35,788 bases of DNA. It comes from a virus. Location of the stretch: the IMG/VR virus record IMGVR_UViG_3300032293_001347, positions 1 through 35,788 of that record. One strand, 5' to 3'. A model generated the notes under the pieces. That model was not told the origin of the DNA. It did no database searches and worked only from the letters and a program-made list of their open reading frames with translations. Shown piece by piece: positions 1 through 35,788 of the stretch. A program made the translations under genes and the position numbers. Positions within the stretch are counted from its first letter, which is position 1; every line of letters starts with the position of its first letter.

Positions 1-222
1 CAGCACGGCGCCGACCAGGAGCTGGAGGCGTGCGTGAAATGGCTTAACAGCTACATACCAGGCAACGAAGGTGATCGCCTTCTTCGCGCCGCCCGCCGCC
101 CCAAGCCGCCGAGCTTGAAGGAGGAGGCGCTAGCGGAGCTTGTTGACGCTTATGACGAAGACAGGATTGACGACTCCACTTACGACACCATCCGCCGCGC
201 ACTGGAGGCCCTTCCCGAATGA
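1..222 (+). CDS. Hypothetical protein, 5'-truncated by the window edge
   Basis: The frame is open from base 1 (Gln-His-Gly-Ala-Asp...), so the visible 73 residues are the C-terminal part of a longer protein; an internal GTG at position 34 is not needed as a start. The visible part is charged and helical-looking, with a basic Arg/Lys/Pro patch (RAARRPKPP) followed by an acidic helix. I do not recognise a family with confidence. Its TGA stop overlaps the next ATG (ATGA), so it is translationally linked to the chain of small rightward genes that ends in the zinc-ribbon protein. It is probably an early, host-interaction type gene, but that is inferred only from position and size. Confidence 0.6.
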   Translation, partial: QHGADQELEACVKWLNSYIPGNEGDRLLRAARRPKPPSLKEEALAELVDAYDEDRIDDSTYDTIRRALEALPE

Positions 223-398
223 TTCGCATCGACTCAAACCAGGGCCGCATCGGCCAGCTCTGGTGGTTTAACTCCAACAACGTTGAACGCCTTTGGATGG
301 GGAATGTCTCGCCTTGGGTCAACAAGTGGTGCATCCGCTGGGGCACCTGTGGCTTCGGCCGCAATGTTCGCGTCTACATGGAGCCGATTGATGACTGA
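219..398 (+). CDS. Small tryptophan-rich hypothetical protein (59 aa)
   Basis: The ATG at 219 overlaps the TGA of the preceding gene (ATGA) and the frame runs to TGA at 396-398, giving 59 residues. The product has six tryptophans and two cysteines, including a WW pair and the segment KWCIRWGTCGFGRNVRVYME, which looks like a short beta-rich fold. No family is recognised. The alternative upstream reading of the next gene would bury this ORF, but the tight stop-start overlaps on both sides and the non-random composition favour a real gene. There is no signal peptide or membrane segment. Confidence 0.55.
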   Translation: MIRIDSNQGRIGQLWWFNSNNVERLWMGNVSPWVNKWCIRWGTCGFGRNVRVYMEPIDD

Positions 399-723
399 AC
401 AACTCATGGAAGACCTCACCAGCGAGGAGCACGAGGCGCTGCTGCTCATGAGCGAGCACGGCATTGCGGCGCCGCTTTCCCCCGCCGCGCAGGCTGTCCT
501 ACATGGGTTTCGCGCTGTGCCAACTCTCATGTATGGGCCGTCTATTGCCGCCGCCCTCCGCGCTGTTTCGGATCAGGTGGTGCCGGAGCAAAGTGAGCCA
601 CCCTGCGGAGAAGGTGCCCCCTGGCCTCAGAGCTACCAACTGATGGCCGATTCCAAATGGGAGCAACGGCAGAAAACTCGCGCCGAACTCCTCGCCATCG
701 CCGCCGAGCTGGAGGCCCTGTGA
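391..723 (+). CDS. Hypothetical protein (110 aa)
   Basis: I start this gene at ATG 391 (MTEQLMEDLTSEEHEALLLM), not at the longer upstream ATG at 283. From 391 it overlaps the 59-aa gene by only 8 bases, matching the stop-start coupling in this cluster, and the protein begins with a sensible acidic helix. It contains a proline/cysteine-rich middle and an alanine/leucine-rich C-terminal helix. Arrays of small proteins of this style are common in early regions of cyanophages and related prophages. No function can be assigned. Its TGA overlaps the GTG of the next small ORF. Confidence 0.6.
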   Translation: MTEQLMEDLTSEEHEALLLMSEHGIAAPLSPAAQAVLHGFRAVPTLMYGPSIAAALRAVSDQVVPEQSEPPCGEGAPWPQSYQLMADSKWEQRQKTRAELLAIAAELEAL

Positions 724-809
724 CGCTGCCCCTGATGATCGAGATTCTCGCCGGGTACGTCGTGGCTTGTTGCTTGGCCTTATGGTTGGCGTCAAAGCTG
801 GTGCCATGA
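720..809 (+). CDS. Putative 29-aa single-pass membrane peptide
   Basis: GTG at 720 overlaps the previous TGA (GTGA), and the TGA at 807-809 overlaps the next ATG (ATGA). The 29-residue product is almost entirely one hydrophobic segment (IEILAGYVVACCLALWLAS), so it is a plausible membrane micro-protein. Coupling at both ends is the main argument for reality; without it the ORF would be too short to call. The alternative is a translational bridge that only carries ribosomes from the 110-aa gene to the zinc-ribbon gene. Confidence 0.4.
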   Translation: MTLPLMIEILAGYVVACCLALWLASKLVP

Positions 810-1039
810 ACCTAGGCGAGCAACGCTGCCCTGAATGTCACGGCGTTATGCGCCTTGTCATGCAGGAACGCACCTACAACGACCGCGCTAGGCGTAGGCG
901 GCATGAGTGCTACGACTGCCAGCATCGCAGCACCAGCTATTTGCTGAATGATGACTTCTTTCAGCAGTTAACGGCTGCGCATGATATTGTACAGCGGTTG
1001 CAGGGGTTTTACTTTGACCACTGCGACACAGCTAATTAG
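806..1039 (+). CDS. Stand-alone NrdR-like zinc-ribbon protein (77 aa)
   Basis: The start at ATG 806 is chosen over an in-frame ATG at 767 because it overlaps the preceding TGA. The N-terminus has CPEC near residues 8-11 and CYDC near residues 40-43, with a run of arginines directly before the second pair and R-S-T-S-Y after it. That spacing and the arginine run resemble the N-terminal zinc ribbon of the ribonucleotide-reductase repressor NrdR (CPxC ... RRRxC..C..RFTTyE). The ATP-cone domain of NrdR is absent; the rest is a short helical tail. It may bind nucleic acid or act as a small transcription modulator. The zinc ribbon is fairly sure; the link to NrdR function is speculative. It is the last gene before the sigma factor. 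Confidence 0.65.
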   Translation: MNLGEQRCPECHGVMRLVMQERTYNDRARRRRHECYDCQHRSTSYLLNDDFFQQLTAAHDIVQRLQGFYFDHCDTAN

Positions 1040-1040
1040 G

Positions 1041-1124
1041 TGGGAGGTGGCCGGTCCTCACGCGGTGCCGGCCTCACCGCAGCCTCCCAGCTACGGAATG
1101 CCCAGTGACTCCGAAAGTCATTGG
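1041..1124. promoter_or_regulatory. Intergenic hairpins upstream of the sigma gene
   Basis: The 105-bp gap 1040-1144 contains a large imperfect stem: TGGGAGG (1041-1047) pairs with CCTCCCA (1083-1089), with an inner GGCCGG (1049-1054)/CCGGCC (1068-1073). A competing stem, GCGGTG (1062-1067)/CACCGC (1075-1080), uses part of the same sequence. A second hairpin follows: TGACT (1106-1110)/AGTCA (1116-1120), extended by CCA/TGG. No T-run follows the first stem, so it is a weak intrinsic-terminator candidate. Mutually exclusive stems just ahead of a regulator gene could be an attenuator or processing site. A weak TAGTAT at 1130-1135 might be a -10 box. No Shine-Dalgarno sequence precedes ATG 1145. 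Confidence 0.4.
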
Positions 1125-1144
1125 ATCACTAGTATAGCCCCTCA

Positions 1145-2032
1145 ATGACGCCCGACTCATTCAAGCAGTACCTAAACGCAATCGGTCGCTATCCGCTGCT
1201 GTCGGCCGAGCAAGAAATCCAACTGTCACGCCAGGTGCGGCGATACCTTGATCTGCGTGATGCAGAAGGCGAGCGCACCAAGCAGGAGCAACGCGAAATG
1301 CGGATTGGTGTTCGCGCGCGTGACATGATCATCAACTGCAACCTGCGGTTAGTGGTGCATATTTCCAAGCGGTACATCACCCGGCTGCAGTCCAACAACA
1401 TGGACCTCATGGACCTGATCCAAGAGGGTGCGCTAGGGCTGCATCGTGCAGCAGAGATGTTTGACGGTACCAAGGGGTATAAATTCTCCACCTATGCCTA
1501 TTGGTGGATTCGCCAAGCAATTACTCGTGCCATTGATACCAAAGAACGACTGATCCGCGTGCCGCAACATGCGCTAGAAAAAACCTACGCTGCAGCTAAA
1601 ACGCAACGTGAGTTTGCGCAGGCCAATGGCCGCACACCAACCGTACGCGAAGTGGCGGAAATCATCAATGTAAAAGTTGATGAGCTGCTGATGCTAATGG
1701 AACGCAACAGGCCGCACCGCAGCCTAGATGCACTCATCACTGAAGATGGCAGCACCGTACTGGATATTATTGCCGATGAGTACGGCATTGACGAAGACCA
1801 TAACCCTGAGGAAGTGTGCGAGCGTGTGGAGCAGCTGCAGCTGGCTTTTTTTCGTCTAGATCCCTTTGACAGGAATGTTATATGCTTGAACTACGGCATT
1901 GGCTCTGATGTGCCGCAAAGTTATGCGGAAATCGGCCGCAACCTTGGCGTATGCCGTGAGCGTGTTAGACAACGTGCGCAACGTGCGCAACGCAAGCTAA
2001 AGTTAATCCTGCAGCCATCACTAGCGGCGTAA
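1145..2032 (+). CDS. RNA polymerase sigma-70 family factor (group 2-like)
   Basis: Complete 295-aa sigma-70 protein. Region 1.2 lies at about residues 3-37 (DSFKQYLNAIGRYPLLSAEQ), region 2 at 56-131 with the core-binding LMDLIQEGALGLHRA and the -10-reading FSTYAYWWIRQAITRAI, region 3 at about 132-210, and region 4 at 226-290 with the -35 helix-turn-helix SYAEIGRNLGVCRERVRQR. Region 1.1 and the large nonconserved insert are absent, as in group 2/3 factors; length and motifs fit cyanobacterial SigB/C/D-like proteins. It would bind host core polymerase and direct it to a promoter subset, plausibly phage late genes. It is on the strand opposite to the structural genes and converges with the next gene, overlapping it by 12 bases. 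Host origin is likely but untested. Confidence 0.95.
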   Translation: MTPDSFKQYLNAIGRYPLLSAEQEIQLSRQVRRYLDLRDAEGERTKQEQREMRIGVRARDMIINCNLRLVVHISKRYITRLQSNNMDLMDLIQEGALGLHRAAEMFDGTKGYKFSTYAYWWIRQAITRAIDTKERLIRVPQHALEKTYAAAKTQREFAQANGRTPTVREVAEIINVKVDELLMLMERNRPHRSLDALITEDGSTVLDIIADEYGIDEDHNPEEVCERVEQLQLAFFRLDPFDRNVICLNYGIGSDVPQSYAEIGRNLGVCRERVRQRAQRAQRKLKLILQPSLAA

Positions 2033-2257
2033 TAGCCGTCGCCACCATGGATTGGGCTTGGCGCCAGCTAGAAATTGCTCCATCTCTAGCTGGCCAATGT
2101 GGCCTGTAGCTTGCTGAATCAGCTTGGATTGATACGCATTTTGACGGATCAACGAGGCGCATAATTGCGCTACTTGATCTGGGTCATCATGTGAAAGGGC
2201 GGCTCGCGCCTGCCCTTCAAGTCGTAGTTGATCCTCTACTGACAGTTCAACGATCAT
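2021..2257 (-). CDS. Hypothetical protein (78 aa)
   Basis: The preferred start is ATG 2257 (MIVELSVEDQLRLEGQARAA) because GGGGTGAG sits six bases upstream; an ATG six codons earlier, at 2275, lacks such a site. The product is an all-helical, Gln-rich protein ending in a basic tail (PNPWWRRLLRR). I do not recognise a family. Its 3' end overlaps that of the sigma gene tail to tail by 12 bases, so neither has room for a terminator. It is the last leftward gene, downstream of the deaminase with a 154-bp gap that carries a possible opposite-strand ORF. Confidence 0.55.
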   Translation of the reverse strand: MIVELSVEDQLRLEGQARAALSHDDPDQVAQLCASLIRQNAYQSKLIQQATGHIGQLEMEQFLAGAKPNPWWRRLLRR

Positions 2258-2273
2258 CCACTCACCCCATGCC

Positions 2274-2438
2274 ATGGCTGAACCAAACCTGCTACCGCCA
2301 ACATTAGAGCAGGTTGGCGATATATGGCGTGTTACTTATGCAGGAATGGTGAAGGAACACAAGCAAGACTGGCAGGCACAATGGCACTACCAGCAAGCTT
2401 GTGATATGTACCTATCCGCGCGATGCGGTAACACTTGA
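2274..2438 (+). CDS. Possible small protein (54 aa)
   Basis: The ORF begins at ATG 2274 within CCATGG and encodes MAEPNLLPPTLEQVGDIWRV followed by a Trp/Gln/Tyr-rich helix (QDWQAQWHYQQACDMYLSA). The composition looks like a real protein, and it occupies the only gap between the 78-aa gene and the deaminase, overlapping the latter's 3' end by 27 bases. No Shine-Dalgarno is visible and no room exists for its own promoter; it would depend on transcription coming through the sigma gene. The family is unknown. It could be a chance ORF. Confidence 0.4.
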   Translation: MAEPNLLPPTLEQVGDIWRVTYAGMVKEHKQDWQAQWHYQQACDMYLSARCGNT

Positions 2439-2927
2439 ATCGCCGTTGTAGCGTCCAGTTACTGCATACGTTCGCTCAGGTGTGCCAGCAATGACGTGAA
2501 ACACCATCTGGCCAATCTTCATGCCAGGCCACAATGCAATGTTGTGATACCGACGGCTGTTGTGCAGCTCTAGCGTCAAGCGGCTGCCGTGCCAACCTGG
2601 GTCGCAGTATCCGGCTAGCAGGTGTTCCAAGCCTTCTCTTGCGCGGCTGGATTTAAGTACAAACTGCGCAGCAATATGATCCGGCAAGTTAAAAAACTCC
2701 TGCGTTTCGGCTAGCGCAAACTCATTTGGTGCTAACCAATACGGATCAGCCTCTGTATGGTGCGCAATGCTCAATAGTTGCAGTTGAGCATTGTGCTCCA
2801 CTTCAAGCATTAAGTTGTCGCCGAGCAATACATCTAATGACGCTGGGTTCTGCAGTTCTGCGTTGTACGGCACCACCATGGCGTGTTGCTTGCACAGCCG
2901 GCAGATTTCGTGGTCAGGAATGATCAT
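2412..2927 (-). CDS. dcd: dCTP deaminase (Dcd-type)
   Basis: 171-aa member of the dUTPase/dCTP-deaminase fold. Visible motifs are NPASLDVLLG (27-36), LKSSRAREGL (91-100), AGYCDPGWHGSRLTLELHNS (105-124), LWPGMKIGQMVF and the C-terminal loop GRYNGDSS near 158. Ser93, Arg97 and Glu120 have exactly the spacing of the catalytic Ser111/Arg115/Glu138 of E. coli Dcd; the Glu separates deaminases from plain dUTPases. It should convert dCTP to dUTP (or to dUMP if bifunctional), feeding dTTP synthesis. The start is ATG 2927, which overlaps the endolysin TGA (TGATG); a TTG one codon upstream is less likely. Being last in the lysis operon suggests late or constitutive read-through expression. Confidence 0.88.
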   Translation of the reverse strand: MIIPDHEICRLCKQHAMVVPYNAELQNPASLDVLLGDNLMLEVEHNAQLQLLSIAHHTEADPYWLAPNEFALAETQEFFNLPDHIAAQFVLKSSRAREGLEHLLAGYCDPGWHGSRLTLELHNSRRYHNIALWPGMKIGQMVFHVIAGTPERTYAVTGRYNGDSSVTASRG

Positions 2928-3976
2928 CAATAATCCCAGCGGACTTTAGGGCGGCTAGCGCGGATACCAAGATGCACAAAGCCCTTGGGTGCGCCGTAGC
3001 CAAGACTATACGGCCATTCCTTGTCGCACCATGCCTGCAGCTTGTGGATATCAACGCCTTGGATGTAGAAGTCCACAGCGCCCACATTGGGTGCGTTGTA
3101 TAGGTGCTCAGAGCTGCTGGCACCACCCACGGAGCGGTTGATTGCTGCTGGCCGGTAACCGCTAGTGATGATCACAGGCTTGCCGCCAAATACAGACCGT
3201 GCGCGCTCCATAAATGCAGCCAGTTCTGCTGCAGTATTTAGCTGGTGCTGCGTATCAAATCGACGCACCTCTTGATTTAACGCAAACTCACCTAGCGTGA
3301 TATGCGGCGTGATATGCGCGCTGAATGAGCTAGATGGCGTCAGCTTGGCCGGTTGCTGTTGCTGCTCAGTGTTACCAGTAAAAAGCCGTACCTCTGCAGC
3401 ACGGCGACGTGCCAGCCCTTCTAGCGTCTTGCCGTCAGCTTTGTCCCACTTGGGTAGCTCCTGTGGCACGACAACGCTAGGTGCCTCGCCAGCAGCAAGC
3501 CGCTTGCGTAGTGTGGATTCCTCAACGGCACCAAGACCTACATTAAAAGCCCAAGACACCAGCGCTGCTTGCTGGTTAGGCTTCCATGCTTTCATCAATG
3601 GCAGCAGGCCAAACAGGCCAGGTGCAAATAAATTCTCAACTTGATTGCGTAGCAGCTCTTCTGCCATCTGCTGCGTGATCTTGTCGCCCATGCGTACGGG
3701 AGCATCCATCAACCGCGTGGCGCCATAGCCGATGGTTGGCACGCCAGCTGGGCACCGGTATGCCTCAAGCCGCAACCCTTCAAACTCGCGGATAATCTTA
3801 AGCGCTGGCTCTAGCCATGGCGCCGCAGGTGTTGCCGGTGCAGCCCTGAATAGTTCTAAAAATTCAGATTGCTGCTCAGGCGTTAGCCATGCCCATGCCG
3901 CAGTCCACGCTGCAATCTGATGCGGCTGTGGATTTTGCTTGTCGGTCCACTTGGCTGCAGTAAGAAAGTTGGTCAT
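2927..3976 (-). CDS. Two-domain endolysin: GH24 muramidase plus M15-type peptidase
   Basis: 349 aa. After a helical N-terminal segment, residues about 58-200 form a GH24 (T4/P22-type) lysozyme with the family motif E-8aa-C-5aa-T: Glu66, Cys75 and Thr81 in FEGLRLEAYRCPAGVPTIGY. A Gln-rich linker (201-215) leads to a C-terminal peptidase M15A-like domain (about 225-345) with the zinc-ligand pattern SEH (His291), AVDF (Asp302) and FVHLG (His335). It should cut both glycan and peptide bonds of peptidoglycan at the end of infection. No signal peptide is seen, so it probably needs a holin. It overlaps the genes on both sides (ATGA upstream, TGATG downstream). Confidence 0.9.
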   Translation of the reverse strand: MTNFLTAAKWTDKQNPQPHQIAAWTAAWAWLTPEQQSEFLELFRAAPATPAAPWLEPALKIIREFEGLRLEAYRCPAGVPTIGYGATRLMDAPVRMGDKITQQMAEELLRNQVENLFAPGLFGLLPLMKAWKPNQQAALVSWAFNVGLGAVEESTLRKRLAAGEAPSVVVPQELPKWDKADGKTLEGLARRRAAEVRLFTGNTEQQQQPAKLTPSSSFSAHITPHITLGEFALNQEVRRFDTQHQLNTAAELAAFMERARSVFGGKPVIITSGYRPAAINRSVGGASSSEHLYNAPNVGAVDFYIQGVDIHKLQAWCDKEWPYSLGYGAPKGFVHLGIRASRPKVRWDY

Positions 3977-4236
3977 CGCTTGGTAATAGCAGCTTTGATA
4001 GGGTCGTAAGCCAGCAGTACGAGGTCCAGCGTGTCGCTATTTAACTTTCCGCCTGTACCTTTAACAATGGCGGCACTTATTGCACTTTGCACAACAGATG
4101 GCGGCGCTTGGTTCATCAGCAGCTTGGGCACCTCAGCGTCAAGCTGTTTGTAGATCTTGGGTAGCGCCTGCTCTAGCGCTTTGTCCATAGCCAGCTTTAA
4201 CAGCACCTTGGCCAGTTGAATCAATAGGTGTTTCAT
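3973..4236 (-). CDS. Hypothetical lysis-cassette protein (87 aa)
   Basis: The product is helical and basic-amphipathic at the N-terminus (MKHLLIQLAKVLLKLAMDKA) with no clear full-length transmembrane span. It lies directly upstream of the endolysin with an ATGA overlap and two bases after the holin candidate, so a role in lysis timing or in a baseplate/wall-interaction step is plausible. No family is recognised. A holin-like amphipathic helix is possible but unproven. Confidence 0.6.
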   Translation of the reverse strand: MKHLLIQLAKVLLKLAMDKALEQALPKIYKQLDAEVPKLLMNQAPPSVVQSAISAAIVKGTGGKLNSDTLDLVLLAYDPIKAAITKR

Positions 4237-4238
4237 GG

Positions 4239-4490
4239 TCAGTCTGCTTTTCTGCTCAGGCTAATCAATGTGGTTAATACAGCCATCATGCTGGCAATTG
4301 TGCGGCTGTCGCTATCGGCGCATGTAGGCTGCGGGTCGATGGCCTTGCCATCTGGTGTGCCGACGTACTTGGCGTACCAAGGCCAGACGGTAGGAAAAAC
4401 ATAGAACCGACAAGATGCCCATTGCGCCATGATCAGCAGCATGATTACCGTCGCTGTCGCCATGATTGACCGCGACAGCCACGGCGGCAC
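4239..4490 (-). CDS. Candidate holin (83-aa membrane protein)
   Basis: Two hydrophobic segments are visible, one at about residues 9-27 (IMATATVIMLLIMAQWASC) and one near the C-terminus (TIASMMAVLTTLISL), followed by a charged tail. Small size, two predicted membrane passes and position beside the endolysin fit a class II-like holin. The GTG start at 4490 is supported by GGAG eight bases upstream and by a one-base overlap with the previous stop (TAGTG); ATG 4463 is the alternative. Holins have poor sequence conservation, so the call rests on topology and context. Confidence 0.55.
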   Translation of the reverse strand: MPPWLSRSIMATATVIMLLIMAQWASCRFYVFPTVWPWYAKYVGTPDGKAIDPQPTCADSDSRTIASMMAVLTTLISLSRKAD

Positions 4491-4729
4491 TACCGCGCCT
4501 CCAGTTTGGTGACGCGCTGCTCAACACCGTTCAACCTATTAAAGGTTTCACGGCGGTCGTCTTTGATGTCCGTGTGGAGCACTTCCAGCTGAGTGGCGAT
4601 GTGCTCCACGGCAGAGGTGAGGCGGATTACTGCGTCGCGAGCTTCATCGTTTCGACGGGAAAAGCCCATAGCACCCATAGCAGCCACGCTGATGGACGCT
4701 CCGGCGACAGCAGCAATGACCTCGATCAT
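4490..4729 (-). CDS. Membrane-anchored coiled-coil protein (79 aa)
   Basis: An N-terminal hydrophobic segment (IEVIAAVAGASISVAAMGAM) is followed by a charged heptad-like coiled coil from about residue 28 to the C-terminus. This layout is typical of small lysis-cassette proteins such as hemolysin XhlA-like or inner-membrane spanin-like proteins, though no diagnostic motif is present and no second (outer) spanin gene is visible. It is coupled to the holin candidate by TAGTG. It probably acts at the inner membrane during lysis. Confidence 0.55.
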   Translation of the reverse strand: MIEVIAAVAGASISVAAMGAMGFSRRNDEARDAVIRLTSAVEHIATQLEVLHTDIKDDRRETFNRLNGVEQRVTKLEAR

Positions 4730-4738
4730 GGTTCCAGC

Positions 4739-4873
4739 CTAGCGACCTTGGCCACGCAGCAATTTGCGCGTGCCACTCGGTTTGCTGTGCTGGCCGTTGC
4801 CCTGCTTGGTGCGCTTGGGCTTACCGGGCACATGTTGCACCGCGGCGGTGCCGGTCTTACTGCGGACTGCCAT
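4739..4873 (-). CDS. Small basic protein (44 aa), cyanophage-type
   Basis: The ORF begins MAVRSKTGTAAVQHVPGKPK and ends in a Lys/Arg/Gly-rich tail (RKLLRGQGR). I recall near-identical short basic proteins in marine and freshwater cyanophages, always annotated hypothetical; that memory is the basis for calling it real. The charge (over a dozen Lys/Arg/His, no acidic residues) suggests nucleic-acid or phosphate binding. It overlaps the preceding 28-aa ORF by one base (TAATG). Confidence 0.6.
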   Translation of the reverse strand: MAVRSKTGTAAVQHVPGKPKRTKQGNGQHSKPSGTRKLLRGQGR

Positions 4874-4959
4874 TAGTCGTCAGTGCGTGGGTTGATGGCC
4901 ATGAGGCAGTAGGCGACGGTGGTGCCTACTGCCCAGGCGGTGATGAGTGTCAGGACCAT
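4873..4959 (-). CDS. Putative 28-aa membrane peptide
   Basis: ATG 4959 to TAA 4873-4875 encodes a single hydrophobic segment (VLTLITAWAVGTTVAYCLMA) with a short charged tail (NPRTDD). One base of the stop is shared with the next ATG, indicating coupled translation. It lies at the head of the lysis cassette, so it may be an accessory membrane peptide. It is short enough to be a chance ORF, but position and overlap support it. Confidence 0.42.
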   Translation of the reverse strand: MVLTLITAWAVGTTVAYCLMAINPRTDD

Positions 4960-4971
4960 GGTAGGTAACGC

Positions 4972-5208
4972 CTACGAGGCCCAAACTCGCACCGGATTAG
5001 CCGGTGTCACTGCATACTCCTCCCACCCATCAGGCAGCTCACCAACATAGTTCACATGCCAACCATCAATGTCTGGGATAACACCAATCACATCCAGAGC
5101 GTAATCATGGGAGGCGGTGATGTATTCACCCTCCTCGCTCAGCAGCCCTGCATCATCCAAGGCTTTGATGCCGGTTACAGCATCGGGGAAACGGATGTAG
5201 TGCGTCAT
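4972..5208 (-). CDS. Conserved phage hypothetical protein (78 aa)
   Basis: The protein contains the pattern HDYALDVIGVIP-D-DGWHVNY-ELP-GW followed by VTPANPVRVWA. I recognise this arrangement from small proteins that sit between tail-fibre and lysis genes in many unrelated tailed phages; no function is established to my knowledge. It begins with an ATGA overlap at the end of the lectin-like fibre gene, so it is probably co-translated with it and may be a minor tail or fibre-assembly protein. Confidence 0.65.
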   Translation of the reverse strand: MTHYIRFPDAVTGIKALDDAGLLSEEGEYITASHDYALDVIGVIPDIDGWHVNYVGELPDGWEEYAVTPANPVRVWAS

Positions 5209-6554
5209 TGGGTGATCTGCTGGAGGGTGGTGTTGCTGAGGCGGGTGGGCCAGTAAGTGAGACGGCGGATGGTGCCGTTGAGATAACTTGAAGATAAATT
5301 AGCCCCTAGTTCAATTACATTTAGATTCGTAGCAAGATTAACAGTTGCATCAGTTCCGACTGCTGCTCCAGAAAGACTGCCTGCATAATCGTTTTCCTTG
5401 TACGTCACCGCTGCCTGTAATGGAGTAGCAGCCCAAGTGCCTATGTTTATAAACGCTGTGTCAGTGCCACCGGTCTTATTGTTTGACCAACGAGTGCTGA
5501 CATCAGCGTTTGCTCGTTTGCTAAGAAGGTTACGGTTGTTGCTAGTCCCGTCATTTACCGAAAACAAAGCTTGACCGGCAGTAGCTGGTGCAACATAAGG
5601 GGTCAAAAATGACCCGTAATAAGTACCTTCATCCTGTCGATACCAGGAGCTAAAGCTTGCGCCCGTGATGCTGGCCACGTCTGCACTGCGAGTAACTGTT
5701 GCAGTTGTGGTGGGGATGTAGCTGGTGGGGAAGGCGCCGGCTTCTAGTTGGGCGCCCCAAGCATCAATGCTTGTGCCAGAGCCAGTCCAAAAGGGGCGAA
5801 GTCTTACGGATGTCGTACTGTTTGTAGTCGTAGTAATTGCTAACCTATACCAGCCATTTAGAAATGATGTAATCGTCCCCGATGTGCCAGTGAAAGTGCC
5901 GTCATTATTGGTGCTACTTATCGAGCCGGTTGAAAGGTTAAAAACTACGCGGCCACGGTTGGTAGTTGCGCCGTCGTCAATAGAGAACGAAAGAGCTGTT
6001 ATGGTTCCTTTAACAAAAAGACTGCCAGTATAAGTGATTGCCGAAGCTGCTTTTGTTGCCGCTTGAGAAATAACAGAGGTTCCACTTGACGTAATGGTAT
6101 CAGCCGTTGATGAACCATCGGGTGCTACTCCTGTATTGGATGTAACAGTTGCCGCCGCAGTCGTCCAGGCAGCGTCTCCAAGCTCTTCACTCCGCAACAG
6201 CAAATTCGTCCTCTGCTCCTCCACCAGCAGCCCCAGGCTTTCGCCGGTTGTGGGGTTGTGGTCGAAGCGTGCCTCGTTCACCGCAGCAGTTTTTAGCCGC
6301 CCGTCGCCGGCAACATAGATGGCGGTGCTGGCGCGGGTGAAGGTAATGAGGTTTGATCCAGTAACGCTGTCAATAAGCCGCTTATTGCGGGCAAATTCTA
6401 GATCTAGTGATGGACTAGTTCCGGCAAGTTGATACAGGCGTTGTTGAATAGGCCAAGCATATGCCGCTATGGCGCCCGGTGCCGATGCTGGCCACCCCCA
6501 GCCCTGAGGAGTGGCTGATCGGCGTTGGGGCCAAAATGCTCGTGAGTTGTTCAT
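5205..6554 (-). CDS. Tail fibre/spike protein with lectin-like repeats
   Basis: 449 aa. Residues about 68-125 carry a pattern shared by many phage spike proteins: ITFTRAST, then a Gly-Asp-Gly turn, N-EARFDHNP, and LLVEEQRTNLLLRSEE. After it come two beta-rich stretches typical of concanavalin/LamG-like folds, with W-Y pairs (GWYRL, GTYYGSF) and a conserved Gly-Ala-Gln-Leu-Glu-Ala-Gly turn (GAQLEAGAFPTSYIPT). The C-terminus (LNGTIRRLTYWPTRLSNTTL) resembles the closing strand of the fold. It probably binds surface glycans. It is coupled to neighbours by TAATG upstream and ATGA downstream. The exact position on the virion is unknown. Confidence 0.72.
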   Translation of the reverse strand: MNNSRAFWPQRRSATPQGWGWPASAPGAIAAYAWPIQQRLYQLAGTSPSLDLEFARNKRLIDSVTGSNLITFTRASTAIYVAGDGRLKTAAVNEARFDHNPTTGESLGLLVEEQRTNLLLRSEELGDAAWTTAAATVTSNTGVAPDGSSTADTITSSGTSVISQAATKAASAITYTGSLFVKGTITALSFSIDDGATTNRGRVVFNLSTGSISSTNNDGTFTGTSGTITSFLNGWYRLAITTTTNSTTSVRLRPFWTGSGTSIDAWGAQLEAGAFPTSYIPTTTATVTRSADVASITGASFSSWYRQDEGTYYGSFLTPYVAPATAGQALFSVNDGTSNNRNLLSKRANADVSTRWSNNKTGGTDTAFINIGTWAATPLQAAVTYKENDYAGSLSGAAVGTDATVNLATNLNVIELGANLSSSYLNGTIRRLTYWPTRLSNTTLQQITQ

Positions 6555-6946
6555 TAAGTTAAATCACCACCCAGCGCAATAACGTTAGTGCTTTGTGAAA
6601 CTGAAGTAGTTACGCCAAGTACATGGCTTGTACTTGGAAGCACAAGGTTTGTGTATGCAGTGACGTTACGGTTTGCTTTTACCGTGGCACTAGGCGTTGC
6701 AGCGCTTACAGAGATCTGATCAAATAACCTATATGTGCTGCCCCCATCAGAACTAATAAAAATGTTTACGTTGGCGGCTGTAGTTGTGGCTGCGCATTGC
6801 ACGTCAATTTCTAATACCCGCGTGCCAGCAGCAACGCCAGTAATAAGTGTTGTGATTGTGCCAGTGCCATCAATAGCTGTATTGGCAGTTGACACGTTTG
6901 CAGCAGTTAAGCGCGGATTGGAAATGAAAGCAGGGTTGAGAGCCAT
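6554..6946 (-). CDS. Small beta-rich virion protein (130 aa)
   Basis: The protein begins MALNPAFISNPRLTAANVST and is rich in Thr, Ala, Ser and Val with alternating hydrophobics, as in small beta-sandwich structural proteins. Similar starts occur in structural-region proteins of other phages by recollection. The stop overlaps the start of the lectin-like fibre by one base. It lies in a run of distal tail genes, so a fibre accessory or decoration role is likely. No catalytic motif is visible. Confidence 0.55.
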   Translation of the reverse strand: MALNPAFISNPRLTAANVSTANTAIDGTGTITTLITGVAAGTRVLEIDVQCAATTTAANVNIFISSDGGSTYRLFDQISVSAATPSATVKANRNVTAYTNLVLPSTSHVLGVTTSVSQSTNVIALGGDLT

Positions 6947-6954
6947 GATGTACC

Positions 6955-7143
6955 TCAGACAAAGAGAGTGGACAGGTAAAGACCTAGGCCGTAGCTAGTG
7001 CCTGGTGCCCCTTGAGGGCCAGGGGACGTGGTTACTACTGCTGGGACAGCCCCGGCAGTAATGACAACTGCGGGATTTTCACCGCTGATAGCAACAACTT
7101 GCGTATCGCCGTTGTCAACAACAGTAAGTTGAACGTCTGCCAT
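6955..7143 (-). CDS. Small protein with a collagen-like Gly-Pro patch (62 aa)
   Basis: The N-terminal half is a beta-prone segment (VQLTVVDNGDTQVVAIS) and the middle has SPGPQGAPGT, a short collagen-like motif of the kind found at fibre trimer junctions. It sits between the 194-aa tail protein (gap 4 bp) and the 130-aa protein (gap 8 bp) in the same operon. It may be a small connector of a fibre trimer. Family unknown. Confidence 0.5.
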   Translation of the reverse strand: MADVQLTVVDNGDTQVVAISGENPAVVITAGAVPAVVTTSPGPQGAPGTSYGLGLYLSTLFV

Positions 7144-7147
7144 TGGA

Positions 7148-7732
7148 TTAGGTCCGTGAATATGTTTTTTCGACAGTCAATACACCTGTCAGCCAGTAGT
7201 AACGCTCGCCGCCACCACTGGTTAGGCTTACGTCATAGCCGTACCGGCCAACGCTAAAAGCCACTGTAGTGGCCGGAGTTAGCACCAGCTGGAAGGCGCC
7301 GTTGGTGGCATCAGTGATGGTTGGGGTGAATGTGCCGATGGCGGCGCCGTCCAGCAACCCCTTGATGTCTGAATCAACGACGTACCCAGTCAGGTCCATC
7401 GGTTTTGCCACGTACACTGGCAGCGTGGCGGTGCCGTGCAGTGTCAGGGCCGTGCCACCACTGGTGGCAGAGATTTTGAAGCTGTTGTTAGTAAGCCCCG
7501 AGCTGATCACGAAATAGACCGTGTTGGCGGTCATGCCACAGGGCAAAGTAGCACCAGTTCCTTCGGTGAAGATGACTTTGTCGCCAGCAACAAGACCGTG
7601 GCATGGCACGGTAAAGAGTGCGGTGGCAATCTCTACATCAGTCACCGTCTGGCGGTCCATCGTCGCTCGAAACACGGTGGTCCATGTCGCGTTCTGGTAG
7701 ACCGTAATGTCGTATGAGGCCGGTTCAATCAT
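7148..7732 (-). CDS. Baseplate/fibre attachment protein with inserted beta module
   Basis: 194 aa. The outer part (residues 5-24 and 110-194: YDITVYQNATWTTVFRA ... MDLTGYVVDSDIKG ... TDATNGAFQLVLTP ... GRYGYDVSL) is an Ig-like fold of the BppU N-terminal type, common in phage proteins that hold fibres. Between residues about 34 and 106 it is interrupted by a separate module (CHGLVAGDKVIF, P-G-T-Y-V, SGGTALTL) of the type often labelled E1-FCCH-like in phage tail proteins. A related module occurs in the tail tube protein at 21132-21890. It probably attaches a receptor-binding component. The start is ATG 7732. Confidence 0.62.
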   Translation of the reverse strand: MIEPASYDITVYQNATWTTVFRATMDRQTVTDVEIATALFTVPCHGLVAGDKVIFTEGTGATLPCGMTANTVYFVISSGLTNNSFKISATSGGTALTLHGTATLPVYVAKPMDLTGYVVDSDIKGLLDGAAIGTFTPTITDATNGAFQLVLTPATTVAFSVGRYGYDVSLTSGGGERYYWLTGVLTVEKTYSRT

Positions 7733-7767
7733 CGGAGCATCTCCGCGGCGGCAGGAGTTAGTTCAGT

Positions 7768-8127
7768 CTAAGGAACCCAGTGCAATAAACTTTCGTCCCA
7801 GCGGTATGCGCGGCCATCAGTTGGGTAGGGCTTGGGGGCATTCCACTGGCAGGTATCGGTGTTGAGATGCCAGCTGGGGTAGGGCTGTGGGGCGATGAAG
7901 GCATCAAACTCAGGGTCGTAGTGATAGCCGATACCGGCGTAGTTTTTGCGGAAGCTGGCGTTGTATGAGGTCTGACGCCATTGGGTGGTGCCGCCGTATA
8001 GCGACTGGCAGAAGGCGATGCCGACGGCTTCGGATTCAATACCGTGGTCGTCGAGGATGTTGATGTTGTCGACGACGATGACATCAATCACGATGCTGCT
8101 GGGGTCAAGCTGCGCGAAGTGTGCCAT
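7768..8127 (-). CDS. Cyanophage-type conserved tail-region protein (119 aa)
   Basis: The protein begins MAHFAQLDPSSIVIDVIVVD and carries W-RQTSYNASFRKNYAGIGY, APQPYPSW and a C-terminal YRWDESLLHWV repeat of Trp/Tyr/Pro turns. I recall this family from many marine cyanophages and pelagic phages, where it lies among tail genes and is annotated hypothetical. The tryptophan- and proline-rich turns suggest a small sugar- or protein-binding beta fold. It is coupled to the glycine-rich adhesin by TGATG. Function is unknown; family recognition is fairly firm but from memory. Confidence 0.7.
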   Translation of the reverse strand: MAHFAQLDPSSIVIDVIVVDNINILDDHGIESEAVGIAFCQSLYGGTTQWRQTSYNASFRKNYAGIGYHYDPEFDAFIAPQPYPSWHLNTDTCQWNAPKPYPTDGRAYRWDESLLHWVP

Positions 8128-8948
8128 CAGGGGGTGGTGTAGCGGATGACGACGATGCCGGAGCCGCCACCGCCAGTACCACCGGCACGTCCACCTCCAC
8201 CTCCGCCAGTGTTAATTGTGCCGGGTGTTCCAAACGAGACATTGGGTTGTACGCCGCCAGTGCCACCGCCGCCTGGCCCACCCGAACCTGGGCTTCCGTA
8301 CCCAGCGCCACCGCCCCCTCCCGCATACGCGACGCTTGTACCTGTAATCGCGCTGCTTGCTCCGCTTCCGCCGTTAGCACTTTGAATGCTGAAAGCGCTT
8401 CCGCCAGCCGCAGCAGCACCACCGCCACCGCCACCGGCATAGTCGTTACTGCCGCCGCCGTAATATCCATCCCCGCCTGCATTGCCTTGGCCGGCTGTAC
8501 CTGAAGCGCCACCTCGTGCTGCGACGTTGGTTGCTCCACCACCGCCGCCAGATCCGCCGGTAGCTGCAGTTACGTTCACGTCACCTCCGCGCCCACCACC
8601 CGTACTTGTAATGGTACTGAATGCGGAGTTGGCGCCATTTGTCGCGCCTGCGCCGCCAGCGCCTACGGTCACGGTGTAAGACCCAGTGGCCAGTGTGAGG
8701 CTTCCGGTTCTCATGCCACCAGCGCCACCGCCACCGTCCGCATAAAAGTTTGTACCGCCGCCACCACCGCCGGCTACCACGAGATATTGCACCGTGAAAC
8801 CGACAGGGACGGCGGTTACGGCGAAGGTGCCGCTGCCGGTGAAGGTATGGACGGTGTCGGCGCCAACAGTGGTGATGGTGCCGCCGGTTGCAGAGAAGGG
8901 GACGATGAAAGATGCGCCGCCCCCCAGCAGCATTTCTTGGTTAGACAT
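8127..8948 (-). CDS. Glycine-rich tail adhesin
   Basis: 273 aa. After about 50 ordinary residues comes the entry motif HTFTGSGTF followed by VQYLVVAGGGGGG, then long glycine runs separated by short loops (GGGGAGG, GGSGGGGG, GGGGGGA and more) up to GSGIVVIRY at the C-terminus. This is the phage glycine-rich domain that folds as a sandwich of polyglycine-II helices in T4-like adhesins such as S16 gp38; the loops between the glycine runs carry specificity there. It probably sits at the fibre tip. The GC-rich repeat DNA creates long false ORFs on the opposite strand. It is coupled to the fibre gene by TGATG. Confidence 0.75.
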   Translation of the reverse strand: MSNQEMLLGGGASFIVPFSATGGTITTVGADTVHTFTGSGTFAVTAVPVGFTVQYLVVAGGGGGGTNFYADGGGGAGGMRTGSLTLATGSYTVTVGAGGAGATNGANSAFSTITSTGGGRGGDVNVTAATGGSGGGGGATNVAARGGASGTAGQGNAGGDGYYGGGSNDYAGGGGGGAAAAGGSAFSIQSANGGSGASSAITGTSVAYAGGGGGAGYGSPGSGGPGGGGTGGVQPNVSFGTPGTINTGGGGGGRAGGTGGGGSGIVVIRYTTP

Positions 8949-11413
8949 CAGGTGAGGCCCGTACCGGTGATTACGAATACGTCGGCGGCCACGCAGAGAA
9001 CAGTGGCTACGCCGTAATTGGCAAGAGTACGGTTGCCGGTGGCAGTGGACCCGCCGGCCCTCAAGGTGACGCCCGCTCCCTGGGTGATTGTCTGGTTGCT
9101 GGTGGAGTTGTTAAAGATGGTGATGTTGTCGCCGATGGCGAAGATAGACGCCGGGACCGTGACGCCCCCGGTGGTGATGCTGATGTGGCGGCCCACGTCC
9201 GCAAGCACCAGCGTGTAAGCAGCGGTCTGGGCGTTTTGGGGGATCTTGCGGATGCTGCCGCTGCCGTCGGTGATCACGCCAGAGGTGGTGATTGCGCCCG
9301 TGGTGTTGATGGCAGTGCTGCCGCCGATGGTGCCGCTGGTGATGGCGGCACCACTGACCTTGCCGGCGGTGCTGATCGTGTCAAGTTTGCTGTCGGCAAT
9401 TGCGGCCGAGGCGCTGATGTCGGCGTTGGTGACAGCTCCAGTCAAGCTGAGTTTGCTGTAGGCAATCGCCGCTGATGCGTTGATGTCAGCGTTGACCACG
9501 CCGCCGGTCAAGCTCAGTTTGCTGTAGGCGATGGCAGCGCCAGACGCAATGTCTGAGTTGACGACGCTGGCAGCAAGGTTGAGTTTGCTGTATGCAAGCG
9601 CAGCGCCGGTCGCCACGTCGGCGTTGACAATGGTGCCGGTGAGGTTGAGCTTGGCATAGGCGATGCTGCCGGCCAGCATGGTGTTCGTCACGGTGGCGGT
9701 ATCACCTGAGGTGATGACCGTGCCGGAAATATCGGGCAGCGTGATGGTGCGGTCAGCCGTTGGATCGGCCACGGTCAGCGTGGTCTCGTTGGCGTCGGCG
9801 GTGGAGCCTTCCCATGTCAGGCTGCCGGTGTTGCCGATTTCAAGGTTGCCGGTGATTGTGCCACCAGCGCGATTGAGTTTTTCGGTATCAAGTTCCTCAA
9901 GTGCGGCTTGCACGTTGGACGAGGAAAGTCCGCCGCCGGGCGTGAAGGTAATGTTGTTGGCGGTTTGGGCGGCGATAGTGCCCGACACGTCGATCCAAGT
10001 CCAAGCCGTGCCGTTGGACAGGAGGTAGTCCGGCGCCTGCAAACCGACGGCTGGGGCATTGCCGCTGCCTGTGCCGCTGTTGGTGACGACAAGGTAATAG
10101 CGGTTGTTTTGTGTGGAGGCGACGGGCAGGGCAGCACCTGCGGTGAGGCCAGCGCCTGATCCCGCTGTGGTGACCGACGCGACGAGGTTGGTGCTGGCGT
10201 TATAAGTGCCTGCGTAGACAAGCTCGCCACTGGTAATGGTGACGGGCTGCCAGGCGGAACCGTCCCATAGGTATAGGTCCCCGTTGAGGGCGTCAAAGAA
10301 GAACTGCCCCGTGTAGTCAGCTGTGGGGAAAGGGACGATGCCGGCCGTGCTGCTGGCACCACCGATTTTGGTGACGCTGTTGGCGGCCAGTTTTGAACCG
10401 GCGATGGAATTGGTGCCAAACACCGAGCCGCTCAGGGTGCCGCTGGTTAGCTTTTCGGCGGGCAGGTCGGGGATGTCCGTGGTGGCTAGAGCGCTGGTGC
10501 TGACGATATGACCCTGCGCGTCAAAGCTGACCTTGGTGGCGGTGGCAGCTGTGACGGCGTTGGTGTGGTTCAGGGCACCGGCGCCGGTCACGCTTAGGCC
10601 CGTGCCGGGGAGCACTGCGCCCTTGGCGCCCGCAGTGGCGGCGGGCATGTCTGCTGCCGTGATGGCCCGGCTGCCGGTGATCAAACCTTTGGCGTTGTGG
10701 GTGACGACCGCGTAAGTGGCGGTGGCCGATACGTCTGCATCGATCTCGATGGTGTCGCCATCCATCCGCAGACCTTCGCCGTTCACAATCACGCCGCCCT
10801 TGGCGGTGTTGCTCGCGGCGGGCAGGTCGGAGCCGACGATGAGGCGGCCGGATACAGCGCCACCGCTGCCGGCGGGGCCAGCGAGAAAGATGCCACCGGT
10901 TGGGGCAGAAGCGGGGTTGACCGTCAGCGTGGCCACGTCACCGACGGTGCTGACAGTGAGCTGGATCGGGCCGGAGGTGGTGGCAACGAGTTGGTTGATG
11001 GAGCCGGCGGCCTTGAAGCTTACCCAGCTGCTGCCGTTCCAGACGTATGCCTTGTTAGTGGAGGTCTCAACGGCGAGTTGGCCTACATAGGTGCCGGTGG
11101 CGGGCAGTGCAGTGACCAGCCGCGCGGTGGAGTTGGCGGCGAGCTTGCTGTCGCTGACGGCGCCGGATGCAATCTGGGTTGCGCCGACAGCGCCGTTCAC
11201 CAGTGCGCCGCCGGGGATTTGCTGGGCGCCGAACAGGATCTTGGCGCCGGGGATGGTGGCGTCGGCAATCAGTGTGGCGCCGTTGCCAATAAGGTCGCTA
11301 ACAGTAATCTTCTTTGTTTCGCTGGCGCTACTGTCAACAACTGGCAGGAGGTCGTTGGCGGCCAGATTTGCCCCAGACAGTGCCGCTAGTTCACTAATCC
11401 TGAGGTCAGCCAT
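8948..11413 (-). CDS. Long tail fibre protein with tandem repeats
   Basis: 821 aa, low in Cys and rich in Ala, Thr, Ser and Gly. The N-terminus (ADLRISELAALSGANLAAND) resembles virion-attachment segments of cyanophage fibres. Several ATYVG/YVWNGSSW, LYLWDGSAWQPV and YLLSNGTAWTWIDVS units recur, as does KLAANS. A segment SSSNVQAALEELDTEKLN precedes four 22-residue tandem repeats (586-673) beginning Y-A/S-K-L. The C-terminal part (TVPASIFAIGDNITIFNNST) looks like a triple-beta-helix end. It is the main candidate for the shaft that carries the glycine-rich tip encoded next. Related fibres are common in cyanophages; receptor unknown. Confidence 0.8.
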   Translation of the reverse strand: MADLRISELAALSGANLAANDLLPVVDSSASETKKITVSDLIGNGATLIADATIPGAKILFGAQQIPGGALVNGAVGATQIASGAVSDSKLAANSTARLVTALPATGTYVGQLAVETSTNKAYVWNGSSWVSFKAAGSINQLVATTSGPIQLTVSTVGDVATLTVNPASAPTGGIFLAGPAGSGGAVSGRLIVGSDLPAASNTAKGGVIVNGEGLRMDGDTIEIDADVSATATYAVVTHNAKGLITGSRAITAADMPAATAGAKGAVLPGTGLSVTGAGALNHTNAVTAATATKVSFDAQGHIVSTSALATTDIPDLPAEKLTSGTLSGSVFGTNSIAGSKLAANSVTKIGGASSTAGIVPFPTADYTGQFFFDALNGDLYLWDGSAWQPVTITSGELVYAGTYNASTNLVASVTTAGSGAGLTAGAALPVASTQNNRYYLVVTNSGTGSGNAPAVGLQAPDYLLSNGTAWTWIDVSGTIAAQTANNITFTPGGGLSSSNVQAALEELDTEKLNRAGGTITGNLEIGNTGSLTWEGSTADANETTLTVADPTADRTITLPDISGTVITSGDTATVTNTMLAGSIAYAKLNLTGTIVNADVATGAALAYSKLNLAASVVNSDIASGAAIAYSKLSLTGGVVNADINASAAIAYSKLSLTGAVTNADISASAAIADSKLDTISTAGKVSGAAITSGTIGGSTAINTTGAITTSGVITDGSGSIRKIPQNAQTAAYTLVLADVGRHISITTGGVTVPASIFAIGDNITIFNNSTSNQTITQGAGVTLRAGGSTATGNRTLANYGVATVLCVAADVFVITGTGLT
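9395..9658 (-). repeat. Four tandem 66-bp repeats in the fibre gene
   Basis: Four consecutive 22-codon units encode Y[AS]KL[NS]L..., then [IV][VT]N[AS]D[IV], then an Ala-rich end (fibre residues 586-673), followed by a partial fifth unit starting DSKLD. The units match closely in protein and in DNA, the motif CTCAGTTTGCTGTAGGC recurring on the plus strand. Such units would add equal lengths of shaft, and copy number can change by recombination or polymerase slippage. Confidence 0.85.
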
Positions 11414-11437
11414 GGTCGTCTAGTGCGTACCAGTAGT

Positions 11438-12334
11438 CTACTGAGCTTTGTCTAGCAACAATACGGAGGTGGTGTCTTGCTCTAGTTGCAGGTCACTTGC
11501 ATTCTCTTGGAGGACGCGATCCTCTGTTGCCAGTTTGGCCCGCAAACGAATGGGACCAGTTGTGACAAAGTCTGCAACCACGCGCACCGGGCCGTCGGGG
11601 TCGAAACTGACGCCAGCTTGTGTCAGTACACCATCGACTTCGTACCAGAGTTCGTCGGCCGAGAGCGAGGTGTCGGCGCTGGGTGTGTTGCCGCGGGTTT
11701 TTAGATAGAACTGAGCGGCAAACTCGGAGCCAATCTCGGTGCGGAGGGCCAGCTGCAGTAGGTAGTGAGGCGCCTCTTGGATGCCGGCGGTCTTTACGTC
11801 GGTATAGTCCCAGAACGCGGTGAACTGGCCGGAGCCAGACATCAGCGTGGAGTATTGGCTGCGGAATTCGTCGGTTAGCGCTGTGGTGTCTACGGCCTCG
11901 CGGTTGGTGTTGAGTTCGTAGCTGATGCACTGCCCCAGCATCCGGGGCACGGTGTTGGCCACTTTGACGGTGATGGGGATGTCGGTGACGATGGCGGCCA
12001 AGGGGATGGCGTCCTCGGCATTGCCGGTTAGTGCGGCCGAGAAGGTGGTGTAGAGACGGATCCCGCCGAGTTCGTCGACATTGATGTACCACTTGCCGCT
12101 GGACTGGACGGTGCCATCGACCCAGCCGGCGGTGGTGACGAAGGCGAGGGTGGCGCCGTTGGTGGAGTCGATTTCCACTTGATCGCCGGACACCAGAAAT
12201 CCGGTCTCGAAGTCGAACGAGAAGCGCCGGCGGCTGGCGTTTACGTCGGCAGCATTGACGACCGACGCCTTGCCGCCCTGCGCGGACTTGCGCTTTAGGA
12301 AGACGTTGCCGTAGGTGCCGAGGTAGACGCTCAT
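11438..12334 (-). CDS. Putative tail protein (298 aa)
   Basis: The protein opens MSVYLGTYGNVFLKRKSAQG and has beta-rich motifs RRRFSFDFETGFLVSGDQVEI, GGIRLYTTF and YELNTNREAVDTTALTDEFR, then FWDYTDV and DFVTTGPIRLRA near the end. I associate this pattern with tail proteins of cyanobacterial siphoviruses; it resembles tail-tube-like proteins duplicated around the tail tip. It overlaps the 144-aa protein start/stop by four bases (ATGA). A role in the distal tail or baseplate is likely, but the exact one is unknown. Confidence 0.55.
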   Translation of the reverse strand: MSVYLGTYGNVFLKRKSAQGGKASVVNAADVNASRRRFSFDFETGFLVSGDQVEIDSTNGATLAFVTTAGWVDGTVQSSGKWYINVDELGGIRLYTTFSAALTGNAEDAIPLAAIVTDIPITVKVANTVPRMLGQCISYELNTNREAVDTTALTDEFRSQYSTLMSGSGQFTAFWDYTDVKTAGIQEAPHYLLQLALRTEIGSEFAAQFYLKTRGNTPSADTSLSADELWYEVDGVLTQAGVSFDPDGPVRVVADFVTTGPIRLRAKLATEDRVLQENASDLQLEQDTTSVLLLDKAQ

Positions 12335-12765
12335 GACAGGGCGGCAGTGGTCAGAGCGCCAGTGGTCTGGAAGCTGATCTGGGCTGTGGTGATCTCGCCG
12401 ACGCTTGCGCCGATGCTGGCGCTGGTGATGTAGGCCGAGAATGTGATGTCGTTGTTATCGGTGCCGTCGGCTAGCCGTAGGGTCATGGTCACCACGTCGG
12501 CGGTGGTGACGCCGGTGGTGCCAGCTGTGATGACCTTGGTGAGGAAATTGCTGGCGTCAATACTGCCGTCGTCTGCTTTGTAGTAGAGCAGGGTGGCGCT
12601 GCCGCTAAAGGATTGGATGCCGGGGGTGTAGCTGCGTTGGGCTTCGCCCAGCGTGGTGGTTTCCAAGACTTCTACGTCAGCCTGAAATGACCACGCCGTG
12701 ACCTTGGCCTGGGTAGTGCCGGCTAGCAAAAGGCTACCGTCGCGTCCTGTGTAAACCTTTGCCAT
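12331..12765 (-). CDS. Tail-tube-like protein (144 aa)
   Basis: The protein reads MAKVYTGRDGSLLLAGTTQA, then VTAWSFQADVEVLETTTLG, SYTPGIQSFSGSATLLYY and a C-terminal GEITTAQISFQTTGAL strand. The pattern W-S-x-V-x-x-x-E-T-T-x-L-G ... F-S-G-S is typical of phage tail tube proteins. It is small and lies far downstream of the main tube gene, next to another tail protein, so it could be a tube-like initiator or distal-tail ring. Confidence in the fold is moderate. Confidence 0.6.
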   Translation of the reverse strand: MAKVYTGRDGSLLLAGTTQAKVTAWSFQADVEVLETTTLGEAQRSYTPGIQSFSGSATLLYYKADDGSIDASNFLTKVITAGTTGVTTADVVTMTLRLADGTDNNDITFSAYITSASIGASVGEITTAQISFQTTGALTTAALS

Positions 12766-12785
12766 GACAGACCTCCCAGTTCAGT

Positions 12786-13160
12786 CTAGAGAACACCAAC
12801 AAGCTTGATTTGCACTGAGCTGATGCCGGGGCGGACGTTGGTGATCTGTGGCGGGCCGTCGTAGCGCCAACTGTTAGCGGTGGCGGCATCGAGGGCGTCG
12901 GTGTTACCCGCCCAGCCGTTCAGCGCTGTACTTGGGAGGTTGAAGGTGGTGTAGCTGCCTTTGGTTTCGTCGTAGTGATCGAGGAAAAGTTCGGCGTTGG
13001 TGTCGGTGATGTTGTCGTACTGCAGGTCTAGGGACATGCCGGTGCGGCGGTTGCCGTAGAGGATGCGGGACTCGGCGCCGGACTGTGACTTGAAGGTTTT
13101 GACCGGGTAGTCGCCTGAGCTGTAGCTGCGGCTGGTGGGGGTCAGCGTTGGGTATGCCAT
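12786..13160 (-). CDS. Putative minor tail protein (124 aa)
   Basis: The protein opens MAYPTLTPTSRSYSSGDYPV and carries RILYGNRRTGMSLDLQYDNI, ELFLDHYDETKGSYTTFNLP and a final NVRPGISSVQIKLVG. It resembles small minor tail proteins (lambda M/DUF2460-like in style) found beside the tail hub. Its start is three bases after the J-like hub stop, so it is probably in the same tail-tip complex. The exact family is not certain. Confidence 0.55.
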   Translation of the reverse strand: MAYPTLTPTSRSYSSGDYPVKTFKSQSGAESRILYGNRRTGMSLDLQYDNITDTNAELFLDHYDETKGSYTTFNLPSTALNGWAGNTDALDAATANSWRYDGPPQITNVRPGISSVQIKLVGVL

Positions 13161-13163
13161 GGT

Positions 13164-16100
13164 CTAGCCCTCTGTGATAAAGCTACCCGCGCTCAATAAA
13201 TCTTGAGCGACGAGGCTGTTGTAGGTGCTGGTGGTGGGGGATTCGGTAGCTAGGACTTCCACTAGGCCGTCGCCATCGAGGGTCAGTTGCTCCACGAGGT
13301 AAGTGTTGCTGGAGATGGTGGGGGTGTTAATGGTGAAGATTGTGTTGAAGAGGGTGGGTTGGACTGCTTTGCCGTTGGCCACAGTCAGGGTGGCAGTCTT
13401 TACTTCCTCGTTGGTGGAGGTGTAGTAGAGGATGTCGTAGTTGCCGTCGGCCAAGGTGGTGGCTGAGGTGATGTCACCGTCGGGGTCGATTACGCCGTTG
13501 TTGGCTGGTTGGTAGGGGCTGGCTTCTGTCAGGACGCGGATGTAGTCGCCGGGCGCCAAGGAGATGCCGTATGGCGTGGTCTTGAACCTAACGGAGTGGG
13601 TGATCCGGCGGCGGATGCTCATCATGTACCGCGCCACGAGGAAAGCGTGGTCACGGGAAGTGCAGAACTGCGTTAGGTCAAAGGACTCGATGGGGTGGGA
13701 GTCGCTGCCGGACTCGGCCCATCGAACGCTGAGGGTGGATTCCTCGGGCAGTTGGTTCTTGCGTTCCTTGCGGTAGCGGACGATGGACTGGAAATCTTTG
13801 CGCTCCTCGGTCTGGAGGTATTCGACGGCAAAGCTGCCTTCGATGATGTTGCCGGAGGTGAATAGCGCTTGGATTTGGATGGGGGTATTGGTGATGGTGC
13901 CGGTGGAGTCGTGGGGCACTGCGGGGACAAGGGAGAACTTGCCGTTGGCGATCACGAACGAACACAGGAAGAACGGGGCTGTGTCGGCGATGAACTGGCG
14001 CAAGTTGACGGGGGAGTCAAGCGCACCGTCGAAGAACAGCTTGTTCTGCTCCAAGAATTTGGCGGTGATGGCGAAATCGACGGTGTTGATTAGGTCGGCG
14101 CTAATCACGCCGCCAGCACCGGCCACTTTGTCGGTGAGCAGGTAGTAAACAAGATCGGTCAGTTTGTTGCTGGGGCCGATGGTGCCAGCTTCGGATGGGT
14201 GGAAGCGTTGCACTTCGATGCCGCTGGCCAACCAACATCGGACTTGGTCGATGGCGGTGAAGTTGCGGCTGGCTTTGAGCACCAGGCCGGCCAGTGACAT
14301 TTGGTTGTACTGCGGAGGCAAGGTGTTGGCGACGCTCTCGTTGACGTAGACCACCTCGTGCTCAGGGGCGCTTTCGTTGCTTTTTGAGAGCAGCGAGTTG
14401 TAAAGGCTCAGGTCGGCCACGCCGCTGTTGTACTCAAAGAAGCGTTCAGCGGTGACCGTCGCTGGAATGTTGATGGTTTGGAGGGCGAGGGTGCGTAGGC
14501 GCACGCCCACGTTGGAGCTTGGTTTGCGGAAGGGGTTGTTGGAGCTGACGGATGTTGTGAGGCTGATTAGCTCGCCTTTTGTCCAGGTGCCTTCGGTGGC
14601 CGATGGCACCACGTCGTAGGTCACGTTTTCCCATGCCTTGGTTTGGCCGGGGAATGCCTTTTGATTGTCTGATGGGCGAGGGGCGATGGTGCCGGTGATC
14701 TTGATGTCAACGGAGTTGCCGGTGTTGGAGACACCAGAAATCAATTCCGATCTTGTGGTGCCCAGCTCGTAGGTCTCTTGGTCGCCGAGGATTTCGTATT
14801 CCCAAGCGGACTGCCTGCCTTTCGGGCCAATGTTGGCACTGGTGGCTTGCACGATCAGTCGGACGCCGCAGACGGTTAGGCCGTAGGGCTGGGCGCGGGG
14901 ATTGCCGGGGGTGACGGGGATCTGGGCGTTGAAAACTTGCGATGTGTTGAAGCCGCCGGAGCTGGCGACGACTTCGATGTTTTGGAAATCCCAAGCTCGG
15001 TAGCCGGGGAAATATGGGTGGGTTGCCGGGTAGGTATCGCGAACGATGCCCGTGAATTTGACCGTGATTGTGCGGCCATCACCGAGGTTGATGTCCCTTT
15101 GGTAGGTCTTGACGAGGCCGTACTGGGATGCTTGGCCGAACATCTCGTAAAAGGTGGCGCCAGCGCGGCCGACGGTAACGCCGTCGGGGAGCCAGTCGTA
15201 AAAGGCAACCTGTGACGCCCCAACGGTGTTGTCTTCAATGTCTGGCAGGTAGGAGTCGATCTCGACGGAGGCTGGGATTGTGGCATTGAGGCGCTCTTCG
15301 GTGCGGCGGGCGGCGGTTGCCATCTGCCGGTTGAACCGGATCGATGACGCCAAGGTGTAGCGGCCGGTGGTGTTGAGCGTGAAGGTGCCGTAGGCGGTGG
15401 TCAATGTTTCGCCGATGGGTTCGCCGTTTTTGGCGTCCAGCACGATGAAGCGGTAATCGTCAGGGAACCGGCGAGCGATGTCTGCACCGCTGTTAGGTAC
15501 GAGGCGGTATTCAAACTGGCGTTGCTCGGGGTGGGCGAGGCGCAGGTAGTTGAACTGGTCTTGTGGGGTTTGGCCGCTGATGCAGAAGGTTTGGCCCAAT
15601 GGTTCCCAGCTGTAGGCGTTGCCCTGTTCGTCGGTACCGGCAGGGCGCAGGAAAACGGCGAACGCTGAGGTGCGCCGGAAGTACATGTTCATCGTGCCGC
15701 TCTGCAGCGACACTTGATTGTTCTCGGCTTTTTTGAGTTCGTCGGGGTCGGGGAGGCCGGCGAAGTTGCACAGGCCGTTGGCTTTTTGCCAAACCTGGCT
15801 GCGAATGCCGATCTCGGTTACGTCGCAGGCGCGGGTATTGCGCACCACGCCGATGGCAAGACGCAGCAGGGGGTAAAAGCCTGTGCCTGCGTTGAATTGG
15901 AGAGGCGTGACGCCGTCGTCGTCTCCCAGAATTCCCCGGTTGACCATTTCTTTGGAGACCACGCCTATGAAGGCGCTATCGGGGCCTTTGCCAAAGATTT
16001 CGACGCAGCGGAGGTCGATCTCTTGGCGGTCATCGCCAGTGAACTGGGGCACTAAGCGGTTGATCACGACCCAAGTGGTGCGGCCGATCATTACGGTCTC

Positions 16101-17390
16101 GCCGATCTGGAGAAAGTCGTCGGCTGACTCTTGGCCGTCGCGGACCTCGGAGTTGATGTCGTCGACTTGGGTGCTTTTGGTCTGCTTGTAGTAGTAGCGG
16201 TTGTTGGGGATCTTGCCGGGGACGATGCTGAAGCGGGCTATGTCACCGACGGCCACTTGGCGGACTTCGGTGGGTTCGTTGGCGGGCACACCGTTCACGG
16301 AGGTGATGCCCATGCGGCGGCCGTAGTTGCGACCCACGCCCTTCTGGCCGGCCTTGACGACATCGAGCCAGCCGGTGTCGGGATCGTTGTCGTTTAAGAA
16401 GCCGTAGTGGCCGGCGATCTTGATGCGCTCCATGAGCAGAGCGCGGCCGGGGTCGTTCTCAGTGTCGTCACGGGCTTTGCCATCCATGCGGGGAATGGCG
16501 ACGAGCTTCCAGTTGACCCGGTAGTTAGTGGCGTTGGCAATGGCGGAGTAGACGCCAAACTGGGTGCTGCTGCTGGGTGTGTACGCCTGACAGAAGCCGG
16601 TGTCTTGGGCGGCGTTGCGGGTGGGGCAAAGGTAGATGTCGTCGGCGGCCTCAATGTCGCCGGCCGACAGGGTGCCGCGGGTGCCGTACCGCAGGTTGCC
16701 CGCAGCCATGCGGAAGAACTGGTTCGTGTTGCGCTTCCAGTAGAAGGCAAAGGTGTGGGCGAAGACCGCGTCAAGGGGGGCGGTGCCCAGGAAGATGCCA
16801 TTGAGGTCGGGGACGGGGAGGCCGTTACCTAGGCCCTGTTCGCCGACGACCATCAGCAGCTTCACAGCTTGCTGGGAGCCGAGGCTGAAGGCTCGGGACC
16901 AGACCAGGCGCGGAGCGACGAGCATTCCGCCGGTGGTGCCGGTGTACCTGCCGAAGATGATGGGGATGGGGTCGCCGTAGGTGGCCAAGTCCGCAATGGA
17001 GTCGAAGCCGTTGGTGGCGGTGAAGCGGTTGCCGCCGCTGCGACTGCGCAGTTGGCGCTGGCGGATGCCCTCAACCTCGGAGGGCGCTTTGGGCTTGGGT
17101 GTTAGCAGATAGCTGATGGCCGTGAGCGCCACGCCAACGGCAAGGCTTGTCAGTACGGCAGTGGTTGTTGCTGCTTTTGTCGCTGCGGCAGTGGCGACAG
17201 CAGGAGCCGCGGCTGCAATTAGGATTGCCTGAATATCCGGGATGTGTTCGTAAGCGGCGGGGCGTACTGCCGCCCGACGCATTGCTTCATAGGCGAAGTA
17301 TTGATATTCCTCTTCGCTACAACCGAGGGTGTCGATTAACTCCCTTTCATACGGAAGCAGCGGTAACTTCTTAATTGCTGGAGAGAGCAC
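13164..17390 (-). CDS. Central tail hub / host-specificity protein (J-like)
   Basis: 1408 aa from the preferred GTG start at 17390, preceded by AAAAGGTGAG; an upstream in-frame start at 17459 would overlap the K-like gene more. The N-terminus has LPYERELIDTLGC and RPAAYEHIPDIQ, followed by an alanine-rich hydrophobic stretch and LLTPKPKAP, the arrangement seen in J-family hubs. A parallel region (SIADLATYGDPIPIIFGRYT) and later a TipJ-type segment (SFAVEYLQTEERKDFQSIVR, then HAFLVARYMMSIRRRITHSV, SLAPGDYIRVL) identify the tail-protein core. It is the central tail tip that contacts the cell and opens the tube. Its size is like lambda J (1132) but larger. The K-like gene overlaps its 5' end by 55 bases. 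Confidence 0.82.
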   Translation of the reverse strand: MLSPAIKKLPLLPYERELIDTLGCSEEEYQYFAYEAMRRAAVRPAAYEHIPDIQAILIAAAAPAVATAAATKAATTTAVLTSLAVGVALTAISYLLTPKPKAPSEVEGIRQRQLRSRSGGNRFTATNGFDSIADLATYGDPIPIIFGRYTGTTGGMLVAPRLVWSRAFSLGSQQAVKLLMVVGEQGLGNGLPVPDLNGIFLGTAPLDAVFAHTFAFYWKRNTNQFFRMAAGNLRYGTRGTLSAGDIEAADDIYLCPTRNAAQDTGFCQAYTPSSSTQFGVYSAIANATNYRVNWKLVAIPRMDGKARDDTENDPGRALLMERIKIAGHYGFLNDNDPDTGWLDVVKAGQKGVGRNYGRRMGITSVNGVPANEPTEVRQVAVGDIARFSIVPGKIPNNRYYYKQTKSTQVDDINSEVRDGQESADDFLQIGETVMIGRTTWVVINRLVPQFTGDDRQEIDLRCVEIFGKGPDSAFIGVVSKEMVNRGILGDDDGVTPLQFNAGTGFYPLLRLAIGVVRNTRACDVTEIGIRSQVWQKANGLCNFAGLPDPDELKKAENNQVSLQSGTMNMYFRRTSAFAVFLRPAGTDEQGNAYSWEPLGQTFCISGQTPQDQFNYLRLAHPEQRQFEYRLVPNSGADIARRFPDDYRFIVLDAKNGEPIGETLTTAYGTFTLNTTGRYTLASSIRFNRQMATAARRTEERLNATIPASVEIDSYLPDIEDNTVGASQVAFYDWLPDGVTVGRAGATFYEMFGQASQYGLVKTYQRDINLGDGRTITVKFTGIVRDTYPATHPYFPGYRAWDFQNIEVVASSGGFNTSQVFNAQIPVTPGNPRAQPYGLTVCGVRLIVQATSANIGPKGRQSAWEYEILGDQETYELGTTRSELISGVSNTGNSVDIKITGTIAPRPSDNQKAFPGQTKAWENVTYDVVPSATEGTWTKGELISLTTSVSSNNPFRKPSSNVGVRLRTLALQTINIPATVTAERFFEYNSGVADLSLYNSLLSKSNESAPEHEVVYVNESVANTLPPQYNQMSLAGLVLKASRNFTAIDQVRCWLASGIEVQRFHPSEAGTIGPSNKLTDLVYYLLTDKVAGAGGVISADLINTVDFAITAKFLEQNKLFFDGALDSPVNLRQFIADTAPFFLCSFVIANGKFSLVPAVPHDSTGTITNTPIQIQALFTSGNIIEGSFAVEYLQTEERKDFQSIVRYRKERKNQLPEESTLSVRWAESGSDSHPIESFDLTQFCTSRDHAFLVARYMMSIRRRITHSVRFKTTPYGISLAPGDYIRVLTEASPYQPANNGVIDPDGDITSATTLADGNYDILYYTSTNEEVKTATLTVANGKAVQPTLFNTIFTINTPTISSNTYLVEQLTLDGDGLVEVLATESPTTSTYNSLVAQDLLSAGSFITEG

Positions 17391-17704
17391 CAGCTCACCT
17401 TTTCCAGTTCTGTGTTGATGTAGAGCACTCCGTTCAGCCATACGACGGCGAATGCCCAAGGCCCTTGGGTCATCAACAACACATCCCCATCATACTCAGG
17501 GTATTTGACTCGAGTACCCCAGCGCAGTAAGTCACGGGCAATGCTGGTCTTACTGGCGGTGTACCAGTTGGGGTTGAACGTGGGGGCTGGGATCTGTAGG
17601 CGGCCCAGCACTGTGTAGACGAGATGGATGCAGTCGATCTCGTTGTCGGTGCCGTCCGCGCCGAGGCGGTAGCGGAGGCCGATGAGATCAGCGCAGTCGG
17701 ACAT
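17336..17704 (-). CDS. K-like tail-tip protein with degenerate NlpC/P60 site
   Basis: 122 aa. The start CADLIGLRYRLGADG followed by IDCIHLVYTVL matches the NlpC/P60 pattern of phage tail-tip (lambda K-type) proteins, with the candidate nucleophile Cys25. The expected histidine in the second motif appears absent: the place is read as DGDVLLMTQGPWAFAVVWLN. The protein may therefore be structural instead of an active wall peptidase. It lies between the L-like and J-like genes, the usual K position. It overlaps the L-like gene by 17 bases and the hub gene by 55 bases. Confidence 0.65.
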   Translation of the reverse strand: MSDCADLIGLRYRLGADGTDNEIDCIHLVYTVLGRLQIPAPTFNPNWYTASKTSIARDLLRWGTRVKYPEYDGDVLLMTQGPWAFAVVWLNGVLYINTELEKVSWCSLQQLRSYRCFRMKGS

Positions 17705-18155
17705 TGGCGCTGGTCGGGATGTTGCCGATCAGGGCTTGGGTGAGGCGGCGGAGGGGAACGTCGGCGCCAACAGCGTCGAGGATTGTGTTCATGTTGAGGT
17801 TGAGGCTGGTTTCGTCCCATTGGCCGGCGGAGACTTGGCCGTTGTACTGGTGCATCAGGATGCCAGCGCTGGTGTCGTTGGGGTCGAGGGCCATGACATA
17901 GACCCGAGCCAGCCAGCGTTCGTTGACGGCGGTCAGTGCCCAGGCGCGGCTGAGGTCGTTGTTGGGTAGGACGAGGCTGGCCTCGGTGTTGTCGCCGCTG
18001 CGGTTAACGCTGACGCCGCTGAAGCCGAAGGGCAGGAAGCTGTAGCGCTCGGATTGGTAGAGGGCGTCGGCCTTGATGTAGAAGTTCTGGAAGTAGTAGG
18101 TGGTTGTGGTGTCGGGCTTTTGGAGGCGCAGGTAGTTGCCGAGTGCGATGTCCAT
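17688..18155 (-). CDS. Lambda L-like minor tail protein (155 aa)
   Basis: The gene begins at the stop of the tape measure gene (the CAT at 18153-18155 overlaps its stop) and precedes the K-like gene, the L position in lambda-type tails. Sequence includes ALGNYLRLQKPDTTTTYYFQ, PFGFSGVSVNRSGDN and a C-terminal PLRRLTQALIGNIPTSANV. No cysteine cluster of the lambda L iron-sulfur type is visible, so homology is by position and general DUF1833-like composition. It is a likely tail-tip component. Confidence 0.58.
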   Translation of the reverse strand: MDIALGNYLRLQKPDTTTTYYFQNFYIKADALYQSERYSFLPFGFSGVSVNRSGDNTEASLVLPNNDLSRAWALTAVNERWLARVYVMALDPNDTSAGILMHQYNGQVSAGQWDETSLNLNMNTILDAVGADVPLRRLTQALIGNIPTSANVRLR

Positions 18156-20539
18156 TAGATGCCGACCCTCCGGCGGGTGCTAGGGGATTGCTGTAGGCGG
18201 CGGAGGGCCAGTTGTTGGCCGCGCTCGGCGCCTTGGGTGGCGGCTTGGCGGAGGCCGGCCTGAAACTGGTCTGCGGTGACGTAATCCACGTTGTTGATGC
18301 GCTCCACGCTGTAGCGCACGTCCAGGGTGGCGGTGCCACCGGCACCAGGCGCACCGGTTTCACTGCCGTCGCCGCCTGCGGGGATGACAGATGCGCCGCG
18401 TGCGCCAGCTGCATACCGACCCATGGCGCCACGCATCTTGCTAGCAGGGATGACGTACTCGGCTTCGCCGCCTTCGCCGATGAGGCCCATGGTGGGTGAT
18501 GTCACCACGCCACCATTGGCAAAAGCTTGAAAGCCGCCGGGCCAGTAGGCGCCGTCTTTTGCGCCTTTGAAGCCAAAGCCTTTGGCAAGAGCGGAAAACA
18601 CACCCACACCATCCGACCCGCCTAGCGCACCCAATGCTTGGGCAATGCCGTACATGATCAGCATTTTGCCAATGGTCTTGAGAACATCGGCCGCCAGTCT
18701 TTTTAATGCCTCGCCAAGGCTTTGCGTGCCCGCCACTGCGGCATCAATTGCACTGCTAAACGCACCCGCAATGGTACTTGAAATGCCATCAAATAGATCC
18801 TTTTCCATTTGAGTTTTGGCATTAGCAGCTTCTTGCGCTTTTGTGAGCCTATTTATATCAGCAATCATCAAGCCAATGGCCTTTCTTTGTTCATCGGTCA
18901 GCGTGATTCCTTTGCTGCGCAGATTGTTTTCAATCTCCAAGACTTGCAGTGCTTGCTTCTGGGCTTCTGTCACAGCAGACACTTTGAGCCTTTGCATATC
19001 AAGACCAGCCAGCGCATCGGCAATCGCTTGCTGCTGCTGGCGGTATTGCTCTTCCGCCTTGCCTGTTTGCTCGGCAAGCAGCGTATTGGTCTCTAGCTCA
19101 AGCTCGAGCCGCTGCGTTTTGAGATCATTTGTGGTCTCATCAAAGGCCATGGCGGCCCGAGTCTTATCATTCTGAGATGCGATAATCTCTGCCCGCACTC
19201 CTGCCCGTTTAGTCAGTGTTTCATCAATCGCACCAATCTGATACTTGATATTTAGCAGCTTTGACGAGTATTCAACCATCCGCTGTGCTTGTTTAGGATT
19301 CTCGCTTGCAGCGGCTACATTCATCATTTTTGCAGTAGCTTCAGACAATCTCGCTTGCCGTTTTCGCAACTCGATGCCAATTTCACCACCAATCAAGTCG
19401 TTGATATTCAGCGCTTTGCCAGGTTTTTCTTTTTCAGCCAGCAATGCTGGGGTCGCAGGCGTGGCAGCGGCAGGCTTAGCTGGCTTGGACTGTTGGCGCA
19501 GACTGCCCAGCCTCTGCTCAAGTTTTTGAGCTTCTTTTTGCAGCTGCTGCAGTTCATATTTCATGCCAGGCAATGCTGGCTGGCCGCCACCCATTACCTG
19601 CCCATCTACACCTAAAATAGGGGCACCAGTTTGTGTGCCAATTCCAGCAGCCTCTCCCGCCTTAATAGCTGCTTGGAGTTCTTTGATTCGAGCACGTGTG
19701 TTAAATAATTGATCGTTGGCTTTTTTGTAATCAGGACCGGCCAGTGCTTGATTGATTTTGTCTACCACCATCGTGGCAAAATCAAGAATCTCTTTCAGCG
19801 CAGGCTTAAGTGTCTCGCCAATTGTCTTGGCGAGCATTTCCACGCCATCTGTCAGGGTGCTCCATTTGCCGGCCAACGTATCGCTCTGCGCAATAGCGCC
19901 ATTGGCATATTTGCCGCCGGCATTGGTCAGCCGAATAACTGCAACCTCGACCGCCTCGGCTCCGATGCGGCCTTTGCTCAGCGCTTTCTGGAACTCTTCT
20001 CCAGACAGCCCATACATCTTGCGCAGCTCTGCTTGCAGCGCAACACCACGCTCTTGGAATTGCAATAGCTCTTCGCCTTGCAGCCTACCTTTGGCCTGCA
20101 CTTGGCCATAGGCGGTGACTAGACCTTGCAGCTCGGCACCAGTGGCGCCGCTGACATCAGCCAGCCGCTTGGTGGTTTCGACTACCTTGTCGGCCTGTAT
20201 GCCAAACGCCTGTAGTCGCTTGGCCGAGTCAATCAGCTCGGTGCTAGTGAATGGCGTTACAGCACCAAGCTGCTGCAGCTCTTTGATGATCTGCCCAGCT
20301 TTTTCTGCGCTGCCGGTCAATACCTCAAGGCTGCGCGTTTGGCTTTCTAACTCAGCAGTCTTGGCAAATACAAACCTAATTGCTTGCAATGCACCAAAAG
20401 CAACCGCAAGCTTGCCAGCAGCTGCTGCAACGCCACTAAACGCGCGCTCAGTAGCGCCTGCCTGCGACTGCACCTCGCGCAGTTTGCTGACAGCATTGCG
20501 GCTGTCAACGTTAATCGCGACATTAGCGACGACAGACAC
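18155..20539 (-). CDS. Tape measure protein
   Basis: 794 aa from GTG 20539, with AGGGTAG upstream. Residues about 60-250 form the tape-measure domain (ELESQTRSLEVLTGSAEKAG, TPFTSTELIDSAKRLQAFGI, QGLVTAYGQVQAKGRLQGEE). Long Lys/Glu/Gln-rich coiled coils follow, then a hydrophobic membrane-active segment near residues 625-660 (TIGKMLIMYGIAQALGALGG) and a Gly/Ala-rich C-terminus. It sets tail length and is ejected during infection; the length predicts a tail of about 120 nm. It follows the chaperone T extension by nine bases, the standard position. Confidence 0.92.
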   Translation of the reverse strand: MSVVANVAINVDSRNAVSKLREVQSQAGATERAFSGVAAAAGKLAVAFGALQAIRFVFAKTAELESQTRSLEVLTGSAEKAGQIIKELQQLGAVTPFTSTELIDSAKRLQAFGIQADKVVETTKRLADVSGATGAELQGLVTAYGQVQAKGRLQGEELLQFQERGVALQAELRKMYGLSGEEFQKALSKGRIGAEAVEVAVIRLTNAGGKYANGAIAQSDTLAGKWSTLTDGVEMLAKTIGETLKPALKEILDFATMVVDKINQALAGPDYKKANDQLFNTRARIKELQAAIKAGEAAGIGTQTGAPILGVDGQVMGGGQPALPGMKYELQQLQKEAQKLEQRLGSLRQQSKPAKPAAATPATPALLAEKEKPGKALNINDLIGGEIGIELRKRQARLSEATAKMMNVAAASENPKQAQRMVEYSSKLLNIKYQIGAIDETLTKRAGVRAEIIASQNDKTRAAMAFDETTNDLKTQRLELELETNTLLAEQTGKAEEQYRQQQQAIADALAGLDMQRLKVSAVTEAQKQALQVLEIENNLRSKGITLTDEQRKAIGLMIADINRLTKAQEAANAKTQMEKDLFDGISSTIAGAFSSAIDAAVAGTQSLGEALKRLAADVLKTIGKMLIMYGIAQALGALGGSDGVGVFSALAKGFGFKGAKDGAYWPGGFQAFANGGVVTSPTMGLIGEGGEAEYVIPASKMRGAMGRYAAGARGASVIPAGGDGSETGAPGAGGTATLDVRYSVERINNVDYVTADQFQAGLRQAATQGAERGQQLALRRLQQSPSTRRRVGI

Positions 20540-20548
20540 AGCGCTACC

Positions 20549-20734
20549 CTACCGCCTTTGTTTCATTCTACGCTCTTGCTCTTCGTTTTGAAGCTCAAAG
20601 TAACTGCTCCATATCAGCAGCTCTTCTAGCGTTACTTCTTGATTAAGCTTAGCCAAGCTATAGCCAAGCTCCTTTGCAACGCCAAGCTGCAGCAGTAGCA
20701 GATTGTCTTTACTTAGCTCCTTCTTTAATGCTTT
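20549..20734 (-). CDS. Tail assembly chaperone T extension, reached by frameshift
   Basis: A 61-codon open frame with no ATG, GTG or TTG near its start overlaps the end of the G-like gene and continues to TAG at 20549-20551, nine bases before the tape measure GTG. It encodes NLLLLQLGVAKELGYSLAKL, then NQEVTLEELLIWSSYFELQ, and ends NEEQERRMKQRR. This resembles the C-terminal part of phage gpGT proteins. Relative to gene G it is +1 (equivalently -2). The shift must occur between the upstream TGA at 20735-20737 and the gene G TAA at 20709-20711. Candidate slips are AAA-A and AAA-G (tRNA-Lys re-pairing), with AAGGAG just before the stop. No independent start is plausible except a TTG deep inside. 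Confidence 0.75.
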   Translation of the reverse strand, partial: KALKKELSKDNLLLLQLGVAKELGYSLAKLNQEVTLEELLIWSSYFELQNEEQERRMKQRR

Positions 20735-21065
20735 TCATGTCCAGCTGCTCTGCATCCTCTGGATTAGCGATGATTGCTAGCATCATGCCTTGCAGGTCGG
20801 CATCTAGCACTTCTTCTTTAAGTTCAGCAATCTCGCCGGCAGCAAACAAACGCTTGCCGGTATCGTCCATTGCTTTAGTGACCAGCAGGTTTAATGCAAA
20901 CCCATTGGTGTCATCGCCGCCAGGCATCTTTTGCGCGCGCTCGCGTTCGGCCATGGTCAATGGCGCAGCGTAAAACTCAAACACGCTGCCATCAGTTAGC
21001 GTTACAACCCGCTTGGTTGGCGTCAGGTTGGCTGCTTTTTTGAGGCGAGCGAGCGCGGATCCCAT
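20709..21065 (-). CDS. Tail assembly chaperone G-like
   Basis: 118 aa, small and helical at the C-terminus, between the tail tube and tape measure genes as in lambda-type tails. Motifs include LARLKKAANLTPTKRVVTLT, FEFYAAPLTMAERERAQKM and DADLQGMMLAIIANPEDAEQ. It likely coats and recruits the tape measure during tail assembly and is absent from the virion. Its last nine codons hold the shift site that yields the longer GT product. An intrinsic terminator lies just upstream, so its transcription probably depends on read-through, keeping it below the tail tube level. Confidence 0.78.
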   Translation of the reverse strand: MGSALARLKKAANLTPTKRVVTLTDGSVFEFYAAPLTMAERERAQKMPGGDDTNGFALNLLVTKAMDDTGKRLFAAGEIAELKEEVLDADLQGMMLAIIANPEDAEQLDMKSIKEGAK

Positions 21066-21097
21066 AAAAGTTGATGAGTTAGGTGCACTCTAAGCAC

Positions 21098-21123
21098 AAA
21101 AAAGCCCCAGCGCAAGCCGGGGC
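21098..21123 (-). terminator. Rho-independent terminator after the tail tube gene
   Basis: On the minus strand GCCCC plus GGC pairs with GCT plus GGGGC around a TTGC loop (eight pairs, one G-U), followed by six T residues at 21103-21098. It is located 8 bp past the tail tube stop and 32 bp before the chaperone start. Partial termination here would make tail tube mRNA more abundant than tape measure mRNA. Confidence 0.9.
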
Positions 21124-21131
21124 AATTGCTA

Positions 21132-21890
21132 TTAGGCGCTGGTACTGAAATCAAACGTCGGCACGCCAGCCGGACGGAAAGCAATTTCCACCTGCTGGGC
21201 ATCGTCAGGATTGACGTTCAGGCTGGCTGAGGTCAGCACTGCATCCATGGCAATGCTGCGGCTCAGCGCCTCAGTAGTGCCCTTGTCGGTGTACAGCTTG
21301 AAGGCGCAACCTACCTGCTGGCGCTGCAGCACGTCTTCCACCATCCGGTTGGACAGGGCAGCATCTTCGTTTGTCACGTAGACGGTAGCGGTGCCGCTGC
21401 CATCAGCAAAGCCAGGGATGTAAGCACGGAAGGGTGCATACTGTCCAGCGGTTTGGCCGATGGTTGTGACATCGATTTCTGAGCGTGAAATCTCAAAAGA
21501 CCAAGACTGCACTTGCCCAACGGCAGCAAAATCGGCGTAGTACACCTCAAACTCGTTGGGTGCAACGGCGGTGCCGTCGTCGGTGATGGGCAGGATAGTG
21601 CCGCCAGCAGCGGTCGAAACGGTCAGCGCACCAGTAGCGGTGACGTAAGAGAGCACGTAGTAGGTGGTAGCTGCATCAATGGGAGCCGGCAGCGTGCCAG
21701 AGCCGGAGCCGCCTGTCTGGCTGTTGATGACGCGGAACTTGACAGGATCACCGGCCTTGAAATTCAGGTACGGCTGAACGGTGATGGTATCGCTGCCGGC
21801 ATTTACGCCAGATTCGGGAAAGTTGCCGTTAGTGCCGGCGGGTTTGTAGTAGAGGGCGCCGGACGTACCGGACAGAACAGTAACAGCCAT
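21132..21890 (-). CDS. Major tail tube protein
   Basis: 252 aa. The C-terminal half has the tail-tube pattern (VQSWSFEISRSEIDVTTIG, GTATVYVTNEDAALSNRM, SLNVNPDDAQQVEIAFRPAG). Residues about 30-115 form an inserted module (FKAGDPVKFRVI, LPAPIDAATTYYVL, LTVSTAAGGTILPI) related in pattern to the one in the 194-aa protein at 7148-7732. It polymerises around the tape measure. Position just after the tail terminator and before chaperones agrees, as does a strong terminator directly downstream, as expected for a highly expressed gene. Confidence 0.8.
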   Translation of the reverse strand: MAVTVLSGTSGALYYKPAGTNGNFPESGVNAGSDTITVQPYLNFKAGDPVKFRVINSQTGGSGSGTLPAPIDAATTYYVLSYVTATGALTVSTAAGGTILPITDDGTAVAPNEFEVYYADFAAVGQVQSWSFEISRSEIDVTTIGQTAGQYAPFRAYIPGFADGSGTATVYVTNEDAALSNRMVEDVLQRQQVGCAFKLYTDKGTTEALSRSIAMDAVLTSASLNVNPDDAQQVEIAFRPAGVPTFDFSTSA

Positions 21891-21913
21891 GTTGTGAACG
21901 GTAGTGGCTGCGC

Positions 21914-22336
21914 TCAGTCTAAATAGGCTTCAAATGTTGCGGTTAACTGCGTTTGGTAATAAGGCTGCGGCGCAGCAGGCGTTACCTGCGCCGGGCCCGA
22001 TACGGGATCAAAGATAATGCCTGATACGGTCACGCGATCAAACAGATCCTTGATCCGCTCGGCAATGGTAAAGTTAGCGGCAGTGCCAACACCAATAGGG
22101 GTAAAGATGTTCACGGTTAGCACGCCATTATGCCGGTTAAACCCTGCGCCACCTGTTGGCAGCAACGTGGCATAGGCATTGTCGCCAAAGCGGATAAACG
22201 CCTGCAGCCACGGTGCATTGTTGGGTGGAGCGTAGGGCACGTTTTGATAACTGACCGGATATGCCGGCGCAATGGCCATCTGCGTGGCAATGCGGCCTTC
22301 AATGGCAGCGCGAACGTCGTTTATCGTGCTGCTCAT
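21914..22336 (-). CDS. Tail terminator protein (DUF4128/gpU-like)
   Basis: 140 aa with an alpha/beta profile. A first helix (INDVRAAIEGRIATQMAIA) is followed by the strand AFIRFGDNAYATLLPTGG, then VLTVNIFTPIGVG, a helix IAERIKDLFDRVTV and a last strand QLTATFEAYLD, matching the fold order of phage tail terminators such as lambda gpU. It would cap the tube at the head-proximal end. It overlaps the gp10-like gene by four bases (ATGA). Confidence 0.72.
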   Translation of the reverse strand: MSSTINDVRAAIEGRIATQMAIAPAYPVSYQNVPYAPPNNAPWLQAFIRFGDNAYATLLPTGGAGFNRHNGVLTVNIFTPIGVGTAANFTIAERIKDLFDRVTVSGIIFDPVSGPAQVTPAAPQPYYQTQLTATFEAYLD

Positions 22337-22749
22337 GATTCTTGCCCAATGCGTGCTGCAGCAATTCTGACGCGCCCTTGCACGTCTTTGGCGATGCCTT
22401 GAATCCAGCCGGCCCGCCCACCAGGTGCTCCGCTGGTTTGCCTGCTGCTGCCATTGGCTAGTGGCTCCGCATATGGCAGGTTGTTGTGGACTGAATAGAC
22501 GTTGCCTATCTGCTCTTGGCTGTAGCCAATGCGGGATAGCGGTGGGATGCCGCTGTAACTGCCCTCTGCTGCAATGCCACCAGGCGCTGAGTTCTCACCT
22601 ACCTGCCAGCTGGCGCGGAAGCGGCCGGTGTCCACAGGGCTAGCTTGCTTGAGCAGGCTGTCAGTTTCCAGCACCGATGCACGCAACAGTTTCTCCATTT
22701 GCTGGTTGGCATAGTTGCCAATATCGCCAACACGAATAGTGCGTGCCAT
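22333..22749 (-). CDS. HK97 gp10-like neck/tail protein
   Basis: 138 aa. The motif SPVDTGRFRASW at about 37-48 is the hallmark of the HK97 gp10-like family of head-tail joining/tail completion proteins, and YSVHNNLPYAEPLANGSS matches its second conserved part (hnnlpYa...e.G). The C-terminus is a helical basic tail. It lies between head-tail stopper and tail terminator genes. The role is in neck assembly. Confidence 0.82.
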   Translation of the reverse strand: MARTIRVGDIGNYANQQMEKLLRASVLETDSLLKQASPVDTGRFRASWQVGENSAPGGIAAEGSYSGIPPLSRIGYSQEQIGNVYSVHNNLPYAEPLANGSSRQTSGAPGGRAGWIQGIAKDVQGRVRIAAARIGQES

Positions 22750-23105
22750 CAGTCCCTCAGAATTAGCTCGTAGGTGATGGGCGTGTTGTCCTGCTGAATG
22801 GTGCGCACCTCAATCACCTGCAGCGCGCGACTTGCAATGATCACGCGATCAGCGGTAGTCGGTGCGCTGGTCAAATCAGCTGCTGCAACCATTAGCCGTT
22901 TGTCGCCAGCTTGGATTAGGTCGTTAACTTCACGCAGGCTGACATCCTCCAGCACACCACGCACTGCAGTATCAGTTGTGGTTTCAACGGCAGTGCCAGT
23001 TGTTGTGTTGTAAGTGCCTAATGCCACACGGCGGATTGTTGCCTCACCGCCAAATCGTGCCATCAGCTTGCTGGCAACCTTGCGTAGCGGGTTAGCTAAA
23101 GACAT
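22749..23105 (-). CDS. Head-tail stopper/connector protein
   Basis: 118 aa, mostly beta: EATIRRVALGTYNTTTGTA, VRGVLEDVSLREVNDLIQAG, KRLMVAAADLTSAPTTADRV and a C-terminal VRTIQQDNTPITYELILRD. This order matches the head-closure/stopper fold (HK97 gp9/SPP1 gp16-like, lambda FII-like). It is coupled to neighbours by one-base overlaps (TGATG upstream). Position upstream of gp10-like agrees. Confidence 0.7.
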   Translation of the reverse strand: MSLANPLRKVASKLMARFGGEATIRRVALGTYNTTTGTAVETTTDTAVRGVLEDVSLREVNDLIQAGDKRLMVAAADLTSAPTTADRVIIASRALQVIEVRTIQQDNTPITYELILRD

Positions 23106-23638
23106 CAGGCCACTTGCACTGCAGTCAGGATAATGCCAGGGATAGATGGATGCGCCGGCCCTGATGGCGACGATGGCAGTGATTGGATGCTAGTTGCTAC
23201 GTTTGTGGTAGACCAAATTAACTCTAGATAGTCGTTAGCGGCAAGTTTTAAAACGTAGTTGACGCAGCCAATGACGTGACCATCAACGCCGCCATGGCTA
23301 GAAATAATGCTGAATTTGCTATCTGACGCAGGTACATCACCACTGGCGCCGCTGTCATTCTTGCGTAGCCAGATGTTGATGTCGTGAATCGATGTGCTGG
23401 TATTTACAAATTGGACCGAATAAATGATGCTGTAAACACCACTGCGGGAAAACGTAACGCGCGAACCGTTGACAATGCTGATGCCTTGGCTGTCTGGATC
23501 TGTTGAGTTAATGGCAACTGAGTACGCCGTATTAGCTGCTGCAGCAATTTGCTGTGTTGTGTCATAAAACGACCCCCACAGCAATTGATTGCGGACCGTA
23601 TCAAGCTGACTAGTAAATGGATTTAGCTTAAATGCCAC
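23105..23638 (-). CDS. Virion protein with jelly-roll (C1q/TNF-like) fold
   Basis: 177 aa. The N-terminus (MAFKLNPFTSQLDTV) matches a lead segment seen in other phage virion proteins, followed by WGSFYDTTQQIAAAANTAYS, a strand GSRVTFSRSGVYSIIYSVQF, ISIWLRKN-type pattern (INIWLRKNDSG) and NYVLKLAANDYLELIWSTT. The order FxxxGxYxIxxSxQF...WLRKNG...L..gDyleL is typical of C1q/TNF-type jelly rolls used in phage decoration or neck fibres. It is inserted between connector and stopper genes. It may be a neck whisker or head-fibre protein. Confidence 0.65.
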   Translation of the reverse strand: MAFKLNPFTSQLDTVRNQLLWGSFYDTTQQIAAAANTAYSVAINSTDPDSQGISIVNGSRVTFSRSGVYSIIYSVQFVNTSTSIHDINIWLRKNDSGASGDVPASDSKFSIISSHGGVDGHVIGCVNYVLKLAANDYLELIWSTTNVATSIQSLPSSPSGPAHPSIPGIILTAVQVA

Positions 23639-23641
23639 AAG

Positions 23642-23851
23642 TTAACTCCGCACAACGGTCAGCATGTTGTTGTTGGTGTCGTAGGTCATTGTTAAAACAG
23701 CAACGACTTTGCCGCTAGTGCCGCCGCGCTTGTACGTTGCAGTCAGCAAATTGTTGCTGGCATCGTAAGTGTTAACAATGCAGTCATGCGTTGGGATGTC
23801 AAGCCCTTGCCTGGGAAATGCATCGCCGCCGCCAGGGAGAACGTATGCCAT
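23642..23851 (-). CDS. Small hypothetical structural-region protein (69 aa)
   Basis: The start is ATG 23851, sharing one base with the preceding TGA; a GTG one codon earlier is less likely. Sequence MAYVLPGGGDAFPRQGLDIP leads to two similar beta hairpins (NTYDASNNLLTATYKRGGTS and MTYDTNNNMLTVV), an internal repeat of the form TYD-x-x-N-N-x-L-T. It lies between connector and jelly-roll genes. No family is recognised. Confidence 0.55.
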   Translation of the reverse strand: MAYVLPGGGDAFPRQGLDIPTHDCIVNTYDASNNLLTATYKRGGTSGKVVAVLTMTYDTNNNMLTVVRS

Positions 23852-24081
23852 CACACTTTGTATGCAACAACTTTGCCGGAAGCCAATGTGACGCTGGTAA
23901 ACACGCCAGAGATGGAATCGCCTGCCTTGAGTGGCACTGATGCAAACGTATTGCCAGTTTGGTTTTCGATCACTGCGCTGGCGATCACGGCATCAGCCAC
24001 GGCGTAGATCTGCCAGAAGCGGCCGGTATGCGCAGCGGTATCGTCGATGTATTCAAAACCGATGCTATAAGACCGATCCAT
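23851..24081 (-). CDS. Small hypothetical structural-region protein (76 aa)
   Basis: The protein reads MDRSYSIGFEYIDDTAAHTG, then RFWQIYAVADAVIASAVIEN and a C-terminal half with AGDSISGVFTSVTLASGKVV. It is beta-rich with no membrane segment. I recall similar short proteins beside head-tail genes in several phages, unassigned. It starts two bases after the connector stop and is coupled to the 69-aa gene. Confidence 0.58.
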   Translation of the reverse strand: MDRSYSIGFEYIDDTAAHTGRFWQIYAVADAVIASAVIENQTGNTFASVPLKAGDSISGVFTSVTLASGKVVAYKV

Positions 24082-24083
24082 GG

Positions 24084-24647
24084 TCAGCTCCGTTTGATCG
24101 CAACGTTACCTGGTCCACTGATTCTAAGCCCTGTCAAATAGCGCTCCATGATCGGCGGCACCTTATCTACGCCGACAGCGCCATAGCCAAGGTTAGGCGT
24201 CACATCCAAGCTGCCGATCTTGACATTTTTGTAGTCTTCCAGCCCGCTAAGGCCAAGGCCGTCTGGGTTGTTGTTAAGGTAAACGGCCAGCACCACCTGC
24301 GCGCGTTTAATTTGATCGGGGATTTCCGTATCGTCAAAGTAGTCGGTGGTGATGCGAAACGGAAAACCAACCGCGTAGGTATTGATGTAGGTATCGGGCT
24401 TGCGAACACCAGTTCGCGGCCACTGCATTGATTGGGTATCAGTAGCGCGAGCACCAAGATAACGTTCACGATCTAACCTTTGCGCAGCGGAATACAACGC
24501 ACGGTTTTTGTTGTCCGTGGTTGCGGCGGCCCATGCTGTTGCATCAGCGTCTAGCACCATGCCATCAATAATGGCTTGTGCATCAGCCAGCGTCAGATAC
24601 GAGTTTGCGTCTGCCGCGTTTGGTGTTGCGATGATCGTGATCGCCAT
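24084..24647 (-). CDS. DnaT-like head-tail connector protein
   Basis: 187 aa. The N-terminus (ADANSYLTLADAQAIIDGMV), a helical middle (NKNRALYSAAQRLDRERYLG), MQWPRTGVRKPD and IPDQIKRAQVVLAVYLNNNP match the family that databases label DnaT-like ssDNA-binding, which is in practice a head-tail connector/adaptor in phages. GGAG lies seven bases before ATG 24647. It is the first gene after the capsid-module terminator. A true DNA-binding role is improbable given the context. Confidence 0.75.
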   Translation of the reverse strand: MAITIIATPNAADANSYLTLADAQAIIDGMVLDADATAWAAATTDNKNRALYSAAQRLDRERYLGARATDTQSMQWPRTGVRKPDTYINTYAVGFPFRITTDYFDDTEIPDQIKRAQVVLAVYLNNNPDGLGLSGLEDYKNVKIGSLDVTPNLGYGAVGVDKVPPIMERYLTGLRISGPGNVAIKRS

Positions 24648-24690
24648 CTGCAGGCTCCGTTACATCTAGTGTAGGCATTGGCTCTGCCAT

Positions 24691-24722
24691 AGAAAGAAAG
24701 GCCACCTCCGAAGAGGCAGCCT
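24691..24722 (-). terminator. Rho-independent terminator with UUCG loop after the capsid module
   Basis: On the minus strand AGGCTGCCTC (24722-24713) pairs over ten positions (two G-U) with GAGGTGGCCT (24708-24699) around TTCG, an extra-stable tetraloop; TTCTTTCT follows. It lies between the decoration protein and the DnaT-like connector. The surrounding gap 24648-24758 holds nothing else I can support; no convincing promoter is visible downstream, so the tail genes may rely on read-through. Confidence 0.85.
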
Positions 24723-24758
24723 CCTGTTCACGCAGTCGCCGGAAAGCGAACAGCCCCA

Positions 24759-25157
24759 TCAATCGCGCTTCAGCAGAACGGTAAGGATTACACCAGCCAG
24801 GGCGGTGGTGGTGCCAGTAACGTCCAGCGATAGCCGGTTGCCAGCCTCAAGAACGAGGTCAGCAGTGGTGGCAGTCAAGGCGGGAGTCTGCTCGGTGAGA
24901 GCAGTGCCTTTGAAGTTAATAGTGGCGCTAAGCAGGTCATCACCAGCCGTTGCCGCTTCAGTGCCTTGGCACCTGCGGATTGTGCCGGTGACGGCGCCGC
25001 CATCGGTGCCAGCAGTAACGTGAATTTCACGCACTGCTACCACTTCGCATTTCACGGGAGCAGTCCAGAATTGCACGTCGGCAATCGAGGATGCCCCGTA
25101 AAAAGTGGCTTCGAGATACTGCTCGGTGCTGAGTTCAAACTGGGAAGGTTGAGCCAT
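24759..25157 (-). CDS. Probable capsid decoration protein (132 aa)
   Basis: The gene follows the major capsid gene by 11 bases with GAGG in the leader, and precedes a strong terminator, so it is co-expressed with capsid. The protein is beta-rich, with QYLEATFYGASSIADVQFWT, VVAVREIHVTAGTDGGAVTG, LVLEAGNRLSLDVTGTTTAL and LAGVILTVLLKRD. Size and location fit a capsid decoration or cement protein. No family motif is recognised. Confidence 0.55.
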   Translation of the reverse strand: MAQPSQFELSTEQYLEATFYGASSIADVQFWTAPVKCEVVAVREIHVTAGTDGGAVTGTIRRCQGTEAATAGDDLLSATINFKGTALTEQTPALTATTADLVLEAGNRLSLDVTGTTTALAGVILTVLLKRD

Positions 25158-25168
25158 GGTCAGTTACC

Positions 25169-26191
25169 TCAGAAGTTAGAAGTGACAGTACCACGCACGA
25201 TACCAAGGTTCTTGGTTTCGTACACCTTTGTCCAGTTGCCGATGGTGGCAAGCTGCGCTTGGGTGGGGTTGGTAGTGCCCACGGCCCACTTAGCACCTAC
25301 GGGGTGGTAGCAGTAGTGCAGGTCGATAGACATGGCATCGCTCTTGGCAAGGATGTCACGGTCGGTTTCGGTCTGCATCGCCATTTGCTCACCGCTGGCG
25401 ATTGCGCCTTGGGTGAAGAAATAGACAGGGTAGTTGGTGCTGGTAGGCACCAAGTCGTCACTGACAATTACCCTGAGGCCCATGTACGTTGGGACAGAGT
25501 TGTCGCCGCCGTAAGCACCAGCGATGCTGCCTGCAAACACAGGAGCGATGCCAGTGGTAGCAACAGTGCCGCCACCGCGTGCTTCGGTGTTGGTCACGTA
25601 GTCGATGGCCTTGCGCTCGACGAGGTCGTAGTAGACCGCAGAATTCATGGCAACAGCAGTCAGCTTGTCGCCTTGGTCACCCAGCAGCGCACGAGCCTTA
25701 GCCACCTGACGGGGGCCAAGGGCGGTCATGCCGCTCAGGTCAAACGACAGCGGAGCAAATGCAGCGCCGGTGTTGGAGGTCAGACCGCCAAACACGCCTT
25801 CGAGGCATTTGATCAGATCCTTCTGCCGTTGGTTGGCCACATAGGAGGCAACCTTGGCGCCGATGGCAGCCATGGGGTCAGCGCCGGCGGCAAGGGCAGC
25901 CAAGTCACGAGACTCAAAAGCGCGGCCACGGTGCAGGATCACGCCAACTTGCTTGTCGGCGGTGATTTTGCCAGGCGTCAGCGAGGTGCTGTCAGACAGC
26001 ACTTCAAAGTCACCGGACAGGTTGGCCTTCCAGAAGGGGACGTTGATGTAGTCACCACCCTCGGTAGCGTTCAGCTCAGCCATGGGCTGCACCACACCGG
26101 ATGCCAGAAAGGCATCACGCAGGGTGGTTTGCTCAATGACGTAAGGCGTGAAAATCTCGGGGATGATGACATCAGAGCGAAGAGTCGCCAT
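25169..26191 (-). CDS. Major capsid protein
   Basis: 340 aa. The N-terminus SDVIIPEIFTPYVIEQTTLR is followed by GGDYINVPFWKANLSGDFEV, then RGRAFESRDLAALAAGADPM, and later the HK97-fold features VAMNSAVYYDLVERKAIDY, GLRVIVSDDLVP and DILAKSDAMSIDLHYCYHP. This matches the gp13-like/HK97-fold coat family used with DUF4055-type portals. Full length; no N-terminal delta domain, consistent with the separate scaffold gene directly upstream. CTGAGGT lies eight to ten bases before the ATG. It assembles the head shell. Confidence 0.85.
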   Translation of the reverse strand: MATLRSDVIIPEIFTPYVIEQTTLRDAFLASGVVQPMAELNATEGGDYINVPFWKANLSGDFEVLSDSTSLTPGKITADKQVGVILHRGRAFESRDLAALAAGADPMAAIGAKVASYVANQRQKDLIKCLEGVFGGLTSNTGAAFAPLSFDLSGMTALGPRQVAKARALLGDQGDKLTAVAMNSAVYYDLVERKAIDYVTNTEARGGGTVATTGIAPVFAGSIAGAYGGDNSVPTYMGLRVIVSDDLVPTSTNYPVYFFTQGAIASGEQMAMQTETDRDILAKSDAMSIDLHYCYHPVGAKWAVGTTNPTQAQLATIGNWTKVYETKNLGIVRGTVTSNF

Positions 26192-26264
26192 GATGAAACC
26201 TCAGGGGATTGATGTTAACGGTGTGGGCGCAGCCCGATCACCAGCGCAGCCGGTTGCAAATATA

Positions 26265-26936
26265 TTAACGTCCCGCCGCAGCTTTTAATCGGTTGTACAT
26301 TTCACGATCTGTGCGAAACAGTCGTGATTGTTCGGTCAGATTGAATGACTCAGGCGCAAACGGGTTTTTGGTGCCTAATGGCATGTCGCTACCGCTGCGG
26401 CTAGATGGTGCGCCACTACCTTGGGGCTTGGGTTGCTTTTGCATCCAAGCGGGCAATGTCTTGGCCCATTCGCTGACGGGCGTGCGTTGGTAGCCATCAA
26501 CGATGACGACCGTGCCGTCAGGGTCGCGCTCAATCTGATCACTGCTCAGCTTGGTTTTTAGCACGAGGTCAGGATCATGCACGATGTCCGCCAATGCCGT
26601 TACGGCTGGCGTGACCAATTCAAGCTCGCGGACACGGGACTCAAGTTCTGTAATGCGCTGGTCCTTCTGCGCCGTCGCCTCACGGAACTGTTGCTCCAAA
26701 GCTTGCCTTGCTTCGGAGTATTTACCTTGCTGTTCAAGTTCGGCTTGTTCAGCTTTACGCTTGAAGTCGAGCAGCTCATCGATGTTGACGCCATCGGGCA
26801 GCTTCGGTGTTTTCTTGGCTGACCGCAGTTCAGCAATTAGCTCTTGATTCTTGCGTTCAAGTGCTTCAACGCTACGTTGCAGCATTTCAGTATCACCAGT
26901 TGCCGCAGGCTCCTGGGTCTGGTTTTCGTCGGACAT
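26265..26936 (-). CDS. Capsid scaffold protein
   Basis: 223 aa, acidic N-terminus (MSDENQTQEPAATGD) then long charged coiled coils at about 17-45 and 55-115 (AELEQQGKYSEARQALEQQF, ITELESRVRELELV), a Pro/Ser/Gly linker and a basic C-terminal helix (LFRTDREMYNRLKAAAGR) that could bind coat protein. Position immediately upstream of the major capsid protein is standard for scaffolds. The 73-bp gap 26192-26264 between it and the capsid gene carries an AT-rich TTAATATATTTG on the minus strand that could be a -10 element, and the capsid gene's Shine-Dalgarno; no -35 is clear. Confidence 0.8.
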   Translation of the reverse strand: MSDENQTQEPAATGDTEMLQRSVEALERKNQELIAELRSAKKTPKLPDGVNIDELLDFKRKAEQAELEQQGKYSEARQALEQQFREATAQKDQRITELESRVRELELVTPAVTALADIVHDPDLVLKTKLSSDQIERDPDGTVVIVDGYQRTPVSEWAKTLPAWMQKQPKPQGSGAPSSRSGSDMPLGTKNPFAPESFNLTEQSRLFRTDREMYNRLKAAAGR

Positions 26937-26964
26937 GCGTATCCCGCAGGGATAGATTGCGCTT

Positions 26965-27138
26965 CTACTTTACGCCTTTACGCTTGGGGCGCTTTTTGGC
27001 AGTCTTAGCAGCGGCCTTGAATGCAGCAGCAGTCGGCCTGCCGGCTTCACCCTTGCGTGCCATGCGTTCGTCGCTGCCAGCTTCAATGCGCTTGCGTTTG
27101 GCAGCGATGTTGGCGTAAAGGCCAGGTTTCTTAGCCAT
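26965..27138 (-). CDS. Small basic protein, DUF5872-like (57 aa)
   Basis: The protein begins [20 protein letters not shown] and ends in a Lys/Ala-rich tail (AAFKAAAKTAKKRPKRKG). The motif KPGLYANIxAKRKRIxAGSxExM is the short family I know as DUF5872, frequent in cyanophages and other marine phages and of unknown function. The ATG shares one base with the TGA of the preceding gene (TGATG). The strong positive charge suggests nucleic-acid association or a virion internal peptide. It lies between head morphogenesis and scaffold genes. Confidence 0.8.
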   Translation of the reverse strand: MAKKPGLYANIAAKRKRIEAGSDERMARKGEAGRPTAAAFKAAAKTAKKRPKRKGVK

Positions 27139-27272
27139 CACTTACGCTTCCTTGCTTTTCCGGCTTTTGACAATGCGATTGCTACGGCTTGCTTTTGCGG
27201 TTTGCCCTTTTTCATCTCGGCTTTGATGTTGGCTGAGACCACAGACTGCGACTTGCCCTTCTTCAACGGCAT
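27138..27272 (-). CDS. Small basic conserved protein (44 aa), MPLKKG family
   Basis: The ORF reads [20 protein letters not shown], then [20 protein letters not shown] and a basic end. The signature MPLKKGxSQxxxSxNI...[22 protein letters not shown] is a widespread small phage and bacterial family of unknown function; the fit is clear by eye. Its TGA overlaps the next ATG (TGATG), linking it to the DUF5872-like gene. It lies wholly inside the 3' half of the 100-aa ORF at 27142-27444 in a different frame, so the two share about 131 bases. Confidence 0.8.
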
Positions 27273-27444
27273 GGCGCCACTCAGTTACTGATGCAAGCTT
27301 AGCCATATCAGGCGCTGCCCAGTATTGGCTGCCGTCATCACGCTGGCACAACACTGCAGCAATCCAATTGCCGTCAACGCAGGCTTCAACAGGATCACTG
27401 ACGATCAGGCCATTCTGAAAATGCCTAAGGCTTGGCAGGTCCAT
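27142..27444 (-). CDS. Hypothetical protein overlapping the MPLKKG-family gene
   Basis: 100 aa from ATG 27444, 20 bases inside the end of the MuF-like gene. The first 60 residues look like a genuine folded protein ([38 protein letters not shown]) and would otherwise leave 152 bp empty. The C-terminal 40 residues ([20 protein letters not shown]) are encoded in the same DNA as the 44-aa protein and look like a low-information tail. Either the frames are true overlapping genes or an indel has extended an originally shorter protein. No family recognised. Confidence 0.55.
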
Positions 27445-28615
27445 ATCGTTTGCGTAGCTGTTCCAAGGTTACCTCTGAGCCATCATCGCGCACTAGCTTT
27501 GCAATAGCATCGCGTGGCCCGTACTTGTTGGCAAGGCGGTTGAAGTATGCAACGCGCTCAGTGCCTAATGCCTCAGCTTGTACGCTACGTGGCTGCTTGG
27601 ATAGCCATTCGCCGTAACTTTGATTGATAGGCACCTGGCCGTCTTGGCTGGCACGGGTTGCTGTGGTTGATGGCGGCAGGATGTCCGAGTCGATGATGGG
27701 CACCGTAGTAGAGCGGCAGTTGAAGTGCTGCGGCGGCATTGGCCCCTTGCCGTACTCAAATTCACGGCCATCTAAGGCGCGGCAGATAGCGCTAGTGCGA
27801 GTATCAAGCGTGGCGATGTAACGGTATTTCTTGGTGATGTCCTGATTGGCTTCGTATACCTGCTGGCTGGCGGTATTGGCCACTTGGTTGATGCTGGTGC
27901 GAACGAGGGCTATGACCTGGTTATCGGCTACGGCAGTGGCTTGGCCGCCTGCTGCCACAAGTTGCCCGACGGTCTTGGCCTGCTCGCCAAATTGCAAACT
28001 GCCAATCAACCGCTTAGCAATATTTGGTGTGGTCTCACCAGTCAGCAAACCCTGCCGCACCACCTGCGAAAAGCGCTCAGCCTGATCAACAGCAATGCCA
28101 CGGAATGCTTTGCTGATTACCTCGCCATTGGGCAGCGTGATGGTGGCACCCTGCGCAGCGGTAAGGCTGAATGTTTGCGGTGCGCCCTGCACTGCTGCAA
28201 ATAGGTCATCCGACATCGCAACCACGTTGATTTGCGTCGGGTCTGTCGTGACCACGCTTTGCGCAAATTGCGGGCTGATTTCAACGGTATTGACTGCAGT
28301 GCGCGCACCAGCCGGCAATGCACGCGATAGTTGTTCGGTAACAAATTCAGACTGCAACTCAGCCAAGCCTTGCAGCTCTGTTGCCGTCAGCTCTGTTGCA
28401 TCACCAGCCCATGTTGCAAGCGAGTCCTTAAGTTGCGCCAAGATTGCGCGCAGCCTAGCAGCTTTGACTGGTGCGGCTAGCTCATCAATAGTACGCAGTT
28501 GGTTGGTGGCATCAACAATGATGTCGTTGTAGGCATTGATAATACGCCGCGCCACGCTATTGCTGTAGCGATTAAGGTCAATCGCATTGCGGTATAGTTT
28601 GGCCGGTACTGTCAT
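27425..28615 (-). CDS. MuF-like head morphogenesis protein
   Basis: 396 aa. The region about 265-310 holds the phage Mu gpF-like motif: YRYIATLDTRTSAICRALDG followed by PPQHFNCRSTTVPI. The N-terminal two thirds are helical, as usual in this family, and a basic tail follows. Such minor head proteins are packaged in small numbers and often lie directly after the portal. It is coupled to the 87-aa gene (ATGA). No toxin domain is fused at the C-terminus. Confidence 0.88.
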   Translation of the reverse strand: MTVPAKLYRNAIDLNRYSNSVARRIINAYNDIIVDATNQLRTIDELAAPVKAARLRAILAQLKDSLATWAGDATELTATELQGLAELQSEFVTEQLSRALPAGARTAVNTVEISPQFAQSVVTTDPTQINVVAMSDDLFAAVQGAPQTFSLTAAQGATITLPNGEVISKAFRGIAVDQAERFSQVVRQGLLTGETTPNIAKRLIGSLQFGEQAKTVGQLVAAGGQATAVADNQVIALVRTSINQVANTASQQVYEANQDITKKYRYIATLDTRTSAICRALDGREFEYGKGPMPPQHFNCRSTTVPIIDSDILPPSTTATRASQDGQVPINQSYGEWLSKQPRSVQAEALGTERVAYFNRLANKYGPRDAIAKLVRDDGSEVTLEQLRKRYGPAKP

Positions 28616-28875
28616 TGCATGATACCCAAGTCTGTTGCGTTATATCCAGAGCTGATGCTTAAGTTGGCGCCATGTTGCAACGCATCAGTTACAACTTGCG
28701 CAAAGGCGTCATAACCCTCTTGGCCGTCTTCCATTAGTACGACCTCGTTGACTGCATCAGGTTTGCCATCTTTGTACCAGCTAATGCGGATAATGGCCAG
28801 GATTTCTTCTGGTAATTCACTGACGTGATAATCAAGCTCTTGGCGGCGTGGTCTCTTCGGTTCCATCATTATCAT
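28612..28875 (-). CDS. Hypothetical protein between portal and MuF genes (about 87 aa)
   Basis: Several in-frame ATGs exist: 28974, 28875, 28869 and 28866. The longest would overlap the portal gene by 143 bases, so I choose 28875; 28866 (MEPKRPRRQELDYHVSELPE) is nearly as likely. The product has LPEEILAIIRISWYKDGKPD and a C-terminal helix and loop (VVTDALQHGANLSISSGYNA). It lies in a spot where small head-completion or capsid-accessory proteins are found, but no family is recognised. The stop overlaps the MuF start (ATGA). Confidence 0.55.
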   Translation of the reverse strand: MIMMEPKRPRRQELDYHVSELPEEILAIIRISWYKDGKPDAVNEVVLMEDGQEGYDAFAQVVTDALQHGANLSISSGYNATDLGIMQ

Positions 28876-30277
28876 CAGATCCACTAGCCAATCGGTCACC
28901 CTGTCCAGCAGGTTGTAGGTCCATTCCCGCATTTGCTGTGGCCTCCAGTTCTTGTTCAACGTCAAAGTCATCACCTAACACTTCCCCGTCAGACAGTTGC
29001 TGCAGGAGCGTTTCTTGGGTGATGGTGCCAGCGGTGTAAAGCTGCAGCAGGCTTGAGATCTCTTGTGGATCAAGCCTTGTACCCATGAAGTCACGATTGA
29101 CATGACAGCTGCCGGCAGCCTCATTCTGGCCGAGGTACTGCGCATGAAACTGCAGTGAGTTGTCGATCATATCCTGCATATTTTGCGCAACCACCATCAT
29201 GGTGCTGTCACCTTGACTGCGGTTGATGCGCTTTGCTTCAGCGGTTTCAGCTGTCAGCTTCTGGCCGAGGACCGCTGATAGACCCAGCTCGTTAATCTGC
29301 CCGGCAAGTTGCTCTAGCCGCTGGAACTGATACTGAAAGCTAGTGCCGCCAGGTTCGATGTACTCAGCGCGGCCTTCTGCAGGAAATGCAATGGCTTCAC
29401 CGGGGCCTGCTGATACCTCTTCGGCGCTACTAGGGAATCCATAGAACGCCAGCATCGGCACTGCTGAAATGTGCAACTGGTTGTCGAGATCAGACTGGAT
29501 CTGGTAGGTCTTTAGGTTTAGCTCGGCAATGTCCTCTAGTGGTGGCCGTGATTCCATAAATCCGACACGGTTTGAGTATGCAACCGAGAACGGGATTTCA
29601 CTCAGGCTGGTGCGGCCTTCGTCAATGATGCGAAAGTCGCCCTTGTCATCCTTCTGATGGATCTGGTACTCACCAGGCGTCAGCACACGCACCTGCTGCA
29701 CTACCTTCTCGCCATACTCACCATCGGGCACGCTGGCAAATTCTTGCAGCCGCAGCATGGTGAGCTGCTGCTTGCCTTCCTTTGCTTCCGTGCGCCAGCC
29801 GAGGATATCGCGTGGCGTATACGTCACCCAATACGGCCTGCCGCCATCTGCAGGTGCATCTACCAACGTGCCAACGTGTCCGTACCGTACCATCTTGCGT
29901 GCGGTCTCATAGGTCCACACGTTGAGGTCATTGCCTTGGAGGTCAACATCAAACAGCTGCTCGCGGATGGTGTCACTGGTATCAATTAACCGCACCGGCT
30001 TGCGGGTCAGCATCCCTGCTAGCAGCCGTTCTAGGCGTTGGTAATACGGTGGGCACACGCTACGAGCTAGCCGGTTGTCGTAAGACTCGTCTAGCTCGCG
30101 TGGCTCTTGCGGCAGGTAACGGCGATGCTTTGCACGCATCCCGTAAGTGCCCTGCATCAGGTCTTCAATCAGGATCCAATGCGCTTCCTGCGCGTACCAC
30201 GCAGGATTTGCATCCTGCACACGGGTGACCTTACGCTCTGCCGTAGGCCGGTCGTAGTAGTTAAAACCCGTGTACAT
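28832..30277 (-). CDS. Portal protein (DUF4055-like)
   Basis: 481 aa. Motifs are VCPPYYQRLERLLAGMLTRK near 75-95, the central GGRPYWVTYTPRDILGWRTE, LNLKTYQIQSDLDNQLHISA and AETAEAKRINRSQGDSTMMV, matching the DUF4055 portal family. The acidic C-terminus (SGSDDNDGTEET) is typical of portal tails. It forms the dodecameric channel for DNA packaging. It lies downstream of the AbrB gene (8 bp gap) and upstream of small head genes. Confidence 0.88.
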   Translation of the reverse strand: MYTGFNYYDRPTAERKVTRVQDANPAWYAQEAHWILIEDLMQGTYGMRAKHRRYLPQEPRELDESYDNRLARSVCPPYYQRLERLLAGMLTRKPVRLIDTSDTIREQLFDVDLQGNDLNVWTYETARKMVRYGHVGTLVDAPADGGRPYWVTYTPRDILGWRTEAKEGKQQLTMLRLQEFASVPDGEYGEKVVQQVRVLTPGEYQIHQKDDKGDFRIIDEGRTSLSEIPFSVAYSNRVGFMESRPPLEDIAELNLKTYQIQSDLDNQLHISAVPMLAFYGFPSSAEEVSAGPGEAIAFPAEGRAEYIEPGGTSFQYQFQRLEQLAGQINELGLSAVLGQKLTAETAEAKRINRSQGDSTMMVVAQNMQDMIDNSLQFHAQYLGQNEAAGSCHVNRDFMGTRLDPQEISSLLQLYTAGTITQETLLQQLSDGEVLGDDFDVEQELEATANAGMDLQPAGQGDRLASGSDDNDGTEETTPPRA

Positions 30278-30285
30278 GATCTACG

Positions 30286-30603
30286 TCAAGCTGCAGTCAG
30301 TGTAACGCTGTTACGGGTTACCTTAATTTCAAACTCATCGCCAGGGTTGAAACCCATCTCTGCAACGTAGCCAGCACCAATGGATAGCTTGCCGTTGAAC
30401 TGCACCTTGGTCTTGTAGGTAAGGGTACGGCCAGCCTTTTTGGAACCGGTTAGCGCGATGCCCTTGGCTTCTAGCAGTGCCTCGTAAAAGGCAGTAAAGC
30501 AAAGCTTGTCGCCTTTGATGTAGCCGCACTCGCGGACCAGTTCGGTCTTGTTCAGGGTGCTAGATTCTTTGACTTTCGACAGTAGTTCAGCGCCGGTCAG
30601 CAT
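30286..30603 (-). CDS. Cyanobacterial-type AbrB transcriptional regulator
   Basis: 105 aa from ATG 30603; a TTG four codons upstream is possible. The N-terminal GAELLSKVKESSTLNKTELV, CGYIKGDKLCFTAFYEALLE and AKGIALTG match the helical part of cyanobacterial AbrB proteins, and residues about 65-100 (KVQFNGKLSIGAGYVAEMGF, NPGDEFEIKV) match their AbrB-like domain. In hosts such proteins bind DNA as global regulators of nitrogen, carbon and other genes. Here it lies between large terminase and portal in the structural operon, so it may be made late. Its target is unknown; acquisition from a host is likely. Confidence 0.88.
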   Translation of the reverse strand: MLTGAELLSKVKESSTLNKTELVRECGYIKGDKLCFTAFYEALLEAKGIALTGSKKAGRTLTYKTKVQFNGKLSIGAGYVAEMGFNPGDEFEIKVTRNSVTLTAA

Positions 30604-30627
30604 GAGTGCAATCAATGGTTGGCGGAT

Positions 30628-31974
30628 TTAATATAGCCTAATGCCAGTGCTTCGTCCAGCATTGGCGTGCAGCGGGTTGAACTCACGCCAGATGATGTAC
30701 CCAAGCGCATCATTCATGTGGTCGTAGCCTGCGTCCTTATCGGGGTCGCCTTTCTCGTTGTAAGACTGCAGCTCAAGACACTCAATTACCTTGCGGCAGC
30801 CGTCTGTTACCTGCATCCGCACTTGGCCTTTGCCGTTTTCCAGCAAAGCCTGAACAGCAGCCACGCGATCACGGACGGGAGGATTGCTGCGCGGCGATTG
30901 GTTTGACATGCCATACGACTCAAGGATCTGGATGTCTGTTTGCGCGGCATTGGTGCTGCGGTTGCCGCCGCTGGCGTCAGGGTAAACATAGATACGATGC
31001 GTTGGGTATCTGGATTTGATCGACTGCGCTAGGGCGTCGGTGTCATGCGCACCACTGATCTCATCTACTACTAACAGGCTGCTGCCTTGCCTGATAGCAA
31101 TGACGGCAGACATGTTGCCCACGTTGAAGTCAACGCCAACCCTAAGCGGCTCATTGCTAATGTCTGGTATGGTTGCCAAGACATGCTTGCTGCGGTCAAA
31201 GCGGTCATAAACCTGGCCGGTGGTTAAGTTTACAAATTCACCGTCTAGGTATGCCTTGAGCAGGCTTGGATCATAGTTTGCTTGCAACCGCTCAATGAAG
31301 TCCGGCGGCAGGTGTGGATTGTCTACGGTGCGCATCTTGATCAGATGCCGGTCTGCGCGCGCTTTAGCATCATCACTGCCAAATGTATTCCACATCCAGC
31401 GAAATCCCTCGGGCGTTGATGCTGCGGCAAACTGCCGGACATTGCCTGAACGCAAACGGCCAAGGATCTTCGGGAATGCTTTATTAGCAATGCTTGGGGT
31501 CACCGTATCGATCTCATCAGCTAGCACCCATGCCAGGTTCAGGCCGATAATCCGTGACCAGTTCTCAAACGACCGGCAAAGGATCTTAGTGTCACCCTGT
31601 GGTAGGTGCAGCGTGTACTCCGGCAGCGGTGACGCCCTGAATGTGTACGGAATATCGTACGCCTCTAGGAAGTCATCAAAGTCGTTTTGCCAGATATCAC
31701 GAATCAACGGGCCCGTGGGTTCCATTACGGCACCGATAAAACCTTGATTGGCCGCGGCCAGCATTACCGCTTTAGCGCACAATGCACGGGTCTTTCCAGC
31801 TCCATACCCGGCCGAGATACCAAGGATCTGCGTGGCGGTGTCATCCACAAACGCAAGCTGCCCAGGGTGCAGATCTGCGCGAATGGCGGCTAGGCGCTCG
31901 GCTAAATCCAGCTCGTTGGATTCATCCAATTGCAATGCTGATCGCAAAAGCAGATCAGCTTCAATGCAGCTCAC
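30628..31974 (-). CDS. Terminase large subunit
   Basis: 448 aa from GTG 31974, which overlaps the small subunit TGA (GTGA). The ATPase has Walker A SAGYGAGKT (54-62) and Walker B LADEID (151-156; Asp153/Glu154), with coupling motif AASTPEGF. The nuclease domain has VGVDFNVG (Asp282), YPDASGG (Asp333) and GYDHMNDALGY near the end, the usual RNase H-like acidic triad. It translocates DNA into the head and cuts it. No inteins or frameshifts are visible. Confidence 0.94.
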   Translation of the reverse strand: MSCIEADLLLRSALQLDESNELDLAERLAAIRADLHPGQLAFVDDTATQILGISAGYGAGKTRALCAKAVMLAAANQGFIGAVMEPTGPLIRDIWQNDFDDFLEAYDIPYTFRASPLPEYTLHLPQGDTKILCRSFENWSRIIGLNLAWVLADEIDTVTPSIANKAFPKILGRLRSGNVRQFAAASTPEGFRWMWNTFGSDDAKARADRHLIKMRTVDNPHLPPDFIERLQANYDPSLLKAYLDGEFVNLTTGQVYDRFDRSKHVLATIPDISNEPLRVGVDFNVGNMSAVIAIRQGSSLLVVDEISGAHDTDALAQSIKSRYPTHRIYVYPDASGGNRSTNAAQTDIQILESYGMSNQSPRSNPPVRDRVAAVQALLENGKGQVRMQVTDGCRKVIECLELQSYNEKGDPDKDAGYDHMNDALGYIIWREFNPLHANAGRSTGIRLY

Positions 31975-32318
31975 TTGCCAACAAGGCCAAGCATTTCAGC
32001 TTGCAGGCGGACAGCGCCAATAACCGAGCCAAGTTGGTTAGTGCGCATTCCACGCTCAATGGTCATCTCAAGCGTCTGCAATCGCTTGGCCTTCATTTCG
32101 GCCAGCGTTGACTTATCCCACGTTTGATACAACAACTGTTTGGCGCAGTCGTACCACTTATCTGCGGTCGGACGGCACACCCCCCATTTTTCAATAATGA
32201 GCTTTGGGATTGATATGCCGTTCGAACCAGCAGCTACTATCTCGGCCAGTTCAGACCAAATGCACAACAGCTCTTCGTGAGTGTAGTGGGTTTTCTCTTT
32301 GGTCTTTGACCGTGCCAT
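31971..32318 (-). CDS. Terminase small subunit
   Basis: 115 aa directly upstream of the large subunit with a GTGA overlap. The N-terminal part has a helix-turn-helix-like segment (ISIPKLIIEKWGVCRPTADK) and the rest is helical (LAEMKAKRLQTLEMTIERGM), as in small terminases that form rings and recognise pac or cos DNA. It starts 4 bp after the clamp gene stop, so packaging and replication genes form one transcript. The pac site itself is not visible. Confidence 0.78.
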   Translation of the reverse strand: MARSKTKEKTHYTHEELLCIWSELAEIVAAGSNGISIPKLIIEKWGVCRPTADKWYDCAKQLLYQTWDKSTLAEMKAKRLQTLEMTIERGMRTNQLGSVIGAVRLQAEMLGLVGK

Positions 32319-32322
32319 GTGA

Positions 32323-33369
32323 TCAGCGTACCTGAACTGGCATTACCAGTGTAAGACCAGGCTCAAATACTACAGGAGTAGTTGAGCTGTTGCCGCTGAT
32401 GGTAGCAGTATCACCGTCTAGATGCTTAAAGGCATCAATGAGGTAATGCACGTTAAAGGCAAGCGTTGGCAGCGTGCCATTGATGGCAATGGACTCTGAC
32501 CCGCTGTTGGCCTCGGCTTCGGAGGCAATGGTAAGCCGCTTGGCCTTGGTGGTGAGCTTGACGACACTGTTGTGGCTGTCGGCGATAACGGCTACGCGCT
32601 CAAGGGCAGCCAGCATGGCAAGGCGGCTGACAGTAGCAGTGTGCTCGTAGCTGGGAGGGATCAGCGCTTGCACGTTCGGGTATGTGCCGTCCAATAACCG
32701 CGAAACGATCATGGTGCCATCAGCAAGGGCGATACCGGCTTGGTGGTTGTCGGCGGTGATGGTGGCCGGCTGGCGGATTTGCTGCAGGGTACGCGCTGGG
32801 AGAACGATGTCAAGATCTGCGGCATCAGTGTCGGCGGTACGAACGGCAAGGCGATGACCGTCTGTGGCCTCAAGACGCAAAGCACCGCTTGCGATGGTGA
32901 CATGCACACCGGTCAGCAGCTGCTTGGACGCATCGGTGGCAGCAGCAGGCAATACCGCCGCCAACGGCGCTGAGAGGTCCACAGCAGCGCCAGCAGCGGC
33001 ATCCACCACGGGCAATGCAGGGAAATCCTTTGCAGAGGCCACGGAGAGGCTGTAGGAGCCGCCTGCAGCAGTCAGCGTGACGCGTGTACCGTCCACGGCC
33101 AGCGACAGCGCCTCTGAGGCGTCTAGGCGGCCTGTGATGTCCGCTAGCAGCCGATGCGGCACCACGCACGCGCCGGTGGTATCCACTGCAGCCGTGATGG
33201 CGGTGCTGATGCCGAGGTCCAAGTCGTAGGCGGTAACACGGACGCTGCCTGCATCAGCGGCTAGTAGCACACCGGCAAGGATCGGATGGCCGGAGCGCCC
33301 GGTGCCTACAGCGCGGGATACAGCGCGTAGGGCATGGGACAGGTCGGACTGTGAGCAGGTGAATTTCAT
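32323..33369 (-). CDS. dnaN: DNA polymerase III beta sliding clamp (DnaN-like)
   Basis: 348 aa from ATG 33369; a longer in-frame start at 33411 would run into the upstream gene. It begins MKFTCSQSDLSHALRAVSRAVG, cut here to MKFTCSQSDLSHALRAVSRA, then HPILAGVLLAAD, YDLDLGI, the middle-domain ASKQLLTGVHVTI...ATDGHRLAVR, IVSRLLDGTYPN and the C-terminal LAFNVHYLIDAFKHL and VMPVQVR. All three clamp domains are present, in the order and wording of cyanobacterial DnaN. Length is slightly shorter than usual (about 366-390). It would load on phage DNA and tether a polymerase. No clamp loader or polymerase is in the window, so it must use host or out-of-window partners. Confidence 0.92.
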   Translation of the reverse strand: MKFTCSQSDLSHALRAVSRAVGTGRSGHPILAGVLLAADAGSVRVTAYDLDLGISTAITAAVDTTGACVVPHRLLADITGRLDASEALSLAVDGTRVTLTAAGGSYSLSVASAKDFPALPVVDAAAGAAVDLSAPLAAVLPAAATDASKQLLTGVHVTIASGALRLEATDGHRLAVRTADTDAADLDIVLPARTLQQIRQPATITADNHQAGIALADGTMIVSRLLDGTYPNVQALIPPSYEHTATVSRLAMLAALERVAVIADSHNSVVKLTTKAKRLTIASEAEANSGSESIAINGTLPTLAFNVHYLIDAFKHLDGDTATISGNSSTTPVVFEPGLTLVMPVQVR

Positions 33370-33578
33370 TGTGCAGCAGCTTCGGATAAGGCGTTGATGA
33401 TGGCGTCGCAATCAACTTGAAACGAACCAACCAATTCCAGGGGGATCGGCTGGGCGTCGTCTTGTGCGTTGTCGCGGATGGCATGGGCGTAGGCCAGTGA
33501 CTGGGTCATGCAGTCATGAAGCCGGTTGATCACCGGCGACTGCTTGGCGGGAATGTTGATCGAGTCTTGTGATGACAT
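33366..33578 (-). CDS. Hypothetical protein (70 aa)
   Basis: ATG 33578 (MSSQDSINIPAKQSPVINRL) is preferred over a start 13 codons upstream, because the upstream one extends further into the RHH gene. The product is a helical acidic protein (HDCMTQSLAYAHAIRDNAQD, then LVGSFQVDCDAIINALSEAA). The stop overlaps the clamp ATG (ATGA), so translation is coupled; a role in replication is plausible but undemonstrated. No family is recognised. Confidence 0.6.
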   Translation of the reverse strand: MSSQDSINIPAKQSPVINRLHDCMTQSLAYAHAIRDNAQDDAQPIPLELVGSFQVDCDAIINALSEAAAQ

Positions 33579-33807
33579 ACGCAACGAGATGCTCAACGTG
33601 TCGGTGCGACAGATCACCGCGCATGTGCGCAGCAGCCCCGGACACGAGGCGATGGTAGTCGGCTGTGGTCAACCATGCAACCCCACTGCTTAAGGAACGG
33701 TCACGGATCAACTGCGCGCGGCTAATGCCGAGTGATGCGGCCTGCTGATCCAAGGCGGTGAGGTCTTCGGGCTGGAAACGGACTTTGATTTCTTGCATTG
33801 GTTCCAT
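33514..33807 (-). CDS. Ribbon-helix-helix DNA-binding protein
   Basis: 97 aa. Residues 6-38 match the RHH (CopG/Arc/MetJ) fold: a beta strand IKVRFQPEDLTALDQQAASL followed by GISRAQLIRDRSL. A helical C-terminal half carries His-rich HMRGDLSHRHVEHLVAYV. The start may be ATG 33807 or ATG 33798. It is the first gene after the repeat-rich gap and lies directly by the candidate origin, so it could bind repeats there to regulate replication or its own operon, as CopG-type proteins do. Confidence 0.72.
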   Translation of the reverse strand: MEPMQEIKVRFQPEDLTALDQQAASLGISRAQLIRDRSLSSGVAWLTTADYHRLVSGAAAHMRGDLSHRHVEHLVAYVITRLDQHSRQAVAGDQPAS

Positions 33808-34024
33808 GGGTGAGGCGGCAGCATACGTCCAACCAAGGTTTTGAGGTTAGGACGGCGAGATCCCTTGCGGGCCAAGGCTTCTCCTAACCGTCCAACCTCC
33901 TAACCTCTAGTAGTAAGTAAGTAAAGAGGGGGTAGGGGGGGGTACGGGGTAACTCTGTAAGGGAAGTGGGTCGGTCCGCTGGTTAGGCGGCTGAGATCGA
34001 CTGCAGCGCAAGGCGTCTGACCGT
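33808..34024. other. Repeat-rich intergenic region, candidate origin or control region
   Basis: The gap between the primase-helicase stop and the RHH start contains CGTCCAAC at 33826 and 33889 and a further copy at 34042 in the primase 3' end. TCCTAACC occurs at 33882 and 33898, and its inverse GGTTAGGA at 33845; GAGGTTAGGA (33843-33852) and TCCTAACCTC (33898-33907) form a perfect 10-bp inverted repeat. Between them is a small hairpin, CCTTG (33863-33867)/CAAGG (33873-33877). A G-rich tract follows. Iteron-like repeats beside replication genes fit an origin or the operator of the RHH gene; both roles may coincide. Confidence 0.5.
33928..33970 (+). repeat. G-quadruplex-like G-run tract
   Basis: On the plus strand runs of G occur at 33928-33932 (five), 33935-33942 (eight), 33946-33949 (four), 33961-33963 and 33968-33970 (three each), separated by short spacers, which meets the usual G3+N1-7 pattern for a quadruplex. 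It lies in the gap downstream of the primase-helicase and beside the repeats. The transcript from the leftward genes would be C-rich here; the single-stranded plus strand could fold in replication. Confidence 0.7.
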
Positions 34025-35788
34025 CTAGCCGGCATGTTGGCCGTCCAACTGGTAGTACCAGCGCCTCTTGCCGGTCGATTCGCGGCGTTTCGCCCAACCC
34101 AGCTCCTTCAAGATCGAAGCCACCTGCATCTGGTCGGCCTTGGACTGGCGCTCCATGGGCTTCTGGATGGCCTTGGCAAGGATCTCCTCGGAAGTCAGCG
34201 GCTCGGTGCTGCGTCGTTCAGCGAGGTAGGAAAGGATGGCGGCACGCCATGGTGACTCGATCATGTAGGCATCGTTTTCCTGCTGAACGGCTAGCTCCAT
34301 GGCTGCAGGAAGGCGGCTGGTTTCACCGTTGCGGTAGGCGTGAACCGCTGCAGACCAGATGGCATCACGCTCCATTAAGAGCATGGCGGTATTGATTTGA
34401 TCCACTTGTGTTCGAGTTGTGGGTATCACCCAAAAGCGACGGTTTCCGGTTTCATCCACAAGAAAACCAGCAGTTTTGTTGGTGGTGCCAACAATGATGC
34501 CACGCCTTGGGAATGCTTCAACGGCCTTGCCATATGGCACACGGAGTAGATCTACCGCCTGCGATAAAAACGCCTTGACTTGCCCAGCGTGCTTACGATT
34601 GGTGATGTGATCAAGCTCTGCCCATTCCATGATCCACGAGCGGTGAAGCACCATTACATCGTCCTTGGTGCTGATGTCACCCAACGCATCTGAGTAAAAC
34701 GGACCACCCAAACAGCCCCAGAAGCTGGATTTGTATGCACCTTGATCGCCCATGATCACGCAGGCGGTGTCATGCTTGAAACCAGGATCAAAAGCACGAG
34801 CAACAGCGCCAATCAAGGTGCGCTTAAGCATCTCGTCGTAGATCGTGGTTTCACCGCCTTGGTCCTCTGGGCGAAGGTATGCGGTAGCGAGGCCGTCGAT
34901 GTAAGCCGGCTGGACGCGCTGCTCGCAATGGATCAGGTACTCGGTTACGGGGTCGTAAGGGTTCTCGTTGGCGACCTGCACAAGGCAGTCAATAGCCAGC
35001 TCCTTGCCGACCTTGTAACCCATCTCTGCCAGCTTTAGGTAAAAGCGATCGGCGCCATCGATGACCTTGCCCTTGATTTCGATCTGCTGGGTGAAAACGT
35101 TGTAGCGGATCTCATCGGTCTGGCTGCGCAGCAGGGCTAACAGCTCTGCGGTTTCCAGCTTTTCCGGCTTCGTGATGATCGGCGCCTTGGCATCGCCGTC
35201 ACCACTGCCGCCGCCTGTCGCCACCCTGCGCTGCGGCTCGCGCCGATGGGGTCGCCAGCCGTCTTTTTTGGCCATGTCGCCAAGGGTGCCAAGGCTGATG
35301 CCGGACTTCTTGAAGCTCTTCCACTTGCGCTGGCAATCACTGGGCTTGTGCTTGCCAGATTGCGCTGACCAATGCTCCCAATCGTTTAGAAGGCTGTCAT
35401 CGCCAACGCTATGGAGCGCCATGCCAACGGCTAGCCAGTCGTCGTAGTCATCAGCGCGACTGCTGGCTAGGGCATCGAGGTAAGAACGCGCCCTGGTGGC
35501 ATCGTCAGCACCATGCACCACTGGCGGCAAGGCCACCGGCTCGGCTACTGGCTTGAGCATCCGCTCGATCAGGCAAAGCGGCGCCTCGGCTAGGTCGAGG
35601 TCTTCGGGGCTGTATTTGGCTACCCAGCGGTAGCCGCTGGTGGTTGGGTGCGCACCGGCTACAACGGACTGGCAGCCGGTCCAGCGGAGTTCCACCTGCT
35701 CCGGCTTGCCATCGGAGTCGGTGACACCTGACTTGTATTTGCGTGTGGCGATGCCATCCCAATAGTGCTCTGGCACTTGGTAGATGAC
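34025..35788 (-). CDS. Primase-helicase, 5'-truncated by the window edge
   Basis: The frame is open through the window edge (the visible part is 587 aa), so the true start lies outside; the GTG at 35776 is not needed. The first residues (LRWTGCQSVVAGAHPTTSGY) are the end of a primase-polymerase (AEP) domain. Next comes a PriCT-2-type linker (about 95-180: RSYLDALASSRADDYDDWLA, DWEHWSAQSGKHKPSDCQRK). The C-terminal part is a VirE/D5-like SF3 helicase with Walker A GDQGAYKS near residue 347, EWAELDHI and GTTNKTAGFLVDETGNRRFW. It should unwind and prime phage DNA. It lies next to the clamp and candidate origin. Confidence 0.9.
   Translation of the reverse strand, partial: VIYQVPEHYWDGIATRKYKSGVTDSDGKPEQVELRWTGCQSVVAGAHPTTSGYRWVAKYSPEDLDLAEAPLCLIERMLKPVAEPVALPPVVHGADDATRARSYLDALASSRADDYDDWLAVGMALHSVGDDSLLNDWEHWSAQSGKHKPSDCQRKWKSFKKSGISLGTLGDMAKKDGWRPHRREPQRRVATGGGSGDGDAKAPIITKPEKLETAELLALLRSQTDEIRYNVFTQQIEIKGKVIDGADRFYLKLAEMGYKVGKELAIDCLVQVANENPYDPVTEYLIHCEQRVQPAYIDGLATAYLRPEDQGGETTIYDEMLKRTLIGAVARAFDPGFKHDTACVIMGDQGAYKSSFWGCLGGPFYSDALGDISTKDDVMVLHRSWIMEWAELDHITNRKHAGQVKAFLSQAVDLLRVPYGKAVEAFPRRGIIVGTTNKTAGFLVDETGNRRFWVIPTTRTQVDQINTAMLLMERDAIWSAAVHAYRNGETSRLPAAMELAVQQENDAYMIESPWRAAILSYLAERRSTEPLTSEEILAKAIQKPMERQSKADQMQVASILKELGWAKRRESTGKRRWYYQLDGQHAG

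Follow-up and report, generated by a model that had tools for sequence, protein, structure and literature searches.

A tail assembly chaperone gene in the viral record IMGVR_UViG_3300032293_001347 very probably gives rise to two proteins, G and a longer GT fusion, through a +1 slip of tRNA-Lys at the sequence AAA_AGC. The whole stretch of DNA analysed, 35,788 nucleotides, is referred to here as the window. The features concerned, with the basis for each, are:

18155..20539, minus strand: tape measure protein gene, downstream (PF20155 TMP_3, E 2.5e-22; several PHROG tape-measure families)
20549..20734, minus strand: T extension frame, +1 register, 61 codons (translation; purifying selection; homologous T domain in all relatives)
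20551-20549, minus strand: T frame stop TAG
20709..21065, minus strand: gene G, predicted tail assembly chaperone, zero-frame product 118 aa (open reading frame; phrog_20784, E 6.6e-32; fold match to 2OB9 and 3KLU)
20711-20709, minus strand: gene G stop TAA
20717..20722, minus strand: AAGGAG, the prfB-like stimulator of the original prediction, not counted in the signal (absent from many +1-register relatives)
20730..20735, minus strand: predicted +1 shift site AAA_AGC (invariant AAA AG(C/T) in 119 distinct window-clade loci)
21132..21890, minus strand: major tail protein gene, upstream (phrog_1407, E 3.7e-8; phrog_158, E 1.4e-7)

The T frame opens past a TGA at 20737-20735, and its first codon is AAA 20734-20732. 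As the original prediction described, it overlaps the end of G and has no near start, and both peptides quoted there, VAKELGYSLAKL and TLEELLIWSSYFELQ, are found in its translation. The nine bases counted between the T frame and the tape measure gene are exact, with a GTG start at 20539. AAGGAG is present at 20722-20717; it lies 5 nt before the TAA, not directly before it as had been stated. As registers relative to G, +1 and -2 are equivalent for the T frame.

G matches phrog_20784, a family of unknown function, and more weakly phrog_344, annotated as tail assembly chaperone; a Pfam search of G returned no match, and a profile search of PDB sequences returned nothing relevant. The structure model of the GT fusion has a mean pLDDT of 80, with lower values in the T portion. 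The top Foldseek match of this model in the PDB is the HK97 tail assembly chaperone (2OB9, probability 1.00, E only 7.8e-3), and yqbN (3KLU) also matches the modelled G fold, so that the G domain is predicted to resemble HK97 gp13. The pair is flanked by the genes for the major tail protein and the tape measure. Gene position, the G fold, and an extension in another frame that overlaps the end of G without a conserved start are thus all those of a tail chaperone. The fold match and the synteny support the assignment made in the original prediction, and G and T are predicted to encode a pair of the lambda gpG/gpGT type. The BFVD entry D6PII1, a viral protein of 179 aa, shares 37% identity with the model over nearly the whole GT fusion; a single-frame G-T fusion may therefore exist.

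The terminase is 81% identical to that of Synechococcus phage S-H1 and 79% to that of KBS-S-2A, which identifies the window as a cyanosiphovirus. A scan of genomes for prophage relatives found none. The window also encodes a sigma-70 factor with regions 1.2 to 4 (1145-2032, plus strand), whose relatives in cyanophages S-CBS1 and KBS-S-2A share 49-50% identity, and, within this 36-kb record, a DNA polymerase III beta sliding clamp with all three domains (32323-33411, minus strand).

Seven scans of viral contigs supplied several hundred loci for comparison. None of the scored loci departs from the +1 register, whether in the window clade (235, of which 119 are distinct) or in a divergent marine clade (160, of which 89 are distinct, AG-345-A17 included), which supports the register originally proposed. 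In every scored locus of both clades the T frame opens exactly at the AAA of AAA AG. The codon that follows is AGC in 117 and AGT in 2 cases in the window clade, and AGC in 82, AGT in 4 and AGG in 3 in the marine clade. GAY ATG AAA AGY never changes where the overlap begins, whereas farther on the sequence varies, as do the stop codon of G and where it falls; relatives end G with, for example, AAA AGC GCT AAA GGC TGA or AAA AGC TAA. On the window-clade tree, the slip Lys codon shows no synonymous change, compared with a mean of 13.8 per codon over G and 5 to 19 at the other conserved Lys codons of G. The Ser codon after it shows 2, with few conserved Ser codons for comparison. By inspection, no other overlap codon can re-pair in +1 in AG-345-A17 (TTG AAA AGC TAA), and in locus L060 AAA is likewise the sole overlap codon that re-pairs after a +1 step. 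AAA_AGC at 20735-20730 is the sole candidate slip site left by the sequence comparison. The two slip points first suggested fared differently: AAA-A for tRNA-Lys is the invariant site, and AAA-G found no support as a site.

Most ribosomes would complete G. A minority would slip +1 while tRNA-Lys occupies AAA 20735-20733 with AGC as the next codon, and the tRNA would re-pair on the overlapping AAA 20734-20732, one base forward. The next codon would be GCA 20731-20729, and reading would then run through T to give a GT fusion of about 171 aa, with a predicted T part of 60 aa from GCA 20731. By likeness to lambda, G would coat the tape measure and T would recruit the major tail protein. The predicted junction, DMK/ALKKEL, is collinear with DVK/KLKQEL of KBS-S-2A, which would be made by a predicted -1 shift.

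The T frame could also be reached, with one added residue, by a -2 shift as in phage Mu, where -2 decoding is documented (PMC5009743). The two shifts are inseparable by register alone, but at the only conserved site a -2 step would bring tRNA-Lys against TGA or TAA and tRNA-Ser against AAA, so that re-pairing is impossible. It would also insert a residue, whereas a +1 shift yields a fusion collinear with that of KBS-S-2A, for which -1 is predicted. We infer +1 because it gives perfect AAA-to-AAA re-pairing and a collinear fusion and -2 gives neither; the -2 route is improbable.

Codon differences within T in the window clade number 7091, 2141 and 18563 at positions 1, 2 and 3, and comprise 17074 synonymous and 5608 nonsynonymous differences (all summed over sequence pairs). 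Past the G stop, differences in the T frame are mainly at third positions and mostly synonymous, which argues that T is translated in the +1 frame in this clade. In the window clade T thus evolves under purifying selection. The T frame, kept in the same register throughout both clades, is far beyond chance. That T forms a gene apart, with a start codon of its own, or is translated by re-initiation, is very improbable. ATG or TTG codons do occur in the T frame near the conserved core in some relatives (up to 67 of the 109 distinct window-clade loci), but where present they are not at conserved positions, and no ATG, GTG or TTG precedes the core in 42 of these 109 loci, the window included, or in 68 of 83 marine loci. 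An own start would furthermore leave the selected AAA codon at the start of T unexplained. The extension thus has no conserved start codon of its own, in agreement with the original prediction. Ordinary gene calling would miss it, and it is unannotated in the KBS-S-2A and MED4-184 records.

Another suggestion was a prfB-like signal, with AAGGAG stimulating a +1 shift just downstream at AAG_TAA. The last sense codon of G in the window, AAG, does lie 2 nt past AAGGAG and is followed by TAA, but this arrangement is missing in many relatives of the same register, where G ends with GGC TGA, GCG TGA or AGC TAA, and re-pairing from AAG to AGT would be poor. With both the Shine-Dalgarno-like sequence and the stop position varying among relatives, the proposal is rejected as highly improbable.

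Some results speak against the AAA_AGC site. Of 680 Ser codons in the window genes, 278 are AGC, more than any other, so this is no rare 'hungry' codon. In-frame AAA-AGC shows no avoidance in the rest of these genes (3 observed, 3.8 expected), and RNA structure on either side of the site gave no signal (mean z near 0). The comparison suggests a +1 site that has no stop next to it, no rare codon and no structure that stands out. Joining of the two frames by transcriptional slippage or a sequencing indel is hardly conceivable: the slip site does contain four A in a row, but known bacterial slippage sites need far longer A runs (n over 7; PMC3711429), and recurrence of the +1 register in hundreds of contigs, many of them independent, argues that the T frame is not a sequencing indel.

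Close homologues, with a mean G identity of 61% and a maximum of 77%, carry T in the -1 register. In about 160 loci, including cyanophages KBS-S-2A, S-H1 and S-2L, the -1 register is associated with canonical heptamers. The site is A_AAA_AAC in KBS-S-2A and S-H1, and probably C_CCA_AAG in S-2L and A_AAG in MED4-184. MED4-184, MED4-117 and the Pelagibacter phages HTVC202P and HTVC026P are also in the -1 register. Many C_CCA_AAA members of one -1 clade (L164-L243) have a GGAGG-like sequence a short way 5' of the site, a candidate stimulator that fits expectation for -1 shifts.

The predicted shift in KBS-S-2A falls at the Lys codon homologous to the slip Lys of the window. Counted by inspection from the base that follows GAC up to the T codon that both share first, the distance is 10 nt in the window and 8 nt in KBS-S-2A; the switch thus came with a change of 2 nt in length. 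In the tree, the window clade (support 100/100) joins the KBS-S-2A clade at 97/80, and adjoins or nests in it (96/81). These relationships point to a switch of frameshift direction within one family. Parsimony needs two direction changes; two origins of +1 are likely, but a tree uniting both +1 clades is not rejected (p-AU 0.34).

Within the marine +1 clade (L084, L244-L402), GAGGCTAAAGCC lies 6 nt 5' of the slip codon and is almost invariant, synonymous sites included. Its GAG and GCC are uncommon codon choices in the gene of this clade, and it could form a 3-bp GGC/GCC mini-hairpin, making it a candidate 5' stimulator; the upstream folding energy near it is not unusual. Tentatively, AAA_AGN may suffice by itself as a +1 motif for tRNA-Lys in these aquatic phages, and may have arisen twice, in the window and marine clades, each time from -1 ancestors. 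In the window clade a small indel would have turned a -1 into a +1 site and left the rest of the fusion undisturbed, and in the marine clade the upstream element would help to push the ribosome forward.

As a kind, +1 chaperone frameshifts are already known. The AAA_AGC site is absent from the +1 sites in the parts of a review consulted (PMC5009743), and searches of the open-access literature found nothing relevant on AAAAGC-type +1 sites and no report of AAA_AGC or of relatives this close that shift in opposite directions; site and switch both look new. That phages differ in shift direction is established; the contrast here lies between close homologues and, for KBS-S-2A, at one shared Lys codon. 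This natural +1/-1 pair would let one ask what sets the slip direction, how direction changes, and whether selection keeps the G:GT ratio rather than the mechanism.

The window resembles lambda gpG/gpGT in having two predicted products, G and GT, with T made only as a C-terminal fusion, and in the order major tail protein, G/T, tape measure. Lambda shifts -1, with the extension in the -1 register at a slippery heptamer, whereas the window, at AAA_AGC, and all members of its clade are in the +1 register. In prfB and Ty1, as proposed here, the P-site tRNA slips one base forward. The prfB shift needs a nearby Shine-Dalgarno-like sequence and stop, which are not conserved in the window clade. Ty1 shifts at CUU_AGG_C, where the A-site tRNA is scarce; by codon use in the phage genes, AGC is the most frequent of the Ser codons in the window, and its tRNA may or may not be scarce in the host. 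Tail-assembly genes across phages use -1, -2 or +1 shifts; the chaperone of the haloarchaeal myovirus HSTV-2 very likely shifts +1 and that of Mu -2 (PMC5009743). Both share with the window an extension outside the -1 register; they are other phages of other hosts, and the comparison here is one of register. Two sources also place +1 shifts in the major tail protein genes of Listeria phages PSA, A118 and A500 and of SPP1, at CCC followed by a stop, with a putative -1 shift in SPP1's own chaperone (PMC5009743, PMC6316719). These are likewise +1 shifts in a phage tail gene, whereas the window has a chaperone shifting at AAA_AGC. The chaperones of KBS-S-2A, S-H1, S-2L and MED4-184 have homologous G and T, with a collinear fusion in KBS-S-2A, and differ from the window in carrying T in the -1 register.
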